NCBI RefSeq assembly: GCF_000970305.1
Contig: NZ_CP009517.1
Location: 1,674,001 to 1,738,000 of the forward strand
Origin: Methanosarcina barkeri 3
Lineage (GTDB): Archaea > Halobacteriota > Methanosarcinia > Methanosarcinales > Methanosarcinaceae
DNA: 64,000 nucleotides
Direction: 5' to 3'
Shown: positions 1-64,000 of the stretch, piece after piece
Position numbering within the stretch: position 1 is the first letter of the stretch
How the letters are laid out: each line of letters begins with the position of its first letter
Program-made: the position numbers and the translations under genes
Notes under the pieces: model-generated
The model's database searches: none
What the model was told of the DNA's origin: nothing
The model's input: the letters and a program-made list of their open reading frames with translations, nothing else

Positions 1-1
1 C

Positions 2-700
2 GGCATGCTTCCTATCATCCCCGGCCTTACCGCTCCTTTTACGGTAGCAGGTCACATAGCAGGCGTAGAAAATATGGCTAGATGGACAAAGACCGACCCT
101 GAAAAGGCCCATTCTTTCATTGAAGCAGCAACTGATTTCGTGGTAGCTTACGGGAAATTACAGGCTGCTTATGGGGCACATATCCTCTTCCTCGCCGACC
201 CATCGGCTTCCAGCAATCTGATCTCTGCAGAAACGTACAGAGAATTTGTACTTCCTGCTCACAAAAGAATGGCAAAGGAAATCAGCTGTCCTCAGATATT
301 GCACATCTGCGGAGATGCAAGTAAACTCCTGCCTTACATAAAGCAGAGCGGTATTGACTGCTTCTCCTTTGATACCGTTCCAGTCTGGTATTGCCGTCAA
401 GTAATGGGCAACGAGATGTCCATTCTTGGAAGCCTGGATGTCATAGACCTGATGCCTAACGGCACTCCAGAACAGGTTTATAACAGAACCAGGGAATGCA
501 TCTTGCAGGGAACCGATATTATCGGGACTGCATGTGGTGTTTCATCTGGAACCCCACTCGAAAACCTCAGAGCATATGTAAGGGCCTGCAAAGAAACCCC
601 AATCCCGAGATACGACGACGTGGAAGACCTTATCAGGCAGATTGGGATCGGTATTGGAAAGAATATGAAAGAAAATGTCTTGGGTGGGATGAAAGAATGA
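2..700 (+). CDS. MtaA/MtbA-family methylcobamide:coenzyme M methyltransferase (5' truncated by window edge)
   Basis: The visible 232 residues match the C-terminal two thirds of the uroporphyrinogen-decarboxylase-fold methyltransferases MtaA/MtbA, which move a methyl group from a methylated corrinoid protein to coenzyme M. Numbering from the Met at base 5, the zinc-ligand pattern is present as His100-x-Cys102 and Cys177 (in [13 protein letters not shown]). The family is usually about 340 residues, so roughly 100 N-terminal residues lie before the window and the true start is not seen. The stop overlaps the start of the next gene (ATGA at 697-700), so the two are probably translationally coupled and this enzyme probably demethylates that corrinoid protein. 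The methyl donor of the pathway cannot be read from the sequence; MtaA, MtbA and MtsA-like paralogues are alternatives. Confidence 0.88.
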
Positions 701-1524
701 TCAGGCACATCGACATTGCAGTTCAGAAAATCTTCGAGATGAAAGAAAAAGAGCCTGCAAAATTCAAAAAACTCATCGATGAGGGGATTATTATAGGCCT
801 TGGGGTAGATCTTGGAGATAGGAGTAAAGAAGTGAGCCCTGCCAACCAGGTTAAGAAGCAGAGCGGGCCGAAAGATCCCGAATATGCAGCTGTGACAAAA
901 GCTGTAATCGAGGGAAATAGTGATGAAACAATAAAACTTACAGCTGCCTTGCTTGCAAAAGGAAAAGATCCAACAGACCTGGTCTCAAATGCCCTTATGC
1001 CCGGAATTCAAACTGTCTGTGAGCTTTACGACATTGGAAGAAGCTATCTGCCTGAAATCCTGCTAGCAAATGAAGCCCTTATAGAAGGAGTGAAACTCTG
1101 CCAAGGACAGATAAGAGATATCCACTTCCAAGGGAAGGTAGTATCCCTTGTAATTGAAGGGGACCTGCATGACATAGGCAAGAATATCGTAGCTGCTATT
1201 CTCAGAGCAAATGGATTCGAAGTAGTTGATCTTGGAAGTGACATAACGGTCGAAGCAGCTGTTAAAGCCGTAAAAGTAACAAATGCTGACCTTGTCACCG
1301 GAACAACCCTTATGAGCACAACCAGAGAAGGCCTCAAAGCCCTTGCAAATGCTCTGGAATCCGAGTGTGTCCCTGTGGCCTGTGGAGGTGCTGCCGTAGA
1401 CAGGCGCTTCGTTAATACCTTTAGCAATTCGATATATGGAAGAACACCACTTGATGCAGTAAAAATCGCAAAGAAGGTCTGTGAAGGAAAGAGCTGGGAA
1501 GAAGTCCGCAAAGAACTTTATTAA
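697..1524 (+). CDS. MtaC-like methyltransferase corrinoid protein
   Basis: A 275-residue cobalamin-binding protein. It has a B12-binding cap four-helix region (about 60-140) followed by a Rossmann-like B12 domain with the signature Asp156-x-His158-x-x-Gly161 ([12 protein letters not shown]), the lower-ligand histidine motif, and a conserved GTTLMSTT segment. It resembles methanol corrinoid protein MtaC more than the shorter methylamine proteins, but it has an extra N-terminal stretch of about 55 residues. It would carry the methyl group between a substrate-specific methyltransferase and the MtaA-like enzyme encoded just upstream, with which it overlaps by four bases. No MtaB-like gene follows, so the substrate-specific partner is either upstream of the window or elsewhere. 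The start is fixed by the ATGA overlap. Confidence 0.9.
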
Positions 1525-1973
1525 TTATACTTTACTTCCTGTTTTTTATATTTTATACTCGAAATTTATCTCGCTTTCATTTTTGGAATTCTTAACTCTG
1601 GAAAACAATTTATGTAAAACGAGTAAATAGAGATCAAAAAGAGTCCATAGAGATGGAATAGTAATTGACTAAAGTAGGACTTACACACTTGAGGAACAAA
1701 ATCAACTACGGAAATTGTGGATATAAGTTAGATATTAAACAGTTAACGGTCTGATGCTGTTGACTTTTAAGTTCAACTGCGTAGTCCTATAGAGTAGTTT
1801 TACTCCGTAAATTCAGAAATTATTATCCGACTCTGAAGAGAATTCTCGCTATCAAAGATACAAAACGATGTAAATTTAAATAGTTTTCCAGAATATATCG
1901 TCATAAACTCAATAATGTGAAATAAAACTAAATTTTTTACTGATTCGAGATATCCAGTTAAAACAGAAACTCA
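1525..1973 (+). other. Intergenic region with a short dispersed repeat
   Basis: An AT-rich gap of 449 bases with no credible reading frame. The stretch 1748-1800 (GGTCTGATGCTGTTGACTTT and following) is recognisably similar to 8891-8945, so it is a small dispersed repeat. It contains a weak GTTGA/TCAAC inverted repeat. The last 100 bases presumably hold the promoter of the phosphatase gene, but no single TATA box stands out. Confidence 0.5.
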
Positions 1974-3095
1974 ATGGATAAAATTGAGTACATCTGCAGG
2001 CAAATGGTTAATCAGGAGTCAAAACCCTTGTTCCAGACCGAACCTATACTCTATCTGCAATCCCTTGGAAACGATTGGCTGACATTCCTCATGATTCTGA
2101 TAACTTCAATGGGGTCGTCGGCTTTTTTAGTTACCATAATAATTATCATAACTTTTGGGATCAATTTCCGGAAAGGTTTTCTTCTGTTCCAGCTTTTAAT
2201 CTGGACAGGACTGACTACCGAAATAATTAAGACAGTAGTTGCCTTTCCAAGGCCGGACTACGTAGACAATAGAGTACTTAACCTTGAACACGGAGTGAGA
2301 AGCACGTCCCCTTTCAATGGAAGTGGACCTGATGGGATATTTGAACTTCCTGATAGAAAAGTTCTTAAAACCTTCCGCCTTCAAGAAGCACTTTCTCCTT
2401 CACCTTTCGGTTTTCCTTCAGGGCATGTTGCAATTACGACCGCACTCTGGGGAGGAAGCTCTGCAATTTTCAACAGCAGGAAAATCAAAACGATGGCTCC
2501 TTTTATGGTATTGCTTGTAGCCCTATCAAGGATGTACCTGGGAAGACATTTCCTGGGAGATATTCTGGGAGGAGCTATTATAGGTTTACTTTTCCTGACG
2601 GCTTTTACCCTCTTTCTCAAAAGCTCCCTGAAAGATGACTTTTTCAAGAAAGAGAATTTTGAACTTACATTCAGAACCAAGAACCTTATTATATATTTGT
2701 TTCTGTTTGTTATCCCTCTTGTTCTTATAGCTTCATCCATGATAAGTGCAGAAGTAGCGGGTTTTTTCCTTGGTACGAATGCGGCATATGTTTTGATTAT
2801 ACGAAAAGGACTCCCTGATGATTCTGGAAGTTCTGGACAGAGAATTTTGAGGATATTAATTGGACTTTTATTATTCGGAATCTCCAGCTTTGTTCTTGAT
2901 GTGGGATTCCATAATACAGAAACTGTAACCTATTTCAGCCTTAAATTTATTGAGTTTTTAAAAGCTTTCATACCTGCTTGTACAATCTGGGTGTCTGTAG
3001 TTGTCTGCACAAAGCTCAACCTGTATAGAAGAGAAAGAGAACTCTTAAGCGATCGAAAAGGAGCTTTTAAACAGTCCAAACACGAAATGGAGTAG
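1974..3095 (+). CDS. PAP2-superfamily membrane phosphatase
   Basis: A 373-residue integral membrane protein of the type 2 phosphatidic acid phosphatase family. All three catalytic motifs are visible: Lys86-x6-Arg93-Pro94, Pro148-Ser-Gly-His151, and Ser185-Arg186-x5-His192-x3-Asp196 (SRMYLGRHFLGD). Several hydrophobic helices surround them, and a C-terminal extension of four more membrane segments is longer than in minimal PAP2 enzymes. Such enzymes hydrolyse lipid pyrophosphates or phosphates, for example polyprenyl diphosphate carriers or archaetidyl-phosphate type lipids; the substrate here is unknown. It stands alone between two long intergenic regions. Confidence 0.85.
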   Translation: MDKIEYICRQMVNQESKPLFQTEPILYLQSLGNDWLTFLMILITSMGSSAFLVTIIIIITFGINFRKGFLLFQLLIWTGLTTEIIKTVVAFPRPDYVDNRVLNLEHGVRSTSPFNGSGPDGIFELPDRKVLKTFRLQEALSPSPFGFPSGHVAITTALWGGSSAIFNSRKIKTMAPFMVLLVALSRMYLGRHFLGDILGGAIIGLLFLTAFTLFLKSSLKDDFFKKENFELTFRTKNLIIYLFLFVIPLVLIASSMISAEVAGFFLGTNAAYVLIIRKGLPDDSGSSGQRILRILIGLLLFGISSFVLDVGFHNTETVTYFSLKFIEFLKAFIPACTIWVSVVVCTKLNLYRRERELLSDRKGAFKQSKHEME

Positions 3096-3099
3096 AGGT

Positions 3100-3190
3100 T
3101 ATTTAAAAAAAAGTGTAATAGAAGTTATCTGAAAAACGGAATGGAGTAAAGGTTATTTAAAAAAAGAATAGAGTAGAAGTTATTTAAAAA
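3100..3190 (+). repeat. Degenerate short tandem repeat
   Basis: Three to four imperfect copies of a unit containing GGAGTARAGGTTATTTAAAAA follow the phosphatase stop codon. Spacing between copies is irregular. No protein is encoded. Confidence 0.55.
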
Positions 3191-3644
3191 TCCGTGAGTA
3201 TATTAAAAGCCTCTAAAAGTAGTGTCTGTCAAAACCTGGCTGAAACCTTTTGAATTAAACGAAACCGGATGGGTTTGTTTAGGACTTATTTTGAGGATTC
3301 TTAAAGTCTTTTTTCATTTATATCCTTGAAAAACTATATATATAAGAACCTGAAGGAGATCATATATATTATATGAAGACAGAGATAGTGTGTTAATTAA
3401 CCTCAGGCAAGCATATAGATGCAAACTAATAAATTGCAGTAGGCTCTGTAATTCACTGTCCGAAAAAGCAGAATAAAAACAGAATAAACCTTACCGGTGT
3501 AAGAAAGACTATTGTTAAAGGGAAAAAAATATTAAGTCATTGTAAATGATTTACCTTGTGTTTATTCATAAGGAATAACTTAAATAATGCTTTTGACTAT
3601 TGAGCGTATTCACAATTGACTGAAGAAATAACTAACTGAAAATC
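3191..3644 (+). other. Intergenic region upstream of pdxS leader
   Basis: About 450 AT-rich bases without a supported gene. The stretch 3330-3375 contains AT-only runs that could serve as a TATA box. Nothing else was recognised. Confidence 0.4.
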
Positions 3645-3708
3645 GCAACCTGTCGGTTGCAATCAGTGGAAAAGACCCAGGGCTATTTCAGCACGGGAAG
3701 GGTTTCCC
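3645..3708 (+). promoter_or_regulatory. Two hairpins in the pdxS 5' leader
   Basis: Two stem-loops precede pdxS by about 50-110 bases. The first is GCAACC (3645-3650) with GGTTGC (3655-3660) around a TGTC loop. The second is GGGAA (3695-3699) with TTCCC (3704-3708). They lie in a locally GC-richer stretch inside an AT-rich gap. This could be a transcribed regulatory leader or simply chance pairing; no known riboswitch consensus was recognised. Confidence 0.35.
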
Positions 3709-3754
3709 ACGGCATAGATTTTATAATTATATCAAGATAGAGAGGATGACATTC

Positions 3755-4651
3755 ATGGACTTTGAAAAATTACGACACGGGACTGAACTTATCAAGAGGG
3801 GCTTTGCAAGAATGCAGAAAGGGGGTGTGATCATGGATGTTACAACTCCTGAACAGGCCAGAATCGCAGAAGAAGCCGGAGCAGTTGCTGTTATGGCCCT
3901 CCAGGCTGTTCCCGCAGATATAAGGAAAGCAGGTGGGGTTGCCCGGATGGCCGACCCTGAGATTGTCCAGCAGATTATTGATACGGTTACTATTCCTGTT
4001 ATGGCAAAAGCAAGGATAGGACACTTTGTCGAAGCCGAAATCCTGGAAGCCCTTGGCGTTGACATGGTGGATGAATCCGAAGTCCTGACCCCTGCTGACC
4101 CCTATTTCCATATAGACAAAACGCAGTTTACCGTGCCTTTTGTCTGTGGAGCCCGAAACCTCGGAGAAGCCCTCAGGAGAATTAACGAAGGGGCAGCCAT
4201 GATCAGGACCAAAGGAGAAGCAGGAACCGGAGATGTCAGTCAGGCAGTCAAGCATATGAAGCAGATTCAGGGGGAAATCCGTGCTCTTGCCGGGAAGACT
4301 AAAGAAGAGCTGATTTTGGTTTCAAGGGAAATCGAAGCTCCGATAGAACTTGTAGTCGAAACCTCAAAAATGCAGCGTCTGCCTGTAGTAAACTTTGCAG
4401 CCGGCGGAGTTGCAACCCCTGCAGATGCAGCGCTTATGATGCGCCTTGGGGCAGACGGAGTATTTGTAGGTTCAGGCATTTTCAAAGCCGAAAATCCTGA
4501 AAAAATGGCAAAAGCTGTCGTCGAAGCTGTAAACAACTTTGACAACCCTGCAAAACTCGCAGAAATCTCAAAAGGCGTGGGTGCCGGTATGAAAGGCATC
4601 AGCGCAGACATGATCCCTGCACAGGAAGCCCTTCAGGAACGCGGTTGGTAA
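3755..4651 (+). CDS. pdxS: Pyridoxal 5'-phosphate synthase, lyase subunit PdxS
   Basis: PdxS condenses ribose 5-phosphate, glyceraldehyde 3-phosphate and ammonia to pyridoxal 5'-phosphate; the ammonia comes from glutaminase PdxT. The 298-residue protein is collinear with the family. The two active-site lysines are visible as Lys85 ([11 protein letters not shown]) and Lys153 ([10 protein letters not shown]), along with the C-terminal KGVGAGMKG segment. An upstream ATG exists at 3746, but the purine-rich AGAGAGG ends directly against it and sits nine bases before the ATG at 3755, so the latter is preferred. pdxT lies 460 bases downstream on the same strand, separated by a likely terminator, so each probably has its own promoter. 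Confidence 0.97.
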
Positions 4652-4666
4652 CCCCGAGTTCCGTCA

Positions 4667-4700
4667 CCCGAGTCCCGTCTCGGGAGGACGGGGCCCTTTT
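4667..4700 (+). terminator. Probable pdxS terminator with two mutually exclusive hairpins
   Basis: Just after pdxS, CCCGTC (4674-4679) can pair with GACGGG (4687-4692) ahead of a CCCTTTT tract. The overlapping CCCGAG (4667-4672) can pair instead with CTCGGG (4679-4684). The GC-rich hairpin followed by T residues suggests a terminator; the alternative pairing resembles an attenuator but may be accidental. Confidence 0.5.
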
Positions 4701-5112
4701 CGCTTCGCTCAAGAGGGCTGAAGAGGGCTGAATTATAACGAAGATACTGAACTGAGCTAGAGGGCTGAATTAATGGGCAAGAAAAGCTGTATTTCCAACT
4801 CTCTCAGGACGGCTAATTTACCCAAATTTTGTTTTGGGGTAGCAGAGGGCTCGATCACAAGTCTTTTTAATATATGATTGCCTGGAAGCCTTTTCAAAAA
4901 AGGCTTGAGCGAAAACGATAGGTTAACATTTGGATTTGATGACCGTATCCCCAAACCCTATCCGGCGTGATAAAACGGTACAACGGTTAAAATTTAATTT
5001 TTAAAAATGGGTTCTTTCTTACGGGATGTAAGAATAAATCAATTCAATTTTTTATTTTTCGGATTAACAGATAATAAATTAATTTAAATTGATTCTGGAA
5101 AATGGTGTTTTT
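4701..5112 (+). other. Intergenic region between pdxS and pdxT
   Basis: About 410 bases with three short copies of GAGGGCTGAA(TT) at 4715-4770. A 65-codon frame on the minus strand (4757-4954) has no recognisable features. The AT-rich stretch 5030-5090 probably carries the pdxT promoter. Confidence 0.4.
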
Positions 5113-5715
5113 ATGAAGATAGGTGTAATCGCTATTCAAGGAGCGGTTTCTGAGCATGTTGATGCTTTAAAAAGAGCACTCAAGGAAAGAGGAATAAGTG
5201 CAGAGGTAGTTGCAGTAAAGCATAAGGGTGTTATTCCGGAGTGCAGCGGAATTGTGATCCCTGGCGGGGAGAGTACCACACTTTGCAGGCTGCTTGCCCG
5301 TGAGGGAATTGCAGAGGAGATAAAGGATGCGGCTGGAAGAGGAGTTCCGATCCTTGGGACCTGTGCAGGTTTGATTGTGCTTGCAAAGGAGGGTGACGAG
5401 CAGGTTGAGAAAACCAGCCAGGAACTGCTTGGAATTATGGATACAAGGGTCAACAGAAATGCTTTCGGAAGGCAGAGAGATTCTTTTGAAGCCGAACTTG
5501 AAGTCGAGATCCTTGATTCTCCTTTTACCGGTGTATTTATAAGAGCTCCCGGAATCGTGAGCTGCGGGCCTGGAGTTCGTGTACTTTCCAGGCTTGATGA
5601 CCTGATTATCGCTGCAGAGCAGGGAAATGTACTGGTTCTTGCATTCCATCCGGAATTAACTGAGGATTTGAGGATTCACCAGTATTTCCTGGACAAGATA
5701 CTTAAAAATGCATAA
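5113..5715 (+). CDS. pdxT: Pyridoxal 5'-phosphate synthase, glutaminase subunit PdxT
   Basis: A class I glutamine amidotransferase that supplies ammonia to PdxS. The 200-residue protein has the expected length and the catalytic triad: Cys84 (LGTCAGL), His179 and Glu181 (AFHPEL). It also has the oxyanion/substrate motif GGEST at 51-55. Translation is taken from the ATG at 5113, which gives the standard MKIGVIAIQG start; an upstream in-frame start at 5089 would add eight residues not typical of the family. It acts in the cytoplasm as part of the PdxS-PdxT complex, with its partner gene 460 bases upstream. Confidence 0.97.
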   Translation: MKIGVIAIQGAVSEHVDALKRALKERGISAEVVAVKHKGVIPECSGIVIPGGESTTLCRLLAREGIAEEIKDAAGRGVPILGTCAGLIVLAKEGDEQVEKTSQELLGIMDTRVNRNAFGRQRDSFEAELEVEILDSPFTGVFIRAPGIVSCGPGVRVLSRLDDLIIAAEQGNVLVLAFHPELTEDLRIHQYFLDKILKNA

Positions 5716-6041
5716 AATGATAGAAAAAAGACAATAATTTGATGAGCCTATCTCAAAACTGAATTTAATCTGATTATTGTTGTTAACGTTATAACTCCAG
5801 GATATGATAATATTCCTTTGATCCCATATCCCGGAAATGCTTTCTTGCTTTGGCTTATAACGGGCTCATAGCGAAGTCTGCCATTTCAGAATATAAGAGC
5901 TTATCCTCATCAGATAAGTTATTGTAAATTCATTTAGCAAAGTTTCCGCTATAGCTTCTTCCTCATATATAAATATAGATACAAGATTTTTAAAATATGA
6001 GATTTTTAGGCCAGGTCGTGAGCTCCTCATCAGATTTAAAA
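5716..6041 (+). other. Intergenic region between convergent genes
   Basis: The 326 bases between pdxT and the convergent methyltransferase gene contain no supported gene. No strong hairpin followed by a T tract was seen. Confidence 0.4.
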
Positions 6042-6764
6042 TCATAACTTTGTAGCTATGATTGAAACCAGATTAAAGTAGTTTCCACCTTCAGCTTCCA
6101 TCATTCCTATATCTCTACGAGCAAAGTCGTTGTCACATATAAGCCAGTCTTTCCATGCTTCTTCAAAACAATTTAACTCTTTAAACTCCTGAATAGTTAC
6201 CAGATCGGAAGTTTTCCATATATTATACCACCAGTCACATGAGTGCAGAGTTAAACTCATATCATCACACCAATATGGTACTAATTCCGCTGGAATACCA
6301 TTTGTAAATTCTTTTTTCAGGCCTGGAACTGTAACTGCTATTTGCCCTCCTTTTTTTACAAGTGGAGCAAAATGTTTTGTTAAATAATCTGCTTCGATTC
6401 CAAAGTGGTGATAGGCGTCTACACTAATAGCAACATCAAAAAATTCATTTGCGAACGGCAAATCGTGAGCTTCTGCATGGATTGGTATTATCTTATCTTC
6501 CAGTCCCATTGATTTGATTCTTTCATAGTTTTCTGTTGCGCTTATCCAGAGATCAGTTGCAAAAACTGTAACATCATATTCTTTTGCCAGGAATATTGAA
6601 GTCAGCCCTCTCCCACAGCCAAGATCAAGTATTCTCATGCCTTTCTCAAGCCTCAAAGATTCGGACACTTCCTCAAGAATCTTCATTGAGTTTGGTCCCA
6701 TCATGTTTTCTTTAACAAAATCAAAATCATATTTGTTACTTTTTGTAAACATCATCTTGACCAC
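6042..6764 (-). CDS. Class I SAM-dependent methyltransferase
   Basis: A 240-residue Rossmann-fold methyltransferase. The SAM-binding motif I is ILDLGCGRGLTSIFLA (about residues 45-60), followed by the acidic motif II region (FATDLW) and the post-motif SVDAYHHFG. It resembles the Methyltransf_11 or cyclopropane-synthase-like group. Substrate is unknown. The gene is divergent from a TrmB-type regulator 222 bases away, so that regulator may control it. Two further in-frame ATG codons lie within the first six residues, so the start is uncertain by a few residues. Confidence 0.8.
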   Translation of the reverse strand: MVKMMFTKSNKYDFDFVKENMMGPNSMKILEEVSESLRLEKGMRILDLGCGRGLTSIFLAKEYDVTVFATDLWISATENYERIKSMGLEDKIIPIHAEAHDLPFANEFFDVAISVDAYHHFGIEADYLTKHFAPLVKKGGQIAVTVPGLKKEFTNGIPAELVPYWCDDMSLTLHSCDWWYNIWKTSDLVTIQEFKELNCFEEAWKDWLICDNDFARRDIGMMEAEGGNYFNLVSIIATKL

Positions 6765-6986
6765 TTTTAGCTAATCTATCCCATATTATTTCATGGAGTT
6801 TGTTACTTAGAATTCTTCTATAGGTTCAGTGTGACCTTTGTAACATATCGTTTTTTATCTAAACTAATGTGTTCAGTCACTATAGCCTTTGACTTAACAA
6901 CTTCACTTTCATATGCTTGAACAGTAGTCTTAATATCGTTCAGAAAGATAATCGTTTTACTCTACAATAAACTGAAAAGCAGTGAA

Positions 6987-7817
6987 ATGATGAATGAAAA
7001 ATTACTTGCAAAAATTGGATTGAACAAGTATGAGAGTTCAGTTTACCTGACACTATTAAAACAAGATTCTATGGAAGCAAGCAAATTATCACATGCATCG
7101 AAAGTCCCTATAGGAAAGATCTACGAGGTTCTCAAAACCCTCAAAAACTATGAACTTGTCGAAATTCAAATGTCACGGCCACAGAGATACAGGGCGGTTG
7201 ATCCTAAAAGCGCATTAAAACTTATGTACAGAAGAAAAGAGGAAGAAACACTCAATGAGCTCAAAATGCTCAAAGAAACATTTGATGAAATCGAAAGGGA
7301 ATTTTACAACGACAATTCCCCACAAAATGTTGAAACTGTCTTCTGGCCTGACAGGTTTCGTAATAATGAACTAAATGATATGGTGACTTCATTTTTTGAG
7401 AAAATCGAGCATGAAATATGTGTTGTAATCCATATTAAGTACAAACCTGGAGGATCCGAGCTATATGATGCCTCAATATCCACCTTTAGCAAAGCTTATT
7501 TGAGTTTAGTACAGCGTGGCATAAAAGTTAGAATTTTAGATCCGGGATCACAATTACTGCCATCATTAAAAGAGCTTATTGATTCAATAGAAGATCTATC
7601 ACTTAAACGCCATCTTAAGAATCTGATGGAAGTAAGAATTTTGGAAACCGAATACAATTTTTCAATCATTGATTCCAGGATAACCCTGCTCGATATTGAA
7701 GACCAGTTCAATATGAGTAGAAACCTCGGTATGACACGGATATATGATGAATCATATGCGAAGCGATTCAAGACAAAATTTGATGAACTTTGGGCAAAGG
7801 GTGAACTATTTCTTTGA
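6987..7817 (+). CDS. TrmB-family transcriptional regulator
   Basis: A 276-residue DNA-binding protein. The N-terminal winged helix (about residues 5-75; LNKYESSVYLTLLKQDSMEASKL) has the TrmB helix-turn-helix pattern with PIGKIYEVLKTL as the recognition helix. A charged helical linker (about 75-105) leads to a C-terminal domain resembling the TrmB effector region. TrmB proteins respond to sugars or other small molecules, but no sugar transporter is adjacent. The divergent methyltransferase is the nearest candidate target. Confidence 0.82.
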   Translation: MMNEKLLAKIGLNKYESSVYLTLLKQDSMEASKLSHASKVPIGKIYEVLKTLKNYELVEIQMSRPQRYRAVDPKSALKLMYRRKEEETLNELKMLKETFDEIEREFYNDNSPQNVETVFWPDRFRNNELNDMVTSFFEKIEHEICVVIHIKYKPGGSELYDASISTFSKAYLSLVQRGIKVRILDPGSQLLPSLKELIDSIEDLSLKRHLKNLMEVRILETEYNFSIIDSRITLLDIEDQFNMSRNLGMTRIYDESYAKRFKTKFDELWAKGELFL

Positions 7818-8016
7818 CCTGACTTTCAAACATACCCGTGAATTTCAATTTTTCTATTAATTTTCGCCTCTTTATTAGTTTTCGCCTCTTTTTCTGAGAT
7901 AAAATGCAAAATCGAGATCACGAGTTTTTCTATTTATCTAGCCATTTAAAGTTATATATCCATTGTAACATACTAATAAACAAAATTAGATTAGAATTTG
8001 ATCTGAGGTAAAATAA

Positions 8017-8430
8017 ATGGTGAAATTAACTGATGAAATGAAGGAAGACTTTGCAAAGATGAAAATTTTTCCATTTGCAACCGCATCTAAAGATGGAGAA
8101 CCAAACGTAATACCAATAGGCATGTGCGATCTACAGGAAGATGGAGAAACAATCTGGATCGCAGACAACTATTTTAATAAAACTCGCAACAATCTTGATG
8201 AAAACCCAAGGGGAGCAATCTATGTATGGGGTCCGGAAATCAAAGGCTGCTACCAGATAAAAGGAGATATTGAAATCAAGACCGATGGGGCAGATTATGA
8301 GAAAATGTATAAAATGGTCAAGAGCAAAGGAGACAGGTTCCCTGCAAAAGCCCTTGCAGTTCTGAAAATTACTGATGTTTATGAGTGCAAACCAGGGGCC
8401 GGAACCGAGCCAGGACAGAAACTGCTTTGA
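8017..8430 (+). CDS. FMN-binding split-barrel (pyridoxamine 5'-phosphate oxidase-like) protein
   Basis: A 137-residue protein with the fold-specific start pattern (FPFATASKDGEPNVIPIGMC) and the later strand IWIADNYFNKTRNNLDENPRG, typical of small flavin-binding split-barrel proteins in methanogens. It lacks features of true pyridoxamine phosphate oxidase and more likely binds FMN or F420 in an unknown redox role. A GAGGT ribosome-binding site lies eight bases before the ATG. It stands alone; the region after it is a tandem repeat. Confidence 0.82.
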   Translation: MVKLTDEMKEDFAKMKIFPFATASKDGEPNVIPIGMCDLQEDGETIWIADNYFNKTRNNLDENPRGAIYVWGPEIKGCYQIKGDIEIKTDGADYEKMYKMVKSKGDRFPAKALAVLKITDVYECKPGAGTEPGQKLL

Positions 8431-8446
8431 TTCCGCTTAAAGTTTA

Positions 8447-8645
8447 ATCCATGAGTTGGCTAATTTACAAGTTAGCTAACCCATAATTTAGCTAACCCAT
8501 AATTTAGCTAACCCATAATTTAGCTAATTTACAAGTTAGCTAATCCATAATTTAGCTAATTTACAAGTTAGCCAATCCATAATTTAGCTAATTTACAAGT
8601 TAGCCAATCCATAATTAGCTAACCATAATTTAGCTAATCCATAAG
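8447..8645 (+). repeat. AT-rich tandem repeat array
   Basis: About a dozen copies of a 16-base unit (CCATAATTTAGCTAAC type) alternate with TTACAAGTTAGCTAAT, giving a 32-base higher-order unit in the middle. Since TTAGCTAA is itself palindromic, every unit can form a small hairpin. It is not coding. Confidence 0.85.
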
Positions 8646-8665
8646 GTTATTATTTTCTTCTTGCC

Positions 8666-8890
8666 ATGAAGATGAGAAATCTTCACAATCTTTTTTTGAA
8701 GATATTGACAATAATGGTGATTCTGCATACGGGCAGGGAAAATATGAAACCTTGTCCAGAAACCCGAAAACCCGGAAGCTCGAGACATTGCAAAGAAGAA
8801 GCATGCAACTGCCCTTCAGGCAGGTTGGTAATCACTGACAATATCAAAAGAAAAACGATTGAACCTGAGGTGAAGGTTCAAGACAATTAA
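8666..8890 (+). CDS. Hypothetical small Cys-containing protein
   Basis: A possible 74-residue product. A shorter version from the ATG at 8744 (48 residues) carries four cysteines in a CPE...HCKEEACNC arrangement that could bind a metal. A GGGCAGGGA purine run precedes that internal ATG, which favours the shorter form. No family was recognised and the frame could be fortuitous. Confidence 0.3.
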   Translation: MKMRNLHNLFLKILTIMVILHTGRENMKPCPETRKPGSSRHCKEEACNCPSGRLVITDNIKRKTIEPEVKVQDN

Positions 8891-8963
8891 TGGTTTGATG
8901 CTATTGATTTCTCAGTTCAACCGTGTAAGTTCTGTATTGTTTTTCAATTTAAGGCGTTAATTT

Positions 8964-10649
8964 TCAGGATACTGCGATATACTCAGACATAGTTTTAATA
9001 TTACTGCCTTTAGCATTCTTTACTGTTAAGCTAACGGTATATTTTCCTGTTTTTGTATACTTATGCACCGGGTTCTGGATAAATGACCTCGATCCGTCTC
9101 CAAAACTCCACTGCCATGAAGCTGGTGATCCTGTGCTTTTGTCAGTAAAGGCAACATTTAACGGTGTTTTTCCTGAAGTTGGGGATGCAGAAAATGCAGC
9201 AACAGGTTTATCTATCACTGTTATATAGTTTGTTTTTGTTACCGTACTACTGCCCTTGTCATTCTTTACTGTTAAGCTAACGGTATATGTTCCTGCTTTT
9301 GAATACTTATGCGTTGGACTCTGGATGAACGATTTTGATCCGTCTCCAAAGTCCCAAATCCAGCCAGAAGGTGTTCCTGTGCTTTTGTCAGTAAAGGCAA
9401 CATTAAGTGGTGCTTTTCCTGAAGTCGGGGACGCAGAGAATGCAGCAACAGGTTTGTCCCTTACCTGTATATAACCTGTTTTTGTTACCGTACTGCTGCC
9501 CCCATCGTTCTTTACTGTTAAGCTAACGGTATATTTTCCTGTTTTTGAATACTTATGCACCGGGTTCTGGACAAATGACTGCGATCCGTCTCCAAAACTC
9601 CATTGCCATGAAGCTGGTGATCCTGCGCTCTTGTCAGTAAACTGCACCTTGAGAGCGGGTTTTCCTGATACTAAATTACTGGTGAAATTTGCAACCGGTT
9701 TATCTGTCACCTGTACATATGCTGTTTTTGTTGCAGTGTTACTGCCTTTAGCATTCTTCACAGTTAAGCTAACAGTATATACTCCTGCCCTGGAATACTT
9801 ATGAATTGGATTCTGGAGGAATGACTTTGATCCGTCTCCAAAGTCCCATACCCATGAAGCTGGTGACCCTGTGCTCTTGTCAGTAAAGGCAGCATTTAAT
9901 GGTGCTTTTCCTGAAGTTGGGGACGCCGAAAAAGCAGCAACTGGAACTTTCAAATCGTTTACGACAATGTAGTTCTTTATTGTTTTAGTGTTACTGCCCT
10001 TAGCATTCTTTATTGTTAAACTGACAGTATAGTTTCCTGCTTTACTGTAAGTGTGTGAAGGATATTGAACTGTTGAATATGTGCCATCTCCGAAGCTCCA
10101 TTTCCATGAGGTTGAAACTCCTGTACTCTTATCAGTATATGGAAACGGTGAACTTTTATCAGTAAACTGTACCTTTAGTGATGCTTCTCCTGAGGTTGGA
10201 GCTGCCGAAAAAGCAGTAACTGGAGCTTTAAAAGGCACAGTAGCATTTCCATCAGTAATAATAATAGTCATATGAACCCATAACTTCTGACCACAACAAC
10301 TATTCCTGGTAGTCATACAACTAATGTAATAACCATTCTTTGGAAACGTATGTACCGGATTTTTTAGTGATGGAGTAATATTTGTTCCTTCGAGAGAGGT
10401 TCCGTCTCCAAAGTCCCATCTGATATATGTCTCATTACCTGTTGATATATCCTTAAGTTGTACTATTCGCGGATCGTTCGAAACCGCTGTCGCTGTATAA
10501 TCAATATAACTATTCCCGCAGGAGCAGGTTATACGAGCTGTCGCTGGAGGAGTTCCTGCACCAAGAGGGGTAGGGAATATAGTAACTGTTGCAGAAGCAG
10601 TAGACGTGAGAAAGAAGATAAGTATTAAAAAGATTGGTAAGAACTTCAT
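8964..10649 (-). CDS. Secreted multi-PKD-domain surface protein
   Basis: A 561-residue exported protein with an N-terminal signal peptide (MKFLPIFLILIFFLTSTASA). After one degenerate N-terminal PKD-like domain (WDFGDGTSL near residue 80, with extra cysteines) it has five tandem PKD domains of about 80 residues, each starting with a variant of PVAAFSASPTSG and containing W-x-FGDG. PKD repeats are common in Methanosarcina cell-surface proteins and probably mediate adhesion or sheath structure. There is no C-terminal membrane helix, so the protein may be released or bound non-covalently. The repeats are nearly identical at DNA level, which makes this gene a site for recombination. It is convergent with nothing and stands alone. 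Confidence 0.9.
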   Translation of the reverse strand: MKFLPIFLILIFFLTSTASATVTIFPTPLGAGTPPATARITCSCGNSYIDYTATAVSNDPRIVQLKDISTGNETYIRWDFGDGTSLEGTNITPSLKNPVHTFPKNGYYISCMTTRNSCCGQKLWVHMTIIITDGNATVPFKAPVTAFSAAPTSGEASLKVQFTDKSSPFPYTDKSTGVSTSWKWSFGDGTYSTVQYPSHTYSKAGNYTVSLTIKNAKGSNTKTIKNYIVVNDLKVPVAAFSASPTSGKAPLNAAFTDKSTGSPASWVWDFGDGSKSFLQNPIHKYSRAGVYTVSLTVKNAKGSNTATKTAYVQVTDKPVANFTSNLVSGKPALKVQFTDKSAGSPASWQWSFGDGSQSFVQNPVHKYSKTGKYTVSLTVKNDGGSSTVTKTGYIQVRDKPVAAFSASPTSGKAPLNVAFTDKSTGTPSGWIWDFGDGSKSFIQSPTHKYSKAGTYTVSLTVKNDKGSSTVTKTNYITVIDKPVAAFSASPTSGKTPLNVAFTDKSTGSPASWQWSFGDGSRSFIQNPVHKYTKTGKYTVSLTVKNAKGSNIKTMSEYIAVS

Positions 10650-10832
10650 ATTCTTAATTATATAAAGAGATATATTAAATTTTAGATATAGTGATGAAAG
10701 TGTAGTAAAGGTCTGGAGTTTCTAATTATATACGACTATTGAGCTTCAATTCTTTAAGTTGATAACATATTAAATTAGTTTGATCATATATTATGAAAAA
10801 TGACTAAGTTTTGATTAATCTTGGATTTTTAC

Positions 10833-10994
10833 TTCATTGAACCAGTCTGTAATATTTACTTCATTGAACCTAGCTGCAATATTTACTTCATTGAACCTAG
10901 CTGCAATATTTACTTCATTGAACCTGTCTGTAATATTTACTTCACTGAACCTAGCTGCAATATTTACTTCATTGAACCTAACTGCAATAATTTC
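10833..10994 (+). repeat. 27-bp tandem repeat array (6 copies)
   Basis: Six head-to-tail 27-base units of the form TTCATTGAACCTAGCTGCAA + TATTTAC, with a few substitutions; the last unit is degenerate. The array sits in the gap between the PKD protein and the ABC exporter. It is open in two plus-strand frames, but the predicted peptides are only repeats. The rest of the gap (10650-10832 and 10995-11196) holds no recognisable gene; a 19-base direct repeat (TAACTATTCCGGTTTAAAA) lies near 11145-11185. Confidence 0.9.
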
Positions 10995-11196
10995 TCTGTC
11001 TTTTACTTTTATTTCACGGGAAATTTTTCTGTGGTTTCAGGCAATTAGTGATTTTTCCCTGACACTCAGGATGGAAAATCTCCTCGCAACTTATCTTTTT
11101 TGAAGGAAATATTCCAGGTATCCTGGCTGTTATCTTTCAAAAACCATAACTATTCCGGTTTAAAATAACTATTCCGGTTTAAAAAAGAAAATGCGT

Positions 11197-11961
11197 CTAT
11201 AATATCTCTGCCCTCCGGAAGAAATAACTGCTGGAGCAGATCATCAAAATTGACAGTGTTAAAAGAATAGATATATTCATAACAATTGAGAATTCACAAT
11301 GACCAATCAATATTCCCCGCAAAGCGTCAACACCATATGTCAGAGGGTCAAAATAAGATAAAATCCTTATAGGAGCCGGCAAATTTGAAACCGGAAACAA
11401 AGCTCCAGATAAAAGGAACAGAGGAAATGCAATAAAATTAATAACCGTACTGAACCCATGAAAGTCTTTCAATAAGGATGACAAAATTAATCCTATATTT
11501 ATAAAGATCATAGATATGAGAACCATTATCACGATAGAGAACAGAACCGCATGAATCAAAGGTAGCCTGAAACCAAGTAACACGGACATCAACATAATAA
11601 TAAGTGCCTGAATAATTGATGTGGTTGCACTTCCGGAGATCATTCCAAGAACAATAGAGATTCTACTTGCTGGAGTCACCATAACCTCTTTTAAAAATCC
11701 AAACTGCTTATCCATTATAACACTCATACCTGCATAAGCAGCCGTAAAAAGAAGAGTCATTCCGATAATACCAGGCACTAGATACTGAAAATATCCTATT
11801 GATGCGGGTAGACCCGGAAATTCCACTTTTCTAAAGCCCATACCCTGAAAGATCAGCATAAAAGCCGGCATGCCAATAGCACCCGCTATTCTGGACCTGA
11901 CCCTGAAATACTTTATCATCTCACGCCGCCAGAGAACATATATAACTCTTGCCTGAATCAT
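11197..11961 (-). CDS. ABC-2 type exporter permease (DrrB-like)
   Basis: A 254-residue membrane protein with about six hydrophobic helices and the ABC-2 permease signature region (GALFPVSNLPAPIRILSYFDPLTYGVDALR). It would form the channel of a drug or lipid exporter with the ATPase encoded immediately upstream; the two genes overlap by four bases. The family includes daunorubicin-resistance permease DrrB; the substrate here is unknown. Confidence 0.88.
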   Translation of the reverse strand: MIQARVIYVLWRREMIKYFRVRSRIAGAIGMPAFMLIFQGMGFRKVEFPGLPASIGYFQYLVPGIIGMTLLFTAAYAGMSVIMDKQFGFLKEVMVTPASRISIVLGMISGSATTSIIQALIIMLMSVLLGFRLPLIHAVLFSIVIMVLISMIFINIGLILSSLLKDFHGFSTVINFIAFPLFLLSGALFPVSNLPAPIRILSYFDPLTYGVDALRGILIGHCEFSIVMNISILLTLSILMICSSSYFFRRAEIL

Positions 11962-12950
11962 CGGAGCATCCTCCTTCTCATCCTTTCCTGTCTTACTGAC
12001 TTCCTGCTGCCTTCCTGTTCCCGTATTATTGAGCCTGTCAGGCGAATAAAAACATCTTCAAGGCTTGGTTTACTGAAATTTATCGAACTGATCCCGACAC
12101 CCAGGTTGGAGGCAGTCTGAAAAATGTCAGGGATATTTTTTTCATAATCCGATAGAATGAGATCAAGCGTTTTTCCATCAGAAATAACTTCCCTTACCCA
12201 TTCTTTCTCCCCAAGTGCAGTCGCGATGAGATCGACCCTTCCTTCAATAGTCAGGCTGACACAGTCCCCAAGTAAACGGCTCTTCAGACCTGACGGAGTA
12301 TCGAGTGCAATTATCTTTCCATGATCAATTATCGCAATTCTATCACATAGGAAGTCAGCTTCTTCCATATAATGGGTAGTCAGAATGACACATGTACCGT
12401 AATTTCTATTCAGGTTTCTTATGTACTCCCATATTGATCTCCGAGTCTGTGCGTCAAGCCCGAGAGTAGGTTCATCCAGAAACAAAACCTTTGGATAATG
12501 AATAAGCCCCCTTGCGATTTCAAGCCGCCTCTTCATTCCGCCCGAATAATTTTCAACAAGAATTTCAGCTTTGTCAGTCAGCCCCACAACATCAAACACT
12601 TCCTGAATTCTTTTTTTCCGCTCCTCTGAACGGATGTTGTACATCATGGCATGGAATTCAAGATTTTCTCTCCCGGTAAGCCCTATATCAAGTGAAGGGT
12701 CCTGAAATATTATTCCTATATTAGTCCTGATCGAATCAGGATCTCTTCCAAGCTCATATCCTGCAATTTCAGCTTCTCCTGACGTAGGAAGAAGAAGAGT
12801 AGTCAGCATATTGATTATAGTCGTCTTTCCCGCACCATTAGGGCCTAAAAGCCCGAAAAGTTCTCCGGGCTCAACCGAAAATGAGACGCTGTCAACGGCA
12901 GTAAATTCTCCAAATTTTTTTGTCAACTCTTTAACTATTATTGCACTCAT
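11958..12950 (-). CDS. ABC exporter ATP-binding protein (DrrA-like)
   Basis: A single ABC nucleotide-binding domain with Walker A GPNGAGKTT, signature YSGGMKRRLE, Walker B KVLFLDEPTLGLD and the H-loop histidine in LTTHYMEEAD, followed by the roughly 100-residue C-terminal extension typical of DrrA-type ATPases. The ATG at 12950 is chosen since GAAGGT lies nine bases upstream; a TTG start at 12968 would add six residues and cover that site. It is the first gene of a two-gene exporter operon, followed by the permease with a four-base overlap. Confidence 0.9.
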   Translation of the reverse strand: MSAIIVKELTKKFGEFTAVDSVSFSVEPGELFGLLGPNGAGKTTIINMLTTLLLPTSGEAEIAGYELGRDPDSIRTNIGIIFQDPSLDIGLTGRENLEFHAMMYNIRSEERKKRIQEVFDVVGLTDKAEILVENYSGGMKRRLEIARGLIHYPKVLFLDEPTLGLDAQTRRSIWEYIRNLNRNYGTCVILTTHYMEEADFLCDRIAIIDHGKIIALDTPSGLKSRLLGDCVSLTIEGRVDLIATALGEKEWVREVISDGKTLDLILSDYEKNIPDIFQTASNLGVGISSINFSKPSLEDVFIRLTGSIIREQEGSRKSVRQERMRRRMLR

Positions 12951-12954
12951 GCTA

Positions 12955-13215
12955 AACAAGACCTTCAAACCTGAGTAAAACCTTCATACCTGAGAAAACC
13001 TTCAAACCAGGATTTTTAAGCAATTTCCAGAAATTTATATCAGAAATTATATCAGAAGTCATATTAGAAGTTCATATATCAGAAATTTGCATATCAGAAA
13101 TTTGCATATCAGAAATTTGCATACTAGAAATTAACATACTAGAAATTAGCATACTAGAAATTAACATACTAGAAATTAGCATACTAGAAATTAGCATACT
13201 AGAAATTACATATCA
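12955..13215 (+). repeat. Tandem repeat arrays upstream of the exporter operon
   Basis: Two arrays abut. At 12960-13012 there are about three copies of an ACCTTCAWACCTGAGWAA unit. From about 13080 to 13210 there are some eight or nine 15-base units, first ATCAGAAATTTGCAT and then ACTAGAAATTARCAT. They fill almost the whole gap between the exporter ATPase and the importer operon. No gene is present. Confidence 0.85.
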
Positions 13216-13267
13216 CTAACAAAAATAAACAGTGCTGGTTTAAGAATTTTAAAAAAGATCGTGATGC

Positions 13268-14986
13268 TTAATGAGTATGACAGCACAATCCTATTCTCGA
13301 ACCCACAAGCCTTTTTGTATACTCATCAGAAGGTGAAAGCATCACATCATGAGAATTTCCTATCTCTATAATCCTTCCGGAATTCATAACCGCTATCCTG
13401 TCAGCAATCTTCAGTGTAAGGGAGAGATCGTGTGAAATATATATCATTGCAAATCCTCTCCTGTTCTGAAGGCCCTTTAAAAGACGCAATATATTTGCAG
13501 ATGTTGAAACATCCAGAGCCGAAGTTATCTCATCGGCAATAAGGAGTTTTGGCTCCATAACCATTGCCCTTGCAAGTGCAACCCTCTGCCTTTGACCGCC
13601 GCTGAGTTCACCGCAATACTTGCGAAGAAAATTATCATTACTGGGAAGACGAACAAGTTCAAGGACACTTTTAACCATTTGCAGTCTATCTCCGTTTGAC
13701 CCGATCTTATTGATATAAAGAGGCTCTTTGATTGCATCAAGCACAGTAAACCTGTTGCTGGTTGAACTGAACGGGTCCTGGAATACTATCTGAATGCCAT
13801 TGAATCTGCTTCCATAGTTTCCACCGAAAACATTCCCACCCATAAACAATACATCTCCGCGTTCAGGCCTTATTACATCTGCAAGGATATGCGCAAGGGT
13901 TGACTTACCCGAACCGGTCTGTCCGACAATTGCAAGAACCTCTCCTTCCATCACTTCCAGGCTAACATTATTAACTGCCTGAAGATATTCTCCATCTGGC
14001 AGACGATAGCTGAAATTCAGATTTTTAGCCGCAAGAAGACTTGCTATGCCACCTCTATGGCATGCAATTTCTCGCCCCTCTCCTGCAGGTACCAGAACCG
14101 GGGAAGTTTTATTGCATATATCGATTCTCTGTGTACATCTCGGGCTAAAAGGACAGCCCTTAAATTCATCTCCTGCAGGTACATCACCTGGAATTCCCCA
14201 CAAATCTTTATAAACGAAAATATCCGGAGTCGAATGGACAAGACCCCTTGTATAAGGATGAAGGGGAAGTACGAGAATATCCCTTATAGGTCCTGTTTCA
14301 ATAACCTTTCCTGAATACATAACAGCAATTCTGGAAGCAACAGAAGACACGAAAGTGATATCATGAGAGATCACTAACATCGTATACCCATTCTTCTGAA
14401 GATCGATAAGAAGGTCCCTGATTTCCTTACGGGTAAATGCATCAAGTGAAGAAGTAACTTCATCGAGAACCAGTAGTTTAGGGCCACATGACAGAGCCAT
14501 TGCCAGAAGAACCCTCTGCCTCATACCTCCGGAAAGCTGATGCGGATATGAATCCATCCATTTAGGGTCAAGGCCGACAGTCCTGAATAGATCAGCACAT
14601 TTACTCCATGCTTTTTCGGGGATGATATCAAGGTGCTTTATCATTGGTTCCGTTACCTGAACGCCTACTTTCAGAACAGGATTCATAACCTCCAGGCCAT
14701 TCTGAAAAACTATTGCAATATCCTTCCATCTGAATCTGTCCATTTCAGGTTCAGGCAAAGAAGAGATTACCTCATTCCTGTAAAGAATCTCACCGGAAAC
14801 ATCTGTATTTTCCGGCAAAAGCCCCATGATCCCGAGTGCAACGGTGGTCTTGCCACTTCCTGATTCTCCAACAATACCCAGAATTTCTCCTTCTTCAATC
14901 TCAAAAGAAATGCCGTCAACAGCTTTAACAGTATCAACGTCGGTTAAATAGTGGCATTTAAAATCATTTATTTTAAGCAGACTCAT
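13268..14986 (-). CDS. Fused double ABC ATPase of a peptide/nickel-type importer (DppD-DppF-like)
   Basis: A 572-residue protein with two complete ABC domains. Domain 1 has GESGSGKTT, LSGGMRQRV and LLVLDEVTSSLD, followed by the oligopeptide-transporter C-terminal motif (HPYTRGL ... CPFSPRC). Domain 2 has GQTGSGKST, LSGGQRQRVALARAM and LLIADEITSALD. In most peptide and nickel importers these are two proteins (DppD and DppF); here they are joined. The protein ends in GLCCHTH, an unusual Cys/His tail that might touch a metal. It is the last gene of the five-gene operon, two bases after the second permease. It powers import; the substrate is not established. Confidence 0.9.
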   Translation of the reverse strand: MSLLKINDFKCHYLTDVDTVKAVDGISFEIEEGEILGIVGESGSGKTTVALGIMGLLPENTDVSGEILYRNEVISSLPEPEMDRFRWKDIAIVFQNGLEVMNPVLKVGVQVTEPMIKHLDIIPEKAWSKCADLFRTVGLDPKWMDSYPHQLSGGMRQRVLLAMALSCGPKLLVLDEVTSSLDAFTRKEIRDLLIDLQKNGYTMLVISHDITFVSSVASRIAVMYSGKVIETGPIRDILVLPLHPYTRGLVHSTPDIFVYKDLWGIPGDVPAGDEFKGCPFSPRCTQRIDICNKTSPVLVPAGEGREIACHRGGIASLLAAKNLNFSYRLPDGEYLQAVNNVSLEVMEGEVLAIVGQTGSGKSTLAHILADVIRPERGDVLFMGGNVFGGNYGSRFNGIQIVFQDPFSSTSNRFTVLDAIKEPLYINKIGSNGDRLQMVKSVLELVRLPSNDNFLRKYCGELSGGQRQRVALARAMVMEPKLLIADEITSALDVSTSANILRLLKGLQNRRGFAMIYISHDLSLTLKIADRIAVMNSGRIIEIGNSHDVMLSPSDEYTKRLVGSRIGLCCHTH

Positions 14987-14988
14987 GA

Positions 14989-16107
14989 TCAGAAACCTTT
15001 CTTTATTTTTAATTTTGGATCAAGTATTCTCTCCATATCCCTGCTTATGAACGCAAGACAGAGAAGGAGAAATATGAGCATAAATAACGGAGGCAGTAAC
15101 CACCATTGCCAGTAAGGTGTAAAATATATTGAACGGAAACCGGTTGCGTGATTGAGCATCATTCCCCAGCTCTTGGAAGTAGGGTCTCCGAGGCCCAGGA
15201 AAGCAAGTCCTGCTTCGGCTATGATTGCATGTGAGGATATACCGATGACAAGCACGAAAAGAACAGGCAGAATTTCAGGAAGTATATGTCTCCAGAGCAG
15301 GTAAAACGGCTTTGCACCGTAATTCCTGGCGGCAATAATATAGCTGTTTTTCTTTAACGACAGCGTCTGGGAACGTGCAATGCGTGCGGGCTTGGCCCAG
15401 CTGAAAAGGACAAGGATAAGAATTACGTTAAGAATGCTTGGCCCTAGAAAAGCAGATATTACAATCAGAAGAGGAAAGCTTGGGAGAGCCATTGTCACAT
15501 CAATTACTCTCATAAGGCCCTGATCAGTATACCCTCCAATATATCCGGCAAGTACTCCAATGGCCCCTCCTCCAAAGCCTGATATAAAAGCTACTGCAAG
15601 ACCTATTGTAAGGCTCATTCTTGCACCGTAACATATCTGTGACCAGATATCCATACCAAGTTCATCGGTTCCAAGTATGTGTCCGAAACCAGGAGGTTCA
15701 AGTGAATCGCCTGTAATCCTCTGAGGAGGATAAGTTGTTATCACAGGAGCAAAAACCGCCATTAAAATTATGCAGAGAATTCCAAAGATACCAATTTTAC
15801 CTTCAGTACTGAACCTAGAAAATGACTTAACCACACTGCTTACAATTCTGCTAATGCTACCAATTATGTCAACTCTGTCAATTTTGTTAATGCTGCTAAT
15901 TATATTAACTCTATCAATCCTGCTAACTCTATCAATTCTGTTAACTCTATCAATTCTGTTAACTCTACCAATTCTGTTAACTCTATCAATTCTGTTAACT
16001 CTGCCAATCCTGTTAACTCTTTTAATTATATTAGTTTTATTAATATTTAAAGCCTGAATAAAAGAAAGTATTTCGGTGTTTCCAGAAGCATCAGTATCCT
16101 TTATCAT
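14989..16107 (-). CDS. Importer permease (DppC/NikC-like) with repeat-derived N-terminal extension
   Basis: A 372-residue inner-membrane permease. The transport core (about residues 105-370) has the DppC-type layout: a first helix, the conserved HILGTDELGMDIWSQICYGAR segment and the EAA loop region (NYGAKPFYLLWRHILPE). The first roughly 100 residues are unusual: residues 30-88 are built from R-V-N-R-I-D/G hexapeptide repeats encoded by an 18-base tandem repeat, ahead of the first membrane helix. Ordinary DppC proteins lack this. It overlaps the upstream permease by four bases and would pair with it as a heterodimer. Confidence 0.9.
   Translation of the reverse strand: MIKDTDASGNTEILSFIQALNINKTNIIKRVNRIGRVNRIDRVNRIGRVNRIDRVNRIDRVSRIDRVNIISSINKIDRVDIIGSISRIVSSVVKSFSRFSTEGKIGIFGILCIILMAVFAPVITTYPPQRITGDSLEPPGFGHILGTDELGMDIWSQICYGARMSLTIGLAVAFISGFGGGAIGVLAGYIGGYTDQGLMRVIDVTMALPSFPLLIVISAFLGPSILNVILILVLFSWAKPARIARSQTLSLKKNSYIIAARNYGAKPFYLLWRHILPEILPVLFVLVIGISSHAIIAEAGLAFLGLGDPTSKSWGMMLNHATGFRSIYFTPYWQWWLLPPLFMLIFLLLCLAFISRDMERILDPKLKIKKGF
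15840..16025 (-). repeat. 18-bp tandem repeat inside the permease gene
   Basis: About nine to ten copies of an 18-base unit (on the plus strand CTATCAATTCTGTTAACT with variants) lie in frame within the 5' part of the permease gene. They encode RVNRID/RVNRIG repeats. The outer copies are more diverged, as expected for an ageing microsatellite-like expansion. Confidence 0.92.
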
Positions 16108-17087
16108 ATCACAACCCTCGGATCAAGTTTCCCGTATATTTTGTCAACCAAAAGGTTGCAGATAAGTATGGAGACTGCAATTATCAGGAGAATACCCTGA
16201 ATAAGCGGATAATCCCGGCCGACTACAGCACTTCTGAGTGTCATCCCTATGCCTGGATAAGAAAAGACATTTTCAACCAGTACAACACCCCCCATCATTA
16301 TGCCAATCATAAAACCTGTTCTTGTGACTACCGGAAGCAGTGCATTTCGGAGTGCGTGACGGATCCAGACATTTTTTTCACCCAGACCTTTAGCTCGGGC
16401 AGTCCTGATATAATCCTTTGTGGTCACTGTAATCAATGTGTTTCTGGTGAGCAGGTACACGCCAGTCAGCTGTGAAAGTGATAGAGTCAGAACAGGAAGA
16501 AAGGCGTGGTACAATATATCCAGGACCTGATCTGTCGGACCATTATAATGTGCGAAGGGTGTAACAGCACCTGCAAGTGGAAAAAACCTGAGATATACAC
16601 TAAAAATCAGAAGAAGGATCAGGCCAAGCAGAAAAGAAGGAATTTCTGCAAAGGCAATCATGCCCGTCATCATAATTCTATCACTCCCCTTCTTCCGGTT
16701 CTTTGCCGAAAGTGTTCCGAGAACCACACCGGAAATTGTACTGATTACTGTAGCACTCACGACAATTAATATAGTCCAGGGAAGATGGAGCATTATTACG
16801 TCACTGACAGGCATTTTGTAATAAATACTCCTTCCGAGATTGCCAGTTATCAGGTTCTTCATATATGATAAAAACTGTTCATAAAGCGGCCTGTCAAGTC
16901 CGTAATAGTTTACGTAATAGAGATGCTGCTCCTCTGTCATTACAATAATCTCTTCCCCTACTTCATCTGCAGAAGTGGTTGAGAATGGGTCTCCAGGCAT
17001 CATCCTTGGTAGAAAAAAATTAATGACAAGAATTACAAGAAGCGTCGATAATGACCTGAAAATAAACGAATTCCTGTCATTTACCAT
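16104..17087 (-). CDS. Importer permease (DppB/NikB-like)
   Basis: A 327-residue permease with six predicted helices, the DppB-type N-terminal region (PGDPF, YGLDRPLYEQFLSYMKNLITGNLG) and the EAA loop (RTARAKGLGEKNVWIRHALRNALLP). It forms the membrane channel with the DppC-like partner encoded downstream with a four-base overlap. It lies 28 bases after the methyltransferase gene in the same operon. Confidence 0.92.
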   Translation of the reverse strand: MVNDRNSFIFRSLSTLLVILVINFFLPRMMPGDPFSTTSADEVGEEIIVMTEEQHLYYVNYYGLDRPLYEQFLSYMKNLITGNLGRSIYYKMPVSDVIMLHLPWTILIVVSATVISTISGVVLGTLSAKNRKKGSDRIMMTGMIAFAEIPSFLLGLILLLIFSVYLRFFPLAGAVTPFAHYNGPTDQVLDILYHAFLPVLTLSLSQLTGVYLLTRNTLITVTTKDYIRTARAKGLGEKNVWIRHALRNALLPVVTRTGFMIGIMMGGVVLVENVFSYPGIGMTLRSAVVGRDYPLIQGILLIIAVSILICNLLVDKIYGKLDPRVVI

Positions 17088-17115
17088 CCAATCATCTTAT
17101 CCCTTTACTATCCGA

Positions 17116-17976
17116 TTATTTGCCATTAACTTCCCAAACCATCATACCGGTATATACATCCGACTCAGAACGATAGATTCCATCCGGAGAGGCATTTTGA
17201 TAATAATCCATTATTTTTTGCTTAGTTTCTTCATCAAAATCCAGTCCTCGTCCAATGAACCCTATTGCCTGTTCTGCCGTTTCTTTCCAGTTTAGTTCTT
17301 CCTTCCATTCGGAATGGTTGACCCGAAGCGACGGCTTGTAGCCTGAGAGGTAAAGATACATGAATGGATAAATTATGCCGTTCATGTTATTCTCGGATTT
17401 TTCACCAAGTATCGAACTCCTTATATCACGATACGCCCTGTCCTCTTCTCGCCTAAGAAAGTTACTGTAGTAACAGAGATTTTTTGAGCACGCCATCATC
17501 TTGTCAAAACTTTCGATATCCTTTACCCCAGGGGTCATGGACGCAATTACCAGGTCATACTCGTTCCGGAACCCAAGGTCATCTATGTCTGCGGTCCACC
17601 AGGAGCATTCAATGATATCTACCGGAAGAGATTCTTTTTTTACAGAATCTTTCAGTCTGTCAAGCATCCCGGATGAGATATCAAGTGCTGTCACCTCTGC
17701 TCCGAGCTTTGAAAGAGGAAGAGTGAGGGTACCGGGTCCGCACCCGATATCCAGGACTCTGGAACCTTCAGGATTAAAGCCGGCCTCTTCAAGAAATTCG
17801 AGAATCTCATCGGTTCTCTTCTTTCTGTTATCTTTTTCAATATTATTGGCATAGTTCCCGGAACGCTTGTTCCAGAACTCTGCCATCCTGCCCTCATCCT
17901 GGATCAGACCATTACCTGTAGCTTTTTTCCAGCATTCGATCAGGTTGTCAATATCATCTTTTTGCTGCAACTCCAT
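17116..17976 (-). CDS. SAM-dependent methyltransferase embedded in the importer operon
   Basis: A 286-residue protein with a clear SAM-binding motif I ([19 protein letters not shown], near residue 73), motif II (VTALDIS) and a typical Rossmann methyltransferase layout; the N-terminal 50 residues contain a [12 protein letters not shown] segment seen in Methyltransf_11-like enzymes. It starts 23 bases inside the end of the binding-protein gene, so translation is probably coupled, and it is followed 28 bases later by the permease. This placement suggests it modifies or makes a ligand handled by the transporter, such as a metal chelator, but no substrate is shown by the sequence. Confidence 0.85.
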
Positions 17977-19624
17977 CCCTCTCTAAATAAGAAAGAATAC
18001 ACTGTGTTCTTGCATGGTGGTCATATCTGTTCATCCAGCCGTCATATTTTGAAATACGCCATACATCGTACGATGTAGTATAATAGAGCGGTATTGCAGG
18101 TACATCATTAGCAATCGTGGTCTGCATATTGTATACTATTTCTTTTCGTTTACTATCGTTCAATTCCTGCAATTCCTGAGTGCCAAGAGCATTCAGGGTA
18201 TCATTGTGGTAACCAAACACTGATGCGCCAGATGATACACTTCCTGACTGTGAACCTGTATCACAGTATCTCGTACGGAGATAATCTGCATCCTGTCCCC
18301 AACCGCCAAAGCCGCTGATTGCAAGTTCAAAATCTCCATTCTTTAGATTGGCATCACGGGATTTGCTCTCAAGGGCTTTCACCTGAACATCAATTCCTAC
18401 TTCACTTAGCCTTTCTTTTATAAGTTCACCGATACGGACTTCGCTACTACCAAGAGATAATATATATGACAGTTTTTCCCCGTTTTTATTACGTATTCCA
18501 TCCCCATCCGTATCGGTCCATCCGGCCTCGTCAAGCAATGTTTTTGCCTTATCCGGGTTGTAGTCATACTTCGGCTGGTCAGAGTTATACCAGATGTGAT
18601 CTTCAGAGAGTATGCCCATTTTACCGGCTTTCCCTGCGCCTCTTGCGATCTTTTCCACCAGTTCGTCACGGTTAATGGCATAAGCAAAGGCCTGCCTTAT
18701 TCTGCTGTCATTTAGCTCCGGACATTTTTTCATATTGAAATAAAACTGGTAACCCCAAAAAGCCGGCTGCTGGACTATTCTTATATCAGAGTCTGATTTG
18801 AAACGGTCAAGAGTATCCGGCGATATACTTGTGAAATCAATTTCTCCCTGTTCAAAAGCTATTAACGAATCACTGACCGGAACAAACTCGACGACTTTAA
18901 CGGCTTGTTTCGGTCCCCAGAAATTCTCGTTTGCCACAAACCGGTATGTCCCATGCTCTTTATTGTACTCATCAAGGATGTACGGACCAGTACCAATGAC
19001 TGCTTTTGGATCAAGGAAACTGGCAGGATCTGAGACATTTTTATATATATGCTCAGGTATGATTTCAAAACTCGTGAGTTTATAAATGAATGTAGAAACA
19101 GGCTGGGCAAGTACGAACTTTACGGTACTTGAATTCACGACCTGAACATTGTCTATAATACCGGCTTCAATTCCACCTGAAACGGGCACATTTTTCTGCT
19201 CATAATCGAAAGTAAATTTAACATCATTTGCCGTAAAAGGTATTCCATCGCTCCAGTTGACACCCTCACGGAGATAAACCGTATATTCTGTTCCGTTTGA
19301 ATTGACATCCCAGCTTTCAGCCAGCCAGGGAATTATACCTTTTTCATCCCTTTCGAACAGACTGTCAAAGATCATTCCAACTTTCGATGACCCAGGACCC
19401 CTCGGGTATATTGTAAACGGCTGCGGATAACCACAATCTCCGCCGCTTAAATTAACAACATCCACATACTTTGATCCGTCTGAAAGGTTCTCAACCAATG
19501 TCCCGGTCTGACCGGAAGCGTTTGCAGCCGGTGTCCCGGCCTGAGCACTGTCCTTGTCAGTACAGCCCGCCGTCATTAAAATCAGGGCTGTCAGGAAAAT
19601 AGAAAATAATAACTTCTTTTTCAT
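17954..19624 (-). CDS. Extracellular solute-binding lipoprotein, family 5 (peptide/nickel type)
   Basis: A 556-residue substrate-binding protein. The N-terminus has a signal peptide ending in a lipobox-like LMTAGC (cysteine near residue 21), so it is probably lipid-anchored outside the membrane. The rest is collinear with SBP_bac_5 proteins: W-x-V...[32 protein letters not shown] and [24 protein letters not shown] conserved YPRGPG near residue 75 distinguishes its subgroup. GTG at 19627 directly precedes the chosen ATG; AAGGTG lies six bases farther upstream. First gene of the five-gene operon with a methyltransferase, two permeases and a double ATPase. Confidence 0.9.
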
Positions 19625-20159
19625 CACAGAGCACCTTATTTGTGAATTTAACCTACCTAATCACCTATAATATGAATAAAGATATTAATGACATGTAAGT
19701 GATATTATCTGAAAATATAAGAGTGTTACTAAATGTACTTAAAATAAAGAGAGTTTATTAATTAAACTACTCAAATAGGTATATTAATTTGAGAAGAATA
19801 CCCAAAACAAGGTCAACTCTCTTAAAATATGTTTCTTGCCAAAAAAGAATTATTTTTCACTGAACTTATATCCAGAATTATAAGTCCATCTACATAACCT
19901 AAAGAATACTTAGGGCTCTACAGAAATCTCTGAAAAAATACAAAGCGAACCCAAAAACTACAGAAGTAGATGAATGTAAATCCTGAAAAAAACATCGAAA
20001 GAAGAGGCTCTGAATAACTTTCAAAGCCAGCATATAAAGTCTATGATTTAAGTTTATGATTTATCTCGATGTAAGGAATATAATAGCCTCAACTATTTTT
20101 CTCTTTTTTGAAGAAATATTCCTGATAAAAGGAATCTTCACATCTTTTTTAGATAGTTT
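19625..20159 (+). other. Intergenic region between divergent units
   Basis: About 535 AT-rich bases. No gene or clear operator was recognised. The promoter of the importer operon should lie in the left 100 bases. From about 20085 the sequence is similar to 32940 onwards, the matching position upstream of the intact secreted gene. Confidence 0.45.
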
Positions 20160-20260
20160 TTAAATTTCGTAATTTATAATTATATAATATTATATTTGTG
20201 TTTTTAAAGTTAGAGCAGAAAATATATATGTACCAATTTCTAATTTATTTTGGCACTACT
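20160..20260 (+). promoter_or_regulatory. Duplicated promoter region of the secreted-protein cassette (copy I)
   Basis: The AT-only stretch at 20170-20198 (AATTTATAATTATATAATAT core) and the following TTTTTAAAG are nearly identical to 33010-33062 in front of the intact cassette. Its conservation between copies, together with the TATA-like composition, supports a promoter. The initiation point is not known. Confidence 0.5.
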
Positions 20261-20761
20261 ATGAAAATCGGTAAGATATTGATTCTATGCACCATTACAG
20301 GATTGATAGCAGTTCCTACGGTTTCTACTGAAAAATTATACTTACAAAATTCGAAGAGTAAAGTTATTTTAGATTCAATGAAAAAAAAATTACATTATTA
20401 GTACTTTTACAGAGAAGTCTTTTGCTACATAAAAATTTTTTCCTTTTATAGTTAACGCAGTCCATAAGCCAGGGGCAAACAATAACTAACAATGTAAATG
20501 TGGGATCAGGAGTGAATCATCTCGAAGTTGATTTAAACTGGAGAGATACACCAGTGATTCCCTGACTCTTAGTGCTTATACTCCCTCAGGAAGCAAACTC
20601 GGAACTTACCGCGATAACTCTGACGGAAGCGTAAATGGTAGGATACATATCAATATAGACCACTCCCAGGGATATGTGCAACAGGGAACATAGAATCAAA
20701 AGTTTATGGAGAATCGATTAGTGGAACTAAGGACTACACGTTTAATGTTTACCAACATTAA
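20261..20761 (+). pseudogene. Decayed secreted PPC-like protein (cassette copy I)
   Basis: This is a broken copy of the intact gene at 33117-33614. It starts with the same signal peptide (MKIGKILILCTITGLIAVPT) but the frame stops at 20401 after 46 codons. Downstream, segments matching the intact protein are found in shifted frames: SQGQTITNNVNVGSG, LEVDLNWRDT, and a C-terminal end FNVYQH with stop at 20759-20761. At least two frameshifts and substitutions separate them. The 3' end still overlaps the regulator gene by 17 bases, as in the intact copy. Confidence 0.85.
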
Positions 20762-21488
20762 GCTTGAAAAAAAGCTTATCTTCTGTTTACTATTTTTCCT
20801 TTTAACAACAACAGCCAGGGCTACAGAATATACTGTAAGTCCTTTTCCGAGCGATCAGTCTGGAGCTTCAATTAACGGAGAAAAAGTAGTAAAACTTGAG
20901 GATACCGTAATACCTTACTGGCAGTTTTTGCTCTGGCTAGCTGCGATGCAAATATTATCAGTAATAGACGTAATTCTATACTTTACAAAATTCATTTTCA
21001 TAATACTCGGATTTCGAGCTGCTGACCATCCAAGTACTGTTGGAACTCTAAAGAGAAAGTACATATATGCTTTCATCAAAGCTTGTCCAGGGACGTGTAT
21101 CAGCGAGATTGCAAGTGATATGAGCCTTAGTAGGGGATCTCTTCGTTATCATCTCGATATTCTCGAAGCAGAAAATATTATTGAAGCCCACAATGACTGT
21201 GGAAAGATCCGGTATTTCCAGAATAATTCTACATACAGTGAGGAAGAAAAACTGGTTATTTCAGTCCTTCAAAATGAGATGACCCGGAAAATAGTTCTGA
21301 AAATATTAAAGGAAGAATGCAACACCAATGGAGACCTTGCCCGAATAACAGGAGTTTCCAAAAGTGCAATTACCAGGTACATGAAGCAGTTGAATGAGTC
21401 AGGCCTGATTAACGAAAATAAGATGGGAAAGAATACAATATACAGTATAAACCCTGTTTATAGGGATGCAATTGAAAAACATGTTTAA
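20745..21488 (+). CDS. Membrane-anchored regulator with two winged-helix domains (cassette copy I)
   Basis: A 247-residue protein. After an N-terminal hydrophobic segment (LIFCLLFFLLTTTARA) comes a short external part, then a long hydrophobic stretch (about residues 55-90) and a cytoplasmic part with two winged helix-turn-helix domains: residues about 100-165 (ISEIASDMSLSRGSLRYHL) and about 170-245 (DLARITGVSKSAITRYMKQL). The architecture matches archaeal predicted regulators with two HTH domains (COG3398-like). It presumably senses something at the membrane and binds DNA directly. The ATG at 20745 is shared by all three copies in the window and lies inside the last codons of the secreted gene, implying translational coupling. 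Confidence 0.85.
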   Translation: MFTNIKLEKKLIFCLLFFLLTTTARATEYTVSPFPSDQSGASINGEKVVKLEDTVIPYWQFLLWLAAMQILSVIDVILYFTKFIFIILGFRAADHPSTVGTLKRKYIYAFIKACPGTCISEIASDMSLSRGSLRYHLDILEAENIIEAHNDCGKIRYFQNNSTYSEEEKLVISVLQNEMTRKIVLKILKEECNTNGDLARITGVSKSAITRYMKQLNESGLINENKMGKNTIYSINPVYRDAIEKHV

Positions 21489-21809
21489 GATCTTTTAAAA
21501 ATGGGTTTACTTCAGGATAAAACACCTAGAAACGGACTCGAATAAATGAAGAATAATGAAGATTGAAAATAATGAAGATAATTAAACCTCGTCTTTTACT
21601 TAACCTATAGTTATCCAAAATTTGTTTCCTGAAACCTCTCGCAATATAGGTATAGCTTTATTTCTGCAATTGGTTTTTGTTTGCCTAACTTTTTGAGGAA
21701 TTGCAACTAATTGAGCAAATGTCCAAAAGCGATAGCAAAAAATGTTATTTTTTCAAAATATCTGTGGAATGCCGGTTATAAACAAAAATCAAAATATTTA
21801 ATATGGCAC
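21489..21809 (+). other. Intergenic region after cassette copy I
   Basis: About 320 bases without a gene. The sequence is homologous to that following cassette copy II (32374-32560), so the duplication extends beyond the regulator gene. Confidence 0.5.
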
Positions 21810-22018
21810 CTTCTTTCAGTTCAGGACACTATTTACATTCCAGGAAATCAACGATTTGTCGTATTAAGTATTACTATTGAGAAAATGAAATCAAAGATTA
21901 AACATCAGATTTGATAGTTTAATGATCTGGCTAAAAACTTTGTATTTTATATAGAGTGTGTTAGTAGTGAATTATGGAGTTCAAATTTTCCCTGAAAAAC
22001 CAATTTGAAATCCAAATG

Positions 22019-22076
22019 CAGAGGCTTAATTAAGTTGTCTTTGAAAAGATTTAAGGTTTACTTAATACTGCCTCTG
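22019..22076 (+). ncRNA. Conserved stem-loop in repeat A leader (copy 1)
   Basis: CAGAGGC (22019-22025) pairs with GCCTCTG (22070-22076), and after a 3x3 internal loop ATTAAG (22029-22034) pairs with CTTAAT (22061-22066), leaving a 26-base loop. The same fold is kept in both other copies; copy 3 extends the outer stem by one pair and swaps in a G-T wobble. It may be a transcribed regulatory element of the following small gene; function is inferred only. Confidence 0.5.
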
Positions 22077-22101
22077 GAGTTAAATCACGGGGTAAAAAGA
22101 A

Positions 22102-22320
22102 ATGACAACAAGAGAACACTTAGAAGTATGTACTCTTGTTGCGTTTCTCCTGGTAAGTGTTGAGATTGCTATTGCGCATGGAGAGAGTCTCTATAGTACT
22201 GTGTCTACAATTACTGTTCCATGAGGAAGTTATTACTGTTTTGGAGAGTACGCAAAATCTCCATGATTGGAGAGGTGAAATTTATGCGGAAGGCACTGAA
22301 GATGTGTATGTAATGATCAG
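22102..22320 (+). pseudogene. Decayed small secreted protein in repeat A (copy 1)
   Basis: From the ATG at 22102 a 40-codon frame encodes MTTREHLEV, then a hydrophobic signal-like segment (LVAFLLVSVEIAIA) and HGESLYSTVSTITVP before TGA at 22222. Downstream, GSYYCFGEYAK (same frame) and DWRGEIYAEGTEDVY (other frame) also look like former coding sequence and are present in copy 2. The original was probably a secreted protein of under 100 residues. It might still make the 40-residue peptide. Confidence 0.55.
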
Positions 22321-22335
22321 ATAACACATTTTATA

Positions 22336-23117
22336 TAAGATCCCTCCAACTCAATGCCAAAATTAAGGTTATAGAATGTTTATTTGGGGCAATAGATATG
22401 CCGTTAGAATTCCTCAATAAAAATACACTTTAGAAACTAATTTTTTAGATAAATAGTATATAAAATATTTAAAATCGGTAAATGAGTGATATAATACTTT
22501 GCTTGCTTATAATATAAATTTATTTATAATTGTGGCATCTGACATCATTATCATCCATACGAGATTCAATACTCAAATCAACAAAAACACTTAATCCGTT
22601 AATCGAAGCACTTAAACTCCCTAAACAATTAATAAATCATTTAACGCATGTACTTTAATTGAAGAAGGATTGACACTATATTAGTTGGGTAATAAGGCTT
22701 AATAACTCTTAAAAAAGGATAATCTTTTGAGGAGTATATATAACAATAATATTTTGATTTAAAATTTTAGTTAAAATAATTGTGGAAAATAGTTTCCTAC
22801 CAGTTAGTCTCTAATCTAGATACTTAAGCTATTTGAATAAAGTTTTATAGAGATAATTTATTTGCTCCCATCTTCTCCAATTTTTATAAGCGAAGACAGC
22901 TCAAAAGATAAGAGGATTTATACATCATTTGTGAAGTGATGAGTCATCACAAATTGCCCTCACTTCGTAACAATTAAATATAATTTGGTATGATTGTTCA
23001 TAGATCAAGGTACCGATTTTAGGTATTGGCTTAGAAATTAATCCGTAATTTCCATCCTAAAAATCGACAGTATACAGACAAGAAGTTCTTAACCTAAGCC
23101 CAATGGAGGGAGATTAA
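22336..23117 (+). other. AT-rich intergenic region upstream of the propeller gene
   Basis: About 780 bases with no supported gene. It contains a clear palindrome at 22927-22954 (listed separately) and AT-rich stretches such as 22500-22535 and 22970-22992 that could hold promoters. Confidence 0.45.
22927..22954 (+). promoter_or_regulatory. Palindromic candidate operator
   Basis: GTGATGA-G-TCATCAC (22936-22950) is a perfect 15-base palindrome nested between ATTTGTGA (22927-22934) and TCACAAAT (22947-22954). It is about 165 bases before the start of the propeller-ABC cluster, so it could be an operator for it or a hairpin. No regulator is assigned. Confidence 0.4.
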
Positions 23118-24716
23118 GTGTTCAATAAACAGATCACCCTAACACTGATGTTCATTGCTCTAGTTTGCATATCTTTTCAACCAGTTTCTGCAAATGGTAG
23201 TCTAAAACAGACGAACGTAAGCGTAGTGTCTGATTTGAATCAAACAGCGGGCAAGGATATTATGAGTCTTGTGAATACAAATCGCTTTGATATCGATAGC
23301 AAACCTGTTTTTGATGTAATTTGGAGCCCTGATGGTAGTCATATGCTGTTTGAAGTATTTCTTAATGTAGCTCTGAAAGGGCACTCTGAGCTAGGAGGCA
23401 GTGTAAATGCGCTGTATGCAGCAAATGCGGATGGTTCCGGAATAACGCGTATTGCATGGGCAGAAATGACTTCCAGCAATGGTGGAAAAACAATTACTCC
23501 CCCTGTATGGAGCCAATCTGGCGATTATTTTGCATATATGGAGGTGGTAAAAGGAAGCAATTACAAGACGAAATCTGCTAATATTTCTGTTATGTCAAAC
23601 GATCTAAATCTTATTCAAAAAATAGAGTTAGATCCAAAGATGACAGGATTAGAATCTGATGTACCTAATTTCAAATGGTCTCCAAAAGAAAACAAATTTG
23701 CTGCACTTGTGCCTGGAAAAATTGTCATTTACAATTTGAAGGAAAAAAATGAGTTTAATGTTAGCATTCCAGGTGATAATGTAGAAATAACTGATATGGA
23801 ATGGTCTCCAGATGGTAAGAAAATCGTTTTTTTAAAAAATAGCCATGATATTATCCTTTTAGATGTTGAAAATAGAAAATTCAATCAGATTTACTCCGCA
23901 GAACAGGTTGGAATGTATGGTGAGAAATGGAGTAATGATGGTAAAAAACTAATTTTCTATGAGCTTAAAACATCAGGAAACGTGAATGATGTCAGTTACG
24001 ATATATATGTTATGGATGAAGACTTGGAGAAGCCTGTAAAAATTACAACTCTTTACTCGGGTTCGTCAAGGGTAATAGAATGGTATCCAGACAGTGAAAA
24101 GATTTTGGTTAAAAAATGTGCTGAGAATTCATGTGCACTATACTCGCTCTCAATAACCGGAGAGATGAAAAAACTAATCGAGAAGGCTAGAGATATCGAC
24201 GGGATGGTGGCTTCTAACGGTTATATTTTAGCGACCAGTCTCAATCCAAACTCCAGAACTCCACCTTACATAAGAACGTATGACCTATTTTTGCTCAACG
24301 AATCAGGTGTATTGACAATCGAGAATGTGCCCTATTACACGTTGGAAGGTACAGATGTGCTATTCGCTAAAGATAATAAGATCTCAGTACTGAACACTAG
24401 CACAAATGATATATGGGAATTATCACTACCAGTGAAAAGTATTAATAAGTTCGTTTTGGACCCATCTAAAAACTTCATTGCTGCAGATAACACTATTTTC
24501 GGAATAAATGAACTAGGTACCCATAAACAACTAATTATGGGGAATTATACAGACAGTACAGCCCCTGAAGTAGTGACAATTGAGAAAGATCTGGACGAAC
24601 ATTCGAAAGTAAATACCACTGAAGAAACTTCTGGATTGCCTGGATTTACTTCAATTATTTCATTTATAGGGATATTTATTGCATTCATCTGCATACATAT
24701 GAAAAAAATAAGGTGA
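23118..24716 (+). CDS. Secreted TolB/PD40-type beta-propeller protein with PGF-CTERM-like anchor
   Basis: A 532-residue exported protein starting at GTG with GGAGGG seven bases upstream. It has a signal peptide (about residues 1-25), then a beta-propeller built of WSPDG-type blades (WSPDGSH, WSPKENK, WSPDGKK, WSNDGKK, WYPDSEK). The end has a Thr-rich spacer, GLPGFTS, a hydrophobic segment and a basic tail, which fits a PGF-CTERM sorting signal processed by an archaeosortase. It is followed ten bases later by an ABC-2 permease gene, an arrangement repeated (in broken form) at 29.6-31.5 kb. It may be the external partner of that transporter. Confidence 0.85.
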   Translation: MFNKQITLTLMFIALVCISFQPVSANGSLKQTNVSVVSDLNQTAGKDIMSLVNTNRFDIDSKPVFDVIWSPDGSHMLFEVFLNVALKGHSELGGSVNALYAANADGSGITRIAWAEMTSSNGGKTITPPVWSQSGDYFAYMEVVKGSNYKTKSANISVMSNDLNLIQKIELDPKMTGLESDVPNFKWSPKENKFAALVPGKIVIYNLKEKNEFNVSIPGDNVEITDMEWSPDGKKIVFLKNSHDIILLDVENRKFNQIYSAEQVGMYGEKWSNDGKKLIFYELKTSGNVNDVSYDIYVMDEDLEKPVKITTLYSGSSRVIEWYPDSEKILVKKCAENSCALYSLSITGEMKKLIEKARDIDGMVASNGYILATSLNPNSRTPPYIRTYDLFLLNESGVLTIENVPYYTLEGTDVLFAKDNKISVLNTSTNDIWELSLPVKSINKFVLDPSKNFIAADNTIFGINELGTHKQLIMGNYTDSTAPEVVTIEKDLDEHSKVNTTEETSGLPGFTSIISFIGIFIAFICIHMKKIR

Positions 24717-24725
24717 GGGTTAATT

Positions 24726-25631
24726 GTGGAAAAATATCGGAATGTGTTTGTGATTGCACAAAAAGAATTTGCAGACAATATATGGAGCCCGAGGTTCACA
24801 ATACTCATCTTGGTATTCACAACTATTGTTTTTTCAATAAGTTATGATTCTGGAATTGGGCCAGAAGGGAATGCCATATCCAGAGGTTATCTTGATATTT
24901 CTCATATTGTTTCCCTCTTCTTGCCATTTATGGGAATTGCACTTGGTTTCGATGCAATTAGCAAAGAGAGGGAGTCAAAGTCTTTGAATGTGCTTCTGAC
25001 GCATCCAATATATAGGGATAATATCATTGCTGGAAAAGCGCTTGGAGCAATGATTACATTAATTCTGGTAGTATTTATATCAATTTTCACAACTCTTGGA
25101 ACAATACTTTTAGCATCAGGAACCGAGTTAAGTTCACCAATTCTAAATCGATTGGTAATCTTTGCAATTCTTACATACCTATATCTATCAATATTTCTGT
25201 CACTTGGCATACTTAGTTCGATTGTGACAAAAAATGCCACAAAATCATTAGTATACAACATAGCGATCTGGGTTGTGTTATGTATTGTATTTGGTATGAT
25301 TTGTGCTACAACTGCTTCTATTATAACTGAGCATAAACCATTGGATTTAGATGATAACGAGCGTTTTTTAAGACTTAACGCAGATATTCAAAAATTGACG
25401 CCATCACATCATTATGCTATGGCGGTAAGTGGTAGACCTAGTTTGAGTTGGTTGGGTGTTTCGAGTGAGAAACCAAGCGTGGAAGGGATATTTGACATGG
25501 AATATACGCTGGGACAGTGGTGGAATGAACTCTGGATAAATGTTCTAATTTTGATTATTACTCCTGTTTTTTTAATTATAGTAGCATTTATAATGTTTTT
25601 GCGCCAGGATGTATCAAAGGATATGGGGTAA
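24726..25631 (+). CDS. ABC-2 type permease (NosY-like), first of tandem pair
   Basis: A 301-residue membrane protein with about six helices. The N-terminal VFVIAQKEFADNIWSPRF segment and ISKERESKSLNVLLTHPIYRDNII loop are typical of NosY/COG1277 permeases. It begins with GTG at 24726 behind GGTGAG and follows the propeller gene by ten bases. It is paralogous to the next gene (similar TGKALG/LLTHPI loop). No ATPase gene is directly adjacent; the one at 28.4 kb could serve it. Confidence 0.85.
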   Translation: MEKYRNVFVIAQKEFADNIWSPRFTILILVFTTIVFSISYDSGIGPEGNAISRGYLDISHIVSLFLPFMGIALGFDAISKERESKSLNVLLTHPIYRDNIIAGKALGAMITLILVVFISIFTTLGTILLASGTELSSPILNRLVIFAILTYLYLSIFLSLGILSSIVTKNATKSLVYNIAIWVVLCIVFGMICATTASIITEHKPLDLDDNERFLRLNADIQKLTPSHHYAMAVSGRPSLSWLGVSSEKPSVEGIFDMEYTLGQWWNELWINVLILIITPVFLIIVAFIMFLRQDVSKDMG

Positions 25632-25636
25632 CTCGC

Positions 25637-26506
25637 ATGAAAGATAATAATGTTTTTGTGGTTGCTCAAAAAGAGGCTGCTGACCACCTTCAAGATGCCG
25701 GATTTTTGGTGTTGCTTGCAACATATACTGTAATAGTGTTTGCTTCTACCTATATGCTTGGTTCCTTGGCGCATGACGATAATTCAGTACTTCTGAGTAG
25801 CATTAATGTCAAAATGATATCCCAATTTACTCCATTACTTGGTATAGTTCTGGGATTCGATGTAGTTGTCAGAGAACAGAAATCTGGATCACTCAATGTG
25901 TTATTAACTCATCCAATATTCAGAGATAATATTCTCACAGGGAAATTACTTGGATCAACGTTATTGATAGCTGCTATAATCATATTTTCGGTTTTTGTAT
26001 CTGTAGGAACACTCTTGGTCTTCTATGGTGTTGAGATCGGATATATTGAACTTATCAGAATAGCCGTGTTCACCATTCTCACATTTTTCTATGCGGTGAT
26101 ATTTTTGGGAATTGCAATTCTTATCTCAACGATAGTAAAAAACTCCACTGATTCACTGACCTGCAACATTATTATATGGATTTTTATTTGCATACTATTT
26201 GGTGCAATTCTTAAGACAGTTGTTGCCATATTGACAGGTCAAACATCGAATGAAGGTATATTAATCACACAACTTTTGAATATATCACCACTGCATCACT
26301 ATGGAGAGGCTGTAATTGGCAGAACTGATTTGAGTTTTATGGGAGTTAACGTAGAACCAATGGTTGGAGGGATTTTCGATACTAAATATACTCTCACTCA
26401 GTGCTTAACAGAATTCTGGATGAATATTGTAGTGCTGATAATAACTCCGGTTGTATTGTTTATAATAACTTTCATTACATTTCTTAGGAAAGACATTACT
26501 CTGTAA
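25637..26506 (+). CDS. ABC-2 type permease (NosY-like), second of tandem pair
   Basis: A 289-residue paralogue of the preceding gene, five bases downstream. It keeps the VVAQKEAADHLQDAGF N-terminus, the VREQKSGSLNVLLTHPIFRDNI loop and six hydrophobic segments. The two probably form a heterodimeric channel. Substrate unknown. The operon appears to end here at repeat A copy 2. Confidence 0.85.
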   Translation: MKDNNVFVVAQKEAADHLQDAGFLVLLATYTVIVFASTYMLGSLAHDDNSVLLSSINVKMISQFTPLLGIVLGFDVVVREQKSGSLNVLLTHPIFRDNILTGKLLGSTLLIAAIIIFSVFVSVGTLLVFYGVEIGYIELIRIAVFTILTFFYAVIFLGIAILISTIVKNSTDSLTCNIIIWIFICILFGAILKTVVAILTGQTSNEGILITQLLNISPLHHYGEAVIGRTDLSFMGVNVEPMVGGIFDTKYTLTQCLTEFWMNIVVLIITPVVLFIITFITFLRKDITL

Positions 26507-26878
26507 AGTGATAAAATGATATACAAAAAAGATAGAATTTGCTGCAAGGTACCTCTATCTGAGAACAATTGATGGTGTTACTTCATTATTGTGAACTTCC
26601 AGGGGAATGTCAGTTTATGGGATTCAGGTGATCGAATTCTTAAGAAAGAACTCACATTTTTTCGGTTTAGGACATAACTTATACCCAGAAAATCGAACGA
26701 TTTGTCATGTTAAGTATTACCGATAAAAAGAAATCAAAGTTCAGTTGTTTGATTTGATAATTTAATAATGTGGATAGTTTAATAATCTGGCTAAAAACTT
26801 TGTATTTTATATAGAGTGTGTTAGTAGTGAATTATGGAGTTCAAATTTTCTCTGAAAAACCAATTTGAAATCCAAATG

Positions 26879-26936
26879 CAGAGGCTTAATTAAGTTGTCT
26901 TTGAAAAGTTTTAAGGTTTACTTAATCCTGCCTCTG
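26879..26936 (+). ncRNA. Conserved stem-loop in repeat A leader (copy 2)
   Basis: Same paired segments as copy 1: CAGAGGC/GCCTCTG outer stem and ATTAAG/CTTAAT inner stem. Differences from copy 1 are confined to the loop and the 3-base internal bulge (ACT to CCT), so pairing is preserved. Confidence 0.5.
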
Positions 26937-26961
26937 GAGTTAAATCACGGGGTAAAAAGAA

Positions 26962-27190
26962 ATGACAACAAGAGAACACTTAGAAATGATGTACTCTTGT
27001 TGCGTTTCTCCTGGTAAGTGTTGAGGTTGCTATTGCGCATAGAGAGAGTCGCTATAGTATTGTGTCTACAATTACTGTTCCATGAGGAAGTTATTACTGT
27101 TTTGGAGAGTACGCAAAAGCTCTGTGATTGGAGAGGTGAAATTTATGCGGAAGGCACTGAAGATGTGTACAGGGATCAGATAACATATTT
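26962..27190 (+). pseudogene. Decayed small secreted protein in repeat A (copy 2)
   Basis: The ATG at 26962 begins MTTREHLEM but a one-base change relative to copy 1 moves the frame, and it stops after 18 codons. Later segments GSYYCFGEYAKA and DWRGEIYAEGTEDVYRDQITY match copy 1 in other frames. Clearly no longer coding for the full product. Confidence 0.65.
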
Positions 27191-27274
27191 CATATGACAT
27201 AGTCTGCTTAGAATTTTTTTAATAGATCTCTTTTGCTGGTTTTGAAACCATAATATTTTTTGAAATGTGATATT

Positions 27275-27652
27275 ATGAAAACTAGGAATTCATTGCTTAT
27301 AGGAATAGTGATTGGGCTTGTATTATTCGGATTTTTTAAATTTTTAGGGCTTGATCAAACGTACGGAGGAATTATAGGTGCATTTATTGTAGGTATACTA
27401 ATTGGTAAAACTATAGGCAAAGGCTCGGAGAAATATGCTTTTTTTTCGATATTTATGTATAACCTGATTGGCTGGATTTTAGTATTTTTGCTTACTTCCG
27501 ATGGAAAGATTGCGTTGCAATATGGCGGTATAGCTTTATCTGCTCTTGTTGGAATTTTGCTTATTATGGTCTTTTTTTATTCAATAATCGGATCCTTTGC
27601 GGCATTTGCTACCTCCAACCTGAGCAGGAATAAAGAGGGTCAAGGATTATGA
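27275..27652 (+). CDS. Small four-helix membrane protein, hypothetical
   Basis: A 125-residue protein with four hydrophobic helices and glycine-rich turns (GGIIGAFIVGILIGKTIGKG). It resembles small archaeal membrane proteins of unknown function such as DUF5518, without certainty. The ATG at 27275 is preferred over one at 27260. It overlaps the next permease gene by four bases and so belongs to the ABC operon. Confidence 0.65.
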   Translation: MKTRNSLLIGIVIGLVLFGFFKFLGLDQTYGGIIGAFIVGILIGKTIGKGSEKYAFFSIFMYNLIGWILVFLLTSDGKIALQYGGIALSALVGILLIMVFFYSIIGSFAAFATSNLSRNKEGQGL

Positions 27653-28398
27653 ATTTCTCGGAAATACAGATCATTGGGGAAGATGAAACATTCAAAGGTT
27701 CAAAAAGCAAATATGTATGGCTCTTTGGTGGAATTTTTGTCTTTCTTTGTTTCCTAGCAATGCACTACAGTACGTATATATCCTTTTTATTTCCAATTTC
27801 CAAAGGCATTCCATATTCTTTAATTTCGTATATGGTGGTATTGTCTATCGGACCTTTTATTATTTTGATAACATCTTTTGATATCGTAAGCAGCGAAATC
27901 GAAACGGGATCGGCAAGATACATTATCTCCAAGGTTCATAGATCATCTTTCATTTTAGGAAAGTTTTTCTTTCTGTTTTTAGTATTTATCTCTGTTTCCT
28001 CTGGAATTGCACTTATAAGCTTGATGTATCAGTATTCTGAGGGTAATACCTTTCAGCTCAAAAATATCGTTTTGTTCTGGATTCTTTCAAGCCTTTATTT
28101 GGGCTGCTTCATAAGTATTTTTTTATTCATTTCAACGTTGTCTGTAAATAACAAAGTTTCATTTACAATGTCTGCGGTCTTTCTTGGAATTTTGATATTT
28201 TTCATTTTACAGGGACATGATAACTATCTAAAATATCTCACCCCCTTCTATTACGGTGCTAAAAATATAGATCTGATGACAGGTTTCCCGGTTGGGGCTG
28301 GATACCTCACGGTTTTTGAAAGCCTGTTTTCAATGTTCCTGTACATGCTGGTCTTTTTGTCTATGAGTTTGCTGGCTATTAAACGGAGGGATTTATAA
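27649..28398 (+). CDS. ABC-2 type permease
   Basis: A 249-residue membrane protein with about six helices. The loop DIVSSEIETGSARYIISKVHRSSFILGKF is the ABC-2/NosY-type cytoplasmic element. It sits between the small membrane protein (four-base overlap) and the ATPase gene (five bases downstream), with which it should form one exporter. Confidence 0.85.
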   Translation: MNFSEIQIIGEDETFKGSKSKYVWLFGGIFVFLCFLAMHYSTYISFLFPISKGIPYSLISYMVVLSIGPFIILITSFDIVSSEIETGSARYIISKVHRSSFILGKFFFLFLVFISVSSGIALISLMYQYSEGNTFQLKNIVLFWILSSLYLGCFISIFLFISTLSVNNKVSFTMSAVFLGILIFFILQGHDNYLKYLTPFYYGAKNIDLMTGFPVGAGYLTVFESLFSMFLYMLVFLSMSLLAIKRRDL

Positions 28399-28403
28399 TT
28401 ACC

Positions 28404-29330
28404 TTGGCTATTTCTACCAGAAACCTGTACAAAAAATACGGTTCTCGCTTTGTTCTGGAAAATCTTTCCTTGAATGTAGAAAAAGGGAGTATCTACGGTT
28501 TTTTGGGCCAGAATGGTGCCGGAAAAACGACTACAATAAAATTGCTGTCAGGACTTTCAACACCTGCGCAAGGACAGATTTTTGTTGAGGGTATGGATTT
28601 GTCTTCCGAATCAGGAAAGATTAAACAGATTCTGGGTCTGGTTCCCCAGGATTCCAGTTTTTACGACGAAAGGACAGCCTTAAGCCACATGGTCTATTAC
28701 GGCAGATTAAAAGGTCTGAGTAAAAAAGAAAGCCTGGAGCAATCCAGGGTTTTATTGGACCAGGTTGGGCTTGGCAATGAAATGTTCAAAAGGGTGGGAT
28801 ATTTTTCCCATGGTATGAAAACAAGACTGGGAATTGCGCAGGCTCTTTTGAATGATCCAAAAATACTGATTCTTGACGAGCCTACAAATGGCCTTGACCC
28901 TGTTGGGATCCGGCAAATCCGGCAAATTCTTCGTGAGTGCAATAATGAAGGAATCACAATATTTCTTTCATCCCACAACCTGCTGGAAATACAGGAGATT
29001 TGTACCCATGTAGGAATTCTGAATAAAGGCAAACTTATAGCTGAAAGCACAATTGAAAAAATTCGTCACCTTGAGTCAAACGGGGTTATTACGATTGGGG
29101 TCTACAATCTCTCTGCTGAGATGATTTATTTAATCGAGAATATGGAGTTTGTCGTAAAAACCGAATTGAAAGCCGAACATATTCTTGAAATTTTCGTAAA
29201 CTCCAGGAAAGACGTCAAACCGGAAATCAACAGGTTAATTGTTGAAAGTGGAGGCCAGGTTTTCAAACTTATAGAAAACTCTCTCTCATTGGAAGATGCA
29301 TTTTTTGATGCTACCGGAATAAAACTTTAA
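28404..29330 (+). CDS. ABC transporter ATP-binding protein
   Basis: A 308-residue ATPase with Walker A GQNGAGKTT, Q-loop, signature FSHGMKTRLG (SHG in place of SGG), Walker B KILILDEPTNGLD and switch histidine in LSSHNLLEI, followed by a C-terminal domain typical of NatA/NosF-type ATPases. It begins with TTG at 28404; GGAGGG lies 13 bases upstream, slightly far. It energises the permease encoded just upstream and possibly also the paired permeases at 24.7-26.5 kb. Confidence 0.88.
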   Translation: MAISTRNLYKKYGSRFVLENLSLNVEKGSIYGFLGQNGAGKTTTIKLLSGLSTPAQGQIFVEGMDLSSESGKIKQILGLVPQDSSFYDERTALSHMVYYGRLKGLSKKESLEQSRVLLDQVGLGNEMFKRVGYFSHGMKTRLGIAQALLNDPKILILDEPTNGLDPVGIRQIRQILRECNNEGITIFLSSHNLLEIQEICTHVGILNKGKLIAESTIEKIRHLESNGVITIGVYNLSAEMIYLIENMEFVVKTELKAEHILEIFVNSRKDVKPEINRLIVESGGQVFKLIENSLSLEDAFFDATGIKL

Positions 29331-29595
29331 TTTCAGGTAGGAAGCCTATCTTTTTACATTTAAAGATCAATCGATTGATGCTGAGTCAGATAAAATGGAA
29401 AAATCTTGCTACCACATTGGCAAAAAGAAAAGAACGGTCAATAGGCAACAATTTAAAAATTAGTTCATATAGATTCGCTCATTTAAATTTAAGACGATAA
29501 TGAATGAAGTAGTTTCATATAGGCCGAATAGTTATAACTTTTCATCATATTGAATAAAGTTGAGGAGCAATAAATTTAAATTTGCGAGGGATTAC

Positions 29596-31368
29596 ATGCC
29601 AAGAATACTGAAAATAAACTTGCTCTTAATATTACTAATCTTAAGCATATCTACAGGTCTTGCAGCTTCACCTGAAAATCTTAGTGTGAGCGTTGAAAAA
29701 ATTACGTCCATATCACAAATAGTGAAACCCTATTTTGACAACCTTGTAGTATCCTCAGGAACCAATCTTAAAGAACGACCTGTAATTGGAGGTTCATGGA
29801 GTCCTGACGGCAGTAGACTAGAAGTAGGAGAATCAATCAACCGTCAGAGAGGAGTCACCCTTCATGCAACATATATATTGAATGCAGATGGAAGTGGAAT
29901 TCGAGAACTCGCATCAACTCCAAACAATACGAATGAAGGATCCCTGACTCTGGGCATGACATCCTGGAGTCCAGATGGAAATCGAATCGTAATTTTTTCA
30001 AATATATTCAATGTAAGGGACTTCTATATATTTGCAGATCCAGATAAAACGCTAATCAAGACGGCAGGTAAATGTAATTATACAACAGTTGACGAAATCA
30101 GGAAAAATATTCTGGATATTGAATGGCAGAATAATTTGATGTGGAACCCAGAAGGCACAAAAGCTCTTGCATTGATGGATCAAGACACTATCCCTCTAAA
30201 TTATCAATTATATTTACTTGACTCAAACGGCTTAATACTTCAACAGCTTACTGATGTGTCTAATAATGTAGGGTTTGCATTGTGGAGTTATGACGGCAAA
30301 AAAATAGCATATAGTGCTACTGGCCAGCCTGAAAATGAAAATGGACTATGGACAGTTAATGAAAATGGGACCGTCAGGAAGAGACTTAATGACAATGGAA
30401 TTCTGGTTGCCTGGAGCCCTGATGACAGCAGAATATTCTATTTTGATGAAAACTCCAGTCTCTATTCAATTAAGGTTGATGGGACAGATAGAGTTCAGCT
30501 TTCAAAAGAATTTTCCCCAAGTGAAGATGTTTTCGAATTTAGTCAAGATGGAAAAAAACTGATTTTCAGTGCTATAAACTCTGACAAAGTAACTATATAC
30601 ATAGCTGAATCTACAGGAAAAAATGTAAAAGCTCTTCAAGAGTTTCCAGGGTATATTATCTTCAAACCTAGCTGGAGCCCGAAAGGAGATAAAATAGCTT
30701 TTACACAGGACGATGACCTTTATACAATAAATCCCGACGGAAGCGAAAAAAGTCTTATTGCATCCGCAATAACCGACTACGAATGGCATCCTTCGGGAGA
30801 ATTTATCAGTTTTGTTTCATCAGGTTCTGTTTTTGCTGCAAGCCCGGATGGATCGACAAAAATAAAGCTTGCTGAAGACGGTAGGTTTCTTGAAGGCTGG
30901 AGTCCTGACGGCAGCAGACTGCTTGTATCTCAATATGGATTCACAGGGCTATTCATAATAAAACTCGAAGGATACGAAGACCCTCTCTCAATTGATTTCC
31001 TGACACCTGTAGAAGAAAATTGCCAGCTAAGAATTCGCTGCATGTCGGAACCGATTGCAGATGCGTTACTGACTCTTAATGGAAAAGAAATCGGTCTTAC
31101 AAATAGTTCAGGCTTCCTGAACTACAGTTGTCCTGATGAAGGCAGATATGTGATAAATGCCAGCAAAACAGGACATAGGTCTGCAAGTAAAGTTCTTGTC
31201 GTGCAAGAGAATTCCTCAGCGTCTCCGGTTAAGTCAGCAGTTCCTGAACCATCATCTGATTCTGGAAACAAGAATCTCACCAGATCTGAAACCCAAATTC
31301 CAGGGTTCAGGGGAATTACCACATTTTTAATCCTGGCTTTTTTCGTTATCAGGAGGAGTTCTTTATGA
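29596..31368 (+). CDS. Secreted TolB/PD40 beta-propeller protein with PGF-CTERM-like anchor (second copy)
   Basis: A 590-residue protein paralogous to the gene at 23118. The ATG at 29596 with GAGGG six bases upstream is chosen over a TTG at 29560. It has a signal peptide, propeller blades with WSPDGS/WSPDGN/WSPDDS/WSPKGD motifs, a small carboxypeptidase-regulatory-like beta domain near residues 470-540 (LTNSSGFLNYSCPDEG), and the C-terminal IPGFRGITTFLILAFFVIRR. The stop overlaps (ATGA) the start of a truncated permease fragment, so this was once a propeller-permease operon like the first. Confidence 0.85.
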   Translation: MPRILKINLLLILLILSISTGLAASPENLSVSVEKITSISQIVKPYFDNLVVSSGTNLKERPVIGGSWSPDGSRLEVGESINRQRGVTLHATYILNADGSGIRELASTPNNTNEGSLTLGMTSWSPDGNRIVIFSNIFNVRDFYIFADPDKTLIKTAGKCNYTTVDEIRKNILDIEWQNNLMWNPEGTKALALMDQDTIPLNYQLYLLDSNGLILQQLTDVSNNVGFALWSYDGKKIAYSATGQPENENGLWTVNENGTVRKRLNDNGILVAWSPDDSRIFYFDENSSLYSIKVDGTDRVQLSKEFSPSEDVFEFSQDGKKLIFSAINSDKVTIYIAESTGKNVKALQEFPGYIIFKPSWSPKGDKIAFTQDDDLYTINPDGSEKSLIASAITDYEWHPSGEFISFVSSGSVFAASPDGSTKIKLAEDGRFLEGWSPDGSRLLVSQYGFTGLFIIKLEGYEDPLSIDFLTPVEENCQLRIRCMSEPIADALLTLNGKEIGLTNSSGFLNYSCPDEGRYVINASKTGHRSASKVLVVQENSSASPVKSAVPEPSSDSGNKNLTRSETQIPGFRGITTFLILAFFVIRRSSL

Positions 31369-31454
31369 CGGTAGATTTGAGAAATACTGGAGTTATTGTT
31401 CAAAAAGAGTTCGCAGATCACCTTTACAGCCCTAGTTTCAGAATATTATTTTGA
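31365..31454 (+). pseudogene. N-terminal fragment of an ABC-2 permease
   Basis: An ATG overlapping the propeller stop opens 29 codons: MTVDLRNTGVIVQKEFADHL and YSPSFRILF, then TGA. This matches the first 30 residues of the permease at 24726 (VFVIAQKEFADNIWSPRFTIL). The remainder of the permease is absent; sequence from a regulator cassette follows within 70 bases. It marks the end of a truncated duplicate of the 23-26 kb cluster. Confidence 0.85.
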
Positions 31455-31524
31455 ATTTTTAGTATTGAAGGAGTATAAAATGAAGTAAATATAACTTAAA
31501 TGTTAAAAAGACTGAAAGAATATC

Positions 31525-31634
31525 TCAGTATAGATCTCCCCCAGGGATACGTGCAACAAGGAACATGGAAGTTCAAAGTTTACGGAGAATCGGTTAGTGG
31601 AACACAGTATACGTTTAATGTTTACCAGCATTAA
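31525..31634 (+). pseudogene. 3' fragment of the secreted PPC-like gene (cassette copy II)
   Basis: Only the last third of the secreted gene remains, reading DLPQGYVQQGTWKFKVYGE and then YTFNVYQH before TAA at 31632-31634. It matches the C-terminus of the intact copy at 33117-33614. The regulator start codon still lies within it. Confidence 0.85.
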
Positions 31635-32373
31635 GCTTGAAAAAAAGCTTATCTTCTGTTTACTATTTTTTCTTTTAGTAACAACAGCCAGGGCTACAGA
31701 GTATACTGTAAGTCCTTTTCCGAGCGATAAATTTGGGGAGTCAATAGCTGGAGAAGATGTACAGATAGTAGAAGATACTGTAATACCTTACTGGCAGTTT
31801 CTAATCTGGCTAGCTGCGATGCAAATCTTATCAATAATAGACGTAATTCTATACTTTACAAAGTTCATTTTCATAATACTCGGATTTCGAGCTGCTGACC
31901 ATCCAAGTACTGTTGGAACTCTAAAGAGAAAATACATATATGCTTTCATTAAAGCTTGCCCAGGGACGTGTATCAGCGAGATTGCAAGTGATATGAGCCT
32001 GAGCAGGGGATCTCTTCGATATCATCTCGAGATTCTAGAAGCAGAAAATATGATTGAAGCCCACAATGACTGCGGAAAGATCCGGTATTTCCAGAATAAT
32101 TCTACATACAGTGAGGAAGAAAAACTGGTTATTTCAGTCCTTCAAAATGAGATGACCCGGAAAATAGTTCTGAAAATATTAAAGGAAGAATGCAACACCA
32201 ATGGAGACCTTGCCCGAATAACAGGAGTTTCCAAAAGTGCAATTACCAGGTACATGAAGCAGTTGAATGAGTCAGGCCTGATTAACGAAAATAAGCTGGG
32301 AAAGAGTACAATATACAGTATAAATCCTGTTTATAGGGATGCAATTGAAAAAATGTATTTAAAATTCTCTTAA
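31618..32373 (+). CDS. Membrane-anchored regulator with two winged-helix domains (cassette copy II)
   Basis: A 251-residue protein almost identical to copy I except in the short extracellular segment (FGESIAGEDVQIVEDTVIPY versus SGASINGEKVVKLEDTVIPY) and at the C-terminus. Same layout: hydrophobic N-terminus, external loop, membrane segment, two winged helices. That the intracellular part is more conserved than the external loop suggests the copies read different external cues but recognise the same DNA. It starts 17 bases before the end of the secreted-gene fragment. Confidence 0.85.
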   Translation: MFTSIKLEKKLIFCLLFFLLVTTARATEYTVSPFPSDKFGESIAGEDVQIVEDTVIPYWQFLIWLAAMQILSIIDVILYFTKFIFIILGFRAADHPSTVGTLKRKYIYAFIKACPGTCISEIASDMSLSRGSLRYHLEILEAENMIEAHNDCGKIRYFQNNSTYSEEEKLVISVLQNEMTRKIVLKILKEECNTNGDLARITGVSKSAITRYMKQLNESGLINENKLGKSTIYSINPVYRDAIEKMYLKFS

Positions 32374-32559
32374 AAGTGGATTTACTTCAGGACAAAACAT
32401 TTTAAAAACGTTCAAATAAATGAAGATATTAAATCCCATCTTTTGCTTAAACTCATAGTTCTTCAAGATTTATTTTCTGGAACTTCCTGCAATATGGGTA
32501 TGACTTTATACCTGCAACTGGGTTTTTTGCCTTGCTTTTTGAAGAATTGATTCTGTATG

Positions 32560-32880
32560 CAAAAGATAGTTTAATTATTTGGCTAAAAACTTTTCACTTT
32601 ATATAGAATATGTTAGTATTAAATTATGGAGTTCAATATCTCTGAAAAAACCATTGAAATCCAAATGACCAGAGGCTTAATTAAGTTAGCTCTGAAAAGT
32701 TTTGAGGTTTACTTAATCCTGTCTCTGGAGTACATCACGGGGTGAAAGGAAATGACAACAAGAGAACACTTAGAAACGGTGTACTCTTGTTGCGTTTCTG
32801 CTACTAAATACTGAGGCTTCTAAGACTCATGGAGAGAATAACTATAGCACTATGTCTACAGTTACTGTTCCGAATATTCT
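32560..32880 (+). repeat. Long dispersed repeat A, copy 3 (diverged)
   Basis: A shorter and more diverged copy of the repeats at 21.8 and 26.7 kb. The leader, stem-loop, CACGGGGT box and start of the small reading frame are kept; the 3' part is different. It follows cassette copy II as copy 1 follows cassette copy I. Confidence 0.8.
32669..32728 (+). ncRNA. Conserved stem-loop in repeat A leader (copy 3)
   Basis: CCAGAGGC (32669-32676) pairs with GTCTCTGG (32721-32728), with one G-T pair, and ATTAAG (32680-32685) with CTTAAT (32712-32717). Relative to copies 1 and 2 the outer stem is one pair longer and one pair is replaced by a wobble, so structure persists despite sequence change. Confidence 0.5.
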
Positions 32881-32920
32881 GGAGAGAATTCAAATCCAGC
32901 TTATAAAACTTACGGTTTAA
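32752..32920 (+). pseudogene. Decayed small secreted protein in repeat A (copy 3)
   Basis: Starts MTTREHLETV at 32752 and is soon out of frame. A shifted frame gives VAFLLLNTEASKTHGENNYS and TMSTVTVPN, matching the signal-like region and HGE..YST.ST.TVP of copy 1. The end is unrelated to copies 1 and 2. Confidence 0.6.
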
Positions 32921-33004
32921 TCTTAATGCAGAAAATGAAATAGCCTTAACAACTTTTCTTTTTTTGAAGAAAATATCCTTATAAAAGGAGTCTTCACAAT
33001 TTTA

Positions 33005-33116
33005 TCAAGTTATTTATAAATTTCGTAATTTATAATTATATAATATTATATTTACATTTTTAAAGCTGTTACAGAAAATATATATGTATTAATCCCTAAT
33101 TTATTTTGGTGTTATT
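33005..33116 (+). promoter_or_regulatory. Promoter region of the intact secreted-protein cassette
   Basis: Contains the same long AT-only core (33017-33052) and TTTTTAAAG as copy I at 20.2 kb. It is the only strong TATA-like sequence before the intact secreted gene. Confidence 0.5.
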
Positions 33117-33614
33117 ATGAAAATCTGTAAGATGTTGATTTTATGCTTTATTATAGGATTGATAGCAGTCCCTACGGTTTCTGCCGAAAAAGGATACGCA
33201 GAAAACTCGAAAAATAAAGTTGTTTTAGATTCCGCGGACAAAGATTATATTGTTAGCTCCTGGATAGAAAATTCTTCTGGTACAGAAAATCTCCTTTCTA
33301 TATTGTTAACTCAGTCCATAAGTCAGGGGCAAACAATAACTAACAATGTAAATGTGGGATCAGGAGTGAATTATCTCGAAGTTGATTTAAACTGGGGAGA
33401 TACAAGTGATTCCCTGACTCTTAGTGTTTATACACCCTCAGGAAGCAAACTCGGAACTTACAGCGATAACTCTGACGGAAGCGTAAATGGTAGGATACGC
33501 ATCAATATAGATCCCTCCCAGGGATATGTGCAACAGGGAACCTGGAAGTTCAAGGTATACGGGGAGTCTATTAGTGGAACACAGAGCTATACATTTAATG
33601 TTTACCAGCACTAA
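33117..33614 (+). CDS. Small secreted protein with PPC-like beta domain (intact cassette copy III)
   Basis: A 165-residue exported protein. A signal peptide (about residues 1-23, ending TVSA) is followed by a linker and a beta-sandwich resembling bacterial pre-peptidase C-terminal (PPC) domains: LEVDLNWGDTSDSLTLSVYTPSGSKLG pattern, then QGYVQQGTWKFKVYGES and a closing YTFNVYQH. PPC domains are non-catalytic. The last 17 bases overlap the regulator gene downstream, so the secreted protein and the membrane regulator are probably made together; it could be a ligand, sensor partner or product controlled by that regulator. Confidence 0.8.
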   Translation: MKICKMLILCFIIGLIAVPTVSAEKGYAENSKNKVVLDSADKDYIVSSWIENSSGTENLLSILLTQSISQGQTITNNVNVGSGVNYLEVDLNWGDTSDSLTLSVYTPSGSKLGTYSDNSDGSVNGRIRINIDPSQGYVQQGTWKFKVYGESISGTQSYTFNVYQH

Positions 33615-34342
33615 GCTTGAAAAAAAGCTTATCTTCTGTTTACTATTTTTTCTGTTAACAACAACAGCGCAAGCTACAGAATATATTGTAAGTCCAGCTC
33701 CAGGTGATCAAGCCGGAGCTTCAATTAACGGAGAAAAAGTAGTTGAACTTGAAGTCACTCAGATACCTTACTGGCAGTTTCTGCTCTGGCTGGCTGCAAT
33801 GCATATATTATCAATAATAGATGTAATTCTGTACTTTACAAAGCTCATTTTCGTGGTACTGGGATTCAAAATTGTAGATAAAAAGAAATATACTAGAAAA
33901 TCCTGATAGGTCCAGTATTTATACGTATATCAGGACTAAACCGGGAGCATATATTGGTGAAATTGTAGAAAAAACCGGCTTAGTCAGGGGAAAAGTAAGG
34001 CATCACATAAATATTCTGGAAGTTCAGAATAAAATTGAAGTCCATAAAGACGGCGGAAAAATTAGATATTTCGAAAATAATTCCACTTATGATGAAGAAG
34101 AAAGAAAAATTATTTCTGCTCTTCAAAACGTAACAAACCAAAGAATAATTTCAGAAATACAAAATGGAAAATGTAATACAAACTCAGCTCTTGCACATGA
34201 AATCGGAGTTTCCAGAGCTACAATTAGCTGGTATATGAGAACTCTTAAAGAAGTGGAACTCATAAATGAAGAAAGAAAAGGAAAAAACATCATTTATAGA
34301 GTAAATCCTTCTTATGAAAACTTGATTGAAAAATATGGATAA
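33598..34342 (+). pseudogene. Frameshifted membrane-anchored double winged-helix regulator (cassette copy III)
   Basis: From the ATG at 33598, the hydrophobic N-terminus, external loop and membrane segment read normally to LGFKIVDKKKY, then stop at 33904-33906. The two winged helices (GEIVEKTGLVRGKVRHHINI and LAHEIGVSRATISWYMRTL) continue in the +1 frame to TAA at 34340-34342. The shift lies near the A-rich run 33880-33889. A single-base change would restore a full-length protein of about 248 residues. It is more diverged than copies I and II. Either a recent pseudogene, a sequencing error in a homopolymer, or a recoding site. Confidence 0.8.
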
Positions 34343-34363
34343 AATAACCTTGAATCCGGTTTT

Positions 34364-34721
34364 AAAAATACTGATTATCAAAAAGTTCCTGAAAAAATTC
34401 GCTTTAATCTCATTAAGTCCTTTTTTAATTGGGCAAATCTTTTTTCTCCAATCTACTTAATTCTTAAACCCTGAGTCTATATGGTCTCAAGAATAAAAGC
34501 TGACTTCATCCGTCTTACGGGGTAAAAAGGCATGGTGACAAAGTTTTAAAATCAGATGGTCTCTTAAAGTCCGATTTTGCCATAGAAAAATACAGTATCT
34601 CAAAGAACATATCAGCCATTCTTTTTCAGCAAAAAGCCTGGTTACTAGCTGTAGACTTTAAGTAATTTGCATCAAACTGCTCTATATATAACTTCCGGCC
34701 AATCTCTCTAACTGTTTTTTG
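34364..34721 (+). repeat. Long dispersed repeat B, copy 1
   Basis: About 358 bases that recur at 38798-39151 with high identity. It includes TTCATCCGTCTTACGGGGTA, a start-like ATG followed after five codons by a stop, and ends in CTTCCGGCCAATCTCTCTAA. The ACGGGGTAAAAAGGCATG box resembles the one in repeat A. It carries no intact gene. Confidence 0.85.
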
Positions 34722-34782
34722 TAGCTCATTTTAGAGCTGTAAAGATTCTCTGATCTCTGACAGTTAGAGAGATTGGCCGGAA
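34693..34782 (+). repeat. Long perfect inverted repeat
   Basis: TTCCGGCCAATCTCTCTAAC + TGT (34693-34715) is exactly complementary to 34760-34782, a 23-base stem with a 44-base spacer that itself has an AGCTC/GAGCT hairpin. It overlaps the end of repeat B; in repeat B copy 2 only the left arm is intact. It could be a transcript hairpin before the next secreted gene or the ends of a small mobile element. Confidence 0.8.
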
Positions 34783-34952
34783 AACTTATAAAGGATTCTC
34801 CAAAACTAAATAAGTGGGAATGTTCTACAGGGTTCAGTAGAGTTGAGAGCAATGCTGAACCCTGCATACCCGAAGGCATGAAGTGTATAACTTTATAACT
34901 ATTTTAAAGTTTGCTTCTTGCCTCTTGAATAAAAGTAAAGAGGTGAATATAA

Positions 34953-35435
34953 ATGATCACAAAGAAATTTGGCACCGGAACATTGTTTTTGACAATGTTC
35001 CTAATATGTATGGCTTTTATGCCGGCAGCCAATGCAGAAGAAGCTGTTAATGTAGTGGAGAATGCTAAAGATGGATATGTCGGAATCCTGTCCCCTATAT
35101 TGTACATAGATATTAGTGGGGATTTAAGTCAGCCCTCAAACACAGATACCTACTACTTTACTGTACCGTCTGGAAAGGGCTGGGACAGAGTATCAGCAGA
35201 TGTGCTAGTATCCAATATACACACTCTTGATATAAATGGTGATATTAGTATAGAATTAATCAAGCCAGACGGCACAAAGGTAGCTGGCGACACTATATAT
35301 GGTACTGAGACTCATTTGGATTTCAACTATGATCCCGGTTATGACCTAACAGCAGGTACCTGGAAAATCAAGGTTAAAGGCGTTGACCTAAATGGTACTC
35401 CTGGATACGATGGTTCAGCAATTGTTTATAATTGA
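34953..35435 (+). CDS. Small secreted protein with PPC-like beta domain
   Basis: A 160-residue exported protein: signal peptide (about residues 1-28, ending ANA), then a beta domain with a DTYYFTVPSGKGWDRVSADV / IELIKPDGTKVAGDT / LTAGTWKIKVKGVD pattern like a PPC domain. It shares the general plan of the 33117 gene but little sequence identity. AGAGGTG lies eight bases before the ATG. No regulator gene follows; a NosD-like gene begins 90 bases downstream. Confidence 0.75.
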   Translation: MITKKFGTGTLFLTMFLICMAFMPAANAEEAVNVVENAKDGYVGILSPILYIDISGDLSQPSNTDTYYFTVPSGKGWDRVSADVLVSNIHTLDINGDISIELIKPDGTKVAGDTIYGTETHLDFNYDPGYDLTAGTWKIKVKGVDLNGTPGYDGSAIVYN

Positions 35436-35524
35436 CTGATAGCTAATCAATGAAGGCTTTATAGGGAAGGTTACATTGTACCTTCCTTTGAATTTTTTGG
35501 ATACCATTTCTTAAAGTGATATAT

Positions 35525-36580
35525 ATGAAAATTAAAGTTTATTTTTCAGTGGTGTTTGTTTGTCTAATGTTAACTGCAGGCACCGCAGAAGCAGATACTG
35601 TCACAGTGAGCAAAAATGATGAAGCGAATTACACAATAATTCAGGAAGCTATCAATAATGTAAAAGATGGCGATACAATTCTTGTTTACAGTGGGAACTT
35701 CACGGAAAATGTGATTGTTAATAAATCCGTGTCCATAAAATCTAACTCTGGCAATCCAGATGATACCATAATTCAGTCTTCCAATCCTGGAGAACATATC
35801 TTCAATGTGACTGAGGACGACGTAACTATCAGTGGCTTTAAAATTACTGGTGCCAATAACATTGTTACATCTCCAATCGCTGGAGTGCATCTCGAAGGAG
35901 TTAATAACAGCATTATTAGTAACAACAAGTTATCAAACAACATAGTCGGTATAGATCTCCAGAGTTCCGATTATAACATGCTGAACAACAACACTGTTTC
36001 TGATAATGAGAGAGGCATTAGTCTTACAAATTCTAATGGCAATGATCTCATCAATAATGATGCTTTTAACAACCGTTTTGGCATCTACTTTTGGGGCTCC
36101 AAAAATAATGTTTTGAGTTATAATAATGCAAGTTCGAATGAAGAAGACGGTATCTGGATTGAAGATGGCAGTAATAACAACATACTGAAAAACAATATGG
36201 TCTCAAATAGTGATGACGGTATTCTAATTACTGAGTCCAGCAATAACAACACAATGTCAGGTAACAATGTAACTTTGAGCCTCGTTGGAGTTCAAATAAC
36301 TGATTCCAGCGATAATATGATCAAAAACAATTTCATATCAAACAACAGCCGTACTGGAGTTTCAATAATAAGGAATTCCAGCAATAATACAGTTAAAGAT
36401 AATTTCCTGTCAAATAACAGTGAAAGTATCGTAACGGAAGGCCCTACCAACCAAATCTACAATAATAAAATTAAGGAAGGCAAAATCCATGATACGAATG
36501 CTTCACAGACAGTGTTTATCTGTCCTTTCCTGATAGTTGTTATATTTGGAATAGCATTTATATTCTTGAGAAAAGAGTAG
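35525..36580 (+). CDS. NosD-like secreted beta-helix protein with C-terminal membrane anchor
   Basis: A 351-residue protein with a signal peptide, a right-handed beta-helix of NosD/PbH1 repeats (rungs such as SNNTMSGNNVTLSLVGVQ and SDNMIKNNFISNN), and a terminal hydrophobic helix (FLIVVIFGIAFIFLRKE). The N-terminal YTIIQEAINNVKDGDTILV segment is the usual entry to this fold. Such proteins in Methanosarcina are surface polysaccharide-associated or structural. ATG at 35525 is preferred over GTG at 35516. It is 14 bases before the peptidase gene, suggesting an operon. Confidence 0.85.
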   Translation: MKIKVYFSVVFVCLMLTAGTAEADTVTVSKNDEANYTIIQEAINNVKDGDTILVYSGNFTENVIVNKSVSIKSNSGNPDDTIIQSSNPGEHIFNVTEDDVTISGFKITGANNIVTSPIAGVHLEGVNNSIISNNKLSNNIVGIDLQSSDYNMLNNNTVSDNERGISLTNSNGNDLINNDAFNNRFGIYFWGSKNNVLSYNNASSNEEDGIWIEDGSNNNILKNNMVSNSDDGILITESSNNNTMSGNNVTLSLVGVQITDSSDNMIKNNFISNNSRTGVSIIRNSSNNTVKDNFLSNNSESIVTEGPTNQIYNNKIKEGKIHDTNASQTVFICPFLIVVIFGIAFIFLRKE

Positions 36581-36594
36581 TTTTTGGTGAGAAT

Positions 36595-38544
36595 GTGGGA
36601 AGAAAATTAACAAACATATTTATTACTTTTTTAATTTTAGTTTTACTTTCGGGAACCATACTTGTCCGTGATTACCATTTACTTTCTTCTGATTTTTATG
36701 AAATTAATAGAACAAATAATTGTCCAGAAAGACTTGTATACAATATCCCGTACTCTGGCTGGCATGATAGTCCAGACAAAACAATTCTCCTGCTCTCAAA
36801 ATTAAGTGAAGAATCTCTTACGGGCCATACTCAACTAAACGATAGAGAAAATCCCATCTTTCCAATAAAAAGTATCTTAACCCTGCTGGGCACCAGACAT
36901 TACTCAGCATCTTTTCCTACAGCTCTTGCATTCTCGGATACGATACTCTCTTCCGATTCCGGCATACATTACAATAATACATCAGTTCCGTTTGACATTT
37001 CCCAAATAAGAATCGAAAACTCAACCCGGGTCATATCTTCTTTTGGGGAAAGAAAAATCGGAAGCAAAAACGCTGCCGCAGCTTCTCTATTCATAAAAAA
37101 TGAGATGGAAAACGCAGGTCTGCAAGTCTCTCTTGATAATTTTTCCGTAAGGGTGCGTACAAGGAATTTCAATTACTGGAATGTGAGTGGTACAAACATT
37201 GTGGGAGTTAAAGATGGAAATGTCCTTAAGGATGAGATTATTCTTGTAACCGCACACTATGATTCAATAATACTTGTACCTCCTAAATCCGGCCTACGAG
37301 GTTTTTTTGATTCCAGGATCAAAAGGCCCTATATCTGGCCGGTCTGGTCCGATACTTACGTTTGCGAATCGGCTAACGGAACCGGAGTGGATGACAATGC
37401 AGGTGGAGTTGCCTGCATGCTTGAGCTTGCAAAAACATTGCAGAATGAGTCGTTTAACAGGACAATATATTTCATTGCTTTTTCCGGAGAAGAGTCTAAT
37501 CTTCTTGGCAGCCAGGCATGGGTTAAAGCCCATCCTGAGCTGAAAGACAACATTGTTGCGGTTATTAACGTGGATTGCGTGGGAAACGAACCTCTTTACG
37601 TATGCTATCTCCCCCAATATGCCTGGCTTAAAGATATTTTTGAAAATGAAGCAAAAAATTCAGGGATCAGAATTCAATCTGCACTTATAGAAAGAGGAGA
37701 TCATGAAATCTTTTGGGAAAACCATATTCCTGCAGTAGTCCTTTGCCACCACAATTACAAAAGTCATGATAATTTCCACGAGTTGAGTGATACGGTTGAT
37801 AATGTCGATTTTTCGGTTATCAGGAATGCAAGTGCTCTGGCTGCTAGAAGCGTTATTTATCTGGCAGATCCAGATGAGAATCAGGCTCCTCTTGTTAATG
37901 TTTCCAATCCGAAAGTTTCAGAAGCCTCATTTGAACTCATCTATAACGTCTCTGACCCCGAGAGTACTGTGGATGTCTTTTTTGACAACCAGAGCCTGGG
38001 AAATCTCCGATCAGGCAGGACTTTTTCGCTTCCGGAAGGAGGACATACCATCAAGGTTCTGGCAACCGACCGTTATGGGAACAGAGGCACCGAGAGCATA
38101 AATGTAGTAAATGAGGAAAAGCAAAATAGAAGTTCTGAGCCCCCTCATCAGGAAATAGAGAGTTCTGTGAACGAGATAAAATATGTAATTGGTTATCCCG
38201 AAAATCCCATGGACTCAAACAGAACTCTTTATTACTATCTGGATGATTTTGGGCCTCTGGATCCCGAAAATCCTTTTGTTCTCACTCCCGGTAGTCACAA
38301 TTTAAAAATATGGTTTGAAAATGAAAGTGGAACTCTGTTCATGGAGAATAAAACTCCAGATTTTAGAAAATATTCCATGGAACGAGTCCAGGTAGATAAC
38401 CCATTCATGGATCGTAGAAATCCTCTTGTCTTCATCTCAGGTATACTTGCAATTTTGGCTGCTTTTGCTTTTTATGGGAAGCGGATAAAAAAGAGATTTT
38501 CGGGTCCAAAGGTCTCTGAAGCTGAAAAGAAAGAGGGTATATAA
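36595..38544 (+). CDS. Membrane-anchored M28-family metallopeptidase
   Basis: A 649-residue exopeptidase-like protein anchored by an N-terminal helix and a C-terminal helix (FISGILAILAAFAFYG), with the catalytic domain outside. M28 zinc ligands and catalytic residues are visible: His221-x-Asp223 (TAHYDS), Asp266/Asp267 (GTGVDDNAGG), Glu299-Glu300 (FSGEES), Asp327 (NVDCVG) and His395 (HDNFHELSD). Residues about 435-600 form extra beta domains. It starts at GTG behind GGTGAG. It follows the NosD-like gene closely and probably trims peptides at the cell surface. Confidence 0.9.
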   Translation: MGRKLTNIFITFLILVLLSGTILVRDYHLLSSDFYEINRTNNCPERLVYNIPYSGWHDSPDKTILLLSKLSEESLTGHTQLNDRENPIFPIKSILTLLGTRHYSASFPTALAFSDTILSSDSGIHYNNTSVPFDISQIRIENSTRVISSFGERKIGSKNAAAASLFIKNEMENAGLQVSLDNFSVRVRTRNFNYWNVSGTNIVGVKDGNVLKDEIILVTAHYDSIILVPPKSGLRGFFDSRIKRPYIWPVWSDTYVCESANGTGVDDNAGGVACMLELAKTLQNESFNRTIYFIAFSGEESNLLGSQAWVKAHPELKDNIVAVINVDCVGNEPLYVCYLPQYAWLKDIFENEAKNSGIRIQSALIERGDHEIFWENHIPAVVLCHHNYKSHDNFHELSDTVDNVDFSVIRNASALAARSVIYLADPDENQAPLVNVSNPKVSEASFELIYNVSDPESTVDVFFDNQSLGNLRSGRTFSLPEGGHTIKVLATDRYGNRGTESINVVNEEKQNRSSEPPHQEIESSVNEIKYVIGYPENPMDSNRTLYYYLDDFGPLDPENPFVLTPGSHNLKIWFENESGTLFMENKTPDFRKYSMERVQVDNPFMDRRNPLVFISGILAILAAFAFYGKRIKKRFSGPKVSEAEKKEGI

Positions 38545-38797
38545 TATATCGAGTAAGGCACAAAAATCCGTGTTATCTTATTTTTGAATTCTTACTTTAT
38601 CATCCGACTTTGACAGAAGCATACATATTATAATGTATAAACGGGCTTCAAGCTTCTTTTTTCTTCATCGATTCAAATTTACCTTACGTGTTTATTGATT
38701 TTTTGACATCTTTTATTTTTCCCAAAGGCATGTATCAATGCAATTTTTTTGAAGAAAAATACTGTAATAATTAGTAAAACCTGTCAAATTAAGGTTC
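38545..38797 (+). other. Intergenic region after the peptidase
   Basis: About 250 AT-rich bases without a recognised element, before repeat B copy 2. Confidence 0.4.
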
Positions 38798-39151
38798 AAA
38801 AATACTGATTATCAAAAAGTTCCTGAAAAAGTCTGCTTCAATCTCATTACATTCTTTTTAATTGGGCAGATCTTTTTTCTCCAATCTACTTATTCTCAAA
38901 CCCTGAATCTATATAGTTCCAAGAATAAAAGCTAACTTCATCCGTCTTGCGGGGTAAAAAGGCATGATGACAAAGTTTTGAAACCAGATGGTCTCGTAAA
39001 GTCCGATTTTGCTATAGAAAAATACAGTATCCCAAAGAACATATCAACTGTTCTTTTTCAACAAAAGTCTGGTTACTAGCTGTAGATTTTAAATAATTTG
39101 CATCAAACCGCTCTATATAAAACTTCCGGCCAATCTCTCTAACTGTTTTTT
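38798..39151 (+). repeat. Long dispersed repeat B, copy 2
   Basis: Second copy of the sequence at 34364-34721, including GCGGGGTAAAAAGGCATGAT and CTTCCGGCCAATCTCTCTAA. The complementary right arm of the inverted repeat is not conserved here. The 520 bases after it (39152-39669) hold nothing that could be identified. Confidence 0.85.
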
Positions 39152-39669
39152 ATTAACCCATTTCCGATCTGTAGATATTTTCTTTTATTTGATTGTTTGA
39201 TAGATTACACATAAAACTTTTAAAGGATTATGAATTTTTAGACAATGAAAGTGTTTTTAGGGTTAAGCAGTGGCTGTTAATTTTGCTTAATCCTGAATGC
39301 TTCAAAGGAAAAGCCGGTGACTACAAGATAATTTAGAGTTTGATATGTCTTTACTCCTGTTTGCAGACTATTAATCCTCCGATAGCTGTACTATAGCAAT
39401 TCAAAAAATAAACAAGTATCTGATATAAGAGAGTGGTTCTCTGGTCTCATTAACTCAGTTTGCAGACACTCTCATACTTGTCTTAGTAGTCCCTGGCTTC
39501 ATCCTATATCTTACAGTTCAAAAATGAAATCATAAGCGGAATCGCAGTTAGGTGCCTTGTAAAATTCGGTCTTACCATCAAAAAGACTGTATTTTTAAAA
39601 TAATCTATTAATCCCTTTATTGAGAAAAAAACTTTCGAGTATTGAAGTGCAGGTATAAGTAGTCCACGT

Positions 39670-39852
39670 TTGATTAATCTAGCTAAGTTTCTAATTAATT
39701 TTTTACAAACATACAATAGATTTGCAAATTTTTTTGAAAATTTTATTGTCAAAGACTTTAATCAAAAGAATGAGACTTTAATCATTACAGGTTTAGAAGC
39801 AAACGAATTCAAGTTTGAGATTCCCAAAAATACAGTGGTGGTCAGGTTATGA
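39670..39852 (+). CDS. Hypothetical short protein or 3' remnant
   Basis: A 60-codon frame from a TTG ending in ATGA overlap with the next gene. Its second half (LIITGLEANEFKFEIPKNTV) has normal protein composition, the first half is less convincing. It may be the tail of a lost larger gene coupled to the downstream membrane protein. No family recognised. Confidence 0.35.
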   Translation: MINLAKFLINFLQTYNRFANFFENFIVKDFNQKNETLIITGLEANEFKFEIPKNTVVVRL

Positions 39853-40502
39853 AGATTGACAATATCGTAAAACAAGAATTATGGCGTTCAACTGCAGTTT
39901 ATTTCGTTTTTCTTCTTTTTTTTATTTATTTATATAAAAAAGGATATCTTTCTGTAGAACCCCAGATTGTTTTTATTTTACCCCTAATTTTTACAGCAAT
40001 CCATTTCTCACTCTTGGTATGGTATAGAGAAAAAGAACAATTATTGAACCCATCAATTTCTTTAATAATAGGTCATATTTTTGAATCCGAATCTCATGAA
40101 GAAAAAACTAAAAAGCCTTATGAAAATGAAGAAACAAGCATCTCTTTCTCTATTAAAAAAAATCTACGTCTTCTGATTCTTATAATACTACTGTATATCA
40201 CTTACCTCTACGCTTCCTTGGTTTACAACATAGATCAGATATTCTGGATTTTGTTTTTATTATTTATGGGGTTCGTACTATCAAAGATTATATATGATGA
40301 AAGCACGGAAGCAGGTCAAAAAGATCCTGTAAGATTGCTGATTTTCTATGTAATCGCATGTGTTTTCATTTTTGTACGTTACCTCATACTTGATTATCCG
40401 ATTCTTCCTATTTTAAAAGGAAGTATAATTCTTGGAGTACTACTGGTACTTCTGGTTTTGGGAATAAAATGGTCACAACGTAAACAAAATTCGGGTAACT
40501 GA
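39849..40502 (+). CDS. Hypothetical membrane protein with about six helices
   Basis: A 217-residue protein with two hydrophobic helices near the N-terminus, a charged cytoplasmic loop (about residues 75-105), and four more helices toward the C-terminus (LRLLILIILLYITYLYASLV, FWILFLLFMGFVLSKI, LLIFYVIACVFIFVRYLIL, IILGVLLVLLVLGIKW). It overlaps the preceding frame by four bases. No known family recognised. Confidence 0.65.
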   Translation: MKIDNIVKQELWRSTAVYFVFLLFFIYLYKKGYLSVEPQIVFILPLIFTAIHFSLLVWYREKEQLLNPSISLIIGHIFESESHEEKTKKPYENEETSISFSIKKNLRLLILIILLYITYLYASLVYNIDQIFWILFLLFMGFVLSKIIYDESTEAGQKDPVRLLIFYVIACVFIFVRYLILDYPILPILKGSIILGVLLVLLVLGIKWSQRKQNSGN

Positions 40503-41053
40503 ATTTTCTGTTATCGGTATACACAGATTTGTGAAATAAAGATACTTATTGGGATTTTATGAAATTCTCTTGATATTGGATTCTCCAACTACCAATTTAT
40601 TAAGATTTATGATTTGTAACTATTCAGCTCATCAAAACGTGCCTATTGCTAGTGATTCTAGTGAAATAGTGGAATCCAAAAATAATAGACGGAAAAGGAA
40701 GAAACACAGTCAATCAACAACAATATAAGAAAACCGATTTACAGAAATTTGTCAATTAAATTAAAATAAAAATGGCTATTAATTCTGTTTTACATAGTCT
40801 GAATAGTTACTATGATTTTACAGAAAAATTGGCACACTAACATAGAAATAATGTGCTGAAGATCTGTAAAATCACAGTATCAATCATAGCATTAATCACA
40901 CTATCGATAGTTCTTCTATAGAAAAGTAGAGTATATAAAAGGCAAATAATGAGAAACTAAGCATAGAAATATCTCTATTGAAATAATGAGAATAGACACT
41001 ATAAAGAAAGAAAAAACAGCGAAATCAAAAAAGTAATACGAAAGTGTTTAAAG
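40503..41053 (+). other. Intergenic region between convergent genes
   Basis: About 550 AT-rich bases with no recognised gene, repeat or RNA. Confidence 0.4.
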
Positions 41054-41069
41054 CCCGCCCGCAGGCGGG
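41054..41069 (-). terminator. Probable terminator of the S6e gene
   Basis: CCCGCC-CGCA-GGCGGG forms a strong six-pair hairpin 11 bases after the S6e stop codon, in an otherwise AT-rich gap. On the minus strand it is followed by TTTAAACAC. Confidence 0.6.
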
Positions 41070-41079
41070 AACTTGAAAA

Positions 41080-41526
<447 letters not shown>

Positions 41527-41647
41527 TTAAATAATTTCTTTGCCTTGCCTTTCCATCCGAACCTTACTCGGATGTTCCGGAATTTTTACCTGAACCTTTC
41601 GTGCATTCTGAACATAATTTCTGAATATAATTATGCACTTATAAGCA

Positions 41648-43423
41648 TTATTTTGCCCAGAAAGGGTTATCTTTTCTTTTCAGGGAAAGAAAGATCTCAA
41701 GAGTTTCCTTTTCATCGGTTGAAAGGGAATCATATATCTCGTGCTCAAGAACTTTAGCATGCCTCTCAGGCACATTGATATAGAGCACGTCTTCCTCTTT
41801 GATCTGCCTGCCTACGGTTGCACCTTCAATTGCCATTGCAACCTCTTTGCCTACTCCTGCAGAAGGAATATTATCTCCTTCGATCTGCAGGCCCTTGATC
41901 TTGCCTACAACGTTTCCGTTCTCAAGCATCACATCGGCATTTGTCCTCACGACTCCGCCAAGCACTCTTACGCCGACAACTGCAGGTTTACTCTGGCGGA
42001 ATATGCAGCCAGGAAGGATTTTGAATTTTCCCGGACGGATTATTGTTTCGAAAATCTTCTTTTCAGCCTGTTCCTGCTGTTCTTTTACATATTTCTGGTA
42101 ATCTTCAACCAGACGGTAAATCACGTCACTCGTGAATACCTTCACAGTGCTTTCCTGCAGGAAATCTCTGGCGTCAGGGTGAACTTTGACATTGAAACCT
42201 ATAATCACCGAATAGAGCGGGTCTTCAACCGTCGAAGCCTCAATTGCGTCCCGGTGTGAGATATCTCCTACCTCGGCTTTCCTGATAGGCACCTCATCTT
42301 TCTGGAACTCATGGACAAGGGCCTCGAGAGATCCAAGAGTGTCGGCTTTGATCATGATCCCGACCGAACCGGTATCAATCCTGACCTCATCTATCTCGGA
42401 TTTTACCTGAGCTACAATCTCATCAAGAGTTTCTTCGGTAGCAACCCTTATTGGAGATCCTGCAAGCGCACCTTCGAGGCCAGGAGCCGAAATCTTTACA
42501 CCAGCAGCAGCAGTAACCTTATTTACCTGCTTGAACTTGCTCTCGTAACGAATCTCGGAAAGTTCCCTGGGTTTTAAGAGAGCCCGTACCTTTGTCTGGA
42601 TTGGTTCTCCCAGGCTTCCGATAACAACAGTATCGCCCTTTTTTAAAGTGCCGTCATAGAGAATAATGTCCAGGGTCGCACCAAGGCCTTTTTCTTCCTT
42701 AACCTCAAGGACAGTACCAACTCCGGGACCTTCGGCACTGTACTGCAGATTTACTTCAAGGAATTTCTGAGCCAGACCAAGAAGTACCATCAGAACATCA
42801 GGGATTCCTTCGCCTGTCACAGCACTTACAGGCACTACACCCAGGGTTTTCTGGAAGTTCGTAACCCTGTCATACCTTTCAGCTGCAAAGCCCTGGTTGT
42901 ATAACTCGCCGATGACTTCGTAGAGTTTTGTCTCAAGGCGGGACTGAACGTCTTCGGACTGTTTTTTGAAAGTAGCCGCAAAAGGCAGGTCTTTTTGCGA
43001 AACCCAGCCGTTAATCCTGTCAATCTTATTCGCAACAACAACAAAAGGAGTTTTGAACCGCTTTAAGATCTGCAGACTTTCGTAGGTCTGGGGCTTGAAG
43101 CCTTCGTTTATGTCCACTACAACGATTGCAAGATCGGCAAGAGCGCCTCCCCTGCTCCTGAGAGTTGTAAAAGCATGATGTCCAGGCGTATCAATAAAGA
43201 GCAGTCCTGGAACTATAAACCTATCCCGAAGCCTTGGGTCTCCAAGCTTGTTGATAATTACATCTATTGGGACTTCAGTTGCCCCGATATGCTGGGTGAT
43301 GGCACCGGCTTCTCCACTGACAATTGCAGTACCTCTGATCTTGTCAAGTAAAGTTGTTTTCCCGTGGTCGACGTGCCCCATCACGCAGACTATAGGAGTC
43401 CTCAAATTTTTCTTGTCGGCCAT
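41648..43423 (-). CDS. infB: Translation initiation factor aIF5B (IF-2 homologue)
   Basis: A 591-residue GTPase that promotes ribosomal subunit joining. The G1 motif GHVDHGKTT (residues 16-24), G3 DTPGH and G4 NKID are visible, followed by domain II and the conserved GCIFRQSKPAVVGVRVLGG C-terminal region. The ATG at 43423 has GAGAGG eleven bases upstream; that purine run lies inside the coding sequence of the alternative start at 43441. It is preceded by ndk with a 155-base structured spacer and followed by S6e. No intein is present. Confidence 0.97.
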   Translation of the reverse strand: MADKKNLRTPIVCVMGHVDHGKTTLLDKIRGTAIVSGEAGAITQHIGATEVPIDVIINKLGDPRLRDRFIVPGLLFIDTPGHHAFTTLRSRGGALADLAIVVVDINEGFKPQTYESLQILKRFKTPFVVVANKIDRINGWVSQKDLPFAATFKKQSEDVQSRLETKLYEVIGELYNQGFAAERYDRVTNFQKTLGVVPVSAVTGEGIPDVLMVLLGLAQKFLEVNLQYSAEGPGVGTVLEVKEEKGLGATLDIILYDGTLKKGDTVVIGSLGEPIQTKVRALLKPRELSEIRYESKFKQVNKVTAAAGVKISAPGLEGALAGSPIRVATEETLDEIVAQVKSEIDEVRIDTGSVGIMIKADTLGSLEALVHEFQKDEVPIRKAEVGDISHRDAIEASTVEDPLYSVIIGFNVKVHPDARDFLQESTVKVFTSDVIYRLVEDYQKYVKEQQEQAEKKIFETIIRPGKFKILPGCIFRQSKPAVVGVRVLGGVVRTNADVMLENGNVVGKIKGLQIEGDNIPSAGVGKEVAMAIEGATVGRQIKEEDVLYINVPERHAKVLEHEIYDSLSTDEKETLEIFLSLKRKDNPFWAK

Positions 43424-43471
43424 ATGCAAAACCTCTCTCATTCCCGCGTCTTATTTGCTGCAGGTCCAGAA

Positions 43472-43549
43472 GGGTCCGGGTTTACCCTGACGGACCCACA
43501 TTGCAGGTACCGGTAAACAAAGGCCTGGAATCGTGCCCTGAGGTTCCAG
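43472..43549 (-). promoter_or_regulatory. Two hairpins in the ndk-infB spacer
   Basis: GGGTCCG (43472-43478) pairs with CGGACCC (43491-43497), and CTGGAA (43525-43530) pairs with TTCCAG (43544-43549). On the transcript both fall between the ndk stop codon and the infB start. They could act as a processing or attenuation element, since spacers elsewhere in this operon are short. Confidence 0.4.
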
Positions 43550-43578
43550 AAACACGAAAAGGCTTTGATATACCTGCT

Positions 43579-44028
43579 TTATTCGTACAGACAGACCTCG
43601 TCGATCCTGGAATAGTTCCCGATTTCGGAGTCCTTAAAGTGAATTGCAATTTCCCTTGCTGCAGCTTCTGGGGAATCGGAGGCATGAATTACATTTCTGC
43701 CTACATCCAGAGCAAAGTCCCCACGGATTGTTCCGGGAGCCGCATCTACAGGATTTGTAGCCCCGTTTATAGCCCTCATAACCCGAATTGCATCTTTTCC
43801 TGCAACTACCATTGAAACTGAAGGGCCAGACGTAATGAATCCGACAAGGCCTGGGAAGAAAGGCTTGGCTGCATGTTCACTGTAATGCTCTTTTGCAGTG
43901 GCTTCACTGATAACATTCATCCTGAGGGCAACGAGCTTCAGACCTCGCTTCTCGATTCTGGAAATTATCTCTCCTACCAGCCCACGCTGGACTCCGTCAG
44001 GCTTTACCATAACGTATGTCTGTTCCAT
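43579..44028 (-). CDS. ndk: Nucleoside diphosphate kinase
   Basis: A 149-residue enzyme that transfers the terminal phosphate from ATP to nucleoside diphosphates through a phosphohistidine. The catalytic His115 lies in NVIHASDS and the N-terminal [15 protein letters not shown] is diagnostic. An in-frame ATG two codons upstream is possible; [12 protein letters not shown] is the usual start. Part of the L7Ae-S28e-L24e-ndk-infB operon common in Euryarchaeota. Confidence 0.97.
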
Positions 44029-44073
44029 ATGCACACCTTAATAATTCGAACAAATAAACTGACAATTCTACTC

Positions 44074-44514
<441 letters not shown>

Positions 44515-44523
44515 TTATCAGGA

Positions 44524-44931
<408 letters not shown>

Positions 44932-45194
44932 TCATAGGTTTTTTAAACACATATCTGTCAACATTGAAATCAAATATTAAATCGAAACTATTAGACTTCA
45001 ATGCGGAGAGTGAATGAGTTGAAATATAGATACTGCTAGCTAAATGCTGCAGATCGAACCTTAGAAGTACATGATCACCTATAAACTTTCTGCTTGAAAA
45101 CGTGAGTCATAAACCAAAAGCAGAAGTAAAGTAATAAGAAATTCTTATATATAAGGCTATTTTCAATTCCAGGATAAAAACGAATTAATACGTC

Positions 45195-45842
45195 ATGGTT
45201 ATAAGGAATGTAAGAAATTTTGCTTTTATGGACACAATTTACTATGAAGCTCATAAAAATCTTTATATTAACCTTACAAACCGCTGCAGTTCAGACTGTG
45301 TCTTTTGCATCCGTAATTTTGCAGACGGAGTTTATGGATATGACCTGAGGCTTTCAAGAGAACCGACAACAGAGGAAGTTATCGAAGCACTTGAAGAGCT
45401 AAACCTTTCAAAATACAGGGAAATCGTATTCACAGGCCTTGGAGAGCCAACCCTAAGGTTCGACGTGGTGCTTGCAGTAACACGCTGGCTGAAGAGCCGG
45501 AATATTCGAGTCAGGTTAGATACCAACGGACAGGCAGCATTGATAAATCCGGGAAGAGATGTGGTCTTAGAACTAAAAGCCGCAGGAATAGACTCTATTT
45601 CCGTGAGCCTGAATGCCGAGTCCGAAGAAAAATACAATAAGCTCTGCAGACCGACTCATGAAAATGCTTATTCTGCAGTACTTGATTTCGTTAAGGAAGC
45701 AAGGAAGGCAGGAATCAGTATAAGGGTTACAGTAGTTAATGTGCCCGAAATTGACCTGGAAAAATGTAAAAAGCTTGCAGATGAGCTTGGTTCGGGCTTC
45801 CACATAAGGACTTTGTCCGAAGCTGCAAGTAAAGAAATCTGA
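45195..45842 (+). CDS. Radical SAM protein (TatD-associated type)
   Basis: A 215-residue radical SAM enzyme with the [4Fe-4S] motif Cys31-x3-Cys35-x2-Cys38 (NRCSSDCVFC), a GEP-like SAM-contact motif (TGLGEPTLR) and the shortened TIM barrel typical of the TatD-linked group. It would cleave SAM to a 5'-deoxyadenosyl radical; the substrate is not known. The usual TatD partner is not seen next to it. The start at 45195 is uncertain; the next ATG is at 45228. Confidence 0.8.
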   Translation: MVIRNVRNFAFMDTIYYEAHKNLYINLTNRCSSDCVFCIRNFADGVYGYDLRLSREPTTEEVIEALEELNLSKYREIVFTGLGEPTLRFDVVLAVTRWLKSRNIRVRLDTNGQAALINPGRDVVLELKAAGIDSISVSLNAESEEKYNKLCRPTHENAYSAVLDFVKEARKAGISIRVTVVNVPEIDLEKCKKLADELGSGFHIRTLSEAASKEI

Positions 45843-45974
45843 AAGCTGCTAAAAGTAAGATATTTAATAAATATTCAGCAGTATGTGTTTTCTACAATAT
45901 GAGTACTTTTAGTAAAATGAATAAGTAAAAGAAATAAAAAGTTAGAATATGAGTGTAGAAAAGAAAACACTATA

Positions 45975-46100
45975 ATGGGTGAATTATGTTTCTTATTGAG
46001 TAAATTATGTTTCTTATTGAGTAAATTATGTTTCTTGTTGAGTAAATTATGTTTCTTATTGAGTAAATTATGTTTCTTATTGAGTAAATTATGTTTCTAC
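45975..46100 (+). repeat. 21-bp tandem repeat array
   Basis: Five to six copies of the 21-base unit GAGTAAATTATGTTTCTTAT + T, degenerate at both ends. It lies between the radical SAM gene and an inverted-repeat element. Non-coding. Confidence 0.9.
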
Positions 46101-46167
46101 TGATAAATTATACTTCTATTTGATTTATATAAAAAAAGATGATAATATATTTATATTAAAAGATTTT

Positions 46168-46370
46168 ATGACTCTGTTCCAAAATCTAATGATTTTTGCA
46201 TTTCTTGATTGAAAATCTGAATTAGCAAGGAGAGTTCGACTTTCATCAAAATCAATATTCAACATCTGAAGACTTTAACCCAGAAATATAGTCATGAGGA
46301 TTATGACTAACTATAAAATCCAGTGATTTTGAACTTTACATTACATCACTGGATTTTGGAACAGAGTCAT
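46168..46370 (+). mobile_element. MITE-like element with 19-bp perfect terminal inverted repeats
   Basis: ATGACTCTGTTCCAAAATC at 46168-46186 is exactly complementary to 46352-46370, and similarity continues for several more bases inward. The 203-base interior is AT-rich and has no reading frame. Size and ends fit a non-autonomous miniature transposable element mobilised by an IS transposase elsewhere. A clean target duplication was not identified. Confidence 0.65.
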
Positions 46371-46541
46371 TATTACTGCAAAATATTATGATATCAGTTC
46401 CTGAATGTGGTAATTTACTGCAAAACACTATGATATAAGTTCCTTAGTATGGTAATCTTCTCTGAATATTAGAAAACTGGAAGTTTACGCCTCCATATCC
46501 ATATATCTGAAATCTCATGGTTCTGGATATCCTGGTGATTT

Positions 46542-48005
46542 TCAGGCCTGTGTTTTTTCATCATCAAGGTTTTCAAAGTCTTCCAGGTCTTCTTCTTTCT
46601 CGACTCCTTTTTTAAATTTTCGATTATTCAGGTAGATAGCTACTGTAAAAACTGCCAGTAAAAGAAATATGGGATATTTAAAGAAATTAAGAAGTCCCGA
46701 AAGCCTTGATGAACTCTCTACAGAGGCTGAACTCTCTATAGCCGGATCGTTTTCACTTTTTATATCATCTGATACTTCACCTGAGGAAGCTGAAGCAGTC
46801 TCAACTACGTTTTCAATACCTCCCGTTACTACTATTCCTTCTTTTAAAGGCAGTCCGAGTCCTTCTCCTGAAAGGAAATACTCATTTCCAAAGAGCCGTG
46901 CAAAAACTGAAGAATTTCGCTCAAAAAGATATGCTGCTCCGTCATCACTCGCTGCAGCAAGGGTTGAGCTATCGAGAGAAACAGACAAACTATTAATGTT
47001 TCCTCCGCAACTGTAGTTCCAGAACTCATTCCCATCCAGATCCAGCACGTAAAGCGTATCGTCCCAGCTTCCGGCTGCAATGAATGATGCATCCGGTGAA
47101 ATTGCAATGCTGTATATGTCTTCTTTTGCCTTGTAGTCCCAGAGTTTTGTACCTGTATTGTTAAACAGGTAGATTTTATCATCAAAACTTCCTGCTGCTA
47201 GATAGGAGCCGTTATTTGTCAGGGAAACACTGCTAATCCAGTAAGCAGGATTGTGTATCCAGGAAAAATCACCTTTCTGGTTAAGGAGATAGACATTATA
47301 ATTGGAACCTCCTGCAGCCACATAATTGGCCTGTGGAGTGATGCACACACAATTAATTACACTGCCTGTCTTTCGTTTCCAGATATTATTTCCTTCTTTA
47401 TCAAAGAGGTAAATGTAATAACTGGAACCTCCGGCTGCAACGTAAGTACCGTCTATGGAGAGAGCTATACTGCGGACGGAATTTTCTGAATCAAAACTCC
47501 ATAATAACCTGCCTTCATTATTAAAAAAGTAAATCTTACCGTCTTCACTGCCTGCTGCCACATATGAACCATCGGAAGAGACCACAACGCAATTCACGCT
47601 ACCCCCAGTTTCGTAACTCCAGAGTAATTTTCCTTCCCTGTTAAAAAAGTATACTTTTTTATCGTTACTTCCTGCAGCTACACGAGACCCATCTGGAGAG
47701 ATCGATACGGTGTAAACAATATCTCCAGTAGTATAATTCCAGAGTTCCTTCCCCCCGGAACTAAAAAGAGAAACATTATGATTAAAGTCCCCAATTGCAA
47801 TATAACCCCCACTGGAAGAAAGAGAAACCGTGTTAATTATACATCCTGTTTCGCATTTGCAGAGCAGGTCAAAAGCTCTGAGTTCCGAAAGATTTACGTC
47901 CCCACTGTTGTCCGGAGTAACAGAGTCTGCAGCTCCCGAATCTGCAAACAGGCCGAAGAGCAGACCCAGTGCTATAAGTAACCATATTCCCGCTGACTGT
48001 CTCAT
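46542..48005 (-). CDS. Secreted WD40/PQQ-like beta-propeller protein with C-terminal membrane anchor
   Basis: A 487-residue protein: signal peptide (about residues 1-26), then eight similar blades of about 40 residues, each with a variant of VAAGS.D.KIYFFNNEGKLLW.Y. After a Ser/Glu-rich spacer comes a hydrophobic helix (YPIFLLLAVFTVAIYL) and a very acidic cytoplasmic tail (EKEEDLEDFENLDDEK). It is presumably exposed on the cell surface. Its neighbours are another surface protein upstream and a MITE downstream. Function unknown. Confidence 0.85.
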   Translation of the reverse strand: MRQSAGIWLLIALGLLFGLFADSGAADSVTPDNSGDVNLSELRAFDLLCKCETGCIINTVSLSSSGGYIAIGDFNHNVSLFSSGGKELWNYTTGDIVYTVSISPDGSRVAAGSNDKKVYFFNREGKLLWSYETGGSVNCVVVSSDGSYVAAGSEDGKIYFFNNEGRLLWSFDSENSVRSIALSIDGTYVAAGGSSYYIYLFDKEGNNIWKRKTGSVINCVCITPQANYVAAGGSNYNVYLLNQKGDFSWIHNPAYWISSVSLTNNGSYLAAGSFDDKIYLFNNTGTKLWDYKAKEDIYSIAISPDASFIAAGSWDDTLYVLDLDGNEFWNYSCGGNINSLSVSLDSSTLAAASDDGAAYLFERNSSVFARLFGNEYFLSGEGLGLPLKEGIVVTGGIENVVETASASSGEVSDDIKSENDPAIESSASVESSSRLSGLLNFFKYPIFLLLAVFTVAIYLNNRKFKKGVEKEEDLEDFENLDDEKTQA

Positions 48006-48113
48006 AATAAATGTAGTTTAGGAGTTTATTCCACATGAATTTTTTGCAAGAGTTTTGTGTTAGAATTTCCATTACCTTTCAGCTATGACCGTTTTCAGTA
48101 TTCATAAAGTATG

Positions 48114-51100
48114 TTACTCACTTTTTACAGTAACGTAACCCGGCCTTATTATCGAACTGCTGCCATCAGTATTAGTTACATTTAGAGTAACGTTATAAGT
48201 TCCAGGTTTTGTGAAAGTGTGCGTAGCATTCATCGCATGCTTTGAATTAATACCGTCCCCAAAGTCCCACAGCCAGGAAGTCGGTGCACCTGTACTATTG
48301 TCAGTAAACAGTACTTTTAACGGGGCTGTTCCAGAATTAGGGAATCCAGAAAAGTCTGCAACTGGTTTCTTTGATTCTGATTCCTTCTTCGAAATAGTGC
48401 ACATGTAGATATCCGAGTTTTCAAGTCCATTGCGAGAATCTGCCCATACAATCCTGTCCCCGTAGATTGCACGACCCGACGCTGATCCGCTGGTAGTGAT
48501 CTGAGTCTCCTTTCCAGTGGGGAGATCGTACATATAGATATCAGTTTTCCAATTGCGAGTATCGGTATATACTATTCTGTTACCATAAATGACAGGCCAG
48601 CCTACACGTCCGCTAGCGATTTGAGTTTCCTTTTTAGTGGAAAGATCATACATGTGGATATCGAAATTCCCATTGTGTTCATCCTGCCATACAATTCTGT
48701 TCCCGTGAATTACAGGCTTCTGCTTCCATGATTCAGTGGAAGTTATCTGTGTCTCTTTGGAAGTAGACAGATTGTACATGTAAATATCTCCATCTACCCA
48801 TACTACTCTATCATCGTATATACTAGGAAAATACTTATGGTCGGATTCACTGGTAGTAATCTGAATCTCTCTGGAAGTAGAAAGATTATACATGTATACA
48901 TCGGATTTTCCATTGCGGAAATCAATCCATGCAGCCTTATCCTTATAGATAGCAGGAAGCCACTTATCTGATTTGTTAGTGGTTATCTGAGTTTCCTTAG
49001 AAGCGGAGACATTGTATACGTAGATCTTATTTTGATTTCCATTACGCAGATTATTCCACACTATATTGCCACTGCCAATATCAAGATCGTACTGACTAGT
49101 TTCACCGGTGATTATTTTCATTTCCTTGCGAGTGTTGAGATCATACATATAGATATCCCAGTTTCCATTGCGGTTATCCTGCCATACTATCCAGTCATTG
49201 TAGATATCAGGGCCACCCGTGATTGATTTGTTTGTTGTAATCAGATATTCGGTGAGAATAAGCTCCCCATCTATGCGTTGCGCAGGAGATACTGTTACAA
49301 TAGACGATTTTGAGGAAGTGCCCTTTATATTATCTACTGTCAGGTTAACAGTATAGGTTCCAGGATAAGCATATACATAAACCGGATTTTTTTCTATAGA
49401 ATCAGCAGTTCCATCATTGTTGAAATCCCATACCCATGATGTTGCGTTTTCCGAGAGTTGTGTAAATTGAACTGAAAGAGGAACCTGACCAGCTGTGGCA
49501 TTAGTTTTGAAGTCTGCTAACGGAGGAACTTCAGCTTCCCGTAAAATTATTTCCATATTTTTTGATGACTTGTCTTTTCCGTTACTCACGGTTAAATTGA
49601 TAATATAAGTTCCCGGAGTCGTGTATGTATAAGCTGGATTTTGGTTTGTGGAGTCAGATATTCCATCACTGTCAAAATCCCATTTCCATAAAATTGCATT
49701 TTTCGAGAGATCTGTAAACTGGACAGCAACTGGGGCAAGATCCTGTGTTATATTTGTACTGAAGTTTGCAATGGGAATTATTGATTCCTGCGATGTTGAT
49801 ACAGATACGAGCGGGAGATAGTCCGTATAATTCTCATTAATTTTATAGGGTAAATCTCCAATTCCATCTTCATCCGAATCTACGCAGTTCTGGGAAAATC
49901 CAGTTCCATCAGGTTTTGCCCAGTAATTACCACCAAGGTAAGGACCGCATACAACATTAGTACCTGAGACTTTTGTGATATTCCAGGTAGCGAAAAATAT
50001 TCCGGTTTTATTGTTTATTGTCTTTGCAGTATAATAGTTGCTTTTGTCGCTGCTTTCATCGTTAAAGAAATTGACAGTATTATTAAATATGTTATTATAA
50101 AACCAATTGGTTCCATTATATGGAACCTCATAGCTGACATCTCCGACACAGACTCCATATTGATTGTTTAGTTCCACCCTGTTACTGGCTACCAGATTGC
50201 CTGAAGAATCGCATTCAAAAAATATGCCTATATTGTTGTTTGAAATAGTATTGTTTAAAAGTGAGTTTCCTCCATTTAAAAGTGAGTCTCCTCCTGCTAA
50301 GTTTCCTACATAAGCTGGACCGCTTAAGAATATCCCTATATTGCTGTTTAAGATTGTATTATTTGAAAAAGAGTGCCCACTTAGCGATGCTCCAACCATA
50401 ATTCCTTGGCCATTATCAGTTAGAGTATTATTATTAATTACACAAGAACCTGACATTATATGCATGCCTGTGCTACAATTCACAATCTTATTGTTTTCTA
50501 TTTCACCAGAATCAGAGTCATAAAGGGCAATTCCCATACCCCCCGAGCCAGCGTTTGGATCATTTGAAACATAATTCTCGAGAATTTTGTAGCCATTGCA
50601 TTGAACCAAATCTATGCAACCCTTTAAAATAGTATTATTAAGCAAAACAGAATTATTTAGTCCTCGATAAACATCAATACTTCCGTCAACAATTAGATTG
50701 TCGGAAATTCTAAGATTAGAAATCACGGCGTCATCAGGCGCAGATATACGGACACCTGAGCTTAGAATCACGTTCTTCTCAACCATGAAGCTGTGACACA
50801 CCTTAGCATCAATGCCAAGTTTCAAAATGTTATTTTTAACAGTACAGTTTTCAATGGGGTCCTGATAACTATAACCAGCAAAGGCACCAGTAGGCATATA
50901 TTTCCGTAAAATTAAACCTTCCTGTATACTAAACCCACTTATAGTAGTATTGTTTGCACCCATTTTAAATGACCGAACAAGAGTGTTCTCAGGATCTTGA
51001 GATTCAGAAAGGATACTTATATTTTCCTTTGTTACACCCACACTTTCGTTATAATTTCCTGGACAAACTAAAATTACATCTCCAGAATACGAATTAGTTA

Positions 51101-51245
51101 CTGCTTCCTGAATAGATCTGAAATCTGCTTCAGAATCATCATCTACAGTAATTTCCTTTGCCGACGCATGACCACAAATCGTGTCTGTTATTGCTCCTGC
51201 TATAAATAGAATGGTCACTAAAAAGATTGTTCTGCGTGCTCCCAT
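48114..51245 (-). CDS. Large mosaic surface protein (beta-helix, PKD, propeller, PKD)
   Basis: A 1043-residue exported protein. After a signal peptide (about residues 1-30) comes a NosD-like right-handed beta-helix (about 35-490), two PKD domains (about 510-680; IANFSTNITQDLAPVAVQFT and LADFKTNATAGQVPLSVQFT), a TolB-like propeller of seven blades with IVWQDNRNGNWDIYMYDL-type repeats (about 690-950), and a final PKD domain (DFSGFPNSGTAPLKVLFTD). There is no C-terminal anchor. Such mosaics are typical S-layer-associated or matrix proteins of Methanosarcina. It is followed by the propeller gene in the same direction, 108 bases downstream. Confidence 0.88.
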   Translation of the reverse strand: MGARRTIFLVTILFIAGAITDTICGHASAKEITVDDDSEADFRSIQEAVTNSYSGDVILVCPGNYNESVGVTKENISILSESQDPENTLVRSFKMGANNTTISGFSIQEGLILRKYMPTGAFAGYSYQDPIENCTVKNNILKLGIDAKVCHSFMVEKNVILSSGVRISAPDDAVISNLRISDNLIVDGSIDVYRGLNNSVLLNNTILKGCIDLVQCNGYKILENYVSNDPNAGSGGMGIALYDSDSGEIENNKIVNCSTGMHIMSGSCVINNNTLTDNGQGIMVGASLSGHSFSNNTILNSNIGIFLSGPAYVGNLAGGDSLLNGGNSLLNNTISNNNIGIFFECDSSGNLVASNRVELNNQYGVCVGDVSYEVPYNGTNWFYNNIFNNTVNFFNDESSDKSNYYTAKTINNKTGIFFATWNITKVSGTNVVCGPYLGGNYWAKPDGTGFSQNCVDSDEDGIGDLPYKINENYTDYLPLVSVSTSQESIIPIANFSTNITQDLAPVAVQFTDLSKNAILWKWDFDSDGISDSTNQNPAYTYTTPGTYIINLTVSNGKDKSSKNMEIILREAEVPPLADFKTNATAGQVPLSVQFTQLSENATSWVWDFNNDGTADSIEKNPVYVYAYPGTYTVNLTVDNIKGTSSKSSIVTVSPAQRIDGELILTEYLITTNKSITGGPDIYNDWIVWQDNRNGNWDIYMYDLNTRKEMKIITGETSQYDLDIGSGNIVWNNLRNGNQNKIYVYNVSASKETQITTNKSDKWLPAIYKDKAAWIDFRNGKSDVYMYNLSTSREIQITTSESDHKYFPSIYDDRVVWVDGDIYMYNLSTSKETQITSTESWKQKPVIHGNRIVWQDEHNGNFDIHMYDLSTKKETQIASGRVGWPVIYGNRIVYTDTRNWKTDIYMYDLPTGKETQITTSGSASGRAIYGDRIVWADSRNGLENSDIYMCTISKKESESKKPVADFSGFPNSGTAPLKVLFTDNSTGAPTSWLWDFGDGINSKHAMNATHTFTKPGTYNVTLNVTNTDGSSSIIRPGYVTVKSE

Positions 51246-51441
51246 TAACTACCACTCCCATCGAACCTGTTAAAACTCATTTCAGTTATGTTTTGAGAGC
51301 AGCCAGAATTTTGTCAGTTTTAATCTGTTTTAATGTTATTTGATTTCCAGTAAGATACTGACCAGAAGTAAACAAAATTCGGGATTCAAACAGGTTCATT
51401 GAATATACGTATGGGAACTGTAAAACCTCTTTTCTGAATTT

Positions 51442-51678
51442 GTGCTTTTATATAATAATCAAAAAATTGAAAAAGTAAACATAAAAGCATTAGGAGTTTC
51501 AAGGTTTATGATAAATAATCAGGTATGGGTTTTTGCAGTACCCTGTAAAGAAGCTAAACATAAAGGCAGATATAGTTATCTAATTGCGACTGAAAAAATA
51601 AGAGAGATAGGAAGTTTAGAGCAAGGCATTTTTAAAGTAGATCTCTCAAACCTTCCCATCCAGGAAAACAAGAGATAA
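51442..51678 (+). CDS. Hypothetical small protein
   Basis: A 78-residue frame from a GTG start. The segment VSRFMINNQVWVFAVPCKEA followed by HKGRYSYLIATEKIREIGSL has ordinary protein composition. No family, signal peptide or close neighbour supports a function, and no good ribosome-binding site precedes it. Confidence 0.4.
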   Translation: MLLYNNQKIEKVNIKALGVSRFMINNQVWVFAVPCKEAKHKGRYSYLIATEKIREIGSLEQGIFKVDLSNLPIQENKR

Positions 51679-51753
51679 ATTTATAGGCTATTTTCAGTTA
51701 ACGCTTAGCCAAAAGGTCATAAGGTTAAGTTGTAACAATTACAGATAATTTTT

Positions 51754-52020
51754 CTACTTTTTAATGTAAATAATCAGACATAAGATTATCAGGACGACAA
51801 GAATAACCGCATAATATAACGGGTTGCCCTCAATATTAAATCCAAATATTCCTGAAGATTCTTCTTCCTCTGGACCCGATTCAATCCCAACAGCACTATT
51901 AAACCTTTCTTCTATGCCCATATGGCCTGAGATATGGTAGGCAATCAAGCTTAATCCTGCAACAGCCAAAACCAATAACCCAAATAAGAGCATACTTTTC
52001 TTTCGATCTATTTCATACAA
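51754..52020 (-). CDS. CbiN-like/PDGLE-type small membrane component of the cobalt/nickel transporter
   Basis: An 88-residue protein with two membrane helices (LLFGLLVLAVAGLSLIAYHI and YYAVILVVLIILCLIIYI) separated by an acidic extracellular loop. This is the layout of CbiN or PDGLE accessory subunits that work with CbiM. The start overlaps the end of the CbiM gene by eight bases, which supports this role. Confidence 0.75.
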   Translation of the reverse strand: MYEIDRKKSMLLFGLLVLAVAGLSLIAYHISGHMGIEERFNSAVGIESGPEEEESSGIFGFNIEGNPLYYAVILVVLIILCLIIYIKK

Positions 52021-52672
52021 GTGGCTCAGCCTCCGAAAGCATATCTGGTCTGACTTTTCGTATGTAAGATACTACATATCCAGTAAGCACAGCCTCTATC
52101 ACAGCAACTCCCATATTGACTCCTGCCAGGAGAGAGAGCCCATAGAGAATATCCATACGACTCTGCGTTACTCCCTGGATACCTGAGATCAATATTATGA
52201 CTATCATGATTACGTTACCAAGCAAAAGTCCTGCCAAAGTAGCGATACCGGCTCTCGAAAACAAGCTTAATTTGGCTTTGATAAGTCCGCGATATGTAAA
52301 GTAGGCAACCGAAACTTCAGTTATATTGACTAGAGTGTTCGCTCCGATCATCCCCCATCCACCATGTCCTATTGCTGCAGATAATATATTCACTATGAAC
52401 ACAATTATCCCTCCTACTGCCGGACCTCCCAGAATACCTATAAGAGGCGTTAGATTCATGTGAACTCCACCAAACAAGGGGATATTTACCTGAAAGATTG
52501 CAAATGAAGCAGCAGTGCACATCCCTGCAATAGTTAACACTTTATTGTCATTGCTTTTCTTCACATTTTTCATCCAATACATACAAAGGCAGACTACAAT
52601 TATAGCGAGAATCCACCATATAGAAATCCATTGGAAGGAAAAAGCACCGTCTTCTAAATGTATGTGAGCCAT
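52013..52672 (-). CDS. cbiM: CbiM-like substrate-binding membrane subunit of an ECF cobalt/nickel transporter
   Basis: A 219-residue membrane protein. The N-terminal MAHIHLEDGAFSFQW supplies the conserved His residues that bind Co or Ni in this family, and the helices with FGGVHMNLTPLIGILGGPAV and NILSAAIGHGGWGMIGANTL are diagnostic. It would capture the metal and deliver it through the CbiQ/CbiO module. GGAAGT lies nine bases before the ATG. It heads a separate transcription unit with a palindromic operator candidate about 95 bases upstream. Co versus Ni cannot be decided. Confidence 0.88.
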   Translation of the reverse strand: MAHIHLEDGAFSFQWISIWWILAIIVVCLCMYWMKNVKKSNDNKVLTIAGMCTAASFAIFQVNIPLFGGVHMNLTPLIGILGGPAVGGIIVFIVNILSAAIGHGGWGMIGANTLVNITEVSVAYFTYRGLIKAKLSLFSRAGIATLAGLLLGNVIMIVIILISGIQGVTQSRMDILYGLSLLAGVNMGVAVIEAVLTGYVVSYIRKVRPDMLSEAEPLV

Positions 52673-52765
52673 TTGAGAACTTCCTATAATATTTGTTTTT
52701 TATCTATGCAGATTTTAAACAGGTTTCAGTAACACTAATTTGTTGGATTTATCAATTTTGTAATT

Positions 52766-52802
52766 TTTGGCATAATACCAAATAATTTGGTATTATGCCA
52801 AA
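52766..52802 (-). promoter_or_regulatory. 37-bp palindromic operator candidate upstream of cbiM
   Basis: A perfect palindrome made of two copies of TTTGG-N7-CCAAA (52766-52782 and 52786-52802) separated by TAA. Each half is itself dyad-like. The same motif occurs once upstream of the companion cbiQ unit at 55014-55030. It is probably the binding site of a metal- or cobalamin-responsive repressor; NikR-type or another regulator are possible. Confidence 0.7.
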
Positions 52803-52869
52803 TTTTAATTTTGCAAGTTAGCTAGAAAGTAATAAATCAAATTGAGGAAAATAGAACTCAAACTAGTTC

Positions 52870-53060
52870 GTTAGAGCTCTTTAGATGATGCGTGTTACAA
52901 CTTTTTAGATGACGCATGTTACAACTTTTTAGATGATGCTTATTACAACTTTTTAGATGATGCATGTTATAGCTTTTTAGATGATGCATGTTATAGCTTT
53001 TAGTGCTATATGCTACAACTTTTTAGGTGCTACATGTTAGAGCTCTTTAGACACTGTTTA
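52870..53060 (+). repeat. 24-bp tandem repeat array
   Basis: About seven copies of the 24-base unit ACAACTTTTTAGATGATGCA + TGTT, with TATAGC replacing ACAAC in some. It fills most of the 402-base gap between the ATPase gene and cbiM, downstream of the former. Non-coding. Confidence 0.9.
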
Positions 53061-53074
53061 TATTTGTTCTCAGG

Positions 53075-53938
53075 TTAGAGGGATTTAACCAGCTCTTCCA
53101 CAGTCACAGGCCTTCTTTTTACCTCTATTTTCTTAAACTCGCAGAGAGCTTCATACACCTGTGCAATTATAGGTTCCTTCAGCCCTGCATCTTCAAGCAA
53201 ATCAATATTGTAAAAGATGTCTGAGGGCCTGCCTTCCGCAATTACAGATCCTCCTTTAACAATACAGACCCTATCAGCTATACGTGCAGCAAGGTCGAGA
53301 TCGTGTGTAGCCAGGACGATACTAATGCCGTGCTTTTCTTTTAATTCACAGATTATGTTTTCAATGATTTCGGCATGCTTTGGGTCCAGATCTGAAGTTG
53401 GTTCATCAAGAGCAATTATTTTTGGTTTCATGGCAAGGATACCAGCTATGGAGACTAAACGTTTCTGCCCACCACTAAGATAATTAGGAATTTTGTTTAT
53501 AAACTTCTCAGCTCCTACAGCCCTTAAAGCTTCCATTGCTGCGTTCCAGGCTTCACCTCTGTTCATACCTAAATTGAGTGGGCCGAACATAACGTCATCG
53601 AGGACAGTTGGAGCAAAAAGCTGATCATCCGATTTCTGAAACACTATTCCCACGTGTTTCCACAGATCTTTTTTTGTTGTAGAGTCTGTCTTTTGACCCA
53701 TGACATATATGTTACCTTTTGACGGCAAAAGCAGGCCGTTCAGGTGCTCCAAAAGGGTCGATTTGCCTGAGCCGTTTGCCCCGCATAAGGCAACGATCTC
53801 ATTCTCTTTAACCCTGAAACACAAATCATGAATTCCAATGCTGCCATCTGGGTAGACATGACTTGCACAGTCTATGTGTATTAACTCATGAGGCTCTGAA
53901 AAAGCATGGTTTTGTACTGGATCAATATGTTTTTTCAT
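53075..53938 (-). CDS. cbiO: CbiO-type ATPase of the cobalt/nickel ECF transporter
   Basis: A 287-residue ABC ATPase. Walker A GANGSGKST, Q-loop VFQKSDDQLFAPTV (ECF-specific DQ-F pattern), signature LSGGQKRLVSIAGILAM, Walker B IIALDEPTSDLDP and H-loop ATHDLDLA are all present. It follows cbiQ by eleven bases and works with it as the energy-coupling module. Confidence 0.92.
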   Translation of the reverse strand: MKKHIDPVQNHAFSEPHELIHIDCASHVYPDGSIGIHDLCFRVKENEIVALCGANGSGKSTLLEHLNGLLLPSKGNIYVMGQKTDSTTKKDLWKHVGIVFQKSDDQLFAPTVLDDVMFGPLNLGMNRGEAWNAAMEALRAVGAEKFINKIPNYLSGGQKRLVSIAGILAMKPKIIALDEPTSDLDPKHAEIIENIICELKEKHGISIVLATHDLDLAARIADRVCIVKGGSVIAEGRPSDIFYNIDLLEDAGLKEPIIAQVYEALCEFKKIEVKRRPVTVEELVKSL

Positions 53939-53949
53939 AAATTAGTCAT

Positions 53950-54840
53950 TCACCTCGAAATTGATGAATTATGAAACAGTAGCAGATAAGTTACTACGAA
54001 TAAAAACACCAACAAAACAGCATAGTCTATAGGTTTCATTTGAGGAACTTCTGTTGATGTAGTGTATGTTCCATCATATCCCCGAGACTCCATAGCTTTG
54101 TTCACCCTTTCCGCCTGATCATAAGATCGAATAAAAACAAGCGCAAAGATCTCCGCAAAGATCTGGCTTTGCCTGACTACGTTTTTAATTAAACCTCCAC
54201 CTCTCGACTTAAAAGCCCTTATCATAGAATCAACCATGTCCAATGTTATGAAAAGAAACCTGTAGGACATCAAAAATATCTGATCTATGGGAAATGGAAA
54301 GATCCTGTAAATCAGAACTGAAAGATAAGCGTATTTAGTCGTCATGAGAAACAGAAGGGAAGATGTCATTGATATAAGAGCTTTTAGCAAAAGCCTAACC
54401 ACTAGCAATAACCCATTATCCGTTAAAGTCAAGGAAAACCAGAAGAATTTGAGGGAAAACAGTGGTACACCGGTTTCGTTCCACATCAATAAGATAACTA
54501 AAGATAAAACAAACAAAACAGGTAAGAGACACCAGTCAAATAGCTTTCTTATTGGCAGTCCAATATGCCAATATAAAAGAAGTAAAAGAGCATACAGAGC
54601 CACCAGTACTTCAACACTTTTAACAATAGTTAAAATTAAGATGATGGCAATAAGCCCAATTAGTTTTATCCAGGGACTGGCCCTAGAAAGAAAAGAGTAA
54701 GAGTTCTCACTATAGTAAGTAATAAGATCAAGATCAGGGATATGACCGGAAGCCTGTGAGTTATTCATATATAATCCGCAATTTTGAATCAAATTTTGTT
54801 TACAGAAATCAAAGTAATAAGCAAGAAAACTATTTTTCAT
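53950..54840 (-). CDS. cbiQ: CbiQ-type transmembrane subunit of the cobalt/nickel ECF transporter
   Basis: A 296-residue membrane protein with about five helices and the coupling-helix motif AERVNKAMESRGYDG near residue 250 that contacts the ATPase. A start at an internal ATG (54768) would give a more usual length of 272 residues. First gene of the cbiQ-cbiO unit, with a single TTTGG-N7-CCAAA site about 175 bases upstream. Confidence 0.88.
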   Translation of the reverse strand: MKNSFLAYYFDFCKQNLIQNCGLYMNNSQASGHIPDLDLITYYSENSYSFLSRASPWIKLIGLIAIILILTIVKSVEVLVALYALLLLLYWHIGLPIRKLFDWCLLPVLFVLSLVILLMWNETGVPLFSLKFFWFSLTLTDNGLLLVVRLLLKALISMTSSLLFLMTTKYAYLSVLIYRIFPFPIDQIFLMSYRFLFITLDMVDSMIRAFKSRGGGLIKNVVRQSQIFAEIFALVFIRSYDQAERVNKAMESRGYDGTYTTSTEVPQMKPIDYAVLLVFLFVVTYLLLFHNSSISR

Positions 54841-55013
54841 ACCTGCTTGAACGCCAAATTTAAAAATATAATATTCAATTCTTCGCGTTCCAGAAAACAG
54901 ACACGGTTAAACTCAAAACTGTTTTTTCTCATTTTTGATCTCCTGATTTCTAGATATTAACATCTAACAGGCAGATATATCTTTTGGGTGAAACACAAAT
55001 ATATTGGGAAATA

Positions 55014-55030
55014 TTTGGTATATGGCCAAA
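55014..55030 (-). promoter_or_regulatory. TTTGG-N7-CCAAA operator candidate upstream of cbiQ
   Basis: TTTGG (55014-55018), seven bases, CCAAA (55026-55030). It matches the half-unit of the palindrome before cbiM, including TTTGGTAT at its left side. Its position upstream of the second transporter unit suggests both units share a regulator. Confidence 0.6.
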
Positions 55031-55205
55031 AAATTATAATAGCTAAGTACTCCAGTGCTTATACGTGAATAAACAGGATTTAAAAAGTTTATATTCTAGA
55101 CTCTAATTTGAGATTTGTAATCTGGAGCTACTGACAAAGTAACGAGGTTTAAATTTGGTAGAAGGAGTTTAAACTTGTTTAAGTAGTTGAAAACAATAAA
55201 TAAGA

Positions 55206-55270
55206 AAATTCATTGACATTCAATTCATTGACATTCAATTCATTGACATTCAATTCATTGACATCCAATT
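55206..55270 (+). repeat. 15-bp tandem repeat array
   Basis: Four copies of ATTCAATTCATTGAC. The sequence around it (54841-55205, 55271-55549) is AT-rich without a supported gene. Confidence 0.9.
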
Positions 55271-55549
55271 CAAACTAAATGAGGTTAATTATAAGAAGCT
55301 TAGTTATTTTTAAAATCTCTACAAACTACTTTTTCCATTTTCATTAACTTTCAAAACCACCCCACGGAAATTTCACATAGACTCTCAGTCTTAGAATAAG
55401 AAAACTTTAAGCCGACTGTTAGCTTGTTACGAAGACATTTATTAACATACAGATGAAATTAATAAATTATATATTAACTGTTTCCTTGTTTTTAAATGTC
55501 TCTTTCATTCTACATAAAACCTGAACCTGTAAATAGGAAAACTTGACAA

Positions 55550-55625
55550 GCAAATAGAAATTAAACCTTAAACAAGCAAATAGAAATTAAACCTTAAGAC
55601 AAGCAAATAAAAATTGAACCTTAAA
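55550..55625 (+). repeat. 26/27-bp tandem repeat array
   Basis: Three copies of ACAAGCAAATAGAAATTAAA + CCTTAA(G), the last with substitutions. It lies just upstream of the Fe-S protein gene. Confidence 0.85.
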
Positions 55626-55696
55626 AGTTATAACCAGGAAAAGAGAACAAAGTAAACCCGGATTTAACCCAAATTTAAGTTTAACAGGAGATAAGT

Positions 55697-56386
55697 ATGA
55701 GGGAGATTATCCTTACAAAAAAGATAGAAAATACTGCTTTTAAAATGAACGCGGATTTTATTGGAATTGCAGATGCAGCTTGCTTTGAAAACTCGGAATA
55801 TACAGGAAATAAACCTCAGGATGTGATGGCAAGTGTTCGGTCAGTTATAATCCTGGGAGTTGGCGTACCGAGAGGAGCTTTCGAGACTCTTCCAGAAGGA
55901 AGGGCCGAGTATACCAACACTCTTATGGCAGCAACTGCAACCCTTCGAATAGTCGCTTTTCAAATTGCAAAACTTATTGAAAAAGAAGGATACAGAGCAA
56001 CTATTGTGCCTACAGAAGGAAGTGAATTCGGATACTGGTATGCTAACCGCGAGACACTTAAGGCAAACCTGTCCATCAAATATGCTGCATATCATGCAGG
56101 ACTGGGAAACTTCGGCATGAATCATCTTCTTATTACAAAAGACTACGGTCCCAGAGTTCGAATGACCGCAATACTGACCAATGCTCCGCTAGAAAAAGGA
56201 GAAAAGGATACTTTACTACCGTTTATTAACGAGAAATGCAGCAAATGCCTGAAATGCATTGAAATATGCCCTGCTGGTGCTATCTCCCGGGATGGAGAAA
56301 TTGACAGGCAAAAGTGTGCACAGTATATGTTTAATGTACTGGGAGGGCTTCGTTGTGGGCTCTGTGTTAAAGTTTGCCCACAGTAA
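55697..56386 (+). CDS. QueG-like iron-sulfur oxidoreductase
   Basis: A 229-residue protein with an N-terminal QueG-type (DUF1730-like) domain, including GNFGMNHLLITKDYGPRVRM, and a C-terminal pair of [4Fe-4S] motifs: Cys181, 184, 187, 191 (CSKCLKCIEICP) and Cys207, 220, 223, 227 (CGLCVKVCP). Epoxyqueuosine reductases use this layout with cobalamin, but archaea make archaeosine rather than queuosine and this protein is shorter (QueG is over 300), so the real substrate is unclear. AGGAGATA lies six bases before the ATG. It may be relevant that a cobalt transporter is divergent from it. Confidence 0.8.
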   Translation: MREIILTKKIENTAFKMNADFIGIADAACFENSEYTGNKPQDVMASVRSVIILGVGVPRGAFETLPEGRAEYTNTLMAATATLRIVAFQIAKLIEKEGYRATIVPTEGSEFGYWYANRETLKANLSIKYAAYHAGLGNFGMNHLLITKDYGPRVRMTAILTNAPLEKGEKDTLLPFINEKCSKCLKCIEICPAGAISRDGEIDRQKCAQYMFNVLGGLRCGLCVKVCPQ

Positions 56387-56583
56387 ACTTGCTGTGTTTT
56401 ACTAACGAATTTTTAGTGACAATAAACTTAAAAGATTTAGAAAAGTTGAATATTTAAGGGCAGGCTTTAAGTGACAGCAGACGATAAATAATTCGGAAGC
56501 TTAAACTAACGCACTGTCCAAGTCACTTAAAATCAAGTGACGCAGAAAGCATTAACACAAATTGAAGTTCAGTTAGGTAAGCA

Positions 56584-56990
56584 ATGGAATCTGGTGCAAA
56601 AGCAAATGCTGAACAACTTGATTATGCAGGAAACGACTATTTTATGGTCTACTGCTGGCAGGTCTATGAAATCATTAAAATAAATTCCCTGATGGCTTTA
56701 AATTACAAACGGCTGTACTACTTCACGACACGTAGAAGACACTGACGCAAAATATGAAAATTTAGTTATCACGTTCGGCGAAAATGTCGCGGATCTCTAT
56801 TCATGAAGTCATATATGAAAGAAAAGAAGATGACACAGGGTACTATTTGCCTTATCTATACTCCATATGTGGGATCGTCTTAGAATTTGCTGACCGTGCT
56901 CCTAATTTGTCCGGAATGGAAGGCGTATGGCTGGAAAGATTGAAAAAATACATCAAAAAATCAAAATTTTGGCAGTCCGAATATATATAA
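56584..56990 (+). pseudogene. Decayed SpoT/MESH1-like HD-domain (p)ppGpp hydrolase
   Basis: No single long frame is open, but three successive frames read as one HD_4-type protein: ANAEQLDYAGNDYFMVYCWQ (from ATG 56584), then DGFKLQTAVLLHDT, then with a shift at 56732 VEDTDAKYENLVITFGENVA, then EFADRAPNLSGMEG and LERLKKYIKK to TAA at 56990. Joined, they give the HD-x-x-ED motif as HDTVEDT and the second catalytic element as ADRAPNLSGM (ADR.HN in functional enzymes). At least three frameshifts are needed. The family removes pyrophosphate from (p)ppGpp or acts on related nucleotides. Not functional as it stands. Confidence 0.75.
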
Positions 56991-57359
56991 AGGCATATGG
57001 CTAAATGATTTAGCCAGTTCCTGTTTTAAAGTTATTGAAGATTCTTTTTAGATTACTAAGGTTTTAGTTCTATAGTATTCTCAAAATAACACATCCCATT
57101 ATCTTAACCCAATAAACGGAATTTTTCTCATTTATTTTAGAGTTTAAAGATGATTGCAATATATTTTTACAAAACTAAGCCTTTTATGTCACTATTTTTT
57201 CAAATTTTCCGGTTTTGCAATAGTTAGAACACTGCCGTTATGTATTTATGTTAACGTCGTTAAGTACAGATAATTAGAGGAAATAAATTTATCTTAATAT
57301 ATAATAAATAAGCCTTAACAATAATTAGGCCAGTAAAATTACGATATAGATGAGAAAAA
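56991..57359 (+). other. Intergenic region before the NlpC/P60 gene
   Basis: About 370 AT-rich bases. No gene, repeat or clear regulatory element was seen. Confidence 0.4.
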
Positions 57360-57848
57360 ATGAAAATAAATAAACAAAAGTTAACGACTACAGTACTTCT
57401 GGCTATTTTTGTAGCATTCATACCCCTTGGGGCAGCAGCTCCTATAGGAACTTCCGAAAACGCAACAGTAGAAGCCGCAAAAGGTTGGCTAGGAGTTGAG
57501 TTCGTACACGGAGCCAATAACACAAGTGCTATTGACTGCTCTCACCTGGTATATCAAGTATACAACCAGGTAGGTGCTAAAGACATCTTTTTCCTGAAAG
57601 TACCTGAGATGAAAAACAATACGAATTATGTTAATACAACCTCTCCAGCTCCCGGAGACATAATCCTCTGGCAAAAGGACGTCAGCCAGAACGGCAAAAT
57701 GTATTGGCTTGCCACCCATGTAGGAATATACATAGGAAACAATCAGTTTATAGACCCATCATTTGATACTGAAAATGTTACCACAGAAAATATCACTGGT
57801 GTGTATAAAGAAGGAATGCCGTACTTTGCAAGATGGTCTCATAATTAA
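57360..57848 (+). CDS. Secreted NlpC/P60-family protein
   Basis: A 162-residue exported protein. A signal peptide (about residues 1-26) precedes a papain-like NlpC/P60 fold with catalytic Cys60 (AIDCSHLVYQVY) and His120 (ATHVGIYIG). The family cleaves gamma-glutamyl or peptide bonds in bacterial cell walls; in an archaeon without murein it may act on other microbes' walls or on pseudomurein-like or protein crosslinks. It is followed directly by an 18-base tandem repeat. Confidence 0.85.
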   Translation: MKINKQKLTTTVLLAIFVAFIPLGAAAPIGTSENATVEAAKGWLGVEFVHGANNTSAIDCSHLVYQVYNQVGAKDIFFLKVPEMKNNTNYVNTTSPAPGDIILWQKDVSQNGKMYWLATHVGIYIGNNQFIDPSFDTENVTTENITGVYKEGMPYFARWSHN

Positions 57849-57858
57849 GAGATTATCG

Positions 57859-57950
57859 TGAAAAGACCTAAAAAGCTTAAAAGACCTAAAAAGCTTGAAA
57901 GACCTAAAAAGCTTAAAAGACCTAAAAAGCTTAAAAAACTTAAAAAAGCC
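57859..57950 (+). repeat. 18-bp tandem repeat array
   Basis: Four to five copies of AAAAGACCTAAAAAGCTT, the last degenerate, starting 11 bases after the NlpC/P60 stop codon. Each contains an AAGCTT. The rest of the gap to 58298 is featureless. Confidence 0.9.
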
Positions 57951-58298
57951 TACTGAATGGAGAGTTCTAACAAGGTCTCCTATTTCATTTTTAGCTTTTC
58001 GTAGAGTAAATAATAAGTACATAACGTTATGGACTGCCTATGTATTATGTACAATTGAAAAATTCATCTCCTTTACAATAAAATAGGGCAGTATGTTAAA
58101 GGTTCTATAAAAAATTAGAATTCCTCTGGATTTTTAGCAAAAATCCATGACAGTTGTTCAAAGTAGCGTGTTTATAATTAATGTATTGACGTATAAAGTT
58201 TATAGAATTTTTGATATACTATCATTGAAAATATGCTACATATGACAAATAATGCAAGTAGTAAAAGTTTGTGTTTTACTTCAGAGGAGAATCTTACT

Positions 58299-58790
58299 AT
58301 GAAATTGAAGTATACTAAACTCCAACTTGCCTTGGAAATTATAGGGCTTCTACTTTTAGTAGGTATGGTAACTTTTATTTACATTCAGTGGGACCAAATT
58401 CCTCAACAAGTTCCTATGCATTATAATGCACTGGGTGAAATCGATAGCTGGGGAAGTAAATATCAAACCCTTATTTTACCAGCCATAAGTATTTTGCTTT
58501 ATAGTTTCATGACTGTAGTATCTTTTTTCCCACAGATTTGGAATGTTCCCGTTCAAATAACAGATAAGAACAAAGAAGCAGTGTACCTCAGTACAAAGAA
58601 CCTAATTATATTCTTGAAAGTTGAGATGTTGACTATATTCTTTTACCTGAATTATCATACCGTAACTGCACAACCTTTGTCAATTACTTTTTTACCCATT
58701 CTTATGATAATTATATTTGGCACACTAGTTTTCTTCATCGTACGGATCATTCGATTAGGAAATGAAAAAAAGTATAACCGTGAATTCTGA
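58299..58790 (+). CDS. DUF1648-domain membrane protein
   Basis: A 163-residue membrane protein with about four helices. The conserved DUF1648 block IPQQVPMHYNALGEIDSWGSK follows the first helix. GAGGA lies ten bases before the ATG at 58299; the frame is open upstream to 58233 but without a ribosome site. In bacteria the domain is found in SdpI-like immunity proteins and regulators; role here unknown. Confidence 0.8.
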   Translation: MKLKYTKLQLALEIIGLLLLVGMVTFIYIQWDQIPQQVPMHYNALGEIDSWGSKYQTLILPAISILLYSFMTVVSFFPQIWNVPVQITDKNKEAVYLSTKNLIIFLKVEMLTIFFYLNYHTVTAQPLSITFLPILMIIIFGTLVFFIVRIIRLGNEKKYNREF

Positions 58791-58811
58791 GCATACTAAT
58801 TCCTTCTAAGG

Positions 58812-59108
58812 TCACTTGAGTTGTTGATTAATAATAAAAAAGAAACAAAAAAGAAACTTTTTATCTTCTGAGATAGGCTTTCTGGAATAAACTTTCCGGA
58901 ATAGGCCCTCTAGATAGCTAATAATCTCTCTTGTTCCCAACCGGTTACTAACTATAGCTGGTTGAATTTCCAATACACCAGCTATGGCTTCTGTTGACAT
59001 TTCTTTAATAGCCCTCTTTAAGGCTAGTATGATAATTGATTGTCTTTTAGAATATATTAAAAAGTATACTTGTAAGATTATTGAATACCCTACCCCTTTC
59101 TTTCTCAA
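58812..59108 (-). CDS. Hypothetical protein or remnant with a helix-turn-helix-like segment
   Basis: A 98-codon frame. The part IKEMSTEAIAGVLEIQPAIV (about residues 34-53) followed by SNRLG resembles region 4 of ECF sigma factors or another small HTH, while both ends are low-complexity. It could be a truncated, frameshifted piece of a bacterial-type regulator. The frame lacks a good start. Next to a DUF1648 gene, which in bacteria often neighbours small regulators. Confidence 0.3.
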   Translation of the reverse strand: MRKKGVGYSIILQVYFLIYSKRQSIIILALKRAIKEMSTEAIAGVLEIQPAIVSNRLGTREIISYLEGLFRKVYSRKPISEDKKFLFCFFFIINQQLK

Positions 59109-59143
59109 AAGCCAAAGTTGGGTGTTGAATGATAAGTCATATG

Positions 59144-59641
59144 TTATTTCACAAGAGCATACATGAAATAATCAAAGAAATTACCGTTTTTATAGACACC
59201 CTTCTTCATTATGCCCTCAAAAATAAATCCGGCTTTTTCAAGAGCTTTTCTTGAGCCGATATTTTGTGCATAAGGCTCTGCAAATATCCGGACAATGTCG
59301 TACTGTTCAAAAGCTGTCCGACAAAGCTGTTTTATTGCTTCGCTCATTATTCCTTTGCCCCAAAAAGGTTCGCCAAGCCAGTATGCAATTTCTGCATTCT
59401 TACAATAAACATCGCTTTTAAGGAATAATGCAATACATCCTGCAGCTTCTCCGTTCACAACAATTGCCCTGCAGCATTGTTGTGTTTCATCGTTAAAGCT
59501 AAAGCTTTCTACAGTTTTTCTGCAGTCATCTAAAGTAGAGGGAAAAGAATCCCTCATATTTTTTGCAATTTTTGTATTATGAGAATACTTGAAAAAGTTT
59601 TCAGTATCTGTTTTTTTCCACTTTCTCAATTCAAAATCCAT
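59144..59641 (-). CDS. GNAT-family N-acetyltransferase (RimJ/RimL-like)
   Basis: A 165-residue acetyltransferase. The start MDFELRKWKKTDTENFFKYS and the acetyl-CoA region (EIAYWLGEPFWGKGIMSEAI), then NIGSRKALEKAGFIFEGIMK, fit the Acetyltransf_3 group that acetylates N-terminal amines or small molecules. The ATG at 59641 has AGGAAG nine bases upstream; a frame open to 59683 is less likely. Confidence 0.88.
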   Translation of the reverse strand: MDFELRKWKKTDTENFFKYSHNTKIAKNMRDSFPSTLDDCRKTVESFSFNDETQQCCRAIVVNGEAAGCIALFLKSDVYCKNAEIAYWLGEPFWGKGIMSEAIKQLCRTAFEQYDIVRIFAEPYAQNIGSRKALEKAGFIFEGIMKKGVYKNGNFFDYFMYALVK

Positions 59642-59719
59642 TTTGACAACTTCCTGCAAAGATAAATACCGAAGAAACAACAAAAAGGACTTTAATTCAC
59701 AACAACACAGTTCTTTTTT

Positions 59720-59826
59720 ATTTTCGTGTTATCTAACAGCATTCTTTACCGTTAAGCTAACAACATAGTCCTTTATCATTTTCGTGTTATCTAACAGCAT
59801 TCTTTACCGTTAAGCTAACAACATAA
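59720..59826 (-). repeat. Two-copy direct repeat at the 3' end of the beta-helix/SGNH gene
   Basis: ATTTTCGTGTTATCTAACAG and the following 28 bases (to TTAAGCTAACAACATA) occur at about 59721-59768 and again at about 59780-59827. The sequence encodes the end of a PKD domain (VVSLTVKNAVR) on the minus strand; the second copy is outside the gene. A local duplication of the gene's 3' end. Confidence 0.85.
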
Positions 59827-61507
59827 TTTCCTGCATAATATGTATGTGTTGGACTTCGTCGTTGAAAACATGCCGTATCCAGAGCTCCAAGTCCATAAAA
59901 CTGGCAAGCCGGTACTTATCAGTAAGAGTAACAGTCAAAGGAGCTTTTTCTGAAGTAACATTACCGGTAAAATCAGAGTTTGGGTATACAGATGTTAGGA
60001 TATGTTTAGAGACATAATTTCCCAGGAGTGTATACCCAACCGAATTCGGATGTACCCCATCAAGTGAGTTATTTTCATCGTACCCATCGTGTACGCCGTT
60101 TCCTGGTGATAAGTCAACAGAGTCGTATGTGTCTATTACCGAGATACCGGCCAGCGCAGCTTGCGAAGTTAGGTTGTCATTTAACGATATACGCTTGAAG
60201 TTATTGCTTGAAATTGGCACAGTCGTCAATATGTAGGGAGTGATGCTTCGGTTTCTCGCTTCCTGTGCCATCCAAAGTATATCATTAATAATGTCCTGTT
60301 CACTGCGCCCAGCAGAAATATCATTTTGTCCATACATGATTAAGACAATGTCAGGATTGTAAATATCTAACCACTGAGGAAACGTAACTCGACCCTGTGC
60401 TGCCGTAGTGCCACCTATTCCAACATTAGACACATACCATGTCGGAGAATATGCATTCAGAGTAGCATTCAGGTACGATCCATATCCGAGTCCGTAGTTA
60501 ACTCCTACGCCCTTTGTAATTGAATCTCCCACAGTCAAAATATGATTAGAAGTATGTGGTGCAGATGACCTTGTAGAGGAAACACTCATATTTGAGAATT
60601 TGTTTGTAGAATTTGTTATCATTACGGGCATATTTTCAATAACACTGATAGTGCATCCGTTGAAGATATTATCACAAGAGTCAGTTGTATTTATTCCATA
60701 ACCTTTTTCAGCAGTAGAAACACAATCCGTGAAAGCATTCCAATTTGAATTGACTAAAGAAATCCCATTATTTCCTCTAATAGCCGACGTATTACACCTC
60801 AAAAAGGTATTATTGTTTGCTGTTGTGATAACAATGCTGTCTTCAATAACGGTTGAAACTGTACAATCAGTGAAAGTGTTGTTATTTGCCATATCACTCA
60901 AATTTATACCGGTATTTGCAGAGTTACATTCACAACCCGAAAAATTGCAGTACCCCGAATTGGATAAACGGATGGAATTGGTTTTCTTTGAGTTCAGGGT
61001 AGATTCATTAACTGTTAGATATTGACTGTTAGTTGCAAATATTCCATAGGTATTTGAGGAAATGTCACAGTCACGGATAATTACGTGTGATGATGCGGAC
61101 TTTACAAAAATTCCTGTATTTTTATATACATCAATCGTGTCATTCAAAATACTCACATAATTACAGTCAGCCAGATATATTCCGTACGCAGACGATATGC
61201 TCTTGTTCATTTGATTGATTGTGACATTTTCGATTGCAATACCGTTCTTACCAAAAGATAAAATTCCACTGCCTGAAGTGTCCTGTGCAAAAGTAATTGT
61301 ATGTCCCTTACCATCAAATGTTATGTTGTCAGCATCTACTGAGAACGCTGTGGCTGAAGCATCGACATCACCCATCAGCACGTATGTTTCCCCAGGAATA
61401 TTTAACGAGTAAGAAGAAACCGTACCCGCTGGAATTTCGATAGTTGCCGACGATGGCATTGCCATAAAACATAACAAAAAGACCGTTAAAATAACCCACG
61501 ATTTCAT
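59810..61507 (-). CDS. Secreted beta-helix plus SGNH-hydrolase protein with frameshifted PKD tail
   Basis: A 565-residue exported protein: signal peptide (about residues 1-21), right-handed beta-helix (about 25-310), then an SGNH/GDSL esterase domain with the catalytic serine in VGDSITKG, the GQND block and the Asp-x-x-His pair in DGVHPNSVG. The last 50 residues begin like a PKD domain (SDFTGNVTSEKAPLTVTLTD) but the frame then shifts: WTWSSGYGMFS and YAGNYVVSLTVKNAV, the normal PKD continuation, are in the two other frames. So the C-terminal PKD is broken, while the enzyme part looks intact. The esterase may deacetylate surface polysaccharide. Confidence 0.85.
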   Translation of the reverse strand: MKSWVILTVFLLCFMAMPSSATIEIPAGTVSSYSLNIPGETYVLMGDVDASATAFSVDADNITFDGKGHTITFAQDTSGSGILSFGKNGIAIENVTINQMNKSISSAYGIYLADCNYVSILNDTIDVYKNTGIFVKSASSHVIIRDCDISSNTYGIFATNSQYLTVNESTLNSKKTNSIRLSNSGYCNFSGCECNSANTGINLSDMANNNTFTDCTVSTVIEDSIVITTANNNTFLRCNTSAIRGNNGISLVNSNWNAFTDCVSTAEKGYGINTTDSCDNIFNGCTISVIENMPVMITNSTNKFSNMSVSSTRSSAPHTSNHILTVGDSITKGVGVNYGLGYGSYLNATLNAYSPTWYVSNVGIGGTTAAQGRVTFPQWLDIYNPDIVLIMYGQNDISAGRSEQDIINDILWMAQEARNRSITPYILTTVPISSNNFKRISLNDNLTSQAALAGISVIDTYDSVDLSPGNGVHDGYDENNSLDGVHPNSVGYTLLGNYVSKHILTSVYPNSDFTGNVTSEKAPLTVTLTDKYRLASFMDLELWIRHVFNDEVQHIHIMQEIMLLA

Positions 61508-62274
61508 TCTTATGCTCTTCCTCTGTTAGATTAACAGCATACCCATGTTTTTTATTTGTAGTTAAAGTTTTGTTAGATATTTATATTGTTAGTGGATTCC
61601 CTTCAACCTTAAGATATTTAAATTATGCATCCGACTATGATAATATCAGTTTATACACTCTTCCGAATTTATTGTTATTCCGTTAGCGTTAGATCTGCTT
61701 TGCCTTTAAAATCAACTATCAGAGACTCACTCTATTCTATTAACAAACACCCTGATTATGTGCTTTGCATCGAAATTAACGGCAGAGTGTCGATTTTCTG
61801 TAAGATTATAACTTTCAAGAAGTTGGTAGTTTGGAATTGATATTGAAAGAACGGAATTATACTCAGTAGACACAAATTAACTTTGAATTTATAGCAAATC
61901 TGAACATTACCTTAAAGGTTGCATATACCTATTTTTTACATATTTTTGCCCTGAAATTGAATTATCGGATAATCTATTGAGAGTGAGACAGCCACCTAAG
62001 AGATTATTTAATTAAATAAGTAATAAGTGAATTATATAAACAAAATAGAAGCTGAAGGCAGGTACTGAGATTTAGCCGGGTTATTGGACAGAGGAAAATT
62101 CTTGTCACCAACTTATCAATCTCCATAGATTATTCTTACAAATTAATAATTATAAAGCAGTTTATTGATATAAAAAGGTTCATCTTTTCTTTAGTTAATT
62201 CTGTAGTTTCCTTAGTTTTTCCAGGTTAAGCAGGAATTTGTAACTATTAGATTATTAGATTTAAGTGATTTGAA
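61508..62274 (+). other. Long AT-rich intergenic region
   Basis: About 770 bases. A 71-codon frame at 61625-61840 has no supporting feature. The left 60 bases should include the promoter of the beta-helix/SGNH gene. Confidence 0.4.
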
Positions 62275-62450
62275 GGTCCTTTAATGACTTGTTTTTTAAT
62301 GACTTGTTTTTTAATGACTTGTTTTTTAATGACTTGTTTTTTAATGACTTGTTTTTTAATGACTTGTTTTTTAATGACTTGTTTTTTAATGACCTGTCTT
62401 TTAATGACTTGTTTTTTAATGACCTGTCTTTTAATGATTTGTCTTTTTAA
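62275..62450 (+). repeat. 15-bp tandem repeat array (about 11 copies)
   Basis: Head-to-tail copies of AATGACTTGTTTTTT, mostly perfect in the centre and with C-for-T changes near the right end. On the minus strand it is open and would encode KKQVI repeats, but there is no surrounding gene. Confidence 0.93.
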
Positions 62451-62524
62451 TACTTGATTGACATCAAAATTCAAAACTACATATCTGAATTTTGTATCCA
62501 GAATTATCAATTGAGTTTCCTATT

Positions 62525-62575
62525 ATTCCAAAGAGTAAACTCTTGCCTTTTTTATCGCACAGAGCCCTTTTCAGA
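62525..62575 (-). pseudogene. Small remnant related to the Cys-rich protein at the window end
   Basis: About 40 bases (AGAGTAAACTCTTGCCTTTT and following) match 63823-63870 within the Cys/His-rich gene, corresponding to the LCGKKGRVYPVEV part of that protein. Frame is disrupted. It suggests the MNT-HEPN pair sits between a dead and a live copy of the same gene. Confidence 0.45.
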
Positions 62576-62726
62576 AACCCTCAGGATAGACGAACTTGAG
62601 GAGGAAAAGAAAAAACCGATACGGGACAAATAACGGAATTGTGCGCCTGCGAAGATTACAATCTACAATGCCTGTTCCTTCTTACAACATAACGTATTTG
62701 AAAGAACAGCACATAGAGAAAATACA

Positions 62727-63191
62727 ATGGGTCTTAAAATTCACGAGATAGGGAAAGAGATTCTGTATATTTTGCTTTCTGAATTTTTTAGTAAAAAGGA
62801 ATATGTAGAACTTGCATATCTTTTTGGTTCGACAGCAGAGGGAACAGAAGGACCGTTAAGCGATATTGATATAGGTGTTTATCTTTCCAGCAAACTCACA
62901 AAAGGAGAAAGAATAGAAAAGCGTCTGGAATTGATAGGAGAACTTTCAACCCTCCTCAAGAATGATCATGTAGACCTCCTGGTGATGAACGATGCTGCAC
63001 CCGTTATTAATTTTGAAGTCATAAGACCCAATGTGCCGTTATTTGTAAGAAATGAAGACCTGAAACTGGACGTGGAGCAGTATGTCATGTCTAGATACCT
63101 GGACCGAAAGTATCATGAAGACTTTTTAAACAGGGAATTACTAAAACGAATCAGGGAGAAGAGTGATATTCGGAATGTCAGCAGCAGATAA
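62727..63191 (+). CDS. MNT-domain nucleotidyltransferase antitoxin (MntA-like)
   Basis: A 154-residue protein with the minimal nucleotidyltransferase motif Gly34-Ser35 ... Asp46-x-Asp48 (FGSTAEGTEGPLSDIDIG). In the MntA-HepT toxin-antitoxin family this enzyme transfers AMP groups to a tyrosine of the HEPN toxin and so inactivates it. It overlaps the downstream HEPN gene by 17 bases, the usual arrangement. Confidence 0.9.
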   Translation: MGLKIHEIGKEILYILLSEFFSKKEYVELAYLFGSTAEGTEGPLSDIDIGVYLSSKLTKGERIEKRLELIGELSTLLKNDHVDLLVMNDAAPVINFEVIRPNVPLFVRNEDLKLDVEQYVMSRYLDRKYHEDFLNRELLKRIREKSDIRNVSSR

Positions 63192-63600
63192 GTTATTTAG
63201 AAAGTTGAACTTTATGCAGCGTTGTGTAGACTACCTTAAATCAATAGATCCCGAAAGCTCAGACCTTGAAAGCAACTATGAAAAGCGTTCCGCAGTAGAG
63301 AGAAATTTTCAACTTGCAATTGAATGTGCTATTGACATCGGAGAAATCATCATCTCAAAAGAGGGACTTGAAAGGCCTGAAGATTACAGGAGTGTATTTC
63401 GGATTCTTGGCAGGCACGAAATAATTCCTGAAGAATTCGCAGAAAAATTTGCTTTTTCTGCTGGATTCAGAAATATCCTGGTCCATGCTTATGAAGAAGT
63501 GGATTTTGATATATTAAGAAAACTGCTTGCTGAAAATCTGAAAGACTTTGACACATTTGCCCTTTACGCTGCAGAATATGCAGAGAGGCTTGCAGAGTAA
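63175..63600 (+). CDS. HEPN-domain toxin (HepT-like, DUF86)
   Basis: A 141-residue helical protein with the RNase motif Arg99-x4-His104-x-Tyr106 (RNILVHAY); Tyr106 is the residue AMPylated by MntA in studied systems. The ATG at 63175, with GGGAGAAG upstream, is chosen over a start at 63163. Forms a toxin-antitoxin pair with the preceding gene and probably cleaves tRNA or mRNA when free. Confidence 0.9.
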   Translation: MSAADKLFRKLNFMQRCVDYLKSIDPESSDLESNYEKRSAVERNFQLAIECAIDIGEIIISKEGLERPEDYRSVFRILGRHEIIPEEFAEKFAFSAGFRNILVHAYEEVDFDILRKLLAENLKDFDTFALYAAEYAERLAE

Positions 63601-63664
63601 AAATAAATATTAAAAAGAAAAAAATAAGAAAAATAAAGCTGCATTTTGCGGCTTTACTCAAAAC

Positions 63665-64000
63665 TCAATGCTCATGAACGTGCTCATGCCCATGTTCACA
63701 AGCCGAACCCATAATCTGCTCCCTTTTGAACCTTATATAATTCTCATTGATAGAATCCAGACACTTTGTGCAGACGTTTACCTTTTTTATTACGACCCCC
63801 TTTGAAAAATCGGGAATCTGGACTTCCACAGGGTAAACTCTGCCTTTTTTACCGCAAAGAACGCATTTGTTTCTCCTGCAGGAGATTTCGTCTTTATTGA
63901 TGCTTAAATAGGTTTTCTGGGCGGAATCGAGGCAGGTCTCACAGAGCCCTTTCCAGGCACCGTTTGAGTAAACTAATTTATGGAAGAGGGAGAAAACTCT
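63665..64000 (-). CDS. Cys-rich putative metal-binding protein with His-rich tail (5' end outside window)
   Basis: The frame is open from the right window edge (64000) to TGA at 63665-63667, giving the last 111 residues of a protein whose start is not in the window. It contains paired cysteines CETC, CRRNKCVLC and CTKC, which look like zinc-ribbon knuckles, and ends in CEHGHEHVHEH, a probable Ni or Zn binding tail. No named family was recognised. The base composition and codon use look like a normal gene of this genome. Confidence 0.7.
   Translation of the reverse strand, partial: RVFSLFHKLVYSNGAWKGLCETCLDSAQKTYLSINKDEISCRRNKCVLCGKKGRVYPVEVQIPDFSKGVVIKKVNVCTKCLDSINENYIRFKREQIMGSACEHGHEHVHEH

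Follow-up and report, generated by a model that had tools for sequence, protein, structure and literature searches.

A structured mRNA leader of exported-protein genes in methane-cycling archaea that may act as a translational switch

Introduction

Three times within one 64,000-nucleotide stretch of Methanosarcina barkeri 3 DNA (the whole stretch that was analysed, called the window here), the same hairpin stands in front of the remains of a small secreted-protein gene. Why is a leader kept when the gene behind it is broken, and what is such a leader for? To our knowledge, cis-regulatory RNA families are few in Archaea. Here we describe the leader, the genes that it serves in other loci and genomes, and the pairing by which it may control translation.

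Three leader copies in the window

The three hairpins of repeat A were found where they had been reported, at 22019-22076, 26879-26936 and 32669-32728 (copies 1-3). In copy 1, the outer stem CAGAGGC/GCCTCTG occupies 22019-22025/22070-22076 and the inner stem ATTAAG/CTTAAT occupies 22029-22034/22061-22066; the same outer stem recurs in copy 2 at +4860. Copy 3 has an outer stem that is longer by one pair (CCAGAGGC/GTCTCTGG) and contains one G-U pair, as described before. This hairpin, which we call P2, is one part of a repeat unit of up to some 400 nt. The unit consists of a promoter (AAAAACTTTG..TTTATATA), a 5' hairpin that is absent from the preliminary description (P1, TGGAGTTCAAA/TTTGAAATCCA), P2, the segment CACGGGGT, an ATG and a broken reading frame, in this order. 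The RNA folding of all three copies beats that of dinucleotide shuffles (z of -2.1, -3.0 and -1.95). The features of the three copies are as follows, with R1 denoting the covariance model introduced below and RBS the ribosome-binding site.

21913-21972, plus strand: promoter region of copy 1 (A-rich element and TTTATATA box), recognised from repeat families and conserved in the decayed branch
26773-26832 and 32565-32624, plus strand: the same promoter region in copy 2 and copy 3
21973-22104, plus strand: leader copy 1, full covariance-model match (R1, 96.5 bits, E 6.8e-25), with P1 at 21975-21985/22004-22014, P2 at 22019-22076, RBS-like CACGGGG at 22086-22092 and ATG at 22102-22104
26833-26964, plus strand: leader copy 2 (R1, 98.9 bits, E 1.4e-25), with P2 at 26879-26936 and ATG at 26962-26964
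32625-32754, plus strand: leader copy 3 (R1, 75.1 bits, E 6.2e-19), with P2 at 32669-32728 and ATG at 32752-32754
22102-22320, plus strand: small secreted-protein gene remnant of copy 1, with frameshifts and stops
about 26962-27180 (copy 2) and about 32752-32920 (copy 3), plus strand: the same gene remnant, with frameshifts and stops
22106-22141, plus strand: start-codon hairpin of copy 1, CAACAAGAG/CTCTTGTTG (arms 22106-22114/22133-22141), recognised from column conservation
26966-26974/26994-27002, plus strand: arms of the start-codon hairpin of copy 2

Three near-identical winged-helix regulators, one of them truncated, are located at window positions 20706-21488, 31597-32373 and 33526-33906 and are MM2441-like by position. 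These regulators and repeat A are markers of a block of genes for secreted proteins and ABC transporters that has been duplicated in tandem.

A widespread leader family with a conserved structure

In a DNA search, 23 of 31 Methanosarcina genomes gave matches, and many of these matches precede intact genes. A consensus DNA pattern found nothing in the named genomes, and a second one matched Methanosarcina sp. DH2 and one metagenome bin. We built the covariance model R1 from 17 leaders of intact genes, none of which is of the window type. In the window, its four best matches comprise copies 1-3 of repeat A and one further leader, the fourth, at 34826-34955 (73.6 bits). The window copies were found by a model trained without them (E from 1e-25 to 6e-19), and this is therefore an independent confirmation of repeat A. 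About 21 R1 copies are present at E <= 1e-5 in the M. barkeri 3 genome (4.56 Mb, one contig). The covariance-model search of Methanosarcina that had been proposed earlier, performed here with this model from intact relatives, gave matches in 27 of the 31 genomes. R1 matches were found in 69 of 112 genomes and 11 of 14 genera of the family Methanosarcinaceae, and in 99 of 186 genomes and four families across the order. Weaker matches, with E from 1e-7 to 3e-13, occur in four more families elsewhere in the phylum, and we take them as true members because they also run into the start codons of signal-peptide proteins.

The structure is conserved through changing sequences. Across 108 R1 matches, both partners vary in 21 of the 27 pairs and 90.3% of cells are paired, in an alignment fitted to R1, which favours pairing; slid alignments were at most 54% paired, and none of 500 shuffles reached the observed value. 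A plain MAFFT alignment already had six compensatory pairs, and compensatory changes recur in the leaders of the other families. A lack of such changes in further copies was to count against the RNA element first proposed for this locus, and the idea survived. The reading of repeat A as an RNA element and not a plain gene remnant is supported by the compensatory changes in its relatives and by the position of the element before intact genes in dozens of genomes. What the preliminary description missed is that this is a widespread leader of exported-protein genes, of which the window copies are a decayed branch, and that it likely controls the RBS. The promoter, the fourth leader and the sRNA162 gene facing that leader are likewise new relative to that description.

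The leader combines a compensated structure with a fixed position directly upstream of coding genes, as expected of a structured cis-regulatory RNA, and the start codon directly follows the RBS in most R1 matches. A mobile hairpin repeat (MITE or REP-like) was considered and rejected: the leaders end at the start codon in nearly all cases and are not scattered. In the window and the tested leader loci, no Rfam 15 family overlaps the leaders on the sense strand at gathering score, and the Rfam matches at permissive E-values were chance only. A search of largely open-access literature found no earlier description of the leader family. The leader thus apparently represents an undescribed structured RNA family, of which a single member had already been studied.

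Genes served by the leader

In 77 of 85 distinct cases, the gene behind the leader encodes a protein with a Sec-type signal peptide, versus 11 of 94 background ORFs, which were taken from eight other genome regions. This stricter signal-peptide test and random genome regions were used because a lax hydrophobicity test gave a high background. The mature parts of the proteins form 26 clusters without detectable similarity to one another, and the Pfam peptidases among them include M12 (17 members), C39 (8), M10 (3) and C70 (2). A very similar signal peptide (..FVPAVSA) was observed before unrelated mature domains in L132-L142 and other leader genes. Judging from these sequences, it is as if the leader and the signal peptide were a module swapped between genes. 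One exception is a conserved leader gene encoding a 147-aa protein (MCEKQKSELL..., L144, L149 and L164) with no signal peptide at its predicted start.

Two competing helices at the ribosome-binding site

The 3' arm of P2 reads GCCTCxy and mimics the 16S anti-Shine-Dalgarno sequence, and the RBS reads yxGAGG. Pairing between the two would form another helix, P3, which is mutually exclusive with P2. The arm-RBS duplex has a mean of -8.0 kcal/mol in 48 representatives, compared with -6.3 +/- 0.22 for exchanged partners (0 of 5000 reach it), and of -9.4 compared with -8.5 +/- 0.19 kcal/mol in the distant families (0 of 5000). The two bases next to this core, one directly after CCTC and one directly before GAGG, make G-C, U-A, C-G or A-U pairs in 37 of 58 leaders, with 22.8 expected; these pair counts and the partner-exchange permutations ignore shared ancestry. 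The excess of the P3 duplex and the covariation of its flanking base suggest that both P2 and P3 are kept by selection. As the two helices are exclusive yet both co-vary, we read the leader as a translational switch.

When the 5' strand of P2 was blocked in silico, RBS openness dropped from 0.57 to 0.03 (77 leaders), and to 0.12 when the 3' parts were exchanged; this comparison, too, ignores shared ancestry. P2 is more stable than P3 in all 77 leaders (-24.4 vs -8.3 kcal/mol), and an RBS-open default is therefore expected. We note that the default state is uncertain, because global folds predicted only 47 of the 77 free leaders to be RBS-open, and some leaders of the sRNA162 type discussed below (L173) were predicted to be folded shut without the sRNA. 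Riboswitches are recognised by a mutually exclusive helix controlling expression, and such a helix is predicted here by computation. From the computed properties, namely the family, its conserved pairs, the competing helices and the gene context, we infer the switching and its direction.

The stability of P2 in every leader would also suit a constitutive leader, in which P1, at the 5' end, could protect the message together with P2, the RBS is kept clear, and P3 is a by-product of RBS-like and anti-RBS-like motifs. We consider this rather unlikely: in each of two separate sets, the P2 arm and RBS of the same leader fit each other better than exchanged partners do, and the base beside the P3 core co-varies, which counts against a by-product because a by-product should not co-vary. 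Competing helices of this type are also found in small-molecule riboswitches, and the terminal loop of P2 is partly conserved (T[AG][CT]TTAA in 81/108, 15/22 and 9/23 leaders of three sets). P2 and this TACTTAA-like loop could therefore be imagined to bind a metabolite that sets P2 against P3. The leader, however, is without the large conserved core typical of most aptamers, and its genes have export in common, not a metabolic pathway, so that such a riboswitch seems improbable.

Upstream of the leader, a promoter motif common to the whole family was sought and rejected, as only some classes share one. P1 is a near-perfect inverted repeat close to the start site, and some elements are common to several promoter classes, which would fit a DNA operator, that is, a palindrome for a transcription factor with the regulon controlled at the promoter. 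Against this stand the covariation of P2 and P3 inside the presumably transcribed leader, the promoters that differ between classes while the leader stays, and the changes of P1 by compensation rather than as one fixed site; we regard it as highly improbable.

We therefore return to the translational switch. Based on these results, it is fairly probable that the cis-acting mRNA leader of ~130-140 nt, found before exported-protein genes of methane-cycling archaea, works in this way. P1 would be located at the 5' end of the message, and P2 would normally be formed, leaving the RBS free. Capture of the P2 5' arm by any partner would release the 3' arm, P3 would then cover the RBS, and translation would stop. 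In Methanosarcina, sRNA162 may be the captor for one member of the family, and the effector of the other members could be another RNA, a protein or a ligand.

The fourth leader and sRNA162

The fourth leader of the window belongs to an intact gene and has a known small RNA on its opposite strand.

34826-34955, plus strand: fourth leader, before an intact gene in an MM2442-like position (R1, 73.6 bits), with P1 at about 34828-34866, P2 5' arm at 34869-34878, 3' arm GCCTCTT at 34920-34926, RBS AAGAGG at 34938-34943 and ATG at 34953
34689-34877, minus strand: sRNA162 homolog, antisense to the P1 hairpin and to the 5' arm of P2 in the fourth leader (RF02792, 162.2 bits, gathering score 78)
34953-35435, plus strand: intact gene behind the fourth leader, for an exported protein of 160 aa (ORF list; signal peptide and RBS)

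In M. mazei, the MM2442 message, with its start mapped by RACE, has a 65-nt overlap with the 5' end of sRNA162, and gel shifts and footprints show that nucleotides 1-65 of sRNA162 bind the MM2442 leader (PMC3510493). From this overlap, the transcription start of the fourth leader should therefore be near 34813, just before P1. At leaders other than that of MM2442, promoter and spacing would be compatible with transcription of the leader as part of the message. An R1 match lies opposite sRNA162 in 22 of 26 sRNA162 loci, nearly all of which have P1 and the 5' arm of P2 covered by the 5' end of the sRNA; no Rfam sRNA162 match was found opposite the three window copies. When the leader was co-modelled with the 65-nt antisense, CCTCTT was freed and paired with the RBS AAGAGG. 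Binding of sRNA162 to P1 and the P2 5' arm is thus predicted to close the RBS of the MM2442 leader. As sRNA162 is nearly confined to Methanosarcina, it cannot be a general effector.

According to the published study, no RBS was found before MM2442, overexpression of sRNA162 changed the MM2442 transcript only slightly, and overproduction of the sRNA162 5' fragment gave no obvious phenotype (PMC3510493). In five loci of other Methanosarcina (L173, L175, L176, L177 and L179), a good RBS (GAGGTG) precedes a TTG, and the first long ATG in the same frame follows this TTG after about 42 nt. This ATG is at +181 to +184 from the inferred start, and the published ATG is at 184 (PMC3510493). The exported protein beside sRNA162 therefore appears, from sequence, to start at the TTG, which would add a basic N-terminus to its signal peptide. 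The proposed switch would offer an answer to a published puzzle, namely by what route sRNA162, although it binds far upstream, could repress MM2442, a gene reported to be RBS-less.

In trans, the 5' part of sRNA162 pairs with other leaders of M. barkeri 3 more strongly than with shuffled leaders in most cases; we draw no conclusion from this, because the antisense of one relative must pair somewhat with the others. A second, weaker sRNA162-like locus is located at window positions 39120-39309 on the minus strand (84 bits); the leader opposite is degenerate, with no R1 match, and the locus is similar to the duplication reported as sRNA171 in M. mazei. The two sRNA162-like loci are each preceded, at 34517-34541 and about 38950-38975, by a leaderless CGGGGTAAAAAGGCATG, which resembles the part of repeat A from RBS to ATG. 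Several leaders (G022 C39 and C1, G036 C1) have a weak sRNA162 match (about 52 bits) exactly opposite them that is full-length, and more leaders may therefore have their own antisense RNA. As sRNA162 starts within a leader, we also considered an antisense promoter built into every leader. On the minus strand, the P2 loop of the distant families has the sequence CTTAAGTA, which would make a poor TATA box, and we take this as a lead only.

The decayed branch in the window

The window copies are a side branch of the leader family. Their reading frame had been described as decayed, and it carries frameshifts and stops in each of the three; it is broken in every copy of the branch that was seen. 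The search for an intact ortholog, suggested at the same time, yielded intact relatives of 138-139 aa (L031, L068 and L184), and a comparison of the decayed protein with viral contigs found no relative. As had been claimed, conservation is higher in the leader than in the coding part, with a mean identity of 0.87-0.90 versus 0.84 in the first codons and 0.69 beyond (22% gaps). The second inverted repeat reported over the first codons (CAACAAGAG/CTCTTGTTG) is real: 12 copies from several species agree in 17 of 18 arm columns, and the sole changed column retains a G-U pair. In the same 12 copies, 8 of 19 columns are invariant in the loop of this start-codon hairpin and 13 of 60 downstream. The hairpin is absent in the intact relatives of the decayed gene, and it persists where the ATG is lost (L009 and L029).

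These observations suggest that the RNA may still matter in a branch whose gene is dead. We note that such conservation is not proof of an RNA role, because gene conversion could also keep the copies alike. The chances are about even that the window copies are plain pseudogene remnants without a role, alike through recent duplication or gene conversion: all frames are broken, and copies 1 and 2 are 95-98% alike within the tandemly duplicated region. On the other hand, broken-frame copies in several other species keep the leader and the start-codon hairpin far better than the remnant, even with the ATG lost. The best explanation of the three window copies is descent from a functional member whose gene died. 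It is possible to go further and propose one ancient RNA switch, present in several orders of methane-cycling archaea, that senses a single cell-wide signal for the translation of exported enzymes, with the decayed copies near sRNA162 serving as stand-alone decoy RNAs (leader plus start-codon hairpin) for its effector. We consider this combined proposal unlikely.

Discussion

If the leader is what we propose, it would be among the largest archaeal cis-regulatory RNA families, with as many as about 30 copies in a genome and roughly 100 genomes within a single order. Its mechanism would be simple and open to test, and the exported proteins that it serves form a clear set, with many predicted peptidases among them.

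In bacterial translational riboswitches and antisense-controlled leaders, two helices compete and one of them hides the ribosome-binding site. The competition between P2 and P3 is similar, as one helix would hide the RBS; in contrast, the present leader is archaeal and tied to exported proteins, not to one metabolic pathway. Another candidate structured RNA of euryarchaea is the flpD motif (RF01737; PMC2864571), to which cmscan at gathering scores assigned neither the window nor any of the leader loci tested. The closest known system is the MM2442 5'-UTR with sRNA162 (RF02792; PMC3510493). The fourth leader is its counterpart, with sRNA162 opposite; the published start is located just before P1, and the published binding region corresponds to P1 and the P2 5' arm. 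The published system was described as a single target without an RBS, whereas here it is placed in a large family, and both an RBS and a competing helix are recognised.
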